A DNA stretch of 64,000 nt. It comes from Ectopseudomonas guguanensis. Lineage in GTDB: Bacteria > Pseudomonadota > Gammaproteobacteria > Pseudomonadales > Pseudomonadaceae. Below, piece by piece: positions 1 to 64,000 of the stretch. The DNA lies in NCBI RefSeq assembly GCF_900104265.1, contig NZ_FNJJ01000001.1, positions 136,557 to 200,556 of the forward strand, written 5' to 3'. The notes under the pieces were generated by a model, which saw only the letters and a list, made by a program, of their open reading frames with translations, did not search any database and was not told the origin of the DNA. The translations under genes were made by a program, and so were the position numbers. Every line of letters starts with the position of its first letter. Position 1 is the stretch's first letter.

Positions 1-7
1 TTGAATA

Positions 8-84
8 TGGCGGACTCAGGAGGATTCGAACCTCCGACCGCTCGGTTCGTAGCCGAGTACTCTATCCAGCTGAGCTATGAGTCC
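8..84 (-). tRNA. tRNA-Arg (anticodon ACG)
   Basis: On the minus strand the segment folds as a full cloverleaf. The acceptor arms are GGACTCA and TGAGTCC, with discriminator G and an encoded CCA at 10-8. The anticodon loop reads CTACGAA, giving ACG (Arg), and the T-loop is GTTCGAATC. It sits 73 bp from tRNA-Ser and downstream of rsmA, the usual Pseudomonas arrangement. Confidence 0.96.
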
Positions 85-157
85 GCTTCTTGGTGCTTTT
101 ATACCAGATCACCTCTGGTGATTCGCCAGCCCGGCTTACGCCCGACTCGCTGAATAA

Positions 158-248
158 TGGCGGAGAAGGGGGGATTCGAACCCCCGACACCCTTTTGAGG
201 TGTACTCCCTTAGCAGGGGAGCGCCTTCGGCCACTCGGCCACCTCTCC
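158..248 (-). tRNA. tRNA-Ser (anticodon GCU)
   Basis: This is a minus-strand class II tRNA of about 91 nt including an encoded CCA. The acceptor arms GGAGAGG and CTTCTCC pair with one G-U. The anticodon loop CTGCTAA gives GCU. A long variable arm follows, as expected for tRNA-Ser, and then a GTTCGAATC T-loop. It lies about 60 bp downstream of the rsmA stop codon. Confidence 0.96.
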
Positions 249-309
249 GCAACACGGGGCGCATGATAAACATGTTTTCCCCGTTTGCAAACAAAAATTT
301 GTAGAAAAA

Positions 310-495
310 TTAGTGGCTTGGTTCGTCACCCTTCTCTTTCTGGATGCGCTGGTAGATTTCTTCACGGTGCACGGCAACCTCTTTCGGCGCATTGACGCCA
401 ATACGCACCTGGTTACCTTTCACACCCAACACGGTGACAGTCACATCATCACCGACCATCAGGGTCTCTCCGACCCGGCGAGTCAGAATCAGCAT
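310..495 (-). CDS. rsmA: RsmA/CsrA global post-transcriptional regulator
   Basis: A 61-residue protein starting [10 protein letters not shown], nearly identical to Pseudomonas RsmA. The family forms a domain-swapped dimer that binds GGA motifs in mRNA leaders and is titrated by the RsmY/RsmZ small RNAs of the Gac pathway. The RNA-binding Leu4/Arg6 region and Arg44 (in VHREE) are present. The start is supported by an AAGGAGAAAGG ribosome binding site just upstream. It lies between lysC, which has its own terminator, and tRNA-Ser/tRNA-Arg, all on the same strand. Length and sequence are typical and nothing is unusual. Confidence 0.97.
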
Positions 496-637
496 TCCTT
501 TCTCCTTACGGATTACATTTTTTCAGGACAACAGTCTGCAAAAGAAAATGGTGCCAGCTCCCTGCTCCAACAAGCCTGAGAACCTCCACCCAAGTATTGA
601 CCAGCCCGCGCAGAAAGAAAGTTCCCGCGAATCGGTC

Positions 638-674
638 AAAAAAGCGAAAGGCGCGGAACCAGCCGCGCCTTTCG
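638..674 (-). terminator. Rho-independent terminator of lysC
   Basis: Read on the minus strand, CGAAAGGCGCGG and CCGCGCCTTTCG form a perfect 12-bp stem with a 6-nt loop, followed by CTTTTTT. It begins 11 bp past the lysC stop and should separate lysC transcription from rsmA, which then needs its own promoter in 496-637. Confidence 0.9.
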
Positions 675-685
675 GATCAGATCAA

Positions 686-1924
686 TCACTCGCCCTGCCG
701 GGCCGGGGCATCCAGCTCGAAGGCAGTATGCAGGGCACGCACCGCCAGCTCCAGATACTTCTCCTCGATCACCACGGACACCTTGATTTCCGAGGTGGAG
801 ATCATCTGGATGTTGATGGTTTCCTTGGCCAGCGCTTCGAACATGCGGCTGGCGACGCCGGCATGGGAACGCATACCGACACCGACGATGGAAACCTTGG
901 CGATGTTGGTGTCACCCACCACTTCACGAGCACCCAGCTCGTCCGCGGTCTTCTGCAGCACGCCCAGGGCGTTGTTGTAGTCGTTGCGGTGTACGGTGAA
1001 GGTGAAGTCGGTGGTGTTATCGTGCGAAACGTTCTGCACGATCATGTCCACCTCGATGTTGGCGGCGCTGATCGGGCCGAGAATCTTGAAGGCGATGCCG
1101 GGGATATCCGGTACCCCACGGATGGTCAGCTTGGCTTCGTCGCGGTTGAAAGCGATGCCGGAAATGATCGGCTGTTCCATGGATTCCTCTTCATCAAGGG
1201 TAATGAGGGTGCCCGGCCCCTCCTGGAAGCTGTGCAGGACGCGCAGCGGGACGTTGTACTTGCCGGCGAACTCCACCGAGCGGATCTGCAGCACCTTGGA
1301 GCCGAGGCTGGCCATTTCCAGCATTTCCTCGAAGGTGATCTTCTCCAGGCGCTGGGCCTTGGGCACCACACGCGGGTCGGTGGTATAGACGCCATCGACG
1401 TCGGTGTAGATCTGGCACTCGTCGGCCTTCAGCGCCGCGGCCAGGGCCACGCCGGTGGTATCGGAACCGCCACGACCGAGGGTAGTGATGTTGCCGTGCT
1501 CGTCGACGCCCTGGAAACCGGCAACGACGACGACGCGACCGGCCTTGAGGTCAGCGCGAATCTTCTGGTCATCGATCTGCAGAATGCGCGCCTTGTTGTA
1601 GGCGCTGTCGGTGAGGATGCGCACCTGGTTGCCGGTGTAGGAAACCGCCGGCACGCCACGCTTGATCAGCGCCATGGCCAGCAGGGCGATGGTCACCTGC
1701 TCACCGGTGGACACCATCACATCCAGCTCACGCGCAACCGGCTCGCCATCGGTGATCTGTTTGGCCAGATCGATCAGGCGGTTGGTTTCGCCGCTCATGG
1801 CGGAAACCACGACGACGATGTCGTCACCTTTCTCGCGGAACTTCTTAACCTTCTCGGCCACCTGCTGGATACGCTCGACGGTGCCGACGGAGGTGCCCCC
1901 AAACTTCTGTACGATCAAAGCCAT
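686..1924 (-). CDS. lysC: Aspartate kinase (lysine/threonine/methionine pathway)
   Basis: A 412-residue aspartokinase that phosphorylates aspartate, the first step toward diaminopimelate, lysine, threonine and methionine. The N-terminal amino-acid kinase domain begins with the KFGGTS nucleotide/substrate motif (residues 7-12). Two C-terminal ACT-type regulatory domains follow, giving feedback control by end products. The start at MALIVQKFGG matches the family; an in-frame ATG 12 codons upstream is less likely. An internal ATG at 1180 behind an AGAGGA sequence could yield a separate 164-residue ACT-only beta subunit, as known for several aspartokinases. It follows alaS on the same strand and ends at a strong terminator. 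Confidence 0.96.
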   Translation of the reverse strand: MALIVQKFGGTSVGTVERIQQVAEKVKKFREKGDDIVVVVSAMSGETNRLIDLAKQITDGEPVARELDVMVSTGEQVTIALLAMALIKRGVPAVSYTGNQVRILTDSAYNKARILQIDDQKIRADLKAGRVVVVAGFQGVDEHGNITTLGRGGSDTTGVALAAALKADECQIYTDVDGVYTTDPRVVPKAQRLEKITFEEMLEMASLGSKVLQIRSVEFAGKYNVPLRVLHSFQEGPGTLITLDEEESMEQPIISGIAFNRDEAKLTIRGVPDIPGIAFKILGPISAANIEVDMIVQNVSHDNTTDFTFTVHRNDYNNALGVLQKTADELGAREVVGDTNIAKVSIVGVGMRSHAGVASRMFEALAKETINIQMISTSEIKVSVVIEEKYLELAVRALHTAFELDAPARQGE

Positions 1925-2026
1925 TTCAAAAAGCCGCCTGATTCCTCGAAGGGCGCCCATTAAACCCGCATCGGGTCACACTGCCAAGGCCCGCCGGACG
2001 CACTGCGGGCCCCGCTTTTCCACCTG

Positions 2027-4651
<2,625 letters not shown>

Positions 4652-4776
4652 AGGGGTATCCACGGAATCAGGCGGCCACGGCAAAAGCCGGCAAAGGGCC
4701 GCATTATATCGGGCCTACCGCGCGCGGCTAGTGCCTTTGTTGATAGCAGGCGCCTATCGGACGCTGCGGTTACGAC

Positions 4777-5781
4777 TCAAAGCGAGCGAAAAGCGGCAAA
4801 GACCTCGATCACCTGCTCGATTTGCTCGGCGCTGACGTCCAGATGAGTGACCAGACGCAGGCGTGGCGCCGCGCTGACGGCGATGCCGCGTTCGGCCATG
4901 AAGGCCTTGATCTGCCCGGCACGCTCGCCGAGCTGCACATAAACCATGTTGGTCTGCACCGGTTCGACGCTGTAGCCCAGTGCGGCCAGGCCCTCGCCCA
5001 GACGTGCGGCGTTGGCGTGATCCTCGGCCAGGCGCTCGACCTGATGCTGCAACGCATACAGCCCCGCTGCTGCCAATACCCCGGCCTGACGCATGCCGCC
5101 GCCGACCATCTTGCGCAGACGCCGCGCCTTGCCGATCAGCGCCACGCTGCCGCACAGCACCGAACCGACCGGCGCGCCGAGGCCCTTGGACAGGCACACC
5201 GAGACGGAATCGAAATGCCGGGCGATCTCCCGCGCCGGCACGCCCAACTTGACCGCAGCGTTGTACAGCCGCGCGCCGTCCAGATGCAGGCCCAGACCTC
5301 GGCGCAGCGTCAGCTCGCGGGCGGCAGCCAGGTAGTCGAGCGGCAGCACCTTGCCCTGCATGGTGTTTTCCAGCGCCAGCAGGCGAGTGCGGGCGAAGTG
5401 GAAGTCGTCCTGCTTGATCGCCGCCTCGACCTTGGCCAGGTCCAGCGAGCCATCGGCCTCGCCGTCGATGGGCTGCGGCTGGATGGAGCCGAGCACGGCG
5501 GCGCCGCCACCTTCGTACTTGTAGGTGTGCGCCTGCTGACCGACGATGTACTCGTCGCCGCGCTCACAATGGGCCATCAGGCCGAGCAGGTTGCTCATGG
5601 TGCCGGTGGGCACGAACAGCGCCGCCTCGAACCCCAGCTCCGCCGCCAGCCAATTTTCCAGGCGGTTGACGGTCGGGTCTTCGCCGTAGACATCGTCGCC
5701 CAGTTCGGCGGCCATCATGGTCTCGCGCATGGCGACGGTGGGTTGGGTGACGGTGTCGCTACGCAGGTCGATCAGGGGCAT
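4777..5781 (-). CDS. Low-specificity L-threonine aldolase family PLP enzyme
   Basis: A 334-residue fold-type I PLP enzyme. Family features are the N-terminal [11 protein letters not shown] motif, the TGTMSN phosphate-binding turn, DGAR near the cofactor nitrogen, and [10 protein letters not shown] carrying the Schiff-base lysine. Members split L-threonine or L-allo-threonine into glycine and acetaldehyde. The start at MPLIDLRSD fits the family; six extra upstream codons are in frame. It lies between alaS and aruE on the same strand, a position also occupied in P. aeruginosa. Substrate preference cannot be read from sequence, so no gene symbol is given. Confidence 0.85.
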
Positions 5782-5862
5782 GACAGGCTTTCCCGGCAAT
5801 TGGCGAAAGGCTCATGCTAAAGAGGTCGCCCGAAGGGTGACAGATACAGTTGCGGGCAAAAA

Positions 5863-5926
5863 CCGTGGGAGGCGCTTCAGCGGCGATCAAGAGGCCGCAG
5901 CGTCGCGGCTGAAGCCCCTCCCACAT
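5863..5926. repeat. REP-like palindrome (GTGGGAGGCGCTTCAGC family)
   Basis: The arms CCGTGGGAGGCGCTTCAGC and GCGGCTGAAGCCCCTCCCA are an imperfect inverted repeat around a short spacer, just past the aruE stop. Related copies occur at 25167-25238, 29787-30210 and 54562-54599. They are typical Pseudomonas extragenic palindromes. Confidence 0.75.
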
Positions 5927-5932
5927 ACGTCG

Positions 5933-6943
5933 CTACGCCAGGCCTGCACCATCGTCGGGGACGATCAGGATGGCGGCGCGCAGGCCGTTCTTGACCTTAG
6001 GGTTGGGGAAGATGATGCGCGCGCCCTGCTCCTCCACTATCCAGCGGGTATCGGCGATATCCTCGGCGAGCAGGTAGCCAGGCTCCAGTTCGGTGAAATT
6101 CTCGATATCCGCCGGTACGTGCAGCTGGAAGCTGTCGCTGTGCTTGATCACTTCACGCGAGACCGAGAACAGCTGCATGCCGTCGAGCGTCGAATCCTCG
6201 CCGACCTCGCGCCCTTCGATCAGCGCATGCAAGGCGCTTTCCAGCAGGTCGAGGTTGACCAGCTCGTTCTGCCCGAAGGCACGGGCCTTGCCCAGTTCCA
6301 GGGTGAAGGCCTCGGCACCGAGCTGCGCGTAGGTGTAGGCACTGAAGGTGATCGAGGCCTTGTTCTGCAGCAGCACCGCTTCGATACCGGCAGCGCGCAG
6401 CCGCTCCAGCTCGCTACGGGAATGGGCGCGCCCCTCCTGCCAGGGGTAGAGGGCGAACTGCTCGATCTTCGAGCCACGGATGGCGGTGTGCAAGTCGTAA
6501 TGCAGGCGAGTGCGGCCAGTGTCCTTGCCGAAGAAATTGGCAGCCAGGTGCTCCAGATCGCAGGCCCTGATGGCCTCGAAGCCGCTGGACTGCTCGTGAC
6601 GACCGCTGAACAGGCGATTGAGGTCCTGTTCGACATAACGCTCGCCACGGCGCATGGCCTCGGGGTTGCCGAACAGAAAGAGAATCCGCGCCGCCGGATG
6701 CAGTTCGTTGCGCGCGATGCCGCGCAGCAGGCGATCGAGCAGTTCGATGGGCGCGGTTTCGTTGCCATGGATGCCGGCCGACAGCAGCAGGTCCAGACCA
6801 TTGTCGCGGGCGGCAGGCGGGGTCACCTCCAGCGCGCCTTCGTCGAGCCAGCGCAGACGCGTGCCATCGGGCGTCAGTTGAATCTTCGCCGACGGCTCAT
6901 GGCCGGCCAGGGTCAGTTCAAGCAGTTTGCCGAGGGCAAGCAT
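5933..6943 (-). CDS. aruE: Succinylglutamate desuccinylase
   Basis: A 336-residue zinc carboxypeptidase-like enzyme of the AstE/aspartoacylase family. It hydrolyses N-succinylglutamate to succinate and glutamate, the last step of the AST arginine pathway. The zinc motif GIHGNETAP (about residues 54-62), the downstream DLNRLFSG segment, and a DLHT segment giving the second His ligand are visible. It is the distal gene of the aru cluster, separated from aruB by a small conserved gene and a REP palindrome. The equivalent gene in enterobacteria is astE. Confidence 0.94.
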
Positions 6944-6970
6944 GAGGTCTCCTTGGTTCGCAGCATTTTC

Positions 6971-7045
6971 GTAGGGTGGGCTTCAGCCCACCAACAGCGG
7001 CCAGCCTTGGTGGGCTGAGGCGGAGCGCCGCCCGGCCCACCCTAC
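6971..7045. repeat. REP-like inverted repeat (GTAGGGTGGGCTTCAGCCCACC family)
   Basis: The segment begins GTAGGGTGGGCTTCAGCCCA and ends GGCCCACCCTAC, with internal complementary arms, and fills the aruE upstream spacer. The same family recurs at 22270-22511 and 56335-56509. Confidence 0.75.
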
Positions 7046-7054
7046 AAGATTCGA

Positions 7055-7333
7055 TCAGTGATTGCAGTCCGGGCCATGAACATGATCGTCTTCATCGGCG
7101 AGCGCCGGCTCCATTTCCAGTTGCAGGCTGACCAGGTTGGTGGCCTGGGGGCGCAGCAGCAGGTTGGCGTATTCGGTGTCACCTTCGGCCACGTCGACGC
7201 CGATCAGCAACTGATCGCCAACGGCCTGGACCCACAGCTCCTTGCCCTGCCAGACCACGGCAAAGCGGCTGCAGGAGGTTTCCAGCTGGGTGCCGTCGTT
7301 ATCTTCGAGAATCAGTTGCAGGGCGTCGCTCAT
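7055..7333 (-). CDS. Small conserved protein of the aru cluster with His/Cys tail
   Basis: A 92-residue acidic protein of unknown function, lying between aruB (24 bp upstream) and aruE and probably co-transcribed with them. A gene occupies the same slot in P. aeruginosa (PA0900). The C-terminal tail HVHGPDCNH is rich in possible metal ligands, following an acidic stretch. Homologues have sometimes been labelled topoisomerase II, but 92 residues without any GHKL or cleavage-core motif do not support that. A link to arginine degradation is inferred from position only. Confidence 0.8.
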   Translation of the reverse strand: MSDALQLILEDNDGTQLETSCSRFAVVWQGKELWVQAVGDQLLIGVDVAEGDTEYANLLLRPQATNLVSLQLEMEPALADEDDHVHGPDCNH

Positions 7334-7357
7334 AAAATCTCCGAGGTGGGGCCAGGT

Positions 7358-8703
7358 TCAGGTCATCTGGAAAGGATAGACCGAGCCCAGTTTAAGGATC
7401 TGCGTCAGTTCATCCAATGCCGTACGGCATTCGGTGAGCAACTGCGGGTCGGCCAGGTCGGCTTCGCTCAGGCGGTCACGGTAGTGCCTGTCGACCCAGG
7501 TTACCAGCTTGTCATGCAGCGCGTCCGTCATCACCACGCCCGGATTGACCGCGGCCAGCTCCTGCTCGTTGAGCGCCACGCGCAGACGCAGGCAAGCCGG
7601 ACCGCCACCGTTCTGCATGCTCTGCTTGAGGTCGAACACACGCACCTCGCGGATCGGCCCACCGCTGGCAGTCAGCTGTTCCAGGTAGCGCCAGACGCTG
7701 GCGTTGCTCTTGCACTCCTCCGGCACGATCAGCAGCATGCTGCCGTCGGCACGGCTCAGCAGCTGACTGTTGAACAGGTAGGAACGTACCGCATCCTGCA
7801 CGCTGACGGCCGAAGCCGGCACGCACACGGCCTGGAAGTTGCCGCCACGCCGGGCCAGCTTGTCGCCCAGTTCGCTCAGCACCCGGTCGGTATCGAGGAA
7901 GGCGTCCTGGTGATAGAACAGCACCTCGCCGTTGCCCACGGCGATCACGTCGTTGTGGAACACGCCCTGGTCGATCACCGCCGGATTCTGCTGGGCATAG
8001 ACCACGCCCGCCTCGCTCAGGCCGTGCAGACGCGCCACCGCCTGGCTGGCCTCCAGGGTCTGCCGCGCCGGGTAGCGGGCCGGCGCCGGGTAGCGGCTGT
8101 CGAAGGCGCTGCGCCCGTAGACGAAGAACTCCACCCCGGCATCGCCATAGGCCTTGCAGAAACGCGTGTGGTTGGCTGCGCCCTCGTCACCGAACTGCGC
8201 CACCGCCGGCAATGCCGGGTGATGGGCGAAGTGCGCCTGGCTGGCGAACATCGCCTGCAACACGCGGCTGGTGGTCGGGTGCTCGATGCTGCGATGGAAC
8301 TTGCAGTTGAGGTTGGCGGCGGTGAAGTGCACGCGCCCGTCTGCCGTGTCGGCGCTGGGGCTGACGGTGCAGGCATTGGCCGTCCACATGCTCGAGGCCG
8401 AGCAACTCGCCACCAGCAACGGCATGGCCTCGCGCGCTGCACGCTGGATCACCTCGGCGTCACTGCCGGTAAAGCCCAGACGACGCAGCGCGGCGACATC
8501 CGGGCGCTCCTGCGGGGCCAGCACGCCCTGCTTGAAGCCCATGTCCATCAGCGCCTTCATCTTGGCCAGGCCCTGCCTGGCGGCTTCCCTGGGGTTCGAC
8601 ACGGCCTGGCTGTTGCTCTGCGAGGCCACGTTGCCGTAGGACAGGCCACCGTAGTTGTGGGTCGGCCCGACCAGGCCGTCAAAGTTCATTTCATAGGCAG
8701 ACA

Positions 8704-8704
<1 letters not shown>
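7358..8704 (-). CDS. aruB: N-succinylarginine dihydrolase
   Basis: A 448-residue AstB/AruB enzyme of the amidinotransferase-like beta/alpha propeller superfamily. It converts N2-succinylarginine to N2-succinylornithine, two ammonia and CO2 (AST step 2). The family start [19 protein letters not shown] is present, and [12 protein letters not shown] near residues 362-373 holds the expected C-terminal cysteine region. Its start codon overlaps the stop of aruD by one base, which indicates translational coupling within the aru operon. Equivalent to enterobacterial astB. Confidence 0.95.
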
Positions 8705-10173
<1,469 letters not shown>

Positions 10174-10228
10174 CTACCACTCCAGCACGTGCGACGGCCA
10201 TCAGCAGCCGCCGCGCAAAACGAATAGC

Positions 10229-11245
10229 TCAGCCGTGCGCCGACAGCGGCACGGCGCGCACCTGGTCACCGGCCGAAAGGCGCAGGCGCTTGGCAGTCAG
10301 CGGATCGACCACCAGGGTGCCGGCCGCCATGCGTGCCGGCGCGGCGGTAATGCGGCAGTCCTGACGCTTGCGGTTGTGCACCAGGAAGGGCTCGGCGTCA
10401 TCGCCGGGCGTGCCGATGGCCAGCACCAGGTTCTGGCTGTTCTGCACGGCGCGAATCTTCGAGGTTTGTGCCTCGATGGCCGGGCCTGCATCGAAGATGT
10501 CGACGTAGCCCTGGTAGCTGAAGCCCTCGGACTTGAGCATGGCCAACGCCGGCTCGGTGTCCGGGTGCACGCGACCGATGACGGCACGCGCGTCCTCGGA
10601 AAGGAAACAGGTGTAGAGCGGAAACTTGGGCATCAGCTCGGCGATGAACGCCTTGTTGCCGACACCGGTCAGGTAGTCCGCCTGGGAGAATTCCATCTTG
10701 AAGAAATGCCGACCGAGGCTTTCCCAGAACGGCGAGCGCCCGCGCTCGTCGGACACGCCGCGCATTTCGGCGATGATCTTGTCGCCGAACAGCTCGCGAA
10801 ACTCGGCGATGAACAGAAAGCGCGCCTTCGACAACAGACGCCCATTGAGGCCGCTGCGGTGATCGGCATGCAGGAACAGCGAACAGAGTTCGGAGTTGCC
10901 GGTCAGGTCGTTGGCCATGAACAGCGTCGGCACCTGGCGATGGATGTTCAGCTCCTGCGAGGCACTGACGGTCAGACCGACCCGGTAGTTGTACCAGGGC
11001 TCACGCAGGCCGACGGCGCCGGCCACCGCGGAAATGCCCACCACCTTGCCGGCATCGTCTTCGAGCACGAACAGGTAGTCGGCATCGGCACGCTCGGCCT
11101 CGCCGCGAAAGGTTTTCTCCGCCCAGCCGACCCGATGCGCCAGGCGCTCTTCATTGGCCGGCAACGTGGTCAGGCCAGCGCCGGTGCTGCGCGCCAGGTC
11201 GATCAGGGCCGGCAAATCGGCACTGCGCACGGGACGAACGATCAT
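10229..11245 (-). CDS. aruG: Arginine/ornithine N-succinyltransferase, beta subunit
   Basis: A 338-residue AstA/AruG protein. With AruF it forms the Pseudomonas heteromeric enzyme that transfers succinyl from succinyl-CoA to arginine or ornithine, the first AST step. It starts MIVRPVRSADL and carries the family DLTGNSELCSLFL and SDERGRSPFWESLGRHFF segments. The paralogue aruF lies 100 bp upstream with the same length, showing the tandem duplication typical of pseudomonads; enterobacteria have a single astA. Confidence 0.94.
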   Translation of the reverse strand: MIVRPVRSADLPALIDLARSTGAGLTTLPANEERLAHRVGWAEKTFRGEAERADADYLFVLEDDAGKVVGISAVAGAVGLREPWYNYRVGLTVSASQELNIHRQVPTLFMANDLTGNSELCSLFLHADHRSGLNGRLLSKARFLFIAEFRELFGDKIIAEMRGVSDERGRSPFWESLGRHFFKMEFSQADYLTGVGNKAFIAELMPKFPLYTCFLSEDARAVIGRVHPDTEPALAMLKSEGFSYQGYVDIFDAGPAIEAQTSKIRAVQNSQNLVLAIGTPGDDAEPFLVHNRKRQDCRITAAPARMAAGTLVVDPLTAKRLRLSAGDQVRAVPLSAHG

Positions 11246-11345
11246 AGAACCTCCGGTTCGGCTTCAGGCTGCAGGCGCCAGGCCTCAGGCAAAAGCCTCG
11301 ATACTCTGTCTGCAGCCTGCCGCTGGCAGCCTGCAGCCCTATTGT

Positions 11346-12362
11346 TCAAACCGCCACCAGGCGAACGCTGCCGCCCTCGCCCACACCGAGCACTTCGGCG
11401 GTCTCGGCACTGAGGGTCACGGGCTTGCCCGGTACCCAGTCGAGGTCGGCGACGATGGCGCGGAAGTCCTGCAACTGGCCGTTGCTGACCAGGTACTGGC
11501 GACCACCGCTCTCGGCCTCGCCGATCCTCACCGGCACCAGGCGGCTGTGGGCGATGCTGCGAATGCCCGAGGTGCGCGCATGCAGGGTCGGGCCACCGTC
11601 GAAGATGTCGATGTAGTGATCGGTTTCGAAGCCTTCGCGCATCAGGATGTCGAAGGTGATCTGCGCCCGCGGGTGGACCTGGCCCATGGCCTCCTGCGCC
11701 TCGTCCGGCAGCAGTGGCACGTAGATGGGGTAATGCGGCATCAGCTCGGCGAGGAAGGTGCGACTCTTCAGTCCGCACAGACGCTCGGCCTCGGCGTAAT
11801 TCATGTCGAAGAAGTTGCGCCCCACGGCGTCCCAGAACGGCGAATCACCGTTCTCGTCGCTGTGGCCGACGATCTCCACCACCACCGCATCGGCGAAGCG
11901 CTCGGGATGCCCGGCCATGAACAGCAGGCGCCCACGTGAGTTGAGTTCGGCGAACACGCTGCTGACCAGCGGCCGCTCGACGTAGAAGCTGGTCAGCAGG
12001 CTGTTGCCGGTCAGGTCGTGACACAGCGACAGCACATGGATCTTGTTGTGGATCTTCAGCTCACGCGAGTTGTGCACGAAGGTCTCGTTGCGAAAGCTGT
12101 AGAAGGGTTCGGAATAGCCGGCCGAGGCGACGATGGCCGAGCAGCCGACCAGGCGCCCGCTGTCGGTGTCCTCGAGGACGAAGAAGTAGCTTTCCTCGCC
12201 ATTGAAGCTGACTTCCGCGGCGAAGGACGCCTCCGAGGCAGCGATCTTGTCGCGCAGCCGATCGGCGTCGTCCGGCAATGAAGTGACGCCCACCGGGCTG
12301 TCAGCAGCCAGTCGCTGCACATCCGCCAGGTCCGCCATTTGCGCAGGGCGCATCACCAGCAT
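11346..12362 (-). CDS. aruF: Arginine/ornithine N-succinyltransferase, alpha subunit
   Basis: A 338-residue paralogue of AruG forming the other subunit of the succinyltransferase. Shared segments with AruG include HDLTGNSLLTSFYVERP and SDENGDSPFWDAVGRNFFDM. In pseudomonads the alpha subunit is usually called AruF, AruAI or AstA-alpha. It is second in the operon after aruC, with 133 bp between them containing a hairpin. An alternative start three codons in (MRPAQM) is possible. Confidence 0.93.
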   Translation of the reverse strand: MLVMRPAQMADLADVQRLAADSPVGVTSLPDDADRLRDKIAASEASFAAEVSFNGEESYFFVLEDTDSGRLVGCSAIVASAGYSEPFYSFRNETFVHNSRELKIHNKIHVLSLCHDLTGNSLLTSFYVERPLVSSVFAELNSRGRLLFMAGHPERFADAVVVEIVGHSDENGDSPFWDAVGRNFFDMNYAEAERLCGLKSRTFLAELMPHYPIYVPLLPDEAQEAMGQVHPRAQITFDILMREGFETDHYIDIFDGGPTLHARTSGIRSIAHSRLVPVRIGEAESGGRQYLVSNGQLQDFRAIVADLDWVPGKPVTLSAETAEVLGVGEGGSVRLVAV

Positions 12363-12466
12363 GGGGTCACTCCTTCTTCAAGAAAAGCTCCGGAGACCGC
12401 GCAGGGGCAACCGGAGAACGCCAGGCCAGAGGCCCGGCACACACAGGAACATCATCCGTGGGAGAA

Positions 12467-12489
12467 GCCCGGCGCTACCTGCGCCGGGC
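12467..12489. other. Perfect hairpin between aruC and aruF
   Basis: GCCCGGCGC and GCGCCGGGC form a perfect 9-bp GC-rich stem with a 5-nt loop, immediately past the aruC stop codon. There is no T-run, so it is more likely an mRNA-stabilising or pausing structure than a terminator. It could set the ratio of aruC to the distal aru genes. Confidence 0.6.
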
Positions 12490-12495
12490 GTTCGC

Positions 12496-13806
<1,311 letters not shown>

Positions 13807-13828
13807 TCAGGGCCGGCATTGCCGCCAT

Positions 13829-13885
13829 GCGACAACTTCTTACAGCGCCACCCCAGGTTTTCCGCGGGTTTTCGTCAAAGCGACA
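13829..13885 (-). promoter_or_regulatory. Putative ArgR operators upstream of aruC
   Basis: On the minus strand, TGTCGC boxes lie at 13885-13880 and 13834-13829. Each is followed by eight bases and then AA, matching the half-site pattern TGTCGC-N8-AA described for Pseudomonas ArgR. A degenerate TGGCGC box lies 16 bp from the second, in direct-repeat phase. The spacing and position in the aruC promoter region, near the argR gene, fit arginine-dependent activation. Confidence 0.6.
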
Positions 13886-13990
13886 GAAACCGTCGGAAAG
13901 GCGCAGTTTAAACGCAGTTCGATACCGGAGCGCACGCCGAGGGAAAAATTCTCCGCAGGCTGACTGGTCGGTATCGCAACCCTCGTCTAT

Positions 13991-14050
13991 GTAGCCCGGA
14001 TGAAATCCGGGGGCGATCGCTACGACTGCCCCGGATTTCATCCGGGCTAC
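13991..14050. repeat. REP-like palindrome (GTAGCCCGGATGAAATCCGGG family)
   Basis: Near-perfect inverted repeat: GTAGCCCGGATGAAATCCGG at the left and CCGGATTTCATCCGGGCTAC at the right, around a 20-nt centre. It lies between argR and aruC. A second member is at 59996-60054. The remainder of 13717-14083 holds the aruC promoter region and no gene. Confidence 0.8.
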
Positions 14051-14083
14051 GCACGGCAGAGACTTTAGCCGCGGCAGCCTTGA

Positions 14084-15064
14084 TCAGCCGCGCTCGACCG
14101 GCGTGGAGGTCAGTTCGAAGGGGCTGTTGCTGCGGCGCTGGTTGCGATCGTCACGCGGGGTGGCGCCGAAGAAGTTGCGGTAGGCGCTGGAGAAGTGCGG
14201 CCCCGAGGAGAAGCCGCAGGACAGGCCGATCTGGATGATCGACTTGCTGGTCTGCATCAGCAACTGGCGCGCCTTGTTCAGGCGCAGCTCCAGGTAGTAC
14301 TGGCTGGGCACGCGATTGAGGTACTGCTTGAAGATGCGCTCCAGCTGCCGGCGCGACACGCACACGTGCTGGGCGATCTCGTCGGTGGTCAGCGGTTCCT
14401 CGATGTTGGCCTCCATCAGCAGCACGGCCTGGGTCAGCTTCGGGTGGCTGGAACCCAGACGGTTCTGCAGCGGAATGCGCTGACGCTCACCGCCCTCTCG
14501 GATACGCTCGACCACCAGCTCCTCGCTCACCGCACCGGCCAGTTCCGCACCATGATCACGAGCCAGCACCGCCAGCAGCAGGTCGAGTACCGCCATGCCG
14601 CCACAGGCGGTCAGGCGATCACGATCCCAGTCGAACAGATGACTGGTAGCGATGACCTTGGGAAAGCGTTCGGCGAAATCGTCCTGCCAGCGCCAGTGCA
14701 CCGCTGCGCGATAACCATCGAGCAGGCCCAGCTGGGCCAGCGGATAGACCCCGGCTGACAGGCCGCCGATCACGCAACCACTGCGCACCTGTTGCTTGAG
14801 CGCGGCAGCCAGGCCGGCGGACACCTGCGCCGGCGGCGCGTCGGCAAGCAGGAACAGCTTGTCCAGCCCTTCCAGATGCCCGGTCCAGGGCTCGCCCGGC
14901 AGGCGCCAGTCGCCCGCCACCAGCGGCTCGGCCTGAAGGAACACCAGCTCGTACACCACTTCCGGATGCACGCGCTGGGCGACACGCAGGGCTTCCTCGG
15001 CCAGGGACAGGGTCAGGGCCTTGGTGCCGGGCCAGTATAAAAAGCCAATTCGATGGGGGGTCAT
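14084..15064 (-). CDS. argR: ArgR, AraC-family arginine-responsive regulator
   Basis: A 326-residue regulator with an N-terminal DJ-1/PfpI-like (GATase1) sensor domain (about 1-190) and a C-terminal AraC helix-turn-helix pair (about 215-310; CVSRRQLERIFKQYL and SIIQIGLSCGFSSGPHFSSAYRNFFG). In pseudomonads this protein activates aru and aot and represses arginine synthesis genes; it is unrelated to E. coli ArgR. It lies between aotP and aruC on the same strand. The start ATG at 15064 abuts the arm of an intergenic inverted repeat, and the open frame continues 22 codons upstream, but MTPHRIGFLYWPG matches the family start. Confidence 0.93.
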   Translation of the reverse strand: MTPHRIGFLYWPGTKALTLSLAEEALRVAQRVHPEVVYELVFLQAEPLVAGDWRLPGEPWTGHLEGLDKLFLLADAPPAQVSAGLAAALKQQVRSGCVIGGLSAGVYPLAQLGLLDGYRAAVHWRWQDDFAERFPKVIATSHLFDWDRDRLTACGGMAVLDLLLAVLARDHGAELAGAVSEELVVERIREGGERQRIPLQNRLGSSHPKLTQAVLLMEANIEEPLTTDEIAQHVCVSRRQLERIFKQYLNRVPSQYYLELRLNKARQLLMQTSKSIIQIGLSCGFSSGPHFSSAYRNFFGATPRDDRNQRRSNSPFELTSTPVERG

Positions 15065-15206
15065 GAAAGCCTGTTCAAAGTTTGCTGCGCGTCGGGCCTG
15101 CCGGGTTAGCAACAGGCTCGGAATGCTCATTTACACCAGTAAACTCCGCTTCCTCGCCTGCCTTTGCCTTGCATGCCTCTCGCTCGCAAGACTTTGAACA
15201 GGCTTT
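15065..15206. repeat. Inverted-repeat intergenic element between aotP and argR
   Basis: Outer arms AAAGCCTGTTCAAAGT (from 15065) and ACTTTGAACAGGCTTT (to 15206) enclose about 110 bp with CTGCGCGTC, CTCATTTACA, GTAAACTCC and CTCGCAA landmarks. A clearly related core lies at 59479-59587. The arms make a strong stem directly before the argR start codon. Confidence 0.65.
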
Positions 15207-15227
15207 GACTCGCAGTCTAGCTTCTTA

Positions 15228-15992
15228 TTATTTGAGACTGCCGGAAAGGAACTGCTTGAGACGTTCGGACTGCGGATTGACCAGAACCTCCTTCGGGCAG
15301 CCGCGCTCTTCCACCAGGCCCTTGTGCAGGAACACCAGCTGGTTCGATACCTCACGGGCAAAGCCCATCTCGTGGGTCACCACCACCATGGTACGGCCTT
15401 CGGTGGCCAGGTCCTGCATGACCTTGAGCACCTCGCCGACCAGCTCGGGATCGAGGGCCGAGGTGGGCTCGTCGAACAGCATCACCTCCGGCTCCATGGC
15501 CAGGGCACGGGCGATGGCCACGCGCTGCTGCTCGCCGCCACTCATGTGCGCCGGGTAGGCGTCCTTGCGGTGGGCCACGCCGACCTTGGCCAGGTAGTGC
15601 TCGGCCTTGTCACGGGCTTCGGCCTTGCTCTGGCCGAGCACGTGCACCGGCGCTTCCATGACGTTGTCCAGAGCGCTCATGTGCGACCACAGGTTGAAGT
15701 GCTGGAACACCATGGCCAGGCGCGAGCGCATGCGCTGCAGCTGCCTGGCATCGGCGGCGCGCAGCGAGCCGTCCTTGGCCGGCACCAGTTTCAGCTCTTC
15801 GTTGTTGAGCAGAATCTTGCCGGCATGCGGCTGTTCCAGCAGGTTCAGGCAGCGCAGGAAGGTGCTCTTGCCCGAGCCGCTGGAGCCGATGATGCTGATC
15901 ACGTCGCCAGCCTTGGCCGCCATCGACACGCCCTTGATCACCTCATGGCTGCCGTAGCGCTTGTGCAGGTCCTGAACTTCGAGTTTGTACAT
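15228..15992 (-). CDS. aotP: Arginine/ornithine ABC transporter ATP-binding protein
   Basis: A 254-residue polar-amino-acid ABC ATPase (HisP/GlnQ type). The Walker [10 protein letters not shown], the ABC signature MSGGEQQR and the Walker [13 protein letters not shown] are all present, with the switch His in VTHEMGFA. The start [14 protein letters not shown] matches P. aeruginosa AotP; eight upstream codons are also open. It powers import by AotJ-Q-M. It starts only 28 bp after the aotM stop, so the aotO gene found here in P. aeruginosa is absent. Confidence 0.94.
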
Positions 15993-16020
15993 GTTCGGGT
16001 TCTCTTGAATCGTCATGGCA

Positions 16021-16719
16021 TCAGGCCTTGCGCGGTGCCAGGTAGGCCAGCCAACGACGCTCGGCCAGCTTGAACAGGCGCACCAGGATGAAGGTCAGCA
16101 CCAGATAGAACAGGCCGGCGGTGATGAAGGCCTCGAACGGCATGTAGTACTGCGAGCTGACCGTGCGTGCGGCCCCGGTGATATCGATCAGGGTCACGAT
16201 CGACGCCAGCGAGGTGGTGTGCAGCATCATGATCACTTCGTTGCTGTACTGCGGCAGCGCGCGACGCAGTGCCGACGGCAGCAGGATGCGGCGGTACAGC
16301 TTGCCCCGCGACATGCCCATGGCCTTGGCCGCCTCGATCTCGCCCGGCGGCGTGGCCTTGAGGCTGCCGGCCAGAATCTCCGCGGTGTAGGCGCTGGTAT
16401 TGATGGCGAAGGCCAGGCAGGCGCAGAAGGTGGCGCTGGAGAAATACGGCCACATGAAGCTGTCACGGATGAACTCGAACTGGGCCAGGCCGTAGTAGAT
16501 CAGAAACAGCTGCACCAGCATCGGCGTACCGCGAATCACGTAGGTATAGAGCCAGGCCGGGAAGTTGACCCAGGGCGACTTCGACACCCGCATCAGCGCC
16601 AGCGGCACCGCGAGGCTGAGGCCAATGGCCAGGGAGATCAGCAGGATTTTCAGGGTGACCAGCACGCCACCGAAGTACAGCGGCAGGTTTTCCCAGATCA
16701 TTTGGTAGTCGAAGATCAT
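16021..16719 (-). CDS. aotM: Arginine/ornithine ABC transporter permease AotM
   Basis: A 232-residue inner-membrane permease of the His/Glu/Gln/Arg/opine family with several transmembrane segments (first about residues 13-37). The EAA loop ([22 protein letters not shown]) contacts the ATPase. Its start overlaps the aotQ stop by 4 bases, and aotP follows closely. The two permeases AotQ and AotM form the heterodimeric channel. Confidence 0.92.
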
Positions 16720-17405
16720 AGTTCAGCCGCCTTGGTACCCACCGAGTAACGCTTCTCGAGGAAACGCAGCGCCAGCAGGGAAACGCTGGTCAGCACCAGA
16801 TACAGACCCGCCACCGCCAGATAGAAGGTGAACGGCTCGCGCGTGGCGTCGGCCGCGCTCTTGGCCTTGAACATCATGTCCTGCAGGCCGACCACGGAGA
16901 TCAGCGCAGTGGCCTTGGTCAGCACCAGCCAGTTGTTGGTAAAACCGGGAATGGCGAAACGGATCATCTGCGGCACGAGGATGCGGAAGAACACCTGCAC
17001 CCCGCTCATGCCATAGGCCGCACCGGCTTCCGCCTGCCCCTTGGGGATCGCCATGAAGGCGCCACGGAAGGTTTCCGATAGATAGGCACCGAAGATGAAG
17101 CCCATGGTGAAGACGCCGGCAACGAAGGGGTTGATGTCGATGTACTCGTCATAACCGAGCATCGGCGCGATGCGGTTCACCAGATCCTGGCCGCCGTAGA
17201 AGATCAGCAGGATCAGCACCAGATCGGGGATACCGCGGATCACCGTGGCGTAGGTGTCGCCCAGCGCCGCTAGCCAGCGGAGCGGCGACAGGCGAAAGGC
17301 CGCGCCAAGCAGGCCCAGGAAGATCGCCACTGCCATCGACGTCAGCGCCAGGAGCAGAGTGAGCCAGGCACCGTCGAGAATGGTCGAGCCGTAGCCTTGA
17401 AGCAT
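16716..17405 (-). CDS. aotQ: Arginine/ornithine ABC transporter permease AotQ
   Basis: A 229-residue permease with the same architecture as AotM: the first TM about residues 13-35 and an EAA loop around GQAEAGAAYGMSGVQVFFRILVP. It overlaps aotM by 4 bases. It lies 194 bp downstream of aotJ, behind a terminator-like hairpin that probably reduces permease expression relative to the binding protein. Confidence 0.92.
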   Translation of the reverse strand: MLQGYGSTILDGAWLTLLLALTSMAVAIFLGLLGAAFRLSPLRWLAALGDTYATVIRGIPDLVLILLIFYGGQDLVNRIAPMLGYDEYIDINPFVAGVFTMGFIFGAYLSETFRGAFMAIPKGQAEAGAAYGMSGVQVFFRILVPQMIRFAIPGFTNNWLVLTKATALISVVGLQDMMFKAKSAADATREPFTFYLAVAGLYLVLTSVSLLALRFLEKRYSVGTKAAEL

Positions 17406-17543
17406 GCGCTAATACCTCTCAGGCACCACAGCGGCGCCGCATAGCACAAAGGGAAGTCAAGTCGCTTGCGCGACGAACCACAGGTTGAGTGCAAGGCCTG
17501 GCGCTCAGGGCGACCCCTGAAGCACCGGCCCTGCAGAGCCAAG

Positions 17544-17582
17544 AAAAAAGTGGCACAACCTCAGCGAAGGTCAGTGCCACTT
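17544..17582 (-). terminator. Terminator-like attenuator between aotJ and aotQ
   Basis: On the minus strand AAGTGGCAC and GTGCCACTT form a 9-bp stem, with an inner ACCT/AGGT extension in the loop, followed by TTTT and C. It lies 17 bp past the aotJ stop. It is probably a partial intra-operon terminator giving more AotJ than AotQ/M/P. Confidence 0.8.
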
Positions 17583-17599
17583 CATCTGCCTCGCAGCGC

Positions 17600-18373
17600 T
17601 TACTTACCGTAAACGTCGAAGTCGAAGTACTTGTCCTGCACTTCCTTGTACTTGCCGTTGGCGCGAATGGCCAGGATGGCGGCGCTGATCTTGTCGGCCA
17701 GCTCCTTGTCACCCTTGCGCACGGCGATACCGGCTCCCTCGCCGAAGTACTTGGTGTCGGTGTAGTCCGGGCCGACGAAGGCAAAGCCCTTGCCGGCATC
17801 GGTCTTGAGGAAACCGTCGTCGATGTTCACCGAGTCGGCCAGGGTGGCGTCCAGACGGCCGGACTGCATGTCGAGGAAGATTTCGTTCTGCGAGCTGTAA
17901 CGCACCACCTCGATACCCGCCGGAGCGAAGACATCGGTGGCATAGCGGTCATAGATGGAAGCGCGCTGCACGCCGACCTTCTTGCCTTTCAGATCGACCA
18001 GCGGGTCCTTGATCTCGGTCCCGGCCTTCATCGCCAGCTTGGCGGGGGTGTGATAGTACTTGCCGGTGAAGTCCACGGACTTCTTGCGTTCCTCGGTGAT
18101 CGACATGGACGACAGCACCGCGTCGAACTTGCGCACCTTCAGCGCCGGGATCAGGCCGTCGAACTCCTGCTCGATCCACTTGCACTCGACCTTCATCTCC
18201 TCGCACAGGGCGTTGCCGATGTCGTAGTCGAAGCCGGAAATCTGGCCATCGGGAGTCTTGAATGCGAAGGGTGGGTAGGCCGCCTCGATACCGATGCGCA
18301 GCGGCTTCTCGGCCAGCGCCAGGGGCGACATCAGGGACAGCGCCAGGGCGCCGAGCAGTGCGATCTTCTTCAT
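17600..18373 (-). CDS. aotJ: Arginine/ornithine periplasmic binding protein
   Basis: A 257-residue periplasmic solute-binding protein (SBP family 3, LAO/HisJ type). A signal peptide (MKKIALLGALALSLMSPLALA) is cleaved after about residue 21. The mature protein starts EKPLRIGIEAAYPPFAFKTPDGQ and carries the FDYDIGNALCEEM signature. The start with AAGGAGCAAAGA upstream fits; 35 upstream in-frame codons are spurious. It is first in the aot operon, with an ArgR-like operator about 155 bp upstream. Confidence 0.94.
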   Translation of the reverse strand: MKKIALLGALALSLMSPLALAEKPLRIGIEAAYPPFAFKTPDGQISGFDYDIGNALCEEMKVECKWIEQEFDGLIPALKVRKFDAVLSSMSITEERKKSVDFTGKYYHTPAKLAMKAGTEIKDPLVDLKGKKVGVQRASIYDRYATDVFAPAGIEVVRYSSQNEIFLDMQSGRLDATLADSVNIDDGFLKTDAGKGFAFVGPDYTDTKYFGEGAGIAVRKGDKELADKISAAILAIRANGKYKEVQDKYFDFDVYGK

Positions 18374-18523
18374 TCTTTGCTCCTTCGAATTGGGTATGGC
18401 ATCGATGGCAGTGAGGGGGCCCGACCTTTTATGAATTGTAGAAGGCGGCGCTGCGCTGTCGTGGTGGACGAGCGACAAAGGGGCCTTGGCTGGGTGAGCG
18501 GCATTCTAGCGGCAGGCAATGAG

Positions 18524-18545
18524 GCGATATTTCCTCAATGCGACA
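18524..18545 (-). promoter_or_regulatory. Putative ArgR operator upstream of aotJ
   Basis: On the minus strand TGTCGC (18545-18540) is followed by eight bases, then AA, then a second half-site TATCGC (18529-18524) in direct repeat with 16-bp phasing. This matches the ArgR half-site pattern and the known autoregulated aot-argR control. Confidence 0.65.
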
Positions 18546-18930
18546 ACTAATTACAGAAGCACAGGATGCGCGCGGCGCAGATATTGACAGGCAGGAAAAG
18601 GAGTGATCAAGCAGAAAAGGGCAAACGGATATCTACAGCAATACCCAGGCCAATAATCGCGAAACACCCGCAGCATGGGCTCTGGCGCCGCTTCACGATT
18701 TCCTTGAGGGGCGACAAACGGCACTGTATCGGCGCAGCAGCGTTTCCTAAACGCCCAAATGGGTGCGCGATGTTACCGCGGCGTTATGCAAACCGCAGGG
18801 TGCGCCGTGCGCACCGCGGGAACATTCCATGCAAAAGCCGTCGTTACTCCACGAACAAGCGTCATTACGCCAGGGGACAACCGTCATTGCCACTCAGGCC
18901 CTTGCGCAGTGCGCGCGCGAGCATCGTGGC
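18546..18930. other. Intergenic region between aotJ and xcpZ
   Basis: No convincing gene is seen. Short plus-strand frames lack a good start or family features. A fragment GGGTGCGCCGTGCGCACC near 18798-18815 is a half copy of the palindrome found at 49759 and beyond. The region upstream of the ArgR box marks the junction between the aot and xcp blocks. Confidence 0.5.
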
Positions 18931-19461
18931 TCACTCGCCGGCGCGCAGACTCAGGCGTGCGACCACGCGGTTTTCCTCGGCGCGATCCAGCCCGGCTTCC
19001 TCCACGCGTATGCCCTGCCCCTCCAGCGCCTCTATCCAGCCCAGCAACTGGGCGAAGGCCACCGGTTGCAGGTTGACCTGCACCGCGCCGAGCCCCTCGG
19101 TATCCAGGCGCTCGATCACCAGCCCCTGCTCGGCCGCACTTGCCGTGACCACCCCTTGCAGGCGCGCCGGCTCGAGGCTGGTACGCGGTTGCAGCTCACG
19201 CCCCTGTACCAGCGGCGCCCGACTCCGCAGGTAGGCATACAGCTCGCGCTGCTCCTCGAACGCGGCGCGTGCGGCCTGGGCGTGGCGCTGCGCCGGCTGC
19301 CACAGCGCCAGGTAGAACAGCACCAGCAGCAGGAACAGACTCAGGGCAAGCAGCGCCAGACGATCACGCGCCGGCAGCGTCTGCCAGCGCAGCGCCAGTG
19401 GCGAGCGCTGCCAATGCAATTGCAGGTTTTCGCTCCATCCCATTCTCGACATGCCGCTCAT
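18931..19461 (-). CDS. xcpZ: Type II secretion protein XcpZ (GspM)
   Basis: A 176-residue inner-membrane T2SS platform protein. A cytoplasmic N-terminus is followed by one TM (about residues 35-54, LALLALSLFLLLVLFYLALW) and a periplasmic ferredoxin-like domain. GspM partners with GspL. It is the last gene of the xcpR-Z operon, and its start overlaps the xcpY stop by 4 bases. Confidence 0.92.
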   Translation of the reverse strand: MSGMSRMGWSENLQLHWQRSPLALRWQTLPARDRLALLALSLFLLLVLFYLALWQPAQRHAQAARAAFEEQRELYAYLRSRAPLVQGRELQPRTSLEPARLQGVVTASAAEQGLVIERLDTEGLGAVQVNLQPVAFAQLLGWIEALEGQGIRVEEAGLDRAEENRVVARLSLRAGE

Positions 19462-20597
19462 CCTCCGATCACCACACGTGCGCTGACACCCTCTGCCTCG
19501 CGGCTGGCCGACCCCATCTGTACCGCCAGACCGGCCTGCTCCAGGCGCTCACGCAAGCGCTCGAGTTCGGCGAACCCCGGCGCCTGCAACTGCAGCGACA
19601 GGTCGCCGCGAGTCGCGCTGAAATCGAGCTGATTGACCTGCACCTGCGCGCCCCCATCGCCGTTCAGAGCCGCCGCCACTTCGGCCAGCAGCCCCAGTAG
19701 CGGGCTGTCACTGCCAGCGGACTGCGCCAGGTGCTGATCGAACTGTGCACGCAGGTTGATCAGCTTGTTGTCCTGCGGGAACAACTCGCGGTACAGCGCC
19801 TCGCTGGAGGCGGCGTAGGCATCGGCTTCGCGCTGCAGGTACCAGCCCTGCGCCAGATTGAACCCCCACTGCAGCGCCAGACACAGCGCCAGCACCGCGG
19901 CCAGCGGGCGCCAGCGCAGCCAGCCCTCGCCGCTCTGACGCAGGGCGAAAGCCCCTTGCGCCAGATCGACACCGCTGCCCTGGCCTACCAGCCATTGCGG
20001 CGCATCTTCCAGCAGATGCACCTCATCGACCGGCTCGGGCAGCACCTGCCCCGCCGGCGCACTGGCGATGCACGGCGTCGGGCAACGACTGGCCAGTGCC
20101 GGCCAATCCTCGGCTTGCAGGGCCAGACGCCAGGGCGCCTCCCCGCCCAGCAGCCAGCGCGACTGCAGCCAGAGCAGCTGGCTGCCCTGGCGTGGCAGCA
20201 GATCGGCATCGATGCGAATCGCCTGCGGCGGTTGCGCGGCGAACAGCGCCAGGCATTCGCGTAGCCAGGCGGCGCGCACGGCATAGACCCGGTGACGGCC
20301 GTCGGCCAGCTGTTCGCCCAGTGCCAGGTGCATCAGCTCGACGTCCTCGGCGAGCAGTTCCTCCACGGCGAACGGGAGGGCCTGACGCATCCAGCGCGCC
20401 TTCTGCGTCGGCAACTGCACGGCGCACGCGGTGACCGCCTCCACCGGCAGCACCAGTTCCCAATGCACTGGCAGGTCCGCCAGCGCCTCGCTCAGGCTCA
20501 GCGTATGGCTATGCTCGGCGGTCACCCGCTGCACCGGCAACGCCGGGCCGAGCTCGTGGCACGCCGCAGGCGGCAGGAAAATCCATAACGGGTTCAT
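19458..20597 (-). CDS. xcpY: Type II secretion protein XcpY (GspL)
   Basis: A 379-residue GspL. The large N-terminal cytoplasmic domain recruits the ATPase XcpR. One TM lies around residues 228-245 (LAAVLALCLALQWGFNLA), followed by a periplasmic domain that pairs with XcpZ. It overlaps both xcpX and xcpZ by 4 bases, consistent with coupled translation. Confidence 0.92.
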   Translation of the reverse strand: MNPLWIFLPPAACHELGPALPVQRVTAEHSHTLSLSEALADLPVHWELVLPVEAVTACAVQLPTQKARWMRQALPFAVEELLAEDVELMHLALGEQLADGRHRVYAVRAAWLRECLALFAAQPPQAIRIDADLLPRQGSQLLWLQSRWLLGGEAPWRLALQAEDWPALASRCPTPCIASAPAGQVLPEPVDEVHLLEDAPQWLVGQGSGVDLAQGAFALRQSGEGWLRWRPLAAVLALCLALQWGFNLAQGWYLQREADAYAASSEALYRELFPQDNKLINLRAQFDQHLAQSAGSDSPLLGLLAEVAAALNGDGGAQVQVNQLDFSATRGDLSLQLQAPGFAELERLRERLEQAGLAVQMGSASREAEGVSARVVIGG

Positions 20598-21565
20598 TCT
20601 CGTTCTTCCTCAACGGACGGTGGCGGCATGCCGCCCTGCCCCAGATCACGCGCCAGGACACTGACCTGGCCATCATTGCTGCGCTGCAACAGGCTGCGCA
20701 AGACCACCCGGCGCTCGCCCAGGCTGACCTCGCTGAACACTTCGAAATACTGGCTGCCGACCGCCAGCCCCTGCACCACCTGCTCGCCCATGCCGGCGAG
20801 TGCAGGCTGGGCGGCGAAGGCTGCCGGGCTGGGATAGCCCTCGGCGCCGCGCGCGGCGATCAGCGCCGTGGCCGTGTCCGGCGTCAAGCCATCGGACAGG
20901 CTGGAGAGCACCATGGCGCTGGCCGTATTGACGTTGAGCAACGCCTCGCCCGGCAGCGCGCTGACGAAGGGCAGCAACCGGCGATAGTCGGCCTCGTCCA
21001 TCTCCAGCAACAGGCGCAGCTCGGACACATCGGTGACCTCGCGGTTGGCCGCGCGATAAGGCGGCGTTGCCAGCAGGTACTGGCCGTCCTCGGCGCCGTT
21101 GCCGCCCTGCGGCTCGCTATCGGTGTCCAGCCAGTCCAGCAGGCGCTCGGCATAGGGCTTGTCGATGCCCAGGCGCAGCAGCAGGCGACGCAAACGCAAT
21201 ACCGCCAGCTCGTTGGGCCGCCCCTGGCGAACCAGGCTGTTGAGGTTGAAGCGAGCGCTGGGATCGACGATGCGCACGCGCAGCTCGCCGCCCTCGTCCA
21301 GCGGGAAGGTCAGCGGCCTGGCCCAGGGCTCCAGCAGATGGTCCACCGGCTGACGCGGATCGCCGCGGCGCACATCACGCTCCAGCACCGCCTTGGCCAG
21401 GGTTTCGCCACCCAGGGCATAGTGCCAGGCCTGGTTCACGTGCAACTGGTTGGCGCTGCTGCGGATTGACAGCTGCTGGCGGGCAATCAGCCCGGCGCAG
21501 ACCACCGTGACCACGGCGACCACCAGCAGTACGGTGATCAAGGCTACCCCGCTCTGCCGCCTCAT
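20594..21565 (-). CDS. xcpX: Type II secretion minor pseudopilin XcpX (GspK)
   Basis: A 323-residue GspK, the large pseudopilin at the pseudopilus tip. The N-terminus MRRQSGVALITVLLVVAVVT is a type IV prepilin leader: Gly6 precedes the cleavage site for prepilin peptidase, and GspK characteristically lacks Glu5 of the mature protein (Ile-Thr here), as in other GspK proteins. The rest is the expected globular domain. It overlaps xcpW and xcpY by 4 bases each. Confidence 0.92.
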   Translation of the reverse strand: MRRQSGVALITVLLVVAVVTVVCAGLIARQQLSIRSSANQLHVNQAWHYALGGETLAKAVLERDVRRGDPRQPVDHLLEPWARPLTFPLDEGGELRVRIVDPSARFNLNSLVRQGRPNELAVLRLRRLLLRLGIDKPYAERLLDWLDTDSEPQGGNGAEDGQYLLATPPYRAANREVTDVSELRLLLEMDEADYRRLLPFVSALPGEALLNVNTASAMVLSSLSDGLTPDTATALIAARGAEGYPSPAAFAAQPALAGMGEQVVQGLAVGSQYFEVFSEVSLGERRVVLRSLLQRSNDGQVSVLARDLGQGGMPPPSVEEERE

Positions 21566-22236
21566 GCTTGCGGCACCTCTTCGTCGTCTTCGGTCGGCGC
21601 GCCGTTGCGCTTCTGCGCCGGCAGATCCGGCAGGCGCAGCAGACGACGCAGTTCGCCATAGCGACGATGTTGCAGGCGCAGCTCCACCGCACGCGGCAGT
21701 TCGGTGAGGGCGCCGTCACCCGTCGCACCGACTGGCGGCCAGTCGGGCTGCCACTGCCCGTCCTTGTCCAGGTAGCGCAGGCTCAGCGACTCGACCCCAT
21801 TGAGCGCCTGCTGAATCTGCGGCGTACTGTCCTGCGCCCGATCCAGCACAGACCAGTAACGCCGCTGCCATTGCTCGCCACTTAGCTGCCAGCGCACCCG
21901 CTGTATCTCGGCGCGCGGCTGGCCGAGCGGGTTGCGCCAGCCGGCACGGCTCAACTCCAGCGCCGTGGCGTCGGCCAGATCACTGTGCAGCGCCGGCTGC
22001 GCGTCGCCGAAAGCATCGCGAATCGGCCGCACCGTCACCTGCCGCAGGTCGCGCTCGAAGGCCGACAGGGCACGGGTCAGCTCGCGCAACTGGCGCTCGT
22101 GCTCACGGGTCACGGCGTCGGCACTGAGCACGCTGTCGAGCATGCGGTAGGTAGCCAGCCCCAGCAGGGCGAAGATGGCGATGGCGATCAGCAGCTCCAG
22201 CAGGGTGAAGCCGCGCTGAGCGCTCCCACACATCAT
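21562..22236 (-). CDS. xcpW: Type II secretion minor pseudopilin XcpW (GspJ)
   Basis: A 224-residue GspJ pseudopilin. The prepilin leader MMCGSAQRG precedes FTLLELLIAIAIFALLGLA, with cleavage after the Gly and Glu at mature position 5. I start it at 22236 (or the adjacent ATG at 22233) because only this places the leader at the N-terminus. The frame stays open for another 115 codons upstream, but that part is duplicated intergenic repeat. No clear Shine-Dalgarno is visible. It is separated from xcpV by 341 bp, unlike the other, overlapping xcp genes. Confidence 0.88.
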   Translation of the reverse strand: MMCGSAQRGFTLLELLIAIAIFALLGLATYRMLDSVLSADAVTREHERQLRELTRALSAFERDLRQVTVRPIRDAFGDAQPALHSDLADATALELSRAGWRNPLGQPRAEIQRVRWQLSGEQWQRRYWSVLDRAQDSTPQIQQALNGVESLSLRYLDKDGQWQPDWPPVGATGDGALTELPRAVELRLQHRRYGELRRLLRLPDLPAQKRNGAPTEDDEEVPQA

Positions 22237-22616
22237 GGAGCCCCGAGAAAGCCGCTGAAGGTCACCAGGTAGGGTGGGCTTCAGCCCACCATGGCTGGCC
22301 GCTATTGGTGGGCCAAAGCGGAGCGCCACCCGGCCCACCCTACAGGCTGCTCGCGAACCCGCATCGACGCTATTTCGCGAGCAGAGCTCACTCCAACAGG
22401 GCAGACGAATCACTGCGGCGCCCCCAGAAAACCGCTGAGGGTCACCAGTTCGTAGGGTGGGCTTCAGCCCACCATGGCTGGCCGCTGTTGATGGGCTGAG
22501 GGTCACCCTACAGGCTGCTCGCGAACCCGCATCGACGCCATTTCGCGAGCAGAGCTCACTCCAACAGGGCAGACGAATCACTGCGGCACCCCCAGGAAAC
22601 CGCTGAGCGTGACCAG
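22237..22616. repeat. 168-bp tandem duplication including the xcpV 3' end, with REP palindromes
   Basis: The block from 22344 to 22448 recurs at 22512-22616, exactly 168 bp on, with few differences. The repeated unit includes the last dozen codons of xcpV, its stop, a TTCGCGAGCAG/CTGCTCGCGAA palindrome and a GTAGGGTGGGCTTCAGCCC palindrome. A third partial trace of the xcpV end lies at 22240-22268. It forms the whole xcpV-xcpW spacer. Confidence 0.85.
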
Positions 22617-22964
22617 CGCGCGCTCACGCAGATCACCCCTGGCGCCACGCTCGTCGGCGGCGACCCACAGTGTCACGCGACGCATGGCCGGCTCGCTGGT
22701 GGCCTGGATCTCGCTCTGCCACAGCCAGCGCCGCCCGGCGAACTCCAGCTGACCCTGGTCACGGCCATCGGCAGGCGGCGTATCGGTCAATTGCAGCTCG
22801 GTCAGGCGGTTGTCGGCCACCCACATGGCCAGGGTCTTGTTCTCCAGCTGGCTGGCGGTGCGCACGCTGCGCCCACTGGCAGTCAGCACGCTGGCGGCGA
22901 CCAGGGCGAAGATGGCCAGGGCCACCAGCACCTCGAGCAGGGTGAAGCCGCGCGCGCCCCTCAT
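22578..22964 (-). CDS. xcpV: Type II secretion minor pseudopilin XcpV (GspI)
   Basis: A 128-residue GspI pseudopilin starting MRGARG then FTLLEVLVALAIFALVAAS, a short prepilin leader with Glu5 in the mature protein. GspI nucleates the XcpV-W-X tip complex. It overlaps xcpU by 4 bases. Its last codons (TLSGFLGVPQ) are duplicated downstream in the 168-bp repeat. Confidence 0.92.
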   Translation of the reverse strand: MRGARGFTLLEVLVALAIFALVAASVLTASGRSVRTASQLENKTLAMWVADNRLTELQLTDTPPADGRDQGQLEFAGRRWLWQSEIQATSEPAMRRVTLWVAADERGARGDLRERALVTLSGFLGVPQ

Positions 22965-23488
22965 CCCGCACGCCCGCTACCCAGGTCCTCGACACGCGGC
23001 AGGCCAAAGCCGTCGCTGGACAGTTGCAGGCGCAGGCCGTCGCGTCGGCGCTCGGCCAGGCGCAGACGAAAGGGCGTCAGCTCGCCACTGGAGAGGATCA
23101 GCAGCTGCGGCGCGCCCGTGCTGGCCGTCGCCGGCAGGGCGAAGGCCTCGCCCTCGACCTCGAACGCCAGCTCGGCCCAGTCCGGCAGGCGATGGGCCTG
23201 ACGGTCCAGCGCCTGCCACTCGGCGCGCAGCGGGTCGTAACGCATCACTCGATAGCCTTCACGGGTAAAGCTCAGCCCGTATTCGCGGTTGTCCAGCACC
23301 GCTTCGTCGACCAGCACGCCGATCAGCCCGCTGAGCCGCTCGGCCTCGCTGCGCAGCTCGCGCGACGGCCCGGCCATGCCGGTGCTGAACACCGCCAGGC
23401 CGATCAGGCTGCCGAGAATCACCAGCACCACCAGCAGTTCGATCAGGGTGAAGCCACGCTGGCCGCGGTGCGCAGGACTGAGCGACAT
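22961..23488 (-). CDS. xcpU: Type II secretion minor pseudopilin XcpU (GspH)
   Basis: A 175-residue GspH. The leader MSLSPAHRGQRG precedes FTLIELLVVLVILGSLIGLA, with cleavage after Gly and Glu at mature position 5. The remaining residues are the globular domain of the pseudopilus. It lies 7 bp after xcpT and overlaps xcpV by 4 bases. Confidence 0.92.
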   Translation of the reverse strand: MSLSPAHRGQRGFTLIELLVVLVILGSLIGLAVFSTGMAGPSRELRSEAERLSGLIGVLVDEAVLDNREYGLSFTREGYRVMRYDPLRAEWQALDRQAHRLPDWAELAFEVEGEAFALPATASTGAPQLLILSSGELTPFRLRLAERRRDGLRLQLSSDGFGLPRVEDLGSGRAG

Positions 23489-23495
23489 GGTCGGG

Positions 23496-23921
23496 TCAGA
23501 GATCCCAGTTGCCGATGTCGGCGTTCAGGTCGCTGCCGCCCTGCTTGCCATCGGCGCCGAGCGAGTAGAGATCGAAAGCGCCGCGGGTGCCGGGCGCCAG
23601 GTATTGATAAGGGTTACCCCAGGGGTCAACGGGCAGGCGCTTGAGGTAGCCGTCCTTGTTCCAGTTCTTCGCCGGCGGGTTGCCGCTCGGCCTGCTCACC
23701 AGCGCCTCCAGCCCCTGCTGGGTGCTGGGGTAGTTGTGGTTGTCGAGCTTGTACATGTCCAGCGCCGCGCCGATGGCGCGAATGTCGTTCTGCGCCGCGG
23801 TGACCTTGGCCTGATCCGGCCGGCTCATCACCTGCGGCACCACCAGCGCAGCGAGAATCCCGAGGATCACCACCACCACCATGATTTCGATAAGCGTGAA
23901 GCCTGTCTGACGTTTTCTCAC
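23496..23921 (-). CDS. xcpT: Type II secretion major pseudopilin XcpT (GspG)
   Basis: A 141-residue GspG, the main pseudopilus subunit. The leader MRKRQTG is followed by FTLIEIMVVVVILGILAALVV. The conserved DPWGNPYQY and GADGKQGGSDLNADIGNW segments include the calcium-binding loop of major pseudopilins. It lies 3 bp after xcpS within the operon. Confidence 0.96.
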   Translation of the reverse strand: MRKRQTGFTLIEIMVVVVILGILAALVVPQVMSRPDQAKVTAAQNDIRAIGAALDMYKLDNHNYPSTQQGLEALVSRPSGNPPAKNWNKDGYLKRLPVDPWGNPYQYLAPGTRGAFDLYSLGADGKQGGSDLNADIGNWDL

Positions 23922-23924
23922 CTG

Positions 23925-25142
23925 TTACCCCACCATTTGGTTCAACGAAAGAATCGGCAGCAGGATGGCCAGCACGATCACCAGCACCACTGCGCCCATG
24001 AAAACCAGCATGAACGGCTCGAACAATCCGACCAGCAAGGCGATCTGTGCGCCGAGGTCGTTTTCCTGGTTCTTCGCCGTGCGCGCCAGCATCTGATCCA
24101 GCTCGCCGGAGCGCTCGCCGCTGGCGATCATGTGCAGCATCATCGGCGGGAACTGTCCGGTGGCCTCCAGCGAACGGGTCAGGCTGCCGCCCTCGCGCAC
24201 CTTCTGCGCGGCCACCAGCACCTCGCCGCGGATCACCCGGTTGCCGATCACCTCGCCGGCGATCGCCAGCGCCTCCACCAGCGGCACGCCACTGCGGGTG
24301 AGGATCGCCAGGGTCGAGGCGAAGCGCGCGCAATCGGTGGCGCGGCCCAGCCGGCCGATCAACGGCAGGCGCAAGAGAAATCGATGCCAGCGCAGCCTGA
24401 ACGTCTCGTCGCGCAGCGCCGCGCGCAAGGCGACGATCACCAGTATCAGCGCCACCAGAGCGACCAGCCCCCAGGCCTTGACCCAGTCGCTCAGGGCGAT
24501 CAGCCCGCGGGTCAGGGCAGGCAGGGTCTGCCCGGAATCGACGAAGACCTTGACCACGTCCGGCACCACGTAACCGAGCAGGAAGCCGACGATCAACAGG
24601 GAGGCGCACATCAGGATCACCGGGTAGAGCAAGGCCAGCTGCACCTTCTGCCGCGACTGCTGACGCTGCTCGGTGTAGTCGGCCAGTTGCTCCAGCACCG
24701 GGCCGAGATGCCCGGCATGCTCGCCGGCTGCCACCGTGGCGCGGTACAGCTCGGGAAAGGCGGCCGGGAATTCCTTGAGGCTGCCGGCCAGGCTGTGACC
24801 TTCCAGCACGCGGGCGCGCACCGCCAGCAACATGCCCTGGATACGCGAATTGGTGGATTGCGCAGCCGCGGCGCGCAACGCTTCCTCGATGGGCAGCGCC
24901 GCCTGGATCAGTGTCGCCAGCTGTCGGGTGACCAGCGCCAGATCGCGCGCCGACAGGCCACGGGCAAAGCCCAGGCGCGCCTGGCCACTGCCCTGCTCGC
25001 GGCTGCGCGTGGCCTTGACCTCTAGCGGCGCCAATTGACGCTCGCGCAGCAGTTGGCGCACCTGACGCGCGCTGTCGGCCTCCAGTACACCCTTCTGCTG
25101 GCGACCGCGCCCGTCCAGGGCGATGTATTCAAAGGCTGCCAT
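23925..25142 (-). CDS. xcpS: Type II secretion inner-membrane platform protein XcpS (GspF)
   Basis: A 405-residue polytopic GspF/PilC-type protein. Two homologous cytoplasmic helical domains (about 70-165 and 275-370) are each followed by membrane segments: about 170-195, 220-240 and 375-400. It is the core of the assembly platform. A REP palindrome fills the 123 bp between xcpR and xcpS. Confidence 0.94.
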   Translation of the reverse strand: MAAFEYIALDGRGRQQKGVLEADSARQVRQLLRERQLAPLEVKATRSREQGSGQARLGFARGLSARDLALVTRQLATLIQAALPIEEALRAAAAQSTNSRIQGMLLAVRARVLEGHSLAGSLKEFPAAFPELYRATVAAGEHAGHLGPVLEQLADYTEQRQQSRQKVQLALLYPVILMCASLLIVGFLLGYVVPDVVKVFVDSGQTLPALTRGLIALSDWVKAWGLVALVALILVIVALRAALRDETFRLRWHRFLLRLPLIGRLGRATDCARFASTLAILTRSGVPLVEALAIAGEVIGNRVIRGEVLVAAQKVREGGSLTRSLEATGQFPPMMLHMIASGERSGELDQMLARTAKNQENDLGAQIALLVGLFEPFMLVFMGAVVLVIVLAILLPILSLNQMVG

Positions 25143-25166
25143 CGAAAGGTCGCCCCAGTTGTTTCC

Positions 25167-25238
25167 GTAGGAGCGGCTTCAGCCGCGATTCACAACGACC
25201 CGCGGCTGAAGCGCAATGCCGCCCTGCCGCTCCTGCAA
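25167..25238. repeat. REP palindrome between xcpR and xcpS
   Basis: GTAGGAGCGGCTTCAGCCGC at the left and a complementary GCGGCTGAAGC ... CGCTCCTGC at the right form a bipartite inverted repeat, of the same family as 5863-5926. Confidence 0.7.
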
Positions 25239-25265
25239 GAGCCATTGCCAGTATCCCTCTCAGCA

Positions 25266-26753
25266 TCATTCTTCCCGCGTCACGCGCAGCACTTCTTCCA
25301 CCGTGGTCACCCCTTCCAGCACCTTGCGCCGGCCATCGTCACGGATGCTCGGCCCGAGGGTACGGGCGTGACGGGTCATGTCCTGCTCGGAAGCGCGGCT
25401 GTGCACTAGGGTGCGCATGGTTTCATCGAACACCACCAGTTCGTAGATGCCGGTCCGCCCGCGATAGCCCTGCTGGTGGCAGTGGGCGCAACCGCGCGCA
25501 TGGTAAAGGGTCGGCGGCGAGCTGGCCGGTACGCCGAGCAATGCGCATTCGGCCGCATCGGCCGGATAAGGTTCCTTGCACGCCGGGCAGAGCACGCGCA
25601 CCAGGCGCTGGGCCAGCACGCCGAGCAGCGAGGAGGAAAGCAGAAAAGGCTCCACGCCCATGTCCACCAGGCGGGTGATGGCGCCGATGGCGCTGTTGGT
25701 GTGCAGGGTCGACAGCACCAGGTGACCGGTCAGCGAGGCCTGCACGGCGATCTCGGCGGTTTCCTTGTCGCGGATCTCGCCGACCATCACCACGTCCGGG
25801 TCCTGACGCAGGATGGCGCGCAGGCCGCGAGCGAAAGTCATGTCCACCTTGCTGTTGACCTGGGTCTGGCCGATGCCTTCGAGGTGGTACTCGATGGGGT
25901 CCTCGACGGTGAGGATGTTGCGCGTGTGGTCGTTGAGGCTGACCAGGCTGGCGTACAGCGTGGTGGTCTTGCCCGAGCCGGTCGGGCCGGTGACCAGCAG
26001 GATGCCGTGCGGCTTGCGCACGGTTTCCTCCATCAGCGCACGGTCCTCGGCGCGCATGCCCAGGTGCTGCAGCGACAGGCGCCCGGCCTGCTTGTCGAGC
26101 AGACGCAGCACCACCCGCTCGCCATTGGCCGAGGGCAATGTGGAGACGCGAATATCCACCTCGCGCCCGCCGACCTTGAGCGAGATGCGTCCGTCCTGCG
26201 GCACGCGCTTCTCGGCGATGTCCAGTCGCGCCATCACCTTGACCCGTGAAACCAGCAGCGCGGCCAGTTCACGCTTGGGCTCGAGCACCTCACGCAGGAT
26301 ACCGTCGACGCGAAAGCGTACCACCAGGCGTTTCTCGAAGGTTTCCAGGTGGATATCGGAAGCATTCTCCTTGATCGCTTCGCCGAGGATGGCGTTGATC
26401 AGGCGGATGATCGGTGCATCGTCCTCCTGCTCCAGCAGGTCTTCGGTTTCCGGCACCTGATCCGCCAGCGAGGCCAGGTCGAGGCTGCCGCCGATGTCCT
26501 CGGCCAACTGCATGGAAGCGGAGTCGTGTTGATAGGCAGCGCCCAGCGCCTGGGCGAATTCCTGGGCGCCGAGCACCTGCAACGGCAGCGCACGACCGGC
26601 GAAGCGCTGCGCTTCGGCCAGCGCCACGGGGTCGCAATCGGCGCGGTGAGCCAGGCTGGCGCGCCCGTCATGCATGACGAAGACCACGCCATGACGCTTG
26701 GCGAAGCTGAAAGGCAGGCGGCGCAGTGGAGTATCGAGCAGCGAAGCGTTCAT
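25266..26753 (-). CDS. xcpR: Type II secretion ATPase XcpR (GspE)
   Basis: A 495-residue secretion ATPase that powers pseudopilus assembly from the cytoplasm. An N-terminal domain binding XcpY is followed by a RecA-like domain with Walker [11 protein letters not shown] (about 255-264), an Asp box, the Walker B region [12 protein letters not shown], and a zinc domain with CPAC and CAHC pairs (about 400-445). It is the first gene of xcpR-S-T-U-V-W-X-Y-Z, divergent from xcpPQ. Confidence 0.96.
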
Positions 26754-27135
26754 GCGTGACCTTAGAACAGAACCTTATCCCGGTAGTACAGCCTAACCTG
26801 ACTGCTTGACCCAATGACTACATATGGGACGGTCTTTTTTGTAATGGTTATCAAATTATCTTTAACACATTGACTAGAAGTGCACACTCACCCTATTTGG
26901 GGGATGCCAAGGCCGCGCAGGCTGTTATGATCGACGCGCGACGCCCCAGGCCATAAGAAGAACAGGGTCGGTATGAAAAGTCGTCGAGCGAAGGTCAGGC
27001 CATAGCGGTGGCAAGGAACGCATGGAGCCGTGCTCGTTGCACACTCCATCAGCGAACACGCCGAGCCTGTTTCAGCGCTGAATCACCCAGGACTTTTCGT
27101 ACAGAGCCTAGAACGTCGTTTGCGGAGTACAGCCT
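26754..27135. promoter_or_regulatory. Divergent xcpR / xcpP promoter region
   Basis: This is a 382-bp non-coding region between divergent T2SS operons, with an AT-rich island at 26800-26900 unlike its surroundings. A possible plus-strand promoter is TTGACT at 26870 and CTATTT at 26893 with a 17-bp spacer; the fit is weak. No gene is seen. Confidence 0.45.
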
Positions 27136-27777
27136 TTGCCCAATCCGGCCCTTTCCCTGCGGCTCAAGGAAAATGCCCCGAGCCTGATCGGCATGCTCGT
27201 GCTGATCCTTTCAAGCGTGAGCCTGGCATGGCAGAGCGCTGAATTGCTGCGCCTGGTGCGCGGCCCCCTGCAGTCGCCCCCCGGTCAGACCGCCTCCCTC
27301 CCCGAACAACGCGCCCAGGCGCCGATCGCCCAACTGTTCGGCACGCCAAGCCAGGCCGACAGCGGCCCGCCACCGGCCACCAACCTGCAACTGACCCTGC
27401 TCGGCAGCTTCGTGCACAACGACCCGCAACGCTCCAGTGCACTGATCCAGCGCCAGGGTCAGAGCGCCCAGCGCTATGCCATCGGCATGGACGTGGACAA
27501 CGGCGTACGCCTCGACGCCGTCTACGCCGACCGCGTCGAGCTGCTGCGCAACGGCCGCCGTGAAAGCCTCACCTTCCCGCGTCAGCAAAGCGGGCAATAC
27601 AGCTACACGCCGCCGGTCGAAGTCGGCGGGGACGATTCGCTGCAACAGCTCGATCAACTCGAACAGGACAATCTCGAACAACTGCGCCAGCGCATGCAAG
27701 AGCTGCGCGAACAGATGGAAGCCTCCGGCACCCTGCCCGAGGAAACGACCGCCGATCAGCCCATGGAAAGCGACTGA
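27136..27777 (+). CDS. xcpP: Type II secretion inner-membrane protein XcpP (GspC)
   Basis: A 213-residue GspC. It has a short cytoplasmic N-terminus, one TM (about 18-33), a Pro-rich linker, the homology region (about 75-130, LQLTLLGSFVHNDPQRSSALI) that contacts the secretin, and a C-terminal coiled coil (about 175-200) instead of a PDZ domain, as in P. aeruginosa XcpP. Translation must begin at the TTG at 27136: a stop lies nine codons upstream, no other start codon occurs before the TM, and GGAG sits 8 bp upstream. It is followed by xcpQ after 4 bp. Confidence 0.92.
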   Translation: MPNPALSLRLKENAPSLIGMLVLILSSVSLAWQSAELLRLVRGPLQSPPGQTASLPEQRAQAPIAQLFGTPSQADSGPPPATNLQLTLLGSFVHNDPQRSSALIQRQGQSAQRYAIGMDVDNGVRLDAVYADRVELLRNGRRESLTFPRQQSGQYSYTPPVEVGGDDSLQQLDQLEQDNLEQLRQRMQELREQMEASGTLPEETTADQPMESD

Positions 27778-27781
27778 ACCG

Positions 27782-29728
27782 ATGCATGTTCTCCGAAGCC
27801 GACTGACCCTTGCCCTCCTCGCCGCCAGCCTGGCCACCGCCCCCCCGCCCCTGCTCGCGCAGATCCAGCAGGCACCGGCCAGCGCCAACCAGCAGGAAGA
27901 AAGCTGGACCATCAACCTCAAAGGCGCCGATATCCGCGAATTCATCGACCAGATCGCCAGCATCACCGGGCAGACCTTCGTCGTCGACCCGCGCGTGAAG
28001 GGCCAGGTCAACGTGGTATCGAGCACGCCGCTGGGGCTGTCCGAGGTCTATCAACTGTTCCTCTCGGTGATGGCCACCCACGGCTTCAGCGTGCTGACCC
28101 AGGGCGACCAGGCGCGCATCGTGCCCAACGCCGAGGCCAAGGCCGAAGCCGATGCCGGGCGCCCGGCGCCGGATCGCCTGGAAACCCGCCTGATCCAGGT
28201 GCAGCATGCACCGGTGGCCGAACTGATCCCGCTGATTCGCCCACTGGTGCCGCAGTATGGCCACCTGGCAGCCGTCACCTCGTCCAACGCGCTGATCATC
28301 AGCGACCGCAGTGCCAACATCGCCCGCATCGAGGACCTGATGCGCCAGCTCGACCAGAGCGGCGCGCAGGATTTCAGCGTGGTCACCCTGCAGCACGCCT
28401 GGGTGATGGATGCCGCCGAAGTGCTCAACACCTCCATTGCCCGCGGTCAGGCCAAGGGCACCAGCGCCACCCAGGTGGTGGCCGATGCCCGCACCAATCG
28501 CCTGATCCTGCTCGGCCCGCCGGACGCGCGCGCCAAGCTGGCCGACCTCGCCCGCTCGCTGGACAGCCCCAGCAGCCGCTCGGCCAACACCCGGGTGATC
28601 CGTCTGCGCCACAACAATGCCAAGTCGCTGGCCGAAACCCTCGGTGATATCTCCGAGGGCCTGAAGAACAAGGAGGGCAGCGAAACCACCGGCCGCCAGT
28701 CCAACATCCTCATCCGCGCCGACGAGAGCCTCAACGCCCTTGTACTGCTGGCCGAGCCCGACCTGGTCGCCACCCTCGAAGACATCGTGCGCCAGCTCGA
28801 CGTGCCGCGCGCCCAAGTAATGGTCGAAGCGGCCATCGTCGAAGTCTCCGGCGACATCACCGACGCCGTCGGCGTACAGTGGGCGGTGGATGCCCGCGGC
28901 AATACCGGCGGCCTGGGCGGGGTCAACTTCGGCGGCACCGGCCTGTCGGTCGGCACCGTGCTGCAGATCCTGCAAAGCGGCGAGATCCCCGAGAATACCA
29001 CCCTGCCCGACGGCGCCATCATCGGCATCGGCAGCGACCGCTTCGGCGCGCTGATCACCGCCCTGTCGGCCAACAGCAAGAGCAACCTGCTGTCCACCCC
29101 GAGCCTGCTGACCCTGGACAACCAGAAGGCGGAAATCCTCGTCGGGCAGAACGTGCCCTTCCAGACCGGCTCCTACACCACCGACGCCTCGGGCGCCGGC
29201 AACCCCTTCACCACCATCGAGCGCAAGGACATCGGCGTGACCCTCAAGGTCACCCCAAGCATCAACGAAGGTGCCACCCTGCGCCTGGAGATCGAGCAGG
29301 AAATCTCCTCCATCGCCCCCAGCACCGGGCTCAATGCCCAGGCGGTGGACCTGGTGACCAACAAGCGCTCGATCAAGAGCACCATCCTCGCCGACGACGG
29401 CCAGGTGATCGTGCTCGGCGGCCTGATTCAGGACGACGTCACCCAATCCATCTCCAAGGTGCCACTGCTCGGCGACATCCCGCTGATCGGCGGGCTGTTC
29501 CGCTCGACCCGCGACTCCCACGTCAAGCGCAACCTGATGGTCTTCCTGCGGCCCACGGTGGTACGCGACGGCGCCGGCCTGGCCGCGCTGTCGGGCAAGA
29601 AGTACAGCGATATCCGCATCATCGGCAACGGCGGCAACAACAATGGCCGCCCCAGCATCCTGCCCAGCCAGCCGAGCCAGCTGTTCGACGGCCAGGGCGC
29701 GCCGGCAGTGGATTTGCGCCAGCAGTAA
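27782..29728 (+). CDS. xcpQ: Type II secretion outer-membrane secretin XcpQ (GspD)
   Basis: A 648-residue secretin. A signal peptide ends around LLAQ (residue 27). N0 begins at WTINLKGADIREFIDQI, followed by N1-N3 repeats (about 125-350). The C-terminal secretin core contains VGQNVPFQTG and the conserved VPLLGDIPLIGGLFR segment, and the S-domain-like tail ends FDGQGAPAVDLRQQ. It forms the multimeric exit pore. The start ATG is 4 bp after xcpP; a longer open frame overlapping xcpP has no support. Confidence 0.96.
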   Translation: MHVLRSRLTLALLAASLATAPPPLLAQIQQAPASANQQEESWTINLKGADIREFIDQIASITGQTFVVDPRVKGQVNVVSSTPLGLSEVYQLFLSVMATHGFSVLTQGDQARIVPNAEAKAEADAGRPAPDRLETRLIQVQHAPVAELIPLIRPLVPQYGHLAAVTSSNALIISDRSANIARIEDLMRQLDQSGAQDFSVVTLQHAWVMDAAEVLNTSIARGQAKGTSATQVVADARTNRLILLGPPDARAKLADLARSLDSPSSRSANTRVIRLRHNNAKSLAETLGDISEGLKNKEGSETTGRQSNILIRADESLNALVLLAEPDLVATLEDIVRQLDVPRAQVMVEAAIVEVSGDITDAVGVQWAVDARGNTGGLGGVNFGGTGLSVGTVLQILQSGEIPENTTLPDGAIIGIGSDRFGALITALSANSKSNLLSTPSLLTLDNQKAEILVGQNVPFQTGSYTTDASGAGNPFTTIERKDIGVTLKVTPSINEGATLRLEIEQEISSIAPSTGLNAQAVDLVTNKRSIKSTILADDGQVIVLGGLIQDDVTQSISKVPLLGDIPLIGGLFRSTRDSHVKRNLMVFLRPTVVRDGAGLAALSGKKYSDIRIIGNGGNNNGRPSILPSQPSQLFDGQGAPAVDLRQQ

Positions 29729-29786
29729 GGTAGAGCGTCATCTCGCGGACGGGTGCAATCCCCGGGAAAGGCAATAGCGGCGCCAC

Positions 29787-30210
29787 CAACCGTGGGAGGC
29801 GCTTCAGCGGCGACGGTGTCTAAAGCAGTCGCGGCTAAAGCCCCTCCCCCTGAGCCAAGCGGCTTGCCCCTCTTCACAGCTGCACAAAAGATCGTAAGGC
29901 GGTTAAAAACGCCGGAATGGCGGCGGGTTGCACCCGCCCTACGCTGAATCGAGCAGCCCCACAAACCGTGGGGGGCGCTTTAGCGGCGACGGTTTCTACA
30001 GCAGTCGCGGCTAAAGCCGCTCCTACAGCCAACGCGGCTTCGCCCCCCTCTTCACAGGTGCACGAAACATCGCAAGGCGGGTGAAAAACGCCGGAATGGC
30101 GATGGCGGGTTGCACCCGCCCTACGCTGAATTGAGCAGCCCCACAAACCGTGGGAGGCGCTTTAGTGGCGACAGGCTGCGCAGCAATCGCGGCTAAAGCC
30201 GCTCCTACAA
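29787..30210. repeat. Three imperfect tandem copies (about 176 and 182 bp apart) with REP palindromes
   Basis: Units begin CCGTGGGAGGCGCTTTAGCGG (or close variants) near 29790, 29966 and 30148. Each includes a GTCGCGGCTAAAGC arm, and the first two contain an internal ACGCCGGAATGGCG and GGGTTGCACCCGCCCTACGC palindrome. No gene is seen in the 532 bp between xcpQ and the amidase gene. Confidence 0.8.
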
Positions 30211-30260
30211 CTTGCCCCTCTGCCATCACGACCCTTGAAGCCCCCTTGCCTCTCGAACAA

Positions 30261-31964
30261 TCAGCCCAGCGGCGGCGTGCGCGGCGGCACCTGGCGCTTG
30301 TTGCCGGTGGACTCGTAGGCCGCCGCCAGTTGCAGCAGCGCCGAATCGTCGTAGGCGCGGCCGGCGAAGGTCAGGCCCACCGGCATGCCGATATCGGCCA
30401 TCACGCCCATCGGCACGGTCACGGTGGGCACACCCAGGTGACGAATCGCCAGGTTGCCGTTGGCCACCCACACGCCGTTGCTCCAGGCGATGTCGGCGGA
30501 GGCCGGGTTGACGTCGGCATCGGCCGGCGCCACGTCGGCTACGGTGGGGAACAGCACCGCGTCCAGGCCCAGCTCGTCCATCCAGTCTTCCAGGTCGATC
30601 TTGCGTGTGCGCTCCAGGCCGCGCAGGCCGTCGGGCAGCGTGGCGATCTGATCCCAGGGCTTGATGCCGCGCTTGGCCATGTTGACGTACTCGTCCATGC
30701 CCGCCGCCAGGTCGCCCTCGCGGTTCGGCAGCGTGCCGGGGTCGTGCGGGAAGATCTGCGGGCCGTCCACATCGGCCAGACGGTTGAGCTTCGGGTCACC
30801 GTTGGCGCGCAGGAAATCGTCGAAGGCCCAGCCACTCAGCTCCCATAGCTCGTCATGCAGGAATTCAGGGCTGACGATGCCGCGATTGAACACGGTCGGC
30901 GCGCCGGGGCGGTCGCCCTCGCAGTTGGATACCAGCGGGAAGTCCACTTCCACCACTTCGGCGCCGGCCGCCTCCAGCGCCTGGCGCGCCGCCTGCCACA
31001 GGGCGATCACCGTCGGCCGGGTGTGGATGCGCTGGCCGGTCGGCCCGCCGATACCCGGATTGTCACTGGTACCGGCCAGTTCGTCCTTGTTGATGAACAT
31101 CTTCGGCACGCCCAGGCGCTTACCCTTGAGCGCGTCGGCCTTGGCCGCCAGCGCCAGGTAGGACTCGGGACGCACATCAGAGGCTTTCGGGATCGGCACC
31201 CAGGGCTGCAAGCGCCATAGGTCGCCACGGGTGTCCGGATCATCGGCCACCACCACGTCGAGCACCTGCAGCAGGTCGGCCATGGTGCGGGCATAGGGCA
31301 CCACCACGTCCATGGTCGGCGTCAGCGGCCAGTTGCCACGCACCGAGATCACCCCGCGCGACGGCGTGTAGGCGCACAGGCCGTTGTTCGAGGCTGGGCC
31401 GCGCCCGCTGGACCAGGTTTCCTCAGCCAGACCGAAGGCGGCGAAGCTGGCAGCAGTGGCGGTACCGGCGCCGTTGGACGAGCCGGAAGCGAACGGCGCG
31501 GTGAGGTAATCGGCGTTGTACGGGCTTTCGGCGCGGCCATAGACGCCGCGCTGCATGCCGCCGTTGGCCATCGGCGGCATGTTGGTCTTGCCCAGGCAGA
31601 TGGCGCCAGCGGCGCGCAGGCGCTCGATAGTGAAGGCGTCGCGCTGCGCCACCAGCGCCTTGAACGCCGGGCTACCGGAGGCGGCCGTCAGGCCCTTGAC
31701 CAGGTAGCTGTCCTTGGCGGTGTAGGGGATGCCATCGAGCGGGCCGAGCGTCTCGCCGCGGGCGCGGCGCGCGTCGGAGGCCTCGGCTTCCTTCAGCGCA
31801 TCGGGGTTGCGCACCACCACCGCATTGAGTCTGGTCGGCGTGTTCGGGCCGTCGTAGGCATCGATACGCGCCAGATAGGCCTTGACCAGTTCGACCGCCG
31901 TGGTGCGGCCGGACTCCAGCGCAGCACGCAGTTCGGCGATGGAAACTTCGGTTACCTCGATCAT
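30261..31964 (-). CDS. Amidase-signature family hydrolase
   Basis: A 567-residue amidase-signature enzyme, a Ser-cisSer-Lys amide hydrolase. The catalytic lysine is Lys84 in GIPYTAKDSY. The cis-Ser lies in SGSSNGAG (about residue 163). The nucleophile is probably Ser186 in TWSSGRGPASNNG, where the usual GGSIR core is altered. The scissor segment PTSRG-like (YTPSRGVISVRGNWPLT) follows. No signal peptide is evident. The start at MIEVTEVSIAELR is chosen because 39 upstream codons look non-coding. The substrate is unknown. Confidence 0.85.
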   Translation of the reverse strand: MIEVTEVSIAELRAALESGRTTAVELVKAYLARIDAYDGPNTPTRLNAVVVRNPDALKEAEASDARRARGETLGPLDGIPYTAKDSYLVKGLTAASGSPAFKALVAQRDAFTIERLRAAGAICLGKTNMPPMANGGMQRGVYGRAESPYNADYLTAPFASGSSNGAGTATAASFAAFGLAEETWSSGRGPASNNGLCAYTPSRGVISVRGNWPLTPTMDVVVPYARTMADLLQVLDVVVADDPDTRGDLWRLQPWVPIPKASDVRPESYLALAAKADALKGKRLGVPKMFINKDELAGTSDNPGIGGPTGQRIHTRPTVIALWQAARQALEAAGAEVVEVDFPLVSNCEGDRPGAPTVFNRGIVSPEFLHDELWELSGWAFDDFLRANGDPKLNRLADVDGPQIFPHDPGTLPNREGDLAAGMDEYVNMAKRGIKPWDQIATLPDGLRGLERTRKIDLEDWMDELGLDAVLFPTVADVAPADADVNPASADIAWSNGVWVANGNLAIRHLGVPTVTVPMGVMADIGMPVGLTFAGRAYDDSALLQLAAAYESTGNKRQVPPRTPPLG

Positions 31965-32173
31965 GGTGTCATCACTCGCAGAAGGCGGGCCGGCGCAACC
32001 GGCCCCGGATACGAAAACAGCACGTGCACGGCCAACGCTCGAGGGCAGTCCAGCCGTGCAACCATGCGCCCGATGATACATGTCGCCGGGCCTTGGCAGC
32101 AGTCCGTGCCGATGGTCAGGCGGCGGCCAAGGCGATACAGTCTCGGCACCGCGCTGCAGGTAGAGAAAGGCTC

Positions 32174-32527
32174 ATGACCCGCGAAGAACGCATCCAGCTG
32201 TGGTCGGCACTGTCGGAAGTGTTCGTCGACAACGAGGCCGACTACGCCTTCATCGCCAGCCAGGTGGCAGGTTTCGACCGCACGATGGTGCAAGCGGCCT
32301 TCTACGAGGACGTCGCCCCGGCGTGCTACTCCAACATGCTCGCCCCCATCCCGCCGATCTGGACAGGCTTCGACAGCTCCTGGCTGAGTGCAGCCATCGA
32401 GCAGGCCCGAGCCGCCCGGGGCCACTCCAGCCTGCGCCGCCTGCGCGACCGACTCTTCGTCGCCTACTTGCGCCGCGCCCTGCAATCGGAATGGGCGAAG
32501 ATCGTGCAGGAGCTCGATCGCCTCTGA
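32174..32527 (+). CDS. Conserved hypothetical protein (DUF7079-like)
   Basis: A 117-residue soluble protein starting MTREERIQLWSALSEVFVDNE, resembling the DUF7079 group of small bacterial proteins; this assignment is from memory and tentative. It is predicted mostly alpha-helical, with a Trp/Phe-rich middle and no signal or TM. GAGAAAGG just upstream could serve as a ribosome binding site. Function unknown. It lies divergent from the amidase gene and 60 bp ahead of the GFA-family gene. Confidence 0.7.
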   Translation: MTREERIQLWSALSEVFVDNEADYAFIASQVAGFDRTMVQAAFYEDVAPACYSNMLAPIPPIWTGFDSSWLSAAIEQARAARGHSSLRRLRDRLFVAYLRRALQSEWAKIVQELDRL

Positions 32528-32587
32528 CCCCTCCCGACGTCGCCTGCTAAGGTCTCTATGCAGGCCAAAGCCTGGGAGGACAAGAAT

Positions 32588-32980
32588 ATGGATCGAACCA
32601 CCGGCGGCTGCCTCTGCGGCCAGGTACGTTTCGAAACCAGCGGCCAGCCTTATCGAGTCGGCATCTGTCACTGCCTGGACTGCCGCAAGCACCACGGCGC
32701 GCTGTTTCACGCCTCGGCGATATTTCCCCTGGAGGCGGTGCGGATAGAGGGCGAAACCGGCCAGTATGCCGGCCGCCACTTCTGTCCGCGCTGCGGCTCC
32801 TCGGTATTCGGACGCTCGGCCGACGAGATCGAGGTGAACCTCGGCGCGCTGGATCAACCGGACCGCTTCACCCCGACCTACGAGCTCTGGACCATTCGCC
32901 GCGAGGCCTGGCTGCCGCCCTTCCCGTTCGACCGACACTACCGGCGCGATCGCGACGAGAGCCAGCGCTGCGAAGGCTAG
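32588..32980 (+). CDS. GFA / CENP-V family zinc protein
   Basis: A 130-residue single-domain protein of the glutathione-dependent formaldehyde-activating (GFA) fold. Zinc ligands are visible as GGCLCGQVRF (residues 6-15), CHCLDCRKHHG (about 29-39) and FCPRCGSSVFG (about 66-76). The founding member was linked to formaldehyde-glutathione adduct chemistry, but most relatives have no proven substrate. GGGAGGA upstream supports the ATG at 32588; ten upstream codons are in frame. Confidence 0.85.
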   Translation: MDRTTGGCLCGQVRFETSGQPYRVGICHCLDCRKHHGALFHASAIFPLEAVRIEGETGQYAGRHFCPRCGSSVFGRSADEIEVNLGALDQPDRFTPTYELWTIRREAWLPPFPFDRHYRRDRDESQRCEG

Positions 32981-32989
32981 CGCCGCGCC

Positions 32990-33700
32990 CTACGCCTCGC
33001 CGGTGCTATTGGCTCGGCAGAGCCAGGCATGCATCAGCCCGGCCTGGAAGAACTGCACCGGCGCCGCGAAACCGGCTGCCTGGATGATGCCGGCCACCTG
33101 CAGTGCCGGCAGCACCGCCACGTCCGTGGCATAGGCCGCACGTGCCCGGTCCAGCATCTGCGGGTCGACACCGGCCGAGGACATCAGCGTCATCCAGCTG
33201 TGCAGCAGGTACTCGTAGGCAGGCGATCGGGTGTCGGCCGCCAGGTCCGCATTGGCCAGCAGCCCACCTGGCTTCAGCCGCTGCGCGATCTGCCGGAAGA
33301 AGCCGGTACGCGCCTGCGCGTCGGTGAAGAACTGCGACACCAGAAAGCAGGTGGCGCCGTCATAGGCCTGACCGGCCTCGAGTGTTTCGAGATAGCCCTG
33401 ATGAAAGTCGCAACGGTCGAGGAAGCCGCCCTGCCGTGCGCGCTGGCGGCACAGGTCCAGCATTGCGCCAGAGGGGTCGAGCGCGGTGAAGCGCCAGTCG
33501 GGGAAACGCTCGGCCAGATGAGCGATCTCCGCTCCGGTGCCGGCACCGACGCAGAGCATCCGCGCCTCTTGCGGCAGGCCGACGAACAGCGAGTCGAGCA
33601 GGAAGTACAGGGTATTGCGGATCGGCGCCATGCCCGCCCACTGCTGGTCGTAGCCTGCGGCCTGTTGATCGAACAGCGCCTTGAGTTCTTCTTCGCGCAT
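32990..33700 (-). CDS. Class I SAM-dependent methyltransferase
   Basis: A 236-residue methyltransferase. The SAM-binding motif I is LCVGAGTGAEIAHLA (about 45-59), followed by an acidic motif II residue in FTALDPSGAMLDLC, and LKPGGLLANADL (about 143-154) as the post-IV strand. The substrate cannot be predicted. It is convergent with the GFA gene, 9 bp apart. The chosen start MREEELKALFDQQA follows AAGGAAGGTGC; 42 upstream in-frame codons are non-coding in character. Confidence 0.85.
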   Translation of the reverse strand: MREEELKALFDQQAAGYDQQWAGMAPIRNTLYFLLDSLFVGLPQEARMLCVGAGTGAEIAHLAERFPDWRFTALDPSGAMLDLCRQRARQGGFLDRCDFHQGYLETLEAGQAYDGATCFLVSQFFTDAQARTGFFRQIAQRLKPGGLLANADLAADTRSPAYEYLLHSWMTLMSSAGVDPQMLDRARAAYATDVAVLPALQVAGIIQAAGFAAPVQFFQAGLMHAWLCRANSTGEA

Positions 33701-33841
33701 GCAGCACCTTCCTTTGCGGTTTGAGGACGGCCGCGCCACACGCGGCGTTTCATCCAGTATCCCAGAGCTGTCAAGCCCCTGCCGCCTGAACGACTGGGCA
33801 TTCTGTTCGCACTTTGTTCCTGGCACGCAGGACTAACAGGC

Positions 33842-34930
33842 ATGAACCCACCCTGCGAACCGATCATGCCCAGTCCATCCGTCGAACAGAAAGCCTTCAT
33901 CCTCCTGCTCGTCCTGGTGACCATTGCCTTCTTCTGGATACTGCTGCCCTTCTATGGCGCCGTGTTCTGGGCCATGGTGCTGGCCGTGGTCTTCGCGCCC
34001 CTGCAACGGCGCCTGGCCCGCCGCTTCGGCGGCCGAGGCAACCTGTCGGCGCTGCTGACGCTGATCGTCTGCCTGCTGGTGGCGATCCTGCCGGTGATCT
34101 TCGTCATCTCGGCGGTGGTGGCCGAAGGCAGCCGCCTCTACCAGCGCCTGGAATCGGGGGAACTGGATATCGGCGCCTACGTCACCAATACCATCGAGAT
34201 GCTGCCGCCGTTCATGCAGGACCAGCTCGACCGCTTCGGCGTGAGCAACCTCGAGGGCCTGCGCGAACAGATCTCCAAGGGCGCCATGGCCGGCAGCCAG
34301 TACCTGGCCACCAAGGTGTTCGTCATCGGCCAGATGACCTTCGAGTTTCTCATCGGCTTCTTCATCATGCTGTACCTGCTGTTCTTCCTGCTGCGCGACG
34401 GCCAGACCCTGGCGCGCGACATCCGCACTGCCGTGCCGCTGGGCGACACCACCAAGCGCCGCCTGCAGATCAAGTTCACCCGTGTGGTACGCGCCACGGT
34501 GAAAGGCAATATCGTCGTGGCGGCCGTCCAGGGCGCCCTCGGCGGCCTGATACTCTGGGTCCTGGGCCTGCCCAGCCCGCTGCTGTGGGGGGCGCTGATG
34601 GCCTTTCTGTCCCTGCTGCCGGCAGTCGGCGCCGGCCTGGTCTGGGCGCCGATGGCCGCCTACCTGCTGCTCAGCGGCAGCGTCTGGCAAGGGGTCACGC
34701 TAAGCGTATTCGGCGTGCTGGTGATCAGCCTGGTGGACAACATCCTGCGCCCCATCCTGGTCGGCAAGGACACGCGCATGCCCGACTACCTGATCCTCAC
34801 CTCCACCCTCGGCGGCCTGGCCCTGCTGGGCCTCAACGGCTTCGTGATCGGCCCGCTGGTGGCAGCCTTGTTCGTCGCCAGCTGGAATCTGTTCGGCAGC
34901 AGGAAAAAGACGGTCAGGCTGCCGCAGTAA
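33842..34930 (+). CDS. AI-2E family (PerM/TqsA-like) membrane transporter
   Basis: A 362-residue integral membrane protein with about eight hydrophobic segments: pairs at about 15-60, 68-90 and 155-180, and a cluster from about 215 to 350. It ends with the family-typical DNILRPILVGKDTRMPDYLILTSTLGGL region. Family members include permeases proposed to export AI-2 and Na+/H+ antiporters; the substrate here is unknown. The start could also be the ATG eight codons later (MPSPSVEQK). Confidence 0.85.
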   Translation: MNPPCEPIMPSPSVEQKAFILLLVLVTIAFFWILLPFYGAVFWAMVLAVVFAPLQRRLARRFGGRGNLSALLTLIVCLLVAILPVIFVISAVVAEGSRLYQRLESGELDIGAYVTNTIEMLPPFMQDQLDRFGVSNLEGLREQISKGAMAGSQYLATKVFVIGQMTFEFLIGFFIMLYLLFFLLRDGQTLARDIRTAVPLGDTTKRRLQIKFTRVVRATVKGNIVVAAVQGALGGLILWVLGLPSPLLWGALMAFLSLLPAVGAGLVWAPMAAYLLLSGSVWQGVTLSVFGVLVISLVDNILRPILVGKDTRMPDYLILTSTLGGLALLGLNGFVIGPLVAALFVASWNLFGSRKKTVRLPQ

Positions 34931-34980
34931 CAATCCTTGAACGAGAGCAACGCCAGCAGTTGGGAACAGCGCCTGGTCCG

Positions 34981-36252
34981 CTACTCCTGTGACGGACGCT
35001 CTTCTGTGCACCAGTCAGGATCATCGCTGAGCACCACACGACGTATGCGACCGCTGTCGAAGTAGGGCACCTCGGGGCAATAGCGTTGGCCGGCGGTTGT
35101 ATCGGTAGCGATCCACGTGACACCTTCGGAACGCAGCAGGACCGGTTTCTCCCCAGGCAGGGCGGGCTTCCAGATATCGATGTAGGTGCGCTGCAGAAAC
35201 GCCCAGTCGTCGACCTCACAGGTTTTCGGGTCGATCTGATGCAGCCTCAGGCGCCCATCGGCGGTCTGTTCAACCCGCCCCGGATACTCGATGAAGCCCT
35301 CGTTGTAACCGGGCGCGATATAGCAAATGCGCCGTACGCCGCCATCCATGACCGGCAGGAGGTAACTGCTCTGGGTATCGACCTCCTGCAGGTCACCGCC
35401 CTTCCAGCGGTAGATCGATACGCCATGCTCACAGCAGCTGGCCCGCCAGAAGGAATACACGACCTGATGCTCAGGGTCGAAATCAGCAGAGGTAATGCCC
35501 TGCAACGTTGCTGGCGCATCGACGAAACGCGCCGAGGCCGGATCATAGAGCCAGGTCTGATACGGAATGTTGGGACCAGCAGGGAGAAACTGGGCGATGC
35601 TCAGATCCGGCCAGCCATCGAAGTTCGCATCGAGCAGCTCGGGCGTGAAAATGCTGCAAGTCCCCTGGGATTCGGTTTCCAGGGTCTGGAACAACGCGCC
35701 GTCCTTGTATAGACGGATGGCCGAAACCAGTGGCGGCGTCCGGCAACCGTCGCCCTGCTGCTCGGGCAGCGCATCGGCGAGCAGACGTACATCGTAGGGA
35801 AAGCGAGCTTGCAGCGCGTCGGCAGACTCGGCCTTGCGCAAGGCCAGTGGCAACCTGCGCTTGCCGTCGGGCGAACCCCAGGTGCCAGTGACACTGCCAT
35901 CGAGCGACTCGATCGTCCAGACGCCCGTAGTGATCGCCCTATTCCCACGATCATGCTCGATCAACTCCGCCCCATCCCCCCGTACCCTTCCCTGTAGCAC
36001 AAGCTGGTGGCGCGTCTGGTTGTTGCAGGGCTGATAGCAGTAAGTGCCTGAAAGGTCATCGGCAATACGGCTCAGCGAGACCTCGACATGCTTACTGCCC
36101 AGCGTGCCAACGAAGGCATGACTCCAGACGGGAAACTCCACGGCACCATCAGGCGCTTGTGCTGCGCTGGCCCGCATCGCCAGCGGCCAGAGCGAGGCCA
36201 GGATGAGCGTCAAGGAGCAAAGGAAAACACGGGAATTACGGAGTGAGCGCAT
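34981..36252 (-). CDS. Exported protein, XAC2610-like
   Basis: A 423-residue secreted protein with a signal peptide cleaved near ALRASA-A (about residue 30). The N-terminal part contains FVGTLGSKHVEVSLSRIADDLSGTYCY, a domain of the kind seen in lysozyme-inhibitor-like secreted proteins. The middle part contains LLDANFDGWPDLSIAQFLP, an FG-GAP/calcium-loop type motif found in XAC2610-related proteins. Six or more cysteines suggest periplasmic disulfides. Function uncertain. The start at 36252 follows a short spacer; the open frame upstream is not coding-like. Confidence 0.75.
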   Translation of the reverse strand: MRSLRNSRVFLCSLTLILASLWPLAMRASAAQAPDGAVEFPVWSHAFVGTLGSKHVEVSLSRIADDLSGTYCYQPCNNQTRHQLVLQGRVRGDGAELIEHDRGNRAITTGVWTIESLDGSVTGTWGSPDGKRRLPLALRKAESADALQARFPYDVRLLADALPEQQGDGCRTPPLVSAIRLYKDGALFQTLETESQGTCSIFTPELLDANFDGWPDLSIAQFLPAGPNIPYQTWLYDPASARFVDAPATLQGITSADFDPEHQVVYSFWRASCCEHGVSIYRWKGGDLQEVDTQSSYLLPVMDGGVRRICYIAPGYNEGFIEYPGRVEQTADGRLRLHQIDPKTCEVDDWAFLQRTYIDIWKPALPGEKPVLLRSEGVTWIATDTTAGQRYCPEVPYFDSGRIRRVVLSDDPDWCTEERPSQE

Positions 36253-36398
36253 GCAACGTCCTTGTTTCGTGGGGAGCGAACGCAGCGCAGTATGCCCTCG
36301 CGAAGGTGGGAAGACGACTCTCGCCCGGGGCTCGCCAGTGCAAATGGCAGAGCCTGCGATGACAGACCGCTCGATTCCCCTCACGCGCCGGCCTGCGA

Positions 36399-36440
36399 GC
36401 GATGCATTTGCGCCAGCTGTCCCTGGCGCAAACGCATCGC
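36399..36440. other. Long 18-bp-stem hairpin between the SDR and XAC2610-like genes
   Basis: GCGATGCATTTGCGCCAG and CTGGCGCAAACGCATCGC pair over 18 positions with one G-U around a 6-nt loop. It starts 11 bp past the SDR stop codon. There is no T-run, so it may be a Rho-assisted terminator or an mRNA 3'-end stabiliser. Confidence 0.65.
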
Positions 36441-36450
36441 CCATGGCCGG

Positions 36451-37215
36451 TCAGCCAGCCTTCACCGTCATGCCGCCATCGGCCATGACCACCGCGCCAA
36501 CCATAAAGCTGGCCCGCTCGGAGGCGAGAAATGCCACTACCTCGGCAATCTCCCGCGGCTGAGCCGCACGGCCGATCGGCGCGGCCTCGCCGTGCTGGGC
36601 CAGGAAGGCCGGGCCGTCCTCCACCACATCGTTGAGGATGTTGGTCACCACATCTCCCGAACCGACGGCGTTCACCCGAATGCCATGCTCGATGGCCTCG
36701 AGTGCCAGCGTGCGAGTGAGCTGGGCCAGCGCCCCCTTGGAAGCGGCGTAGGCAGCGATGGTGGGAAAGGCGAAGTAGGACGCATAGGACGCGATGTTGA
36801 CGATGGCGCCGGACTTGTTCGGCATCATCGCCTTGATCGCTTCGCGGCAATGCAGAAAAGCTGCGGTGGCGTTGACGGCCTGGATGCGCTCCCAATCCTG
36901 CCGGGTCATGTCCACCACTGCCTTGTTGATGATGATGCCCGCATTGTTCACCAGAATATCGAGCCGGCCGAAGCGCTCCACCGCCAGCGCCACCGCGCGC
37001 CCGGCGGCGCCGTCCTCGGTGATGTCGGCCACCAGCGGCACCAGCCCCGGCTGGGCCAGTTCCTCCACGGCGGGATCGATGTCCTCGGCAATGACCTTGG
37101 CCCCGCGGGCATGCAGCAGCAACGCGGTGGCCTTGCCGATGCCGCTGGCGGCGCCGGTGACCAGAGCGACCTTGCCCGCCACTTCCTGGGTGATGATGTT
37201 CTTGATGTCAGCCAT
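36451..37215 (-). CDS. Short-chain dehydrogenase/reductase
   Basis: A 254-residue classical SDR. The cofactor motif TGAASGIG is at residues 20-27, NNAG at about 89-92, the catalytic Ser in NIASYASYF, and the YAASK catalytic pair. The C-terminal MADGGMTVKAG is typical of 3-oxoacyl-ACP-reductase-like members. The substrate is unknown. It is divergent from the AraC-type gene at 37448, which is a candidate regulator. Confidence 0.88.
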   Translation of the reverse strand: MADIKNIITQEVAGKVALVTGAASGIGKATALLLHARGAKVIAEDIDPAVEELAQPGLVPLVADITEDGAAGRAVALAVERFGRLDILVNNAGIIINKAVVDMTRQDWERIQAVNATAAFLHCREAIKAMMPNKSGAIVNIASYASYFAFPTIAAYAASKGALAQLTRTLALEAIEHGIRVNAVGSGDVVTNILNDVVEDGPAFLAQHGEAAPIGRAAQPREIAEVVAFLASERASFMVGAVVMADGGMTVKAG

Positions 37216-37447
37216 GGTGATACCTCCTCAATGGGGCGAAGCGAAACCTTCGCCAATGCACCACGTAGGGGTGCGTTAGAAGACGGTTTCATCCTCTCCC
37301 GATTGGTCATGGCGGGCTTGCGCCGCCTTGGCTGGCTGTCGCGGTCTTGCGCTCAATCCACCCGAACGGCCGCCGGGGCATGCGCGGATGGCAGCCCAGC
37401 GCCCGTGCGCTAACCTGTCCAGCGCCGCCCCGACAGGGGCACCAACG

Positions 37448-38398
37448 ATGGGAGCCTTGCTGGTGAGCCAGTCCGAACCTGTCGCCTCTACTGACGCCCT
37501 GCGGATTCCGGCCGAGGCCATGCAGCACTACCTGCCCGGCGGCCACCCCGCCCTGCCGCTGCCGCATGTCACCCCGGACGTGGTGCTGCACCTGTTCACC
37601 CACTGCAGCATCACCGAACCGATCCTCGTGCCTGCGGTGGCCGAACCGCTGCTGGTGATGGTGCTGGCGGGGTCGGCCATCGTCGAAGAGCGCGCGGCCG
37701 GCGGTGAATGGGCGCAGACCGAGGTGCGAGTTGGCGACTTCTTCCTCACCAGCACCATGCAGCCCTACGAAATGCGCTGGCAAACCAGGGATGGCGACAG
37801 CTTCGAAGTGATGCATTTGTATCTCGCGCCCACGCTGATCGATCACGCAGCCCGTGACCTGGGGCTGCAACAGGCCGGCCCGGTGAGCTTCGTCGACCTA
37901 TCCGGTGGTCATGACGACTGGGTTCGCATGCTGCTGGAACAACTGCGTGCGGAGCTCACCGGCAGCCGCACGCCGAGCCAGCTGCTCGTGCACAGCCTGG
38001 CCCAGGCGCTGGCCATTCACCTCGTGCGAACCTATCGCGCCCCGCTGCCAGCAGGCAGGCGCAGCAACGCGCTGCAGGCTTACAAGCTGAGGCGCGTCAT
38101 CGACCTGATGAACCAGCACCTGGCGCAGGACTTCTCCCTGGCCAAGCTGGCTCAGGCCGCGCAACTGAGCGAATACCACTTCAGCCGACTGTTCAAACGC
38201 GCCACCGGGCTGTCGCCGTCGCACTATTTCATTCGCCTGCGCATCGCTCGCGCCCGGCAACTGCTGCTGGAAACCGAGCGCAGCGTGATCGATATCGGGC
38301 TGGAAGTGGGCTACTCGAGCCCTAGCCATTTCTCACAAGTCTTTCGCCGTGAAGTGGGCGTGACGCCGAGCGCCTATCGCGATCCGGGGCGGGATTGA
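37448..38398 (+). CDS. AraC-family transcriptional regulator
   Basis: A 316-residue regulator with an N-terminal cupin-like ligand domain (about 20-180) and a C-terminal AraC DNA-binding domain (about 215-312) with two helix-turn-helix units, LAKLAQAAQLSEYHFSRLFK and VIDIGLEVGYSSPSHFSQVFRR, followed by VTPSAYR. It is divergent from the SDR gene with 232 bp between them, so regulation of that gene is likely. The ATG at 37448 follows the last plausible start; the 40 codons upstream are compositionally odd. Confidence 0.88.
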   Translation: MGALLVSQSEPVASTDALRIPAEAMQHYLPGGHPALPLPHVTPDVVLHLFTHCSITEPILVPAVAEPLLVMVLAGSAIVEERAAGGEWAQTEVRVGDFFLTSTMQPYEMRWQTRDGDSFEVMHLYLAPTLIDHAARDLGLQQAGPVSFVDLSGGHDDWVRMLLEQLRAELTGSRTPSQLLVHSLAQALAIHLVRTYRAPLPAGRRSNALQAYKLRRVIDLMNQHLAQDFSLAKLAQAAQLSEYHFSRLFKRATGLSPSHYFIRLRIARARQLLLETERSVIDIGLEVGYSSPSHFSQVFRREVGVTPSAYRDPGRD

Positions 38399-38622
38399 AG
38401 ATGGTCGAGCTGCAAATTGCAGGTGCACCAGTCGCGGCGAGCTGAAGTACGTTTAGAGCGAAGCTGATCCTGGCACTTCCCACGGAATGTACGCATCGAG
38501 CCGATGGATGGGCTCTCTCATTACTCGTACCTGTACGCCGCTGTACCCAGGATTTGCGCATTGCTCGTCAGCGAGTGACATAGATCCTGATGGGCTACTG
38601 GGGCAGCCCGGGGGTTCTACCG

Positions 38623-39057
38623 CTATCGCTTCGCCGCACCCTGGGACAGCACATCGGTCAGGGCCACCGAGGGGCACACCACACGCAAGAGCTTGCGAAA
38701 GCGCGGGCACTCCATATGGGACGGCGCGGGGCATTCGGCAACATGCCTGAGCAGACGGCTCATGGTGCTCATGCGCAGCACCTGGCGATCGAGCTCATCG
38801 GCTCGTTGAAGCAGGGTCGGCCGGGCCAGATCCGGGTTGCGGTCCTCGTCGAACATTGCGCCGATATCCTCCAGCGAAAAACCGGCGGCCTTTCCCAGCC
38901 CGATCAGGGCAAGCTGGACGATGGTTTCCTCGCTGTACTGTCGACGCAAACCGTTGCGGCAAACGGGCCGGATCAGCCCCACCTGTTCGTAATAGCGGAG
39001 CGTGGAGGTGGGCACCCCGCTGGTTTTCGAAAGCACTCCAATATCGACGAGTTTCAT
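38623..39057 (-). CDS. MerR-family transcriptional regulator
   Basis: A 144-residue MerR-type activator. The winged helix-turn-helix (MKLVDIGVLSKTSGVPTSTLRYYEQVGLI) is followed by the dimerisation helix. The C-terminal part has three cysteines (CPAPSHMEC, then VVC), but not the clustered SoxR iron-sulfur pattern. It is divergent from the MFS exporter, and its putative operator sits in an unusual 19-bp promoter spacer (39060-39090). It probably activates the exporter in response to a ligand or metal. Confidence 0.88.
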   Translation of the reverse strand: MKLVDIGVLSKTSGVPTSTLRYYEQVGLIRPVCRNGLRRQYSEETIVQLALIGLGKAAGFSLEDIGAMFDEDRNPDLARPTLLQRADELDRQVLRMSTMSRLLRHVAECPAPSHMECPRFRKLLRVVCPSVALTDVLSQGAAKR

Positions 39058-39059
39058 GC

Positions 39060-39090
39060 TTGACCTCAAGTTGACTTGAACTTGCATAGT
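39060..39090 (+). promoter_or_regulatory. MerR-type promoter with 19-bp spacer and dyad operator
   Basis: TTGACC (-35, 39060-39065) and CATAGT (-10, 39085-39090) are separated by 19 bp. The spacer contains the dyad TCAAGT-TG-ACTTGA (39066-39079). The overlong spacer with a central dyad is the hallmark of MerR-activated promoters; the dyad resembles SoxR operators. It should drive the MFS gene starting at 39119. Confidence 0.8.
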
Positions 39091-39118
39091 AGGCCATCGC
39101 CACTCCGACAGGCAGACA

Positions 39119-40528
39119 ATGCACATGAAACCTAACCCCTGCCCTGCGACCAACAAACGAACACTCGCGGCACTGGCCGGTGCCATCCTGCTCGCGTCGC
39201 TGGGCATCAGCATCGCCACGGTTGCACTACCCAGCGTGGCAAGCGTGTTTTCGGCCGGCGTCCAGCAGGTGCAATGGGTCATGCTGGCCTACCTGCTCGC
39301 CGTGACTGCCGTCATCGTCGTGGCAGGACGAATGGGCGATCTCTACGGGAATCGCCGGGTGCTGATCGGTGGCATCCTGCTGTTCACCCTGGCCTCTGTC
39401 GGCTGCGCAGTAGCGCCGACCCTGGGTTGGCTTATCGCTGGCCGCGCGGTGCAGGGGCTGGGCGCGGCAACGCTCATGGCGCTGCCGCTTTCTATCGCCA
39501 AAACCCTGATTGCAAAAGAGCGCCTGGGCGCATCGATGGGCCTGCTCGGCACGATGTCAGCCATCGGAACCGCACTGGGCCCGTCGGTCGGCGGCATCCT
39601 GATCGGCGAATTTGGCTGGCGCTCCGTTTTCATGCTGTTGGCGCTAGGCGGCAGCGGCTTGCTGGTACTGGCCGTTACCGGCCTTGGAAAAATGGTACCC
39701 ACTGGAAACTCCGCCCGCATCGATTGGGCCGGCAGCGCCTGGCTATCCGTAGCACTGCTGTGCTTCGCCCTCTCGGCCAGCGGAGGCAGGGTCGGCGTGA
39801 ACATTGCGCCCTGGATGCTATTGCTGCTGGCCACCGCCGCGCTTCTGATCTTCATCCGTACCGAGCTGGTCGTGCCCAATCCCCTGATCCCGGTGGCGCT
39901 GGCGCGCGGACGCGGTATCGCCACATCGCTGTCCATGAACCTCGTGGTGGCGACCATCATGATGTCCACGCTGGTGGTCGGCCCATTGTTTCTCTCGTTT
40001 GGCCTGGGTCTCAGCGAAGCCGGGACAGGCTTGGTAATGGCCGCCGGGCCTTGCGCCGCGGCGCTGTCGGGGGCGCCGGCGGGTAGGCTTGCAGATCGGT
40101 TCGGAACCGACCGGACACTGCTCGCGGGCCTGCTGCTCGCCAGCGTTGGGCTGTGCGGCTTCGCCGTGTTGCCTATCCTTATCGGGATTCCGGGCTACAT
40201 CCTGGCGATGGTGCTGATGACACCGGGTTTTCAGCTGTTCCTGGCGGCCAACAACACAGCTGCGATGAACCTGGCGGCCGAAGCGCACCGAGGGGTGCTC
40301 TCGGGGCTGCTCGGCCTGTCACGCAACCTAGGCCTGATGACGGGAGCTTCCCTGCTGCCGCTGCTATTCGCCTCGCTGCTGAATAGCCGGACATTGGCGG
40401 ATAACTCCGCGGCTACGATCAGCAACGCCTTCTCCGCTACCTTCCTGAGCGTGGCCGGCCTGTGTGTTCTCACCTTCCTGTTCGCAGCGCGGGAACGGCT
40501 TCGCGATGTTGGAAAGGTTGGTTGCTAA
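39119..40528 (+). CDS. MFS drug-efflux-type transporter (DHA2-like)
   Basis: A 469-residue major facilitator with about 14 hydrophobic segments. Motif A is GRMGDLYGNRRVLIGG (about 70-85), and the antiporter-type motif C is around GTALGPSVGGILIG. This layout is typical of DHA2 multidrug exporters. Control by the divergent MerR regulator is inferred from the 19-bp-spacer promoter 29 bp upstream. Starts at 39119 or 39125 are equally possible. Confidence 0.87.
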   Translation: MHMKPNPCPATNKRTLAALAGAILLASLGISIATVALPSVASVFSAGVQQVQWVMLAYLLAVTAVIVVAGRMGDLYGNRRVLIGGILLFTLASVGCAVAPTLGWLIAGRAVQGLGAATLMALPLSIAKTLIAKERLGASMGLLGTMSAIGTALGPSVGGILIGEFGWRSVFMLLALGGSGLLVLAVTGLGKMVPTGNSARIDWAGSAWLSVALLCFALSASGGRVGVNIAPWMLLLLATAALLIFIRTELVVPNPLIPVALARGRGIATSLSMNLVVATIMMSTLVVGPLFLSFGLGLSEAGTGLVMAAGPCAAALSGAPAGRLADRFGTDRTLLAGLLLASVGLCGFAVLPILIGIPGYILAMVLMTPGFQLFLAANNTAAMNLAAEAHRGVLSGLLGLSRNLGLMTGASLLPLLFASLLNSRTLADNSAATISNAFSATFLSVAGLCVLTFLFAARERLRDVGKVGC

Positions 40529-40655
40529 CGGCAAAAGCGGCCATGAAAGGCTGCGAAACCAGGGGCGATTCAATGATCAACATCGGCGCGCTGGTCTACG
40601 CTCTTCGTCCGGCGTTCTGGCAGCACAATTGCCATAGCGCATACACTTACGTACT

Positions 40656-41528
40656 TCACTTACTGTTGAACTGCTCAGAGAGGAAGTCGATCAACACCCG
40701 CACCTTAGCCGGCACCAGGCGGGTCTCGGTAATCGCGTAAACCGGCAGGGCCTCTGCCCGCCAGCTGGGCAATACGCGCTGCAATCGGCCTTGGGCAAGA
40801 TCCTCGCCGATCATCTCGTCCACCAGCATAGCGATACCCTGACCGAGCAAGGCTAGGCGACGCAGCATGCCGATATTGTTCAGCAGGTAGCGTCCCTGGA
40901 TCGGCAGGCTCACTTTCTGCTCTGCAGCGTGCAGGATCCAGGGCGCATCCAGCATGCGTAGACACTGATGTTGCAGTAATTCTGCTGGGCTGCTCGGTAC
41001 ACCATAGCGGGCCAGATAACTTGGGCTGGCAAAGAGGTTTCGCTGCAGGGTACCAAGGGGGCGGGCAATCAACTGCGAGTCGGGTAGGGCGCCGATACGG
41101 ATCACGAGATCAACAGGGTCACGGATCAGATCCAGACGCTTTGGTGTGAGATCCAGATCGAACTGGATCTGCGGGTAGCGTTCGGCAAACTCGGCCAGGA
41201 GCGGTGCCAGGTAGACCACACCGAAGTCGATGGGTATGGAAAGGCGGATCAGGCCGCTGGGATTGTCTACCAGATCAGAGATCTCTTCATGGGCCAGGCG
41301 GGCTTCGTCGACGATACGCCGACAGCGCTCATAGTAAAGGCGACCGCCTTCTGTGAGTTCGATACGCCGTGTGGTGCGGTTGAGTAGGCGCAGACCGATA
41401 CGTCGCTCCAGTTCTGCAATTCGCCGCGAGACCGTGGAGTTGGGCAAGCCAACTGCCTCGGCGGCGCCGCGAAAGCTGTTGGCTTTGATCACTTCAACGA
41501 ACAGGGCCATGTCATTGAGCAGCCTCAT
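40656..41528 (-). CDS. LysR-family transcriptional regulator
   Basis: A 290-residue LysR-type regulator with an N-terminal HTH (NDMALFVEVIKANSFRGAAEAVGLPNSTVSRRIAELERRIG) and a substrate-binding effector domain (about 88-285). It is divergent from the Old Yellow Enzyme gene. I start it at MRLLNDMAL (41528), preceded by GGAG with good spacing. The ATG at 41540 lies inside a perfect palindrome that is probably the operator. Confidence 0.88.
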   Translation of the reverse strand: MRLLNDMALFVEVIKANSFRGAAEAVGLPNSTVSRRIAELERRIGLRLLNRTTRRIELTEGGRLYYERCRRIVDEARLAHEEISDLVDNPSGLIRLSIPIDFGVVYLAPLLAEFAERYPQIQFDLDLTPKRLDLIRDPVDLVIRIGALPDSQLIARPLGTLQRNLFASPSYLARYGVPSSPAELLQHQCLRMLDAPWILHAAEQKVSLPIQGRYLLNNIGMLRRLALLGQGIAMLVDEMIGEDLAQGRLQRVLPSWRAEALPVYAITETRLVPAKVRVLIDFLSEQFNSK

Positions 41529-41538
41529 GTAGAACTCC

Positions 41539-41560
41539 ATTGCTCCACTGGTGGAGCAAT
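41539..41560. promoter_or_regulatory. Perfect 22-bp palindrome, probable LysR operator
   Basis: ATTGCTCCAC and GTGGAGCAAT are perfect inverted arms around TG. It contains the T-N11-A pattern of LysR sites and lies in the spacer between the divergent lysR-type and OYE genes. A -10-like TATACA follows at 41586. Confidence 0.7.
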
Positions 41561-41652
41561 CATTCCTGATTTTGTGACTTTATCCTATACATGCTGGGCC
41601 GGATGATCTGCTCACGCCTGATATCCCTCTGCGTGAACTTGGAGACTTCCCC

Positions 41653-42732
41653 ATGACCGCTCAATTGCTTAGCCCGGCTCGTCTGCATGATCTTGTTCTG
41701 CGCAACCATATGGTGATGGCGCCGATGACGCGCTCAAGGGCCGACGCTGACGGGGTGCCACGGGCATCCACGGCCATCTACTACGCCCAGCGTGCCAGTG
41801 CCGGACTGATCATCAGTGAGGCAATCAATATCTCGGCAGACGCCGTCGGAAGTCCGCTCACACCCGGCCTCTTCAGCGATAAGCAAATTGCCGCCTGGCA
41901 ACAGGTCACGTCGGCAGTGCATGAGGCAGGTGGCAAGATCTTTGCGCAGCTCTGGCACACCGGCCGGGTCGGTCATTCCAGTGTGCGTGGTGGTTTGTTA
42001 CCCGTGGCTCCGTCTGCTGTTGCGATCCAGGGCCAGCAGCATTTCACCTTGGAAGGTATGAAGGATTACGAGGTACCGCGCGCACTGACCTTTAGCGAAA
42101 TCCAGGCCGTCATCGGTGACTACCGCCGAGCCGCTGAAAACGCCAAGCGTGCGGGGTTTGACGGTGTTGAATTGCACGCCGCATTCGGCTATCTGCCGAA
42201 CCAGTTTCTCGTGGACTCGGCCAATCTGCGCACGGACGAGTACGGCGGAAGCATCGCCAAGCGCAGCCGGTTCGTGCTGGAGGTGATGCAGGCGCTGATC
42301 GAAGTTTGGGGCTCAGCTCGCGTGGGGATCAAGCTATCGCCGGTGATTCCTTTCAACAGCATGATCGACAGCGATCCGCTGGCCCTCTACAGCTACCTGC
42401 TGGGCGAATTGAACAAGCTGCAGCCTGGCTATGTGCACCTGATGCGCGCGCTGTTTCCGCTGGACAACTTCCCGCACTGGCCGCGTGACGTACTGGCAAC
42501 TTTCGGTACGCAAATTAACAGCCCATTGATTGCCAACGGTGGCTACGACGCAGCGAGCGGTGAGGCTGCTCTCAGGGCTGGCGAGGCAGCACTGGTGTCG
42601 TTCGGCACTCCGTTCGTGGCCAATCCCGACCTACCGGAGCGCTTTGCACGTGGCGCCGAACTGGCTCAAGCCGACCGCGCCACCCTATACGGCGGCGAGG
42701 ATGCGGGCTTCATTGACTATCCAAGCCTGTGA
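41653..42732 (+). CDS. Old Yellow Enzyme family alkene reductase
   Basis: A 359-residue FMN-dependent OYE-family enzyme (NemA/morphinone reductase-like) that reduces activated C=C bonds with NAD(P)H. The FMN-binding MAPMTRSRA (about 23-31), the active-site region VELHAAFGYLPNQFL, the DEYGGS segment, and the C-terminal FGTPFVANPDLPERF are present. His175 and Tyr180 are conserved, but the second substrate-binding residue, normally His or Asn, is Phe178, which should change carbonyl anchoring. It is divergent from the LysR gene and followed 11 bp later by a small membrane protein gene. Confidence 0.9.
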   Translation: MTAQLLSPARLHDLVLRNHMVMAPMTRSRADADGVPRASTAIYYAQRASAGLIISEAINISADAVGSPLTPGLFSDKQIAAWQQVTSAVHEAGGKIFAQLWHTGRVGHSSVRGGLLPVAPSAVAIQGQQHFTLEGMKDYEVPRALTFSEIQAVIGDYRRAAENAKRAGFDGVELHAAFGYLPNQFLVDSANLRTDEYGGSIAKRSRFVLEVMQALIEVWGSARVGIKLSPVIPFNSMIDSDPLALYSYLLGELNKLQPGYVHLMRALFPLDNFPHWPRDVLATFGTQINSPLIANGGYDAASGEAALRAGEAALVSFGTPFVANPDLPERFARGAELAQADRATLYGGEDAGFIDYPSL

Positions 42733-42743
42733 AGGAGGCCATC

Positions 42744-43139
42744 ATGACTCGCTCATTACTTGGTAAAGCCCTGCTTGGTTTCGCTATCGTCGCCACCGTG
42801 GCGATAGTGGCAATCGCCGATGTGTTCAATGCCACCCATCTGTTCAATCCGGATTGGCCAGGGCATGCGCGGTTTCATATAGGCATGCAGTTCACCACGC
42901 TGGTTTTGGTCAGTCTGTTTTCTCTGGTCGCACTGAAGCGTGGTCAGGTATGGGCGGCGGCATTGGCGCCAGGCAGTTTCTGGCCGGGTCTGTTCGTGGC
43001 TTACCTTATTCCCGGTACAGATGTATATGCCAGCCAGGCATTGCGTGAGATCGGAGTGCCGATCAATCTGCTGTTAGCGGCAATACTACTAGGCATCACT
43101 GCGTTTGGCATTCAACTGCAGTCCTCCAAAGAAAAATGA
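42744..43139 (+). CDS. Small four-helix membrane protein
   Basis: A 131-residue hydrophobic protein of unknown function with about four TM segments (about 5-25, 45-65, 72-92 and 104-122). It begins 11 bp after the OYE stop behind a strong AAGGAGG site, so it is probably co-transcribed with OYE under LysR control. No catalytic motif was recognised. Confidence 0.72.
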   Translation: MTRSLLGKALLGFAIVATVAIVAIADVFNATHLFNPDWPGHARFHIGMQFTTLVLVSLFSLVALKRGQVWAAALAPGSFWPGLFVAYLIPGTDVYASQALREIGVPINLLLAAILLGITAFGIQLQSSKEK

Positions 43140-43352
43140 TCATCGGCCCCAAACTGGACGATCATGTTTGCGAAGATGCTTATGACTGACCACTACTTTA
43201 CGGCGAGCACTGACCGATTAACTCAGCCGCGTAGTGCTCGATGCTCCAACTTTTGAGCACCACTATTTTGGAGTCTTTGACTGACTACCTTTAGCCGATA
43301 GCTGCCGATCCAAACCTTGCCCTGCTCCCTCCCCCACGCTACAGTCCGCTCT

Positions 43353-43440
43353 GTCACGGTCAATCCCGTGACCGGGTGTGGTAGCCCGATTCACACGAAG
43401 GCGCGGTAGCGCCATAGTCGAGAGCAGGCGCTTTTTTTGT
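43353..43440 (+). promoter_or_regulatory. Immunity-type leader: upstream target site (seqA-like) and hairpins
   Basis: The leader has hairpins GTCACGG/CCGTGAC (43353-43371) and GGCGC-GGTA-GCGCC (43400-43413), then GGCGC-T7-GTGCC at its end. Between the first two lie GTGGTAG (43378-43384) and CACGAAGG (43394-43401), perfectly complementary to two segments of the downstream 76-nt RNA. This copies the seqA / CI-RNA / seqC layout of phage P4. The rest of 43140-43352 shows nothing recognisable. Confidence 0.6.
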
Positions 43441-43465
43441 GCCCGCTGTTTTCTCGCGCATTTAT

Positions 43466-43541
43466 GGCGGGCCGTGTGAGGCAGGCTTCGGCCTGGCCGG
43501 CGTCCTTCGTGGGTCGGTCTACCACCCTTGCACGGTCCGCC
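43466..43541 (+). ncRNA. C4/CI-type antisense immunity RNA
   Basis: A 76-nt segment closed by a 12-bp stem (43466-43477 with 43530-43541, two G-U pairs). Inside are a CAGGC-UUCG-GCCUG hairpin (43482-43495) and a second arm. Segments 43503-43512 and 43519-43525 are perfectly complementary to downstream sites 43583-43592 and 43552-43558, and nearly as well to upstream 43394-43401 and 43378-43384. The length matches the about 77-nt C4 RNA of phages P1/P7. Function is inferred from architecture. Confidence 0.65.
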
Positions 43542-43549
43542 TCCATATC

Positions 43550-43593
43550 GTGTGGTAGCGAATGGAAAGCGGCTCCTTAAATCCACGAAGGAG
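43550..43593 (+). promoter_or_regulatory. Antisense target covering a ribosome binding site (a'/b' or seqC-like)
   Basis: GTGGTAG (43552-43558) and CCACGAAGGA (43583-43592) are perfect complements of the antisense RNA. The second includes most of the AAGGAG site (43588-43593) for the 30-codon ORF at 43604. Pairing would therefore hide the ribosome binding site, as C4 does for the orf ahead of icd and ant. Confidence 0.6.
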
Positions 43594-43603
43594 CATAAGG
43601 AAA

Positions 43604-43696
43604 ATGCGCTATCCCCCTTTTACCCAAGGGCTCCGCCCTGGGCTGTTGGCTGTCATGTCCACTTCCGTTCTGGAGGTGCTGCATGACCAGGTCTGA
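43604..43696 (+). CDS. 30-codon leader ORF
   Basis: A 30-residue ORF beginning MRYPPFTQGLRPGLL and ending at TGA (43694-43696). It has AAGGAG 10 bp upstream and overlaps the next ORF's ATG (43683) in another frame, suggesting translational coupling. It occupies the place of the small leader ORF in C4-regulated phage loci. The peptide itself may have no function beyond control. Confidence 0.55.
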   Translation: MRYPPFTQGLRPGLLAVMSTSVLEVLHDQV

Positions 43697-43925
43697 ATCC
43701 GTCGTTATCCCCTTCCCCACGCCTCGCAATCCCTTGCATAGCCATATCGCGGACGAGTGCCCGCCCCAGGCGGCGGCCGAATATCGGGCGGCGCTGCTGG
43801 CCAAGTTGCTAAGGCGCTTGCCGGAGGCAGAGCTGTCGAATACCGGCAGCGCGCTGTTGAGCGAGTTGATCGTGCTCTATCGCCAGGCCATCGCGCTGGC
43901 CAGCGGGAGGGTCGAGCATGATTGA
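43683..43925 (+). CDS. Orphan hypothetical protein downstream of immunity leader
   Basis: An 80-residue protein starting MTRSESVVIPFPTPRNPLH, with two helical segments (about 28-46 and 55-78). GGAGGTGCTGC precedes the ATG, which lies inside the end of the 30-codon ORF. It overlaps the following gene by 8 bases. Not recognised; by position it would be the product released when antisense control is lifted. Confidence 0.6.
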   Translation: MTRSESVVIPFPTPRNPLHSHIADECPPQAAAEYRAALLAKLLRRLPEAELSNTGSALLSELIVLYRQAIALASGRVEHD

Positions 43926-44220
43926 GCCGCAACGTTACCTCACCCGTCTGCCCGCCCATGACGGTCACCCAGGCGCGGAGTTCGGCTGGAACGAGCAGAA
44001 CCAGGAGAGCTTCTTACACGGCGTGCAGCAGGCGCAGGCCTGGCTGGATGACGCCAACAGTGGCTGGCTTTGGGCCAACCTGCTGCTGGAGCGGCAGCTG
44101 TTCCCGCCGGGCGCACAGCGCCATGCCTTCGAGTTGGGCTTTCTCAGCCGCATCCACCAACGCCTGTGTTCGCCGCTCGGTGGCGGGCATCTGGCCAGGC
44201 GCACGGAGCTGCAGTTGTAA
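43918..44220 (+). CDS. Orphan hypothetical protein, second gene of the cassette
   Basis: A 100-residue soluble protein starting MIEPQRYLTRLPAHDGHPGAE, rich in Trp, Leu and Gln, and overlapping the previous ORF by 8 bases. No family recognised. Its coupling to the previous ORF suggests a two-gene unit under the antisense leader. The following 167 bp (44221-44387) show no gene. Confidence 0.6.
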   Translation: MIEPQRYLTRLPAHDGHPGAEFGWNEQNQESFLHGVQQAQAWLDDANSGWLWANLLLERQLFPPGAQRHAFELGFLSRIHQRLCSPLGGGHLARRTELQL

Positions 44221-44387
44221 CTGGGCCTGGAAGCCGGGTGGGCAAGGTTGCTTGCCCATCCGGCTTGCACCTGCACCCGTTCGCCGGAGAAAAACACTGA
44301 ATACCTGGCACGCCCGCAGTCTAAAGCCTCACTCCCCTGGCAGCCGTTGGGCCGGGTAGCGAAGCCCCCGACAGTCGAGCAAAGGCG

Positions 44388-44933
44388 ATGAAAACCTCGC
44401 GAATCATTACTTCCGAAACCCATGGTGCGCAGCGTGAGCAGCAGGCGGAGCTGATGATCTTCGGTACGCCGAAGGAGCGGCTCGATTTCTACCGGCGGGA
44501 AATTCAGTACGAGACCAGCCTGCTGGCCGGACGCACCAATGCCTATCTGACGGCGCAGTCGTTTCTGGTGATCGCCTATGCGTCGTCCATGGCCAACTCG
44601 AACGAAGACTGGGGAGCGGTGTTCACCCTGGTGGTGCCGGCGCTGTTCACGCTGCTGGGCATCATCAGTTCGCTGCACGCCTGGCCGGGCATCAGGGCCT
44701 CCGCGACGATCATCGAGCACTGGCACTACAAGCAGGAACAGTTGCTGCGCAGCGATCCCGAGTTCGGCCATGCCTATGACGACTCGCCGCTGTTCAGCGA
44801 GCAGGAGGCCAGCCGGGAGAGCACCTACAAGTCGCTGCTGTTCTTCCTGCGCTCGCCCTGGCTGTTCATCGTGTTCTGGAGCGCGCTGGGCGTGTTCTCC
44901 ATCTGGTTGCAGCTGCCCTCGGCGAATCTGTGA
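44388..44933 (+). CDS. Conserved-type membrane protein of unknown function
   Basis: A 181-residue protein with a cytoplasmic N-terminal helix (about 15-50), two close TM segments (about 55-72 and 80-102), a soluble loop, and a third TM near the C-terminus (about 155-175). The layout resembles small RipA- or SLATT-like membrane proteins, but no signature is clear enough to name a family. It lies downstream of the orphan cassette; a functional link is unproven. Confidence 0.65.
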   Translation: MKTSRIITSETHGAQREQQAELMIFGTPKERLDFYRREIQYETSLLAGRTNAYLTAQSFLVIAYASSMANSNEDWGAVFTLVVPALFTLLGIISSLHAWPGIRASATIIEHWHYKQEQLLRSDPEFGHAYDDSPLFSEQEASRESTYKSLLFFLRSPWLFIVFWSALGVFSIWLQLPSANL

Positions 44934-45079
44934 GGCCGCCGCGACAGGCCTGATGGCAGCCAGCGCCGGCCAATCTGTTCGAACTTCTGCTTCTTGCGCC
45001 TTTCAATCCTGATACATGCCGCGTTGACCAACGCGACCATTCACTGCGCCCGTGCGGCGCATCAGCGGAGGTATCGATC

Positions 45080-45640
45080 ATGAGTTCGAATCTGCAAGGT
45101 AGAAAGGTGCTGTTCATCACCGCCAACATCGGCATCGAGCGCGACGAGCTGCTCAAGCCGATGCAGGCGCTGAAGGATCAGGGTGCGAGCGTCACTCATG
45201 CCAGCGTCGAGGGCGGTGAGGCCGAAACCTGGCTGAACGACAGCGAGAAGGACGTTACCGTGCAGTCCGACACCCAGCTCAAGGGGCTCAGCGCCGCGGA
45301 CTACGACCTGCTGGTGATCCCTGGCGGCACGGTGAATGCCGACAACCTGCGCCAGGACAAAGACGCGCAGCGTCTGGTGCAGGAGTTTCGCGATGCCGGC
45401 AAGACGGTCGCGGCGATCTGCCATGGCCCCTGGCTGCTGATCGACGCCGGCGTGGTGCCGGGCAAGGTGTTGACCTCGTATGCCAGCGTGCGCCTGGACC
45501 TGGCCAACGCCGGTGCGGACTGGGTGGACGCCGAGGTGAAGGTGTGCCCGGGGCAGGACTGGACGTTGATCACCTCTCGCACACCGGACGACATTCCGGC
45601 GTTCAACGAGGCGATCAGCCAGGCGCTGCGCGCGGCTTGA
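45080..45640 (+). CDS. DJ-1/PfpI family protein
   Basis: A 186-residue type-1 glutamine-amidotransferase-like protein. The nucleophile elbow has Cys114 in AICHGPWLL, with the preceding acidic Glu in NIGIERDELL and a PGG turn (VIPGGTVNAD). Relatives include PfpI/YhbO, chaperone- or deglycase-like proteins tied to stress. GGAGG lies just upstream of the ATG. It is convergent with the diguanylate cyclase gene, 12 bp apart. Confidence 0.88.
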   Translation: MSSNLQGRKVLFITANIGIERDELLKPMQALKDQGASVTHASVEGGEAETWLNDSEKDVTVQSDTQLKGLSAADYDLLVIPGGTVNADNLRQDKDAQRLVQEFRDAGKTVAAICHGPWLLIDAGVVPGKVLTSYASVRLDLANAGADWVDAEVKVCPGQDWTLITSRTPDDIPAFNEAISQALRAA

Positions 45641-45652
45641 TCGCGGCAGCGA

Positions 45653-47428
45653 TCAATGGTGCTCGATGCGGTTTCGCCCGCCGCGCTTGGCGCAGTACAG
45701 GGCGATATCGCTGCGCGACAGTGCGGCCTCGACGCTGGCATCGCCGGCATCGAGCAAGGAGATGCCGACGCTGACGGCCAGGTAGATGGACTCTCCGGCA
45801 TGCTGGATCGCTGCTCTAGCAAGCTCCTGCTGGATACGCGTGGCGAAGTGCATGGCCTTGTCCAGGTTCGCCTCGCTGAGCACCACGGCGAACTCCTCGC
45901 CGCCCAGGCGCCCGGCCGTGTCGGTCTTGCGCAGCTGGCTGCGGAGAATCCCGGCAAAGTGGCGCAGGGCCTGATCGCCGACGTTGTGCCCCCAGCGATC
46001 GTTGATGGTCTTGAAGTAGTCCAGATCGAACATCAGGATCGCCGCACTCTGCTCGGGGTTGCGCTGCAGGCGGGCCAGTTCGGCTTCGAGCTGACGCATG
46101 AAATGCCGGCGGTTGGCGAGCTGGGTCAGGAAATCGGTGGTGGCGAAGGCCTGCAGCTCGGCCTCGATCTGCTTGCGTTCGGTCACATCGGTGAGAAAGC
46201 CGTACCAGGTCACGCTGCCATTCTCTTCGCGGCGTGGCCGGGCTTCCCCCTGGCACCAGGTGATCTCGCGCCCCGGCACCTGCACGCGAAACTCCAGATG
46301 CCAGGGCAGCAGGTCCTCGGCAGAACGCGCGAAGGAGTCGATGAAGGCCTGGCGGTCGTCCGGGTGGACGATGTTCGCCAGCGCCTGGGCATCCTCCATC
46401 AGTTGCATGGCACTGAGGCCGCAAACGGCCTGCGCGCCGGCGCTGACGTAGGTGAAGGCCGAAGCGCCACCGGCTTGTCTGCGGTACTGGAAGACCATGC
46501 CGGGAATCTCGTTGGTCAGATCGGTCATCAGGGCGACGCTCTGTTGCACCTGCTCCGACAGCCGGCGCATGGCGGTGATGTCGGTGGTGGTGCCGATCAT
46601 GCGCAGCGGCCTGCCCTGTTTGTCGCGCTCGACCACCTTGCCGCGGCTGCACACCCACTTGTACTGGCCATCGCGGCAGCGCAGCCGATGCTCGACCTCA
46701 TAGGCCGCGGTGCGCTGATCCAGATGCGCCTGGATGGTCGCGCGGACGTAGTCCAGGTCGGCCGGGTGCACGCGGGTGTAGCTCTCTTCGATGCGATTGC
46801 CGATTTCATGCTCGGCGTAACCGAGCAGGGCCTTCCAGCCGCTGGAGTAGTGAATTTCACCGGTGGCGACGTTGCGGTCCCAGATGCCGGTGCCGCTGCC
46901 GGCGATGGCCAGCGCCATGCGCCGCTCGCTCTCGCGCAGGGCCGCGATCTCGTGGCGCTGCTGGGCGTCGTCAGCCTCGCGCGTCAGCAGGTCCAGCGCC
47001 AGGGTGGCGAAATCCTGCAGGGCCTGGCGCTGACCGGCATCCAGTTCACGCGGCCGGCTATCGAGCAGGTACAGGGCGCCGAGCCTGCGCCCCTGGCTCG
47101 CCAGAGGGTAATGCGCGATCAGCTGCGGGGAGCTGCCCGGCGGGCTCGTCTGCTGGCCCGGGCCAGGATGGAGCGTTTCACTGGCGTCCTCGGCCTCGAC
47201 GATCTGCGCCCGCTGCAGTTCGCCGAGGGCGGAGCTGGCCAGGATGCGCCGCGCGCTCCCCGTGCCGGTCACGAGCACGGCAGTCAGCGCGAAGTGCCGG
47301 CCGATCAGGCGCAAAAGCCCGTCGAACCGCTCATCGTTGGCGCTGATAGACACATTGGTCGAACACAGGGGCTGCATAGGCATTGTGTCAGGCAAGGATG
47401 GAAACGCTGCCTGATATTGATACGCCAT
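45653..47428 (-). CDS. GAF-PAS-PAS-GGDEF diguanylate cyclase
   Basis: A protein of about 591 residues. Domains in order are an N-terminal GAF-like sensor (about 25-170), two PAS domains (about 180-310 and 315-430; the first has WDRNVATGEIHYSSGWKALLGY), then GGDEF (about 435-590). The active-site GGEEF motif (near residue 510) is intact, and an RKTD I-site lies five residues before it, so product inhibition by c-di-GMP is expected. No EAL or TM is seen. The start is uncertain; 47383 (MPMQPL) is an alternative. It is divergent from the TonB receptor. Confidence 0.9.
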   Translation of the reverse strand: MAYQYQAAFPSLPDTMPMQPLCSTNVSISANDERFDGLLRLIGRHFALTAVLVTGTGSARRILASSALGELQRAQIVEAEDASETLHPGPGQQTSPPGSSPQLIAHYPLASQGRRLGALYLLDSRPRELDAGQRQALQDFATLALDLLTREADDAQQRHEIAALRESERRMALAIAGSGTGIWDRNVATGEIHYSSGWKALLGYAEHEIGNRIEESYTRVHPADLDYVRATIQAHLDQRTAAYEVEHRLRCRDGQYKWVCSRGKVVERDKQGRPLRMIGTTTDITAMRRLSEQVQQSVALMTDLTNEIPGMVFQYRRQAGGASAFTYVSAGAQAVCGLSAMQLMEDAQALANIVHPDDRQAFIDSFARSAEDLLPWHLEFRVQVPGREITWCQGEARPRREENGSVTWYGFLTDVTERKQIEAELQAFATTDFLTQLANRRHFMRQLEAELARLQRNPEQSAAILMFDLDYFKTINDRWGHNVGDQALRHFAGILRSQLRKTDTAGRLGGEEFAVVLSEANLDKAMHFATRIQQELARAAIQHAGESIYLAVSVGISLLDAGDASVEAALSRSDIALYCAKRGGRNRIEHH

Positions 47429-47558
47429 TAATGTGTCGGCGTCTAATCGTTCACGGTCTGGATACCGGATTGCCGCAAAGCCCTTGCCACAAGCCGCTCT
47501 ATCTCGAGCCTTCTGGGGCTCACATCGCAGCTCAGCGGGGTGATCCTGCAGCAGCAAA

Positions 47559-47575
47559 ACGTTATGATATAACGT
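47559..47575. promoter_or_regulatory. Zur-like palindrome upstream of TonB receptor
   Basis: ACGTTAT-GAT-ATAACGT is a 17-bp inverted repeat with perfect 7-bp arms, matching the GTTAT-N3-ATAAC core of gammaproteobacterial Zur boxes. It lies about 85 bp before the receptor start. It suggests repression by zinc-loaded Zur; it could also influence the divergent cyclase gene. Confidence 0.65.
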
Positions 47576-47660
47576 CATTTTCGAGACCACAGATCGGTCC
47601 GCCCCAGGCAACCGTGCGCAACAACCTCCCCTGAAGAAGAACGCAACCTTAGGAATACCT

Positions 47661-49709
47661 ATGAAAGCCACCTCGGCCTCCCTCGCCGTCATGACCGCGC
47701 TGGTCACCCCGCCGATTCACGCAGCCTCGTCCAACTCCACCGTCTCGCTCGGCTCGGTCTACGTCACCCCCGAGGCCAAAGGCGCGCTGCGCACCGACAG
47801 CATCCTGACCTCGGTGGACATCATGGGCAGTGACAGAATCGAGGACAAAACCGTGATGAACAGCTGGGAGCTTGTAGGCCAGATGCCCGGCATCCAGCTG
47901 ACCGAGACGCGCATGGGCGCCGAATCGGGCAAGGTGACCTTCCGCGCCTTCAACGGCGAGGGTTATATCAACGGCATCAAGACCCTGATCGACGGTGTGC
48001 CGAGCAACGTCAACAGCGGCAACCAGCGTTTCATCGACATGATCTTCCCGCTGGAGCTGGACTACATCGAGGTGGTGCGCGGCACCAACGACCCGCGCTA
48101 CGGCCTGCACAACATTGGCGGCAACATCAACTTCGTCACCCGTCAGGGCGGCAACTACACCGATGGCCGCCTGACCTATGGCAGCTTCAACACCCGCGAA
48201 TTCCAGCTGGCGGTCGGCCACGAGGAAGGCAATTTCGCGCAGAACTATTTCCTGGCCAAGCAGGACTCCGACGGCTTCCGCGACCACAGCGACTCCAACA
48301 AATACTCACTGGGCGGCAAGTGGTTCGTCACCGATGACGAGCAGACCATGAAGCTCGGTGTGGTCGCCCGCCTCTATCATCATGAGGCCGAGGAGCCGGG
48401 CTTTCTCACCGCCCGGCAACTGGCCGCCAGCCGCACGCAGTCGCCAGCGAAGAACGCCAACGACGGCGACGACCGCGACATGAAGCACCTCAGCGGGCAT
48501 GCCGACTTTCAGCCCAGCGACGGCCTGAGCCTGAGCAACAAGCTGTACTACAACAGCTACGACGATGACCGCACCGTGACCTTCACCGACTACCCGGTCG
48601 GCAACGCCCCACGCCAGCGCCGCCAGTGGCAGGAACGGCAGACCGGTATGCTGAGCAACCTGACCTGGCGCGCCCACGAGATGCTCACACTCGATGGTGG
48701 CGTCAACTACGAGCAGCAGAACAACGAGTACCGCCGCTATCGCTACAACTTCGGCATCCCCACCGACTTCGACGCGCCGCCGGCGCGCACGCAGAACGAT
48801 GACAGCTACACGCTGTACAACACGGGTGCCTACGCTCAGGCGATCATCCAGCCCATCGAAAAACTGAAGATCATCCCGGCCTACCGGGTGGACAAGTTTT
48901 CCGGCAACACCGAGTTGCTGAGCGGTGAGAAGGCCAAGCTGCAGGACTACGGCTGGATCGAGCAACCCAAACTCAGCGTGGTGTACAGCGTCACGCCGGA
49001 CGTCAACGTCTATGCCAACTGGGGCCGTACCTTCCAGATTCTCACGGGGTCGGAGGGGCCGGCGTACCTGACCGCCGGCCAGACTGCGTACAAGCCCTCG
49101 ATCAACACCGGCAAGGAAGTGGGGGTGAAGTTCAAGCCCTTCGCCGGCTCCGAGGCGCGCATCGCCGTGTGGCAGCAGGATGCTACCGACGAGGTTTCCA
49201 ACATGCCTGCCACCGGTACCACCGTCGGCCTTGGCGAAACCCGGCGGCGCGGCATCGACATGCAGCTCAGCGCGCAACTGAACCAGCAATGGACGGTATG
49301 GGGCTCGCACGCCATCCAGCAGGCCAAGGTGCGCAGTGCCTTCACTGACGGCGGTCGCTCCCTGGCGGGCAACGAGGTGATCTCCACCCCGCGCTACATC
49401 AGCAATGCCGGCGTCGACTATCAGTTCAACGACGCCTGGCGCTTCGGCCTGCAGGCGCGCGCCCAGGGCGATTACTACATTGATACGCTCAACGAACAGG
49501 GCAAGTACGGCGGCTTCGCCGTGCTGGACGCCAACGTGCGCTATCAGGTGTCGGCGACCACCAGCCTCGACCTGCAGCTGAAGAACCTGACCGACCGCGA
49601 GTACGAGTACGTGTGGTTCGACAACTTCTTCTGGGGCGGTGACGACCAGCCGATGTTCTCCCCGGCGCCGGGCCGCTCGGCCTATGTGTCGGTGAACATG
49701 AAGTTGTAA
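47661..49709 (+). CDS. TonB-dependent outer-membrane receptor
   Basis: A 682-residue receptor. A signal peptide ends near HAA (about residue 22). A TonB-box-like TVSLGSVYVTPE comes next, followed by the plug domain (about 45-160; MPGIQLTETRMGAESGKVTFRAF, VVRGTNDPRYGLHNIGGNINFVTRQ) and a 22-strand-type barrel ending YVSVNMKL. The ligand is unknown, but the Zur-like operator suggests a zinc or zincophore role, as for several P. aeruginosa receptors. A C-terminal Phe is absent; the final residue is Leu. Confidence 0.92.
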   Translation: MKATSASLAVMTALVTPPIHAASSNSTVSLGSVYVTPEAKGALRTDSILTSVDIMGSDRIEDKTVMNSWELVGQMPGIQLTETRMGAESGKVTFRAFNGEGYINGIKTLIDGVPSNVNSGNQRFIDMIFPLELDYIEVVRGTNDPRYGLHNIGGNINFVTRQGGNYTDGRLTYGSFNTREFQLAVGHEEGNFAQNYFLAKQDSDGFRDHSDSNKYSLGGKWFVTDDEQTMKLGVVARLYHHEAEEPGFLTARQLAASRTQSPAKNANDGDDRDMKHLSGHADFQPSDGLSLSNKLYYNSYDDDRTVTFTDYPVGNAPRQRRQWQERQTGMLSNLTWRAHEMLTLDGGVNYEQQNNEYRRYRYNFGIPTDFDAPPARTQNDDSYTLYNTGAYAQAIIQPIEKLKIIPAYRVDKFSGNTELLSGEKAKLQDYGWIEQPKLSVVYSVTPDVNVYANWGRTFQILTGSEGPAYLTAGQTAYKPSINTGKEVGVKFKPFAGSEARIAVWQQDATDEVSNMPATGTTVGLGETRRRGIDMQLSAQLNQQWTVWGSHAIQQAKVRSAFTDGGRSLAGNEVISTPRYISNAGVDYQFNDAWRFGLQARAQGDYYIDTLNEQGKYGGFAVLDANVRYQVSATTSLDLQLKNLTDREYEYVWFDNFFWGGDDQPMFSPAPGRSAYVSVNMKL

Positions 49710-49790
49710 CGCCGGAGCCGTTCGGAGGAGGCGCCGAAACCCGGCCCGCACAGCAAGACATAGAACGTAGGGTGCGCCGTGCGCACCAGG

Positions 49791-50255
49791 GGGCAAGTCG
49801 CAACCACAACCGGCTCTGCAGTCCCCCCACGAACGCAAAAGGCCAGGGTTCGTCCCTGGCCTTTTCGTAGGGTGCGCCGTGCGCACCAACTGGCACTGCG
49901 AAAAACTCGGTGCGCACGGCGCACCCTACAGCCGCTGAACGTCGCGCCTTGAGGGGCAAGTCGCAACCACAACCGGCTCTGCAGTCCCCCCACAAACGCA
50001 AAAGGCCAGGGTTCGTCCCTGGCCTTTTCGTAGGGTGCGCCGTGCGCACCAAATGACACTGCGAAAAACTCGGTGCGCACGGCGCACCCTACAGCCGCTG
50101 AACGTCGCGCCTTGAGGGGCAAGTCGCAACCACAACCGGCTCTGCAGTCCCCCCACAAACGCAAAAGGCCAGGGTTCATCCCTGGCCTTTTCGTAGGGTG
50201 CGCCGTGCGCACCAACTGGCACTGCGAAAAACTCGGTGCGCACGGCGCACCCTAC
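49791..50255. repeat. Three 163-bp tandem repeats with terminator-like hairpins
   Basis: Units begin GGGCAAGTCGCAACCAC at 49791, 49954 and 50117, exactly 163 bp apart and nearly identical. Each carries an AAAAGGCCAGGG-TTCG-CCCTGGCCTTTT hairpin (first at 49837-49864) and a TAGGGTGCGCCGTGCGCACC palindrome. It lies between the convergent receptor and DUF1624 genes and may act as a repeated bidirectional terminator. The third hairpin has A in the loop. Confidence 0.88.
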
Positions 50256-50266
50256 GACAGAGGCTC

Positions 50267-51406
50267 TTAGAGGTACTTCAACCAGCGAATGTCGCGCCGC
50301 CTCGCCTTGAGCCGGGCGAACCATTGCGTGGGCGTAAACAGCAGCACCGCCAGCACCAGCGTCGCGGTCCAGATCCAGGCCATCGAGTCGAAGCCGAAGT
50401 AGTGCCCCTGGTTCGCGCCCCAGATGGCAAAGGCGGCGATATACAGCAGCTTCAGCACATACAGGTGCAGCAGGTAGAAGAACATCGGCGCGCTGCCGAA
50501 CACGGCCAGGGTACGCACCATGCGCCCATCGTTGCGCCGCTCGAAGTACGCCAGCAATAACAGACCGACGCCCAGCGTCAGCGCCAGGAACAGCAGCGAC
50601 GGCGGATACTTGGTGATGTTGAGCAGGGCCATCAGCGTCTGCACCCAGGTTTCCCCGACCGCCCAGGGCTTCTCGCCATAGCCGTTGACCAGGCGCAGCA
50701 GCACGAACAGCGCCAGCGCGCCGAAGCCCGTCCTGCGCAATGCCTGCAGACGCTGCTCCGGCGCGCTCGACCAGCGAAACCACGGGCCGATCACATAGCC
50801 CAGGGCGATCACCCCGATCCACGGCAGCACCGGATAGGACGTGCGCAGGCGCAGGGTTTCGGAGAATTCGATCCAGCCACGATCATGCAGCACCGCCCAG
50901 GGGATGTGCATGACCGACTCCGGGCCGAAGTGCAGGCCATCGAGCAGGTTGTGCCCGGCCACCAGCACCAGCCCCAGCACGGCCAGCAGCGTGCGCGGCA
51001 GCCACAGCAGCAGGGATAGCGCCAGCATGCTCAGGCCGATGGCCCAGATCACCTGCAGGTAGATCACCGTAGGCGGGAACTGGAAGGTCCAGGCGAAGTT
51101 GACCAGGGTGAACTCCAGCACCACCAGAAACACCCCGCGCTTGAACAGAAAGGCGCTGGTCGCCGCCCGGCTCATCTGCTTCTCGCCATAGAGAAACGCC
51201 GAAAGCCCGGTGAGCAGGATGAACACCGGCGCGCACAGATGAGCCAGGGTACGGCTGAAGAACAACGCAGGATCGGTAGCGGTCACGTCCATCGGATCAC
51301 CGACCTGCTGGTGCAGGTAGAAGGTTTCGCGAACGTGATCGAGCAGCATGAAGAGGATGACCAAGCCGCGCAGGGCGTCGATCGAAAGGAGACGATTGGA
51401 GGGCAT
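50267..51406 (-). CDS. DUF1624 / HGSNAT-like membrane protein
   Basis: A 379-residue membrane protein with about ten TM segments. The N-terminal RLLSIDALRGLVILFMLLDHVRE matches the DUF1624 (heparan-alpha-glucosaminide N-acetyltransferase-like) family, where the His is a candidate acyl acceptor. The substrate is unknown. The start at MPSNRLLSIDAL is preferred; seven upstream codons (MCHSKSS) are also open. It is convergent with the TonB receptor across the repeat array. Confidence 0.85.
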   Translation of the reverse strand: MPSNRLLSIDALRGLVILFMLLDHVRETFYLHQQVGDPMDVTATDPALFFSRTLAHLCAPVFILLTGLSAFLYGEKQMSRAATSAFLFKRGVFLVVLEFTLVNFAWTFQFPPTVIYLQVIWAIGLSMLALSLLLWLPRTLLAVLGLVLVAGHNLLDGLHFGPESVMHIPWAVLHDRGWIEFSETLRLRTSYPVLPWIGVIALGYVIGPWFRWSSAPEQRLQALRRTGFGALALFVLLRLVNGYGEKPWAVGETWVQTLMALLNITKYPPSLLFLALTLGVGLLLLAYFERRNDGRMVRTLAVFGSAPMFFYLLHLYVLKLLYIAAFAIWGANQGHYFGFDSMAWIWTATLVLAVLLFTPTQWFARLKARRRDIRWLKYL

Positions 51407-51574
51407 GGATGACTTCGAATGGCACATGGAGGAAACGTAATACTATAACCAAAACTGCCCACGGCAGCGCCAGTGCCGCACGGTTCGCAACAACCGGCAG
51501 CCCCCATCGCGGCTGAACGAAGCCCGTCGAAGAAAGTCGGAAAAAGCAGAACAACCGCCACGGAGGCCCGTCCC

Positions 51575-53347
51575 ATGCTGCCCAACCGCGCCTTTCTTTG
51601 CATGCTCGTCATGGCCCTGCTAAGCCCGCTGGCTGATGCGCAGCAGGCCCTGCGCATCCAGAGCCTGCAACGTTGCGGCGATCTGCTGGCAAGCGAGAAG
51701 CAGGACTGGTGCCTGCGGGTGCGCGGCCTTGGCGAGAAGCTGCCCAGGCTGCGGCTCGGCGATGACACCCTGCCCTCCTCGGCGGTGCAACGCAATGGTG
51801 ACAGCCTGCGCCTGCAGCTGAGCCGCAACGAACATCGCAGCGCGCCGCTGTGGCTGGAAGACGGCTCGCGTGTCAGCAACCCGGTGTGGCTGTCGCTCAA
51901 TGGCAGCCACGTGCTGGCCGCCGGCCCCGATGAAGTGGCGAAGAACATGGACGGGCTGACCACCTACCTCGACCTGATCAGCCTGCTGATCGAGGAGAGC
52001 CACGACGGCCTCGAAGAGGCCAGGCGCCTGGCGCAGAAGTACGACGCCGAGGTGGTCGGCGCCATCCCGCCGCTGAACGTCTACCAGCTGCGCCTACCCG
52101 TGAAGAACCTCACCGAGCGCGATGCGCTGGTGCTGCGCATCGGCAACGAAACCAGCGTCGATGCCGTGGTCGTGGAAGAAAGCGCCCCCGAGCGCGGCGA
52201 GGAGAGCGAAGGCGCGCGCAAGCCGGCACGCAAACCGGAGAAGAACTCCGAGGAATGGGCCGCCAACCGCTTCATGGACGCGGTCAACTACTACCAGCGG
52301 CGCATCCCCGCGGGCGACTCGCCCATCGAGGCCGAGCGCATACGCGTGGGCGTGATCGAGCGGAACGTCGACTTCGACGCACCCGATTTCGCCGACTACC
52401 TGGGCGCCTGCCCGGACGGCAAGCCCCGCACCTGCCTCTATGCACGCGATGCCGACGAGCCGGACAACCACGGCAGCACGGTGGCGGGCATTCTAGCCGC
52501 GCACTGGGACAAGGGCGGCAACACCGGCTTCCTGCGCGGGCTGGACAAGGCCAGCAAGGGCTTCGAGGTGATAGTCGAGCGCAATTCGGATGCCGGCATC
52601 ACCGCCAACATCGCCGCCTCGGTCAATCTGGTGGAAGACGGTGTGCGCGTGCTCAACTGGAGCTGGGGCATCCACCGCGTCGGCACGCGCAATGTCGAGG
52701 GCGATGAGATCGACTCGCTGGTGCGCTCGAACATCGCCATGAGCGGCTACGAGGAGCTGCTGGAGGAATTCTTCCTCTGGCTGCGCAACGAACACCCGGA
52801 CGTGCTGGTGATCAACTCCGCCGGCAACGGCTCCTCCTACTCCGGCCGCGACGAGTACCGCCTGCCCTCCTCCTTCATCACCGAGCAACTGCTGGTAGTC
52901 GGCGGGCACCAGCGCAGCAAGAAGGATGAGGTCGAGATCGACGACCCGAGCTACGTGGTCAAGCGCGACTCGTCGAACGTCGACATGCGCGTCGACATCA
53001 CCGCCGCTGCCTGTGCCCAGGCCTCGACCCATGAGGCCGACGTCACCGGCGATGTGCATTGCGGCACCTCCTACGCCACGCCGCTGGTCACCGGAGTGGT
53101 CGCCGCCATGCTGTCGATCAACCCGGACCTGCAGCCGGAACAGGTGCGCATGCTGCTCAGGCGCAGCGCCATGACCATAGGCGGCGAGTACGACTTCGAA
53201 CCGATGGACGCCGAGGACCTGACCGCCCCCATCCTGCCGTCGGAACGCAACTACGAGCTGAGCGACAAGGATGTGGGCCGTTCGGCGCGGCTGGATATGC
53301 AGAAGGCATTGGACCTGGCGGTGCAGAGCCGCGACCGGGTGCGCTGA
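51575..53347 (+). CDS. Exported S8 (subtilase) family protein with atypical catalytic Asp position
   Basis: A 590-residue protein with a signal peptide (cut near ADA-QQ, residue 22). An N-terminal region (about 23-240) contains an Ala/Glu/Arg-rich linker. The S8 domain follows (about 255-560). His299 (DNHGSTVAGI), Asn418 (NSAGNGS) and Ser499 (GTSYATPLVTG) match the catalytic His, oxyanion Asn and Ser, but the position of the usual Asp (VAVIDTG) is Glu262 in VGVIERNVD. Activity is uncertain. CGGAGG precedes the ATG; upstream frame is non-coding. Confidence 0.87.
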   Translation: MLPNRAFLCMLVMALLSPLADAQQALRIQSLQRCGDLLASEKQDWCLRVRGLGEKLPRLRLGDDTLPSSAVQRNGDSLRLQLSRNEHRSAPLWLEDGSRVSNPVWLSLNGSHVLAAGPDEVAKNMDGLTTYLDLISLLIEESHDGLEEARRLAQKYDAEVVGAIPPLNVYQLRLPVKNLTERDALVLRIGNETSVDAVVVEESAPERGEESEGARKPARKPEKNSEEWAANRFMDAVNYYQRRIPAGDSPIEAERIRVGVIERNVDFDAPDFADYLGACPDGKPRTCLYARDADEPDNHGSTVAGILAAHWDKGGNTGFLRGLDKASKGFEVIVERNSDAGITANIAASVNLVEDGVRVLNWSWGIHRVGTRNVEGDEIDSLVRSNIAMSGYEELLEEFFLWLRNEHPDVLVINSAGNGSSYSGRDEYRLPSSFITEQLLVVGGHQRSKKDEVEIDDPSYVVKRDSSNVDMRVDITAAACAQASTHEADVTGDVHCGTSYATPLVTGVVAAMLSINPDLQPEQVRMLLRRSAMTIGGEYDFEPMDAEDLTAPILPSERNYELSDKDVGRSARLDMQKALDLAVQSRDRVR

Positions 53348-53353
53348 CGCACG

Positions 53354-53884
53354 TCACTCGCCGGAAACGCGCTCGTACAGTTCCACCGGCTCGACCTTGC
53401 CCTGGCTGCCGCACTCGCTGTGGCCCAGGCCCAGGTGGCGAAAGCCGGCCTTGAACAGCACGCGCCCGGATTGCGGGTTGCGCGCCAGATGGCTGGCATA
53501 CAACCGGCGCAAGCGCAGCTGGCGGAAGGCGAAATCCACCAGCGCATTGCAGGCTTCGCTGGCATAGCCGCGACTCCAGTACGGTACGCCGATCCAATAG
53601 CCCACCTCGGCCTCGCCGCGGCCGATGTCCTTGAGCGTGATGCTGCCGACCAGCTGGCCGCTGCCCGTCTCGATGATCACGAAGCTGGCCGCCTTGCCAT
53701 CGAGCCAGTCCTGCGTGCAGCGCGCGATCCATTGCTGCGCGAGCTCGGGCGGATAGGGATGGGGAATGCTGCGGGTGACATCGGCAATGCGAAAATCGCC
53801 GGCCAGGCGCTGCACCTCGTCGGCATCCTGCGGCTGCGGCGGGCGCAGCGTCAGGCGTTCGGTTTCGATGCGATGCTCATCCAT
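53354..53884 (-). CDS. GNAT acetyltransferase (RimJ/RimL-like)
   Basis: A 176-residue GNAT-fold acetyltransferase starting ETERLTLRPPQPQDADEV, with the acetyl-CoA-binding V/YWIGVPYWSRGYASEAC segment (about 99-115) and the typical ARNPQSGRVLFKAGFRHLG C-terminal motif. The family acetylates protein N-termini, amino acids or small amines; the substrate here is unknown. It is convergent with the subtilase gene, 6 bp apart. Confidence 0.85.
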   Translation of the reverse strand: MDEHRIETERLTLRPPQPQDADEVQRLAGDFRIADVTRSIPHPYPPELAQQWIARCTQDWLDGKAASFVIIETGSGQLVGSITLKDIGRGEAEVGYWIGVPYWSRGYASEACNALVDFAFRQLRLRRLYASHLARNPQSGRVLFKAGFRHLGLGHSECGSQGKVEPVELYERVSGE

Positions 53885-53948
53885 TTGCCTCTCCTGTCAA
53901 ACCCATAGGGTGCGCTGCGCGCACCGGCGTTGTTCCTGAAGCGCCCGC

Positions 53949-54518
53949 TCAGACCGGGGAAGGCCCGATGGGGTAGAACTGCCCGCTGCTCCACACGCCC
54001 AGCCAGGGCTTGCCGTCCACTTCGCGCTCCACCGCCAGCTCCACCAGCTGGTAGAACACGTTGCGGTGAATCAGCGCTTCGAGGTTACGCCGCACCAGAA
54101 TGTAGGGCGAGGGTTCGAGTGTCGCAGGGTCGATCTCCACCCGAATCGGGTGTTCGGCGCCGGCCACCACCTCGTCCTCGACGTTGGTGATGAAACGCAG
54201 CACCTGCGTTTCCCCCTCACCTTCCACCTGCAGGGTCACGGCGACGAAGGGGGCGTCGTCCACCTTGATACCCACCTTCTCCACCGGCGTGATCAGGAAG
54301 TAGTCGTCGCCGTCACGGCGGATGATGGTGGAAAACAGCCGCACCATGGGTTTGCGGCCAATGGGCGTGCCCTGGTAGTACCAGGTACCGTCGCGGGCGA
54401 TACGCATGTCGATATCGCCACAGAAATCGGGGTTCCACAGGTGCACGGGGGGCAGGCCCTTGCCTTCGCCCTTGGGGATCTGCGCCAGCAGGTCGCCGGC
54501 CTTGCCTGGATCGCTCAT
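53949..54518 (-). CDS. DUF1285 family protein
   Basis: A 189-residue soluble protein. [38 protein letters not shown] is the conserved DUF1285 signature. Structures of the family show a two-domain fold without an assigned function. A GAGAGAG ribosome-binding sequence precedes the ATG at 54518; upstream in-frame codons come from a REP fragment. No functional neighbour is evident. Confidence 0.85.
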
Positions 54519-54561
54519 GCTCTCTCCTCGTCCATATCTTGCCGGGGACTGAAGAGGATAC

Positions 54562-54599
54562 ACCGTGGCACCTGTCGCGGCTAAAGCCCCTCCCACAAG
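54562..54599. repeat. Half REP element
   Basis: ACCGTGGCACCTGTCGCGGC and TAAAGCCCCTCCCACAAG form one arm of the GTGGGAGGCGCTTCAGC family, partly matching 5863-5926. The other arm is truncated. Confidence 0.5.
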
Positions 54600-54624
54600 A
54601 GCGGCGCGCCGATTGTTCCTATTC

Positions 54625-55227
54625 TTAGCGGCCAACGCCCATCAGGCTGCGTGCGTAGTCATGTAGCGGCGGGCCGATCAGGTCCTGCGGTTTGGCATCG
54701 TAGAACGTCAGGAATCCGCCACGGCTGCGAATCCGCGCGGTATCCACCAGATAGCGGGTATTGGTTTCGATCAGCATCAGCTGAATCACCGCGCGGTCGG
54801 TGCCGAGGCGATCCAGCGCCTCCTGATCCTCCCATTCCTCCACCGTGCCGATGCGGTCGTCGCTGTAGGCGAAACGGGCGTACAGCAGATAATGCGCGCC
54901 AGCGCCGCGCGCCTCGGCCATGGCTTCATCCAGACCTGCAGGCTGACGTGCGCGGCGCACCAAGGGGAAGTACTCGATGAAGCCGTTGAAGGCTTCCTCG
55001 GCTACCACGTTGGGCCGCGGATAACCGTGGCCAGGCGGCACGAAATGGCCCTGGGCGATATAGATGAAGGAGTCCTGCTGCAGGCGCCGCGAGGCCATGC
55101 GCTCGGTGCGCCCGTGGTCGAGAAAACCGGCGTCGCGCAGGTGGTACTCGGCGCCGGCGGCCATATCGCTGACCTTCATGCAGCCGCTCAGGCCCAGCAG
55201 CGCCACCAGTAGAAGCAGGTTACGCAT
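54625..55227 (-). CDS. DUF4823-type lipoprotein
   Basis: A 200-residue lipoprotein with lipobox LSGC and lipidated Cys16 ([16 protein letters not shown]). The body ([17 protein letters not shown], then [24 protein letters not shown]) matches the DUF4823 family, whose members are membrane-anchored proteins of unknown role in pseudomonads. The start follows AGGAGGATGG; the longer open frame has no support. Outer-membrane sorting cannot be read from residue +2 (Met). Confidence 0.82.
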
Positions 55228-55300
55228 GAATCCATCCTCCTCGTGCCGGTGACGGAAAACCGGCGGATAAGACCCAGATGCAGATTCTGCGCCAGCCTGG

Positions 55301-56194
55301 TCAAAGCCCGCGCTGCCACTCCTGGCGCAGGTTCGCCTGCTGCGGTCGCTCGATGGCCTCGCGCACCTGCGCCAGCAGACGCGCCTTGTCACGCCCCAGG
55401 TTGCCCTTGAGCACCAGGTAGTTGGAGGCGTGGTCGCTGCGAAACACCGTCTGCTGCAGCTCGAGGCCCTGCAGCAAACGCTCGACTTCGGCGAACAGCT
55501 GCAGCTGCGTCAGCGGCTGATAATCGGCGAACTGCTGGCGAAAGCGCGCCTCGCCCATGGGGAAACTGACCACCAAAGTGGAAAGGTATTCGGGCTGGGA
55601 CTCGTTCATCAGGCGCGCCGAATTGTCGGCATGCTGAGCGCTGAGCACCTGGCCACCGAGCCCGTTGAGAATCATCACCGAGCGGGTGATGCCGGCCTGG
55701 CCGAGCTTGTCCAGGGCGCTGAGGCTGGACTCGAAGGTTTCCCCCTTGTTGACCCGCGCCAGCACCTCGTCATCGCCCGACTCGCAGCCGACATAGGCCA
55801 TCTTCAACCCGGCATCGGCCAGTTCCTTGAGCTCGTCCACCGACTTCTTGCGCAGGTTGCGCGGCAGGCAGTAGCTGGAAACCCTACGGACCTCGGGCAT
55901 GTGCTCGCGGATGGCCTGCAGGATGGCCAGCAGGCGCCGAGTCGGCAGCACCAGGGCATCGCCGTCGGCGAGAAATACGCGGTTGACGATCAGTTGCTCG
56001 CCGGCGCGGCGAATCTCCTCCAGCACCTGAGCTTCGTCACGCGCGCGGAATTTCTTCTGCGGCGCGGTATACATCTCGCAGAAGGTGCACTGGTTCCAGG
56101 AGCAGCCGTTGGTGACCGGCAGAATCAGCGACTGGGCCTCGCTCGGCGGGCGGAACACCGGCTCGATGTAGGCGATGGGAAAGGTGGTGGACAT
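55301..56194 (-). CDS. Radical SAM protein with CX4CX2C motif
   Basis: A 297-residue radical SAM enzyme. The cluster-binding cysteines are Cys31, Cys36 and Cys39 (NGCSWNQCTFCEMY), spaced CX4CX2C rather than CX3CX2C. GGE-like features follow loosely (ADGDALVLP), as does the YVGCESGDDEVLARVNKGE segment characteristic of Elp3/MiaB-type proteins. The substrate is unknown. It lies upstream of the lipoprotein and DUF1285 genes on the same strand. The start at MSTTFPIAYIEPV follows AGTGTCC without a strong Shine-Dalgarno. Confidence 0.8.
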   Translation of the reverse strand: MSTTFPIAYIEPVFRPPSEAQSLILPVTNGCSWNQCTFCEMYTAPQKKFRARDEAQVLEEIRRAGEQLIVNRVFLADGDALVLPTRRLLAILQAIREHMPEVRRVSSYCLPRNLRKKSVDELKELADAGLKMAYVGCESGDDEVLARVNKGETFESSLSALDKLGQAGITRSVMILNGLGGQVLSAQHADNSARLMNESQPEYLSTLVVSFPMGEARFRQQFADYQPLTQLQLFAEVERLLQGLELQQTVFRSDHASNYLVLKGNLGRDKARLLAQVREAIERPQQANLRQEWQRGL

Positions 56195-56334
56195 GCGGAA
56201 GGACACTCGTTCGGTTGACGCCCCGCCAGTGTATCCGCGCCGGACGTGACTGCCGAGCCACCTGGGTATTGGCCACCCGGCTGCAAGTCGCTCAGGTTGC
56301 GTTGAACTCACGTGGGACGGGGTTCGAGAATGAA

Positions 56335-56509
56335 CCGTGGGCTGAAGCCCACCCTACGGCACTGGGCATTGCACCCCGTTGCAAGTCGCTCAGGTTGCGT
56401 TGAGGTCGTGGGGACGGCGCTCGATGACGGCCGTGGGCTAAGGCCCACCCTATGGCACTCACGTCGGACGGCGCTCGAGTATGAACCGTGGGCTGAAGCC
56501 CACCCTACG
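56335..56509. repeat. Cluster of three REP palindromes in the rSAM-moaA spacer
   Basis: CCGTGGGCTGAAGCCCACCC (or with one change) occurs near 56335, 56431 and 56489, and CAAGTCGCTCAGGTTGCGTT is repeated at 56284 and 56379, about 95 bp apart. No gene is seen in 56195-56532. Confidence 0.75.
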
Positions 56510-56532
56510 CGTTGCCGGCGGCACCCTACGGA

Positions 56533-57501
56533 TCAGCCGCCGATGATCTTCATCACCGTCACGCCGCCGGAGAAGGCCAGGTCCTGCTTGTCGCCGAGGG
56601 CCTTGACCAGCAGCCGTTGCAGGGCAGGCAGGGCCTGGTGGCGTGGCTTGTCCAGCAGGTCGCCGACGTAATGGCGATTGCTCGACGACAGGCAGCCATG
56701 CAGCCAGCCGGTGGAGGACAGGCGCAGGCGCGAGCAGGTGCGGCAGAACGGCACGCTTTCGTTGGCGATCACGCCGAAATGGCCTGCACCGGGAATGGCG
56801 TAGCGCATCGCCGTGGCATCTACCGGTGCATCGGCCTGGACGTACTGGTGGCGGCTACCGATCAGCTCGAGCAGCTCGGGCAAACCAACGAACTGCTGGT
56901 TGAAGGCATTGGGGTCACGTGCCAGGTGGCCCATGCGCATCAGCTCGATGAAACGCAGTTCGAAACCTCGCTCCAGACAGTAGTCGAGCAGCGGCAGGAC
57001 CTGGTCGAGGTTCTGCCCACGCAGCGGCACCATGTTGACCTTGATCTTCATCCCGGCTTCGCGCGCCGCTTCCATGCCAGCCAGCACGCTAGCCAGGTCG
57101 CCACCACGGGCGATGCTGCGGAAGGCGCTGGCGTCGAGGGTATCGAGCGAGACGTTGAGACGGCGGATACCGCATTCGACCAGCAGCGGCAGCTTGCGCT
57201 CGAGCAACTGGCCGTTGGTGGTCAGGCTGATGTCGTCGAGACCGAGCTGGCTGACTTGCCGCAGAAAGGGGTCGAGCCGCGTGCTGACCAGCGGTTCACC
57301 GCCGGTGATGCGCAGGCGCTCGATACCGGCCGCTTCGATCAGGTAGGCGACGCCACGCGCCAGGGCGTCGGCGGACAACTCATCCTGAGCAGCGACCAGG
57401 CGCTTGCCGTTCGGTACGCAGTAGGTGCAGGCGTAGTTGCAGGCGGCGGTCAGGCTCACGCGAAGGTTGCGAAAGCGTCTGCCCTGGCGGTCGACGATCA
57501 T
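56533..57501 (-). CDS. moaA: GTP 3',8-cyclase (molybdenum cofactor biosynthesis)
   Basis: A 322-residue MoaA-type radical SAM enzyme that converts GTP, with MoaC, to cyclic pyranopterin monophosphate. The N-terminal CNYACTYC gives the CX3CX2C cluster. ITGGEPLV is the SAM-binding GGE motif. The C-terminal FCRTCSRLRLSSTGWLHGC binds the second cluster (CX2CX13C), and a terminal Gly-Gly is present. This is one of the MoaA paralogues known in Pseudomonas. The start at MIVDRQGRRFRNLRVS is standard. Confidence 0.95.
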   Translation of the reverse strand: MIVDRQGRRFRNLRVSLTAACNYACTYCVPNGKRLVAAQDELSADALARGVAYLIEAAGIERLRITGGEPLVSTRLDPFLRQVSQLGLDDISLTTNGQLLERKLPLLVECGIRRLNVSLDTLDASAFRSIARGGDLASVLAGMEAAREAGMKIKVNMVPLRGQNLDQVLPLLDYCLERGFELRFIELMRMGHLARDPNAFNQQFVGLPELLELIGSRHQYVQADAPVDATAMRYAIPGAGHFGVIANESVPFCRTCSRLRLSSTGWLHGCLSSSNRHYVGDLLDKPRHQALPALQRLLVKALGDKQDLAFSGGVTVMKIIGG

Positions 57502-57632
57502 GGCGTACTCCGAAAAGGATGACTGGAGTATATCGCCGTAGCCGGCCGCGGCACATGGACCATCGGCCGGCTGAATGAGCGGGGTCGCGTTCGCTATGGG
57601 TCGGTGTCGCCCGCAGCGAGCCCCGTCGGGAC

Positions 57633-58253
57633 TCAGTCGCGCTTGCGCTTGTTGCCCATGCGCACACCGATGTCCATGAGGAACTGGAAGAAGCCTTCCT
57701 GATCCTCGAGCACGTTGCTCCAGAACGGCGAGTGGTACAGCGCTACGGCACCATGTACCAGCGCCCAGGCAGCGCAGTAATGGAAGTACGGCGGCACGTC
57801 TTCCAGTTTGCCTTCGGCGATGCGGCCCTTGATCAGCTGGGTCAGGCGCTCGAAGTTGGAGGCGCGGATCTTGTGCAGCTGCTCGACCATCTCCGGCACC
57901 TGATTGCCCTTGACCACCTTCTCTTCCAGACGGTCGAACAGGCGATAGCGCTGCGGGTCGCGCATGCGGAACTCGAAATAGGCACGCGACAGCGCTTCCT
58001 TGTCGCGATCAACGTCGGCCGAATGCAGCAGCTCGTTGAGGTCGCGCTCGTAGTCGAGCATCAGGCGCAGGTAGATCTCCGCCTTGGATTTGAAATGCTT
58101 GTAGATGGTGCCTTTGCCGATACCGACCGCATCAGCGATCATCTCGACGGTGACGCTGTCTTCTCCCTGTTCGAGGAAGAGTTTCAGCGCGGTATCGAGA
58201 ATTTCTTGCTCGCGGCGACGGAATTCGCGGACCTTACGGGGTTCTTTCTGCAT
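57633..58253 (-). CDS. TetR-family transcriptional regulator
   Basis: A 206-residue TetR regulator. The N-terminal helix-turn-helix spans about residues 14-60 (EQEILDTALKLFLEQGEDSVTVEMIADAVGIGKGTIYKHFKSK). The C-terminal domain has no recognised ligand signature. It is divergent from the class V aminotransferase gene with only 75 bp between, so repression of that gene is possible. Confidence 0.88.
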   Translation of the reverse strand: MQKEPRKVREFRRREQEILDTALKLFLEQGEDSVTVEMIADAVGIGKGTIYKHFKSKAEIYLRLMLDYERDLNELLHSADVDRDKEALSRAYFEFRMRDPQRYRLFDRLEEKVVKGNQVPEMVEQLHKIRASNFERLTQLIKGRIAEGKLEDVPPYFHYCAAWALVHGAVALYHSPFWSNVLEDQEGFFQFLMDIGVRMGNKRKRD

Positions 58254-58328
58254 AAAGGGACTGCGGGGTCAAAAATCGAAGCCGCCTATTATGCCCAAAT
58301 GCGGCCAAATTGCACGGATCATCCGACC

Positions 58329-59462
58329 ATGTACGTGTTTCATGATGAGTTCCCCCTGGAAAATGGACTGCGCTATCTGAACCATGCGGCGGTCGCTCCC
58401 TGGCCCAAACGCAGCGCTGAAGCGGTGCGGCGGTTCTCTGAAGCGAACGTGACCAGCGGCGCACGTGATTATCCCGACTGGCTGAAACTTGAGCGTAGCC
58501 TACGCGAACGCCTGATGCGCCTGCTGAACGCACCAAGCACCGGCGATATCGCACTGGTCAAGAATACCTCCGAGGCGCTGTCGTTCGTGGCCTTCGGCCT
58601 GGATTGGCGCCCCGGCGATCAGGTGATCATCAGCAACGAGGAATTCCCCTCCAACCGCATCGTCTGGCTGGCGCTCGCCGCTCAGGGCGTGGAGGTGGTC
58701 GAAGTCAGCCTCAAGGGCGATGATCCGGAGGCAGCTCTGCTCGCCGCCTTCACGCCTCGTACGCGCCTGCTGTCGATCAGTGCCGTGCAGTTCGCCAGCG
58801 GCCTGCGCCTGGATCTGCCACGCCTCGGCCGCGGCTGCCGTCAGCACGGCGTGCTGTTCTGCGTGGATGCCATCCAGCAGCTCGGCGCCCTGCCCTTCGA
58901 CGTCCAGGCCTACGACTGCGACTTCGCCATGGCCGACGGCCACAAGTGGATGCTTGGCCCGGAAGGCCTGGGGGTGTTCTATTGCCGTACCGCCGTGCGT
59001 GATCAGTTGAAGCTGCATGAATACGGCTGGCACATGCTCGAGCACGCCGGCGACTACACCCGCCAGGACTGGCAACCGGCGCGCAGCGCCCGGCGCTTCG
59101 AATGCGGCAGCCCGAACATGCTCGGCGCCTTCGCCCTGGAGGCGAGCCTGTCGCTGCTCGAAGAGGTGGGCATGGAGCGCGTCGGTGCGCTGCTGGAAGA
59201 GCGTGTGCAGCAATTGACCGACGGCATTGCCAGGCTGCCGGGGGCTACACTGCGCAGTCCGCTGGCTACGCAACGCCGCGCCGGCATCCTCAACTTCAGC
59301 CTGGCGGGCTGGGACAACGCCGCGCTGTATCAGCGCCTGCGCGAGGAGCAGGTGATCTGCGTGCAGCGTGGTCCGGGGGTCAGGCTCTCGCCGCACTTCT
59401 ACACCCGCGAGCAGGTGATCGAAGAAGTCCTGGAGCTGCTGACCCAGTTGGCAAAAGGGTGA
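58329..59462 (+). CDS. Class V aminotransferase (cysteine desulfurase-like)
   Basis: A 377-residue PLP enzyme of aminotransferase class V. FPLENGLRYLNHAAVAPWP opens the fold. The PLP lysine is in ADGHKWMLGPEGLGVFY (about 217), and ISAVQFASGLRLDLPRLG with CVDAIQQLGALPFDV contains the cofactor Asp. Substrate unknown. The start is the ATG at 58329, a few bases after GGATCATCC; the much longer open frame overlaps tetR and is spurious. Confidence 0.88.
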   Translation: MYVFHDEFPLENGLRYLNHAAVAPWPKRSAEAVRRFSEANVTSGARDYPDWLKLERSLRERLMRLLNAPSTGDIALVKNTSEALSFVAFGLDWRPGDQVIISNEEFPSNRIVWLALAAQGVEVVEVSLKGDDPEAALLAAFTPRTRLLSISAVQFASGLRLDLPRLGRGCRQHGVLFCVDAIQQLGALPFDVQAYDCDFAMADGHKWMLGPEGLGVFYCRTAVRDQLKLHEYGWHMLEHAGDYTRQDWQPARSARRFECGSPNMLGAFALEASLSLLEEVGMERVGALLEERVQQLTDGIARLPGATLRSPLATQRRAGILNFSLAGWDNAALYQRLREEQVICVQRGPGVRLSPHFYTREQVIEEVLELLTQLAKG

Positions 59463-59590
59463 GAATCTGCGCACGGCCTGCTGCGCGTCGACCCTGCCGC
59501 GTTAAAAACAAGCTCGGGCGGCTCATTTACAACGCGTAAACTCCCCGCCCTCGCTTTTTTTGCCTAGCAGGACTCTAGCTCGCAACGCAG
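59463..59590. repeat. Second copy of the argR-upstream intergenic element
   Basis: CTGCGCGTC, CTCATTTACA, GTAAACTCC and CTCGCAA occur in the same order and spacing as in 15065-15206, with GTTAAAAACAAGCTCGGGCGG replacing the middle. Outer arms are less complementary here. It lies between the aminotransferase gene and the sRNA region. Confidence 0.65.
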
Positions 59591-59695
59591 TGAACAGATT
59601 CGGAGGACTCAGCAGCGTCCGTGGTATTCCAAATCCGTTTAAAAAACTCGGACTTTGGCCTGGACGCTTGCTGATCATGGCCAATACTAAAACTT

Positions 59696-59814
59696 ACTGG
59701 CGTGCGGCATCTCCCCCCAAGTGCCCCGCCAGCCAAGGTACCGTGGACCGCGTATCTTGATTTACTCCTAATGGTCTTGACCCGGATTCATCCCCCAGAG
59801 TCCGGGTTTTTTTT
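59696..59814 (+). ncRNA. rgsA: Probable RgsA small RNA
   Basis: A roughly 119-nt transcript is predicted between a -10-like AATACT (59683-59688, in a sigma-S-type CAATACTAAA context) and a strong terminator: ACCCGGA/TCCGGGT stem with T8 at 59780-59814. It lies next to tatD and pilZ, where P. aeruginosa carries rgsA (about 120 nt, sigma-S-dependent, stress-linked). Identity rests on position, length and terminator, not on alignment. Confidence 0.55.
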
Positions 59815-59837
59815 GCTCGGCAGATCAGCGTTTCCGC

Positions 59838-60054
59838 AGGGTGGGTTAGCCGCCCGTCACGGTCGTAGATTGCTTCGCTGGATAGGGGGCGGCGTAACCC
59901 ACCATTGCTGCAATGGTCGCCTATCGCCTGGTGCGCGCGGCGCACCCTACGGGCTGTCACGCCTCGGCAACGCTGGCCAACGATAACAGCAAACCGTAGC
60001 CCGGATGCAATCCGGGAAATATTTACCGACCACCCCGGATTGCATCCGGGCTAC
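59838..60054. repeat. Two REP palindromes between rgsA and tatD
   Basis: GGGTGGGTTAGCCGCC pairs with GGCGGCGTAACCCACC at 59839-59903. GTAGCCCGGATGCAATCCGG pairs with CCGGATTGCATCCGGGCTAC at 59996-60054, the same family as 13991-14050. No gene is seen in this part. Confidence 0.78.
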
Positions 60055-60063
60055 GCCATAGTT

Positions 60064-60846
60064 TCAGGCCACACCAGCTAGTGGGAACAGGCGCTTGAAG
60101 TTGCTCAAGGTCTGCTCGGCTAGGGTCTCGTAACTGACGCCACGCAGCACCGCCAGGTATTCGGCCACTTCCCGGACGTATTGCGGCAGATTCGGCTTGC
60201 CGCGATGCGGCACGGGCGCCAGGTAAGGCGAGTCGGTTTCCACCAGCAGGCGGTCGGCCGGCACCTGACGGGCCACCTCGCGCAGCGCTTCGGCATTGCG
60301 GAAGGTGACGATGCCGGACAGCGAGATGTAGAACCCGATATCCAGCGCGGCCTTGGCCATCTCCCAGTCCTCGGTGAAGCAGTGCAGCACCCCGGCCTGC
60401 GGCAGCGCCGCCTCGCGCAGCAGCGCCAGGGTATCGGCGCGCGCCTCGCGGGTATGCACGATCACCGGTTTGCCGGTGATGCGCGCCGCTTCCAGATGCA
60501 GGCGGAAGGACGCCTGCTGCAGAGCGGCGGATTCCGGCTCGTAGTGGTAGTCCAGGCCGGTTTCGCCGATGGCGACCACCTTCGGATGCGCCAGCTCGCC
60601 CAGCAGCCAGTCCAGCGCCGGTTCCGCGCCCGGTTCGAGGTCCAGCGGATGCACGCCCACCGAGCAGTCGACATCGGCATAACGCTCGGCCAGGCCCTTG
60701 ACCGTGGCCGCGTTGTCGGCGCTGACACCGATGCACAGGAAATGGCCGACGCCGGCGGCGCGCGCCGCATCCAGGGCAGCATCCAGCGAACCGCCATGGG
60801 CAGCGAGGTCGAGACGATCAAGGTGGCAATGGGAGTCGATCAGCAC
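60064..60846 (-). CDS. tatD: TatD-family metal-dependent hydrolase/DNase
   Basis: A 260-residue amidohydrolase-fold protein. The metal-binding HxH is SHCHLD (residues 5-10), with GETGLDYHY, VIVHTREA, HCFT and ETDSPYLAP as further ligand segments. Family members are 3'-5' exonucleases or deoxyribonucleases. The start is GTG at 60846. It follows pilZ in the tmk-holB-pilZ-tatD order of pseudomonads. The ribosome binding site is weak. Confidence 0.92.
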   Translation of the reverse strand: MLIDSHCHLDRLDLAAHGGSLDAALDAARAAGVGHFLCIGVSADNAATVKGLAERYADVDCSVGVHPLDLEPGAEPALDWLLGELAHPKVVAIGETGLDYHYEPESAALQQASFRLHLEAARITGKPVIVHTREARADTLALLREAALPQAGVLHCFTEDWEMAKAALDIGFYISLSGIVTFRNAEALREVARQVPADRLLVETDSPYLAPVPHRGKPNLPQYVREVAEYLAVLRGVSYETLAEQTLSNFKRLFPLAGVA

Positions 60847-60960
60847 AGCAGTAAAACTCGGGCAAAGGGAAAGCCCGAATTGTAATCGAAAGCGGCAGGT
60901 GCCTGGACGCTCAGAGGGAGATGCTTTGGCCGCGAGGAGAGTTCGCTCGCGGCCAGCGAA

Positions 60961-61317
60961 TCACATGGTGTGCGTCGGGCGGTCGGACTTCAGTGCGCCG
61001 GCTAGGTAGGTTTCGATCTTGTTGCGCGCGGTATTGTCGCCATCGTTGAACTGCACGCCGACACCGGCGGCGCGGTTGCCCTGAGCGCCTTTCGGGGTGA
61101 TCCACACCACCTTGCCGGCTACCGGAATCTTCTCCGGCTCGTCCATCAGATTGAGCAGCATGAACACTTCGTCACCGAGCTTGTAGCTCTTGTTGGTGGG
61201 AATGAAGAGACCGCCGTTCTTGATGAAGGGCATGTAGGCCGCGTACAACACGGACTTGTCCTTGATGGTCAGGGACAGAATTCCGTTACGGGGACCCAGA
61301 TTGGGTGGCAGGCTCAT
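60961..61317 (-). CDS. pilZ: Type IV pilus biogenesis protein PilZ
   Basis: A 118-residue founding PilZ-domain protein needed for type IV pilus assembly with PilF and FimX. The sequence MSLPPNLGPRNGILSLTIKDKSVLYAAYMPFIKNGG-type N-terminus matches Pseudomonas PilZ, which lacks the RxxxR c-di-GMP motif. The downstream FIPTNKSYKLGDEVFMLL and AGVGVQFND segments are conserved. The start at 61317 is preferred over two codons earlier. It lies between holB and tatD. Confidence 0.95.
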   Translation of the reverse strand: MSLPPNLGPRNGILSLTIKDKSVLYAAYMPFIKNGGLFIPTNKSYKLGDEVFMLLNLMDEPEKIPVAGKVVWITPKGAQGNRAAGVGVQFNDGDNTARNKIETYLAGALKSDRPTHTM

Positions 61318-61437
61318 CAGCACATTCCTGGCGTTTATTGCTTAATGCTCGATTCTAGGGCCTGTACATACTCCTGCGCAAACCAGCGGATGGCAGGCAG
61401 CCAGCAGAATGTGACGCCCTGCCGAATCCGGCCGTGC

Positions 61438-63064
<1,627 letters not shown>

Positions 63065-64000
63065 TTATTCGGTTTCGGCCGCCGCGCGCGGCGCGGGGCT
63101 GGAGCGGTAGTCGGCGCGACGCTTGAGCTGGTATTCGCGCACGGCGCGATTGTGCTCATCCAGGGTGTTGGAGAACACATGACTGCCGTCGCCTCGCGCG
63201 ACAAAATACAGGGTGGTGCCATCGAGCGGGTTGAGCGCGGCGTGAATGGCCTCACGCCCGACCATGGCGATCGGCGTCGGCGGCATGCCGTCGATGGTGT
63301 AGGTGTTGTAGGGCGTCGGTGTACGCAGGTCTGCACGAGTGATACGACCGTTGTAGCGCTCGCCCATGCCGTAGATCACGGTGGGGTCGGTCTGCAGACG
63401 CATGCCCAGGCGCAGCCGGCGGACGAACACGCCGGCGATCTCGCCACGCTCCTCGGGCACGCCGGTTTCCTTCTCGATCATCGAGGCCATGATCAGTGCC
63501 TCGTACGGCTCGCGGTAGGGCAAACCCTCGGCACGCTTCTGCCACTCTTCGGCGAGCACGGCTTCAAGGCGAGCATTGGCCTGCTTGAGCAGGTCCTCGT
63601 CGCTCATGCCGCGCACGTAGCGATAGGTATCGGGAAAGAAGCGTCCTTCCGGATTCTGTCCGGCCAGGCCCAGACGCTCCATCAACTGGGCATCGGTGAG
63701 ATCGGCCAGACGCTGCTCCAGGCGCTCCTGACGCCCAAGGGCCGCACGCACCTGGCGGAAGTTCCAGCCCTCGACCAGGGTCAGGCTGTATTGCACCACT
63801 TCGCCGCGCTGCCACAGGCCGAGCATGTCCCGCGCGCTGTGCTCGGGCAGCAGGCGATATTCGCCGCTGTGCATGGCCGGAGCACGCAGGTTGAAACGCC
63901 AGTAAAGGCGCAGCCAGAAAGCGTTGTCGATCACGCCGTCGGCTTCCAGACGATTGAGCAGGCCGCTCGGCGTGGCGCCGGACGGCACTTCCAGAAGCAT
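63065..64000 (-). CDS. mltG: Endolytic murein transglycosylase MltG, 5' end beyond window
   Basis: At least 311 residues of an MltG (YceG) family lytic transglycosylase that cuts nascent glycan strands near the inner membrane. Conserved parts are GEYRLLPEHSARDML, VEGWNFRQVR, FPDTYRY, and the catalytic Glu region IMASMIEKETGVPEER, followed by LRLGMRLQTDPTVIYG. The N-terminal TM segment expected in the family lies outside the window, so the start is not seen. It precedes tmk by 9 bp. Confidence 0.93.
   Translation of the reverse strand: MLLEVPSGATPSGLLNRLEADGVIDNAFWLRLYWRFNLRAPAMHSGEYRLLPEHSARDMLGLWQRGEVVQYSLTLVEGWNFRQVRAALGRQERLEQRLADLTDAQLMERLGLAGQNPEGRFFPDTYRYVRGMSDEDLLKQANARLEAVLAEEWQKRAEGLPYREPYEALIMASMIEKETGVPEERGEIAGVFVRRLRLGMRLQTDPTVIYGMGERYNGRITRADLRTPTPYNTYTIDGMPPTPIAMVGREAIHAALNPLDGTTLYFVARGDGSHVFSNTLDEHNRAVREYQLKRRADYRSSPAPRAAAETE

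Follow-up and report, generated by a model that had tools for sequence, protein, structure and literature searches.

A C4-type antisense RNA stands directly in front of a qslA operon in the chromosome of Ectopseudomonas guguanensis. It is very probable that this RNA acts as a chromosomal switch controlling the operon, and that it belongs to a domesticated, largely insulated family of C4 switches. The window, that is the whole stretch of DNA analysed, is 64,000 nucleotides long, and the unit within it consists of the following features.

43317-43345, forward strand: promoter-like sequence TTGCCC-17 nt-TACAGT, from which a transcript would start at ~43352 (sequence inspection)
43353-43392, forward strand: leader hairpins 1 and 2, the second of which presents the a1 copy GTGGTAG (43378-43384) in its loop (RNA fold)
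43394-43401, forward strand: b1 copy CACGAAGG, complement of the C4 loop (sequence reading, run comparison)
43400-43438, forward strand: attenuator-like leader end with a GGCGC/GCGCC hairpin, another weak stem and a run of seven T (RNA fold)
43460-43547, forward strand: C4 antisense RNA, with target-binding loop 43503-43512 and joint 43519-43525 (Rfam RF01695, compensatory changes)
43552-43558, forward strand: a2 target GTGGTAG, exact complement of the C4 joint
43583-43592, forward strand: b2 target CCACGAAGGA, exact complement of the C4 loop, overlapping the Shine-Dalgarno sequence AAGGAG (43588-43593)
43604-43696, forward strand: 30-codon leader ORF with a 14-nt overlap onto the next start (all 33 of 33 loci compared have an ORF of 28-30 codons in this position)
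43683-43925, forward strand: 80-aa protein without family, neighbour of QslA (homologues at the same place in relatives)
43918-44220, forward strand: QslA-family protein of 100 aa, whose start overlaps the stop of the 80-aa gene (PF18226)

A covariance search of the whole window scores the C4 element at 72.4 bits against a gathering threshold of 45 (E 3.5e-12), which bears out the C4-type switch proposed in the sequence-only reading. The 12-bp closing stem described there is present, with 43466-43477 (GGCGGGCCGTGT) opposite 43530-43541 (GCACGGTCCGCC) and two G-T among the 12 pairs; the Rfam model extends it to 17 pairs. The loop TCCTTCGTGG and the joint CTACCAC are exact complements of the b2 and a2 sites, and copies of the target cores recur upstream as an 8-nt run in b1 and a 7-nt run in a1, so that all four complementary segments reported earlier are confirmed by direct reading. 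The downstream site had also been said to cover the ribosome binding site of the 30-codon ORF; AAGGAG is mostly covered by the loop target, its end lies 10 nt before the ATG, and the ORF does overlap the next ATG (43683). When the 90 nt downstream are shuffled base by base 20,000 times, a loop run of 10 and a joint run of 7 never occur together, and singly the runs are reached at frequencies of 0.0004 and 0.0097. Chance complementarity as a source of the matches between C4 and its targets is ruled out by these shuffles and by the permutations described below.

The C4 stretch folds better than its own shuffles (z -5.3), with a minimum-energy fold, computed for the window's C4 alone, that is a long rod and not the three-stem C4 fold. 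Comparison of 34 sequences reveals compensatory changes on both sides in 18 of the 26 consensus pairs and no broken pair, and the ATGG at the expected 5' end of C4 is invariant in all 34. The assignment to C4 (RF01695) follows from a score above gathering, a conserved paired structure, a downstream site covering the ribosome binding site, and a second site upstream.

Upstream of C4, a loose promoter pattern (TTGnnn-16/18-yAnnnT, 85-150 nt before C4) has matches in 31 of 34 leaders; this count includes L142 at a wrong site, where TTGCCG-17-TAAAGT is present by eye. A stricter consensus promoter scan of the window lacks 43317-43345 and lists another site, 43390-43418. In narrow searches the window's leader remains under gathering with both related models, at 41.8 bits against 46.7 for c4-a1b1 (RF03163) and, for 43353-43438, at 44.1 bits against 50 for isrK (RF01394; E 2.5e-8). 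The c4-a1b1 model exceeds gathering in 14 of the 30 QslA loci from named records. A run of at least six T upstream of C4 is not universal, being present in 16 of 27 QslA loci and 30 of 100 C4 copies; P. aeruginosa is among the 11 QslA loci that lack it.

In relatives the leader ORF begins 53-57 nt after C4, and for 31 of 33 loci its overlap with the following gene measures 8-14 nt. For the remaining two (L116 and L045) the script took another start, and viewed separately the L116 locus has an overlap of 8 nt. Among 18 and 13 distinct sequences, changes are not in excess at third positions, and therefore the ORF looks like a coupling device rather than a conserved peptide; the idea of a functional leader peptide is rejected for want of codon-position bias, and the conservation looks like a constraint at the nucleotide level.

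The two genes that follow had been described as orphans. This does not hold for the 100-residue protein, which belongs to the QslA family (PF18226, 93.6 bits against a cut-off of 25) and matches the solved P. aeruginosa QslA structure (PDB 4ng2, E 4.1e-11). P. aeruginosa QslA is an antiactivator of LasR, which it binds and whose dimerisation it blocks. The 80-residue protein does remain without family: nothing above the Pfam cut-off, no PHROG and no NCBIfam match was found, and the predicted structure is helical and weak (mean pLDDT 73.1, pTM 0.35). A relation to DUF6124 or DUF3077 was also considered for it, and profile comparison shows nothing. It is nonetheless the usual neighbour of QslA, as a protein of 80 or 89 aa of this type usually precedes QslA in relatives. 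At five loci (L050, L051, L053, L054 and L055, from G004, G044 twice, G010 and G006) a single ORF of 161-179 aa carries QslA at its end, and in the three of the five that were compared by alignment, only 17-25% of its front part is identical to the 80-aa protein of the window. These ORFs may be fusions, and the 80-aa protein and QslA might act jointly. We also note a radC RNA motif (RF01754) at two of the loci, in L050 at 2933-3077 (85.8 bits) and in L053 at 4174-4318 (96.2 bits), each ~1 kb downstream of C4 and past the QslA-bearing ORF.

The AHL receptor domain PF03472 is absent from the window's genome (G000) in a six-frame search, is likewise absent from G001 and G221, and is found in G216. 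Since it has no match in G000, a LasR-type receptor is probably not the target of QslA there. The available text of PMC6068238 reports that QslA also acts on MvfR, so that a QslA family without an AHL receptor is still not functionless.

We propose that one transcript would run from ~43352 through the leader, C4, the leader ORF, the 80-aa gene and qslA, and that C4 would be cut out of it, as by RNase P in P1. The loop and joint would then pair with b2 and a2 and hide the Shine-Dalgarno sequence of the leader ORF; such antisense cover of the start site is proposed because of the pairing and its co-variation. Because the leader ORF, the 80-aa gene and qslA each overlap the next, a block at the first start would silence the whole operon through loss of coupling, perhaps with the Rho polarity that is at work in P1 c4-icd-ant. 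The upstream a1/b1 copies may compete for C4, and leader RNA ended at the attenuator would then relieve repression in a manner comparable with IsrK. This decoy step, conceived from the a1/b1 copies and the analogy to IsrK, cannot be general because the T run is absent in 11 of 27 QslA loci. Weighing against the switch reading are the rod-like fold of the isolated C4, the short loop runs of the genome's second C4 unit and of four QslA loci, the C4 copies with no QslA match nearby, the lack of codon-position bias in the leader ORF and the generally constitutive qslA expression described in PMC5767178.

The association of C4 with QslA recurs across genomes. QslA was found in nine of 95 relatives, with 13 matches, and besides the window's own locus C4 lies upstream at eight of 12 (L046, L048, L049 and L052 lack it). 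A wider sample of 398 genomes of the genus has QslA in 89, and the count of C4 was made in the 32 genomes with a best QslA match of ≤1.5e-15, the 57 with weaker matches being left out. Here, 58 of 67 QslA matches have a C4 upstream on the same strand, 57 of them at a distance of 402-442 nt and one at 1674 nt. Among the nine matches without C4, three are no more than 465 nt from a contig start, two contain a stop and one is a fragment below the cut-off, which leaves G324:C20, G008 and G391:C9. Conversely, 25 of the 83 C4 copies in these 32 genomes have no QslA match within 2 kb. At QslA loci from named records, C4 exceeds gathering in 26 of 30; L126 and L141 begin inside C4 at the contig end, and L130 (the same locus as L046) and L131 have no C4 beside the matched copy. 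L124 (contig JAHHHI010000064.1 of a Kaiparowitsia implicata MAG) holds a QslA unit whose protein is 81% identical to a Pseudomonas one, and our guess is that it is most likely a mis-binned Pseudomonas contig in a cyanobacterial bin. L048 and L049 (G016 and G010) represent a class of ~92-aa QslA without C4, in which the opposite strand before QslA reads, by eye, like a small XRE-type regulator, possibly an alternative control of the same family.

In 16 of 34 QslA loci a single alignment with the window extends from 43270-43331 to 44208-44243, spanning the promoter to just past the qslA stop and ending there. In this comparison L138 is cut by a contig start, L047 and L143 are one place, and L137 and L140 continue rightward as the same locus; more distant loci align over the RNA part or the genes only. 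Sorting 28 units by their left flanks, which L138 lacks, gives no more than 23 groups, and sorting them by right flanks at most 15; the unit therefore occurs in many places. The repeat GGCCGATAGCNGCC at its left end, considered as an insertion target, is found 16 times in the window with ≤2 mismatches against 4.8 expected, and a 22-base version with ≤3 mismatches is not found there. The gene on the right flank is present in 27 of 57 relatives. The sequence-only reading had proposed looking in other pseudomonads for the same leader and ORFs, and the promoter-like sequence, leader, C4, target and operon do recur together there. For this reason, of its description of the element as co-opted or stripped-down, "co-opted" stands and "stripped-down" fits less well.

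The neighbours of the unit that were scanned, which are part of the window's ORFs, encode an FMN oxidoreductase, DUF6640-like and 8xMP-like proteins (both below cut-off) and a DJ-1/PfpI protein; three neighbours match PHROG families without known function. None of these neighbours was recognised as a phage gene for an integrase, replication or structure, in agreement with the earlier remark that no integrase or structural gene is nearby, and as far as scanned they do not show the setting of a P4-type element or prophage. We also note that the 8xMP-like protein (PF24838, 25.2 bits under a cut-off of 30), at 44388-44933, adjoins the unit on the right.

Comparison of C4 copies suggests that loop and joint may serve as a two-part address. 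The 103 C4 copies compared, of which 100 are distinct, come from 32 genomes. They were drawn from the 30 best-scoring loci, which is a biased choice, from G010 (34 of its 36 copies) and G005 (33 of its 42), from five additional QslA loci and from the window, and these sources partly overlap; loop and joint were taken by a fixed-offset parser. Own loop and joint runs are on average longer than those of mismatched pairings, both upstream and downstream, in G010, in G005 and in all 100, and in each of 12 tests none of 2000 permutations reaches the mean of the own pairing. Joint runs of at least 7 nt occur in 95 of 100 copies on each side of C4, and loop runs of at least 6 nt in 84 downstream and 74 upstream. 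In the 84 copies with such a downstream loop run, the joint target always lies 5' of the loop target, and in 75 of them a start codon follows 3-21 nt past the loop target (median 9). When loop and joint runs are added up, a copy's own downstream target ranks first alone in G010 for 23 of 34 copies, in G005 for 26 of 33 and overall for 59 of 100; with ties among the cis targets tested included, the numbers are 30, 30 and 81, respectively. The insulation of the copies is thus strong, not perfect. In the window's genome, the loop runs of the second C4 unit reach only 5 nt. A duplex energy test on whole segments separated the copies less well (own downstream target best in 13 of 34, 8 of 33 and 19 of 100), with the observed mean still reached by none of 2000 permutations.

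The complementary segments had been expected to be conserved among homologous loci, and they are both kept and co-varying. The 27 QslA loci carry 14 different loop/joint codes, and downstream of C4 all 27 have a joint complement of at least 7 nt, together with a loop complement of at least 8 nt in 23 and of 5-6 nt in four. None of 2000 permutations reaches the observed pairing mean in this set.

C4 is found in 59 of 95 relatives; of the 59 relatives that belong to the genus, 54 have it, as do 367 of 398 genomes in the wider sample, in which at most 10 candidates were scored per genome; the same search finds none in 14 well-known control genomes. The element of the window is thus a member of a widespread chromosomal family in Pseudomonas and not a one-off, which corrects the sequence-only reading. 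A fuller scan counts two copies each in G000 and G001, 42 in G005, 36 in G010, 30 in G046 and 55 in G049. Most copies in G010 and G005 precede DUF6124 or DUF3077 genes. Within 800 nt upstream, C4 is present at 52 of 59 above-cut-off DUF6124 matches (27 of 29 in G010 and 25 of 30 in G005; two sub-cut-off matches were dropped) and before seven of eight above-cut-off DUF3077 matches in the two genomes, the eighth (G005 6904983) being the same ORF as a DUF6124 match without C4. These counts are lower bounds because the comparison drew on 34 of 36 known C4 copies in G010 and on 36 of 42 in G005; the chance expectation is ~0.2% per gene. The DUF6124 and DUF3077 profiles match each other with a probability of 94.7 (E 6.4e-8), and the two may provisionally be regarded as one superfamily; the link is provisional because, out of seven proteins that make up the DUF3077 alignment, two were scanned, and one of these matches Pfam while the other does not. 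Tandem neighbouring C4-DUF6124 units, one with a shortened DUF6124 frame, are observed at G005:C1 3628832-3630617 and G010:C1 741014-741820 and are signs of recent duplication.

Other C4 units encode Bro-N proteins that match phage antirepressor Ant families, or short "ALNPS" proteins. The record of P. aeruginosa phage vB_Pae_U10, which has an integrase and primases, carries a C4 of this kind, and the reading frame after it begins, by eye, like the chromosomal "ALNPS" proteins. The Bro-N/Ant proteins in some units and this "ALNPS" start together point to a phage origin of the C4 unit.

The qslA gene of P. aeruginosa itself also follows a C4 RNA. P. aeruginosa was not met among the 398 sampled genomes, in which the best QslA identity is only 47%. 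An 847-kb P. aeruginosa plasmid record (locus L184) matches the 78-residue QslA fragment of 4ng2 with 100% identity, and its qslA is flanked by aprD, aprX and a gene for a PAS-domain protein. The plasmid is inferred to carry the chromosomal qslA region because in PAO1, according to the available text of PMC6068238, the gene immediately following qslA (PA1244) is PA1243, which encodes a sensor/response-regulator hybrid; the GC content of qslA is given there as 6 points under that of its neighbours. Upstream of this qslA, c4-a1b1 (66 bits) and C4 (64.8 bits) both exceed gathering. The C4 loop pairs with GAAACGGA at 2921-2928, an 8-nt b2 run that ends nine nt before the qslA start codon (2938), and the joint pairs with TTGACAG at 2887-2893; both runs are reached in a fraction of 0.0006 of 5000 shuffles. 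On the upstream side the joint match is 7 nt and the loop match only 4 nt. The locus has no leader ORF (by eye), no 80-aa gene and no T run, and C4 faces the start of qslA itself. Expression of qslA was generally constitutive in the conditions covered in the accessible part of PMC5767178, where its control under varying conditions is called not clear, and QslA protein is high in PAO1 and little in PA14 according to a portion of the review PMC9607943. A C4 RNA facing the qslA start site offers a direct, testable candidate answer to the question of how qslA is controlled.

Some of these observations could also be explained by decay, in which C4 and its leader would be the immunity remnant of a prophage or P4-like satellite and would no longer regulate the genes downstream. 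The C4 of vB_Pae_U10 with its "ALNPS"-like continuation, seen by eye, and the units encoding Bro-N or antirepressor Ant proteins are in line with this, and G008, with qslA but without C4, shows that real decay does occur. However, the pairing has been kept while loop, joint and targets changed, C4 stands regularly with the same gene families at a fixed distance, and the scanned neighbours hold no recognised integrase or structural gene. A mere remnant is thus highly improbable.

Two further readings are compatible with antisense control of the qslA operon and differ in where the main effect is placed. C4 could pair chiefly with a1/b1 and act mainly on termination of leader transcription, in the manner of P4 CI or IsrK. 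Joint matches of at least 7 nt are equally frequent upstream and downstream, the window's leader scores 44.1 bits under isrK and has a T run at its end, and the available text of PMC4825925 names P4 seqA a structural homologue of IsrK; against this, the T run is confined to 16 of 27 QslA loci and 30 of 100 copies, the isrK and c4-a1b1 scores of the window are under gathering, and loop matches of at least 6 nt are weaker upstream (74 versus 84 of 100). The position of b2 on the Shine-Dalgarno sequence points to translation, and a main effect on termination appears unlikely, if not negligibly so. Less likely still is the view that the copies mainly regulate unlinked genes in trans and that the cis site provides a feedback loop. 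Short pairing regions could reach other targets, and bacterial genes or incoming phages are proposed as targets of the C4-like sRNAs of Acinetobacter baumannii in the portion of PMC5320573 available, but within the cis targets tested no other outranks a copy's own in 30 of 34 cases for G010 and in 30 of 33 for G005.

The preferred reading, a C4 switch on the translation of the operon, is best compared with C4 (RF01695) of phages P1 and P7. The window's unit shares with it the RNA family, two pairing segments, a second target copy upstream, and a target on the start site of a short ORF that overlaps the next gene (the P1 layout being described in part in the accessible text of PMC5320573). In contrast to P1/P7, it is chromosomal, has no phage genes among the neighbours scanned, precedes a QslA operon instead of an antirepressor, and has many counterparts in some Pseudomonas genomes. 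The "Group 1" sRNAs of A. baumannii (PMC5320573, in the part available) are similarly many chromosomal C4-like RNAs with a variable target-binding loop, for which RNA-seq revealed processing at GGW. Many C4-like copies per genome are thus already in print, and Weinberg 2010 (PMC2864571) is cited there for predicted C4 in Pseudomonadales among others. That text, as far as it is accessible, names no cis operon families, whereas the Pseudomonas copies keep a matched cis target before defined families.

IsrK-orf45-anrP of Salmonella Gifsy-1, as described in the available text of PMC4825925, resembles the unit in having a leader with a terminator, a short ORF coupled to the antirepressor gene, and a stable RNA processed from a read-through transcript. 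IsrK pairs with orf45, and C4 is not named in that portion of the source. The differences are the isrK score of the window, which is under gathering, the product QslA, and a T run that is not found in all loci. The CI RNA of satellite phage P4, with seqA and seqC, is likewise a processed antisense RNA with complementary sites upstream and downstream (same text); it acts on transcription termination, whereas the site in the window covers the ribosome binding site. P. aeruginosa QslA (PA1244, PDB 4NG2) has in common with the window the protein family and the position of its gene after a C4 RNA; the C4 there faces the qslA start without a leader ORF or 80-aa gene, and the window's genome has no PF03472 match.

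C4 is a known RNA family, and what appears new is its proposed role at QslA and the expanded, largely self-addressed set; no tie of C4 to qslA, DUF6124 or DUF3077 was found in the literature searched, of which subscription papers are not part and some sources are accessible in part. A broader proposal, about as likely as not, is that Pseudomonas genomes hold up to dozens of mutually insulated C4 switches taken from phage antirepressor control, each for its own small regulator-type protein (DUF6124, DUF3077, Bro-N or QslA). In P. aeruginosa one of them would fix the QslA level and with it the quorum-sensing threshold, and loop and joint would form a two-part address that changes with its target each time a unit is copied. 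If true, what was a phage immunity RNA has become a gene switch that cellular chromosomes carry repeatedly, each copy with its own address, DUF6124 and DUF3077 gain a common regulator, and the copies constitute a natural set of orthogonal antisense pairs.

Elsewhere in the window, the reverse strand at 48306-50822 has overlapping long ORFs with common "MVRTAHPTKRPG" segments; judged by eye, it is probably an intergenic repeat array rather than coding sequence.
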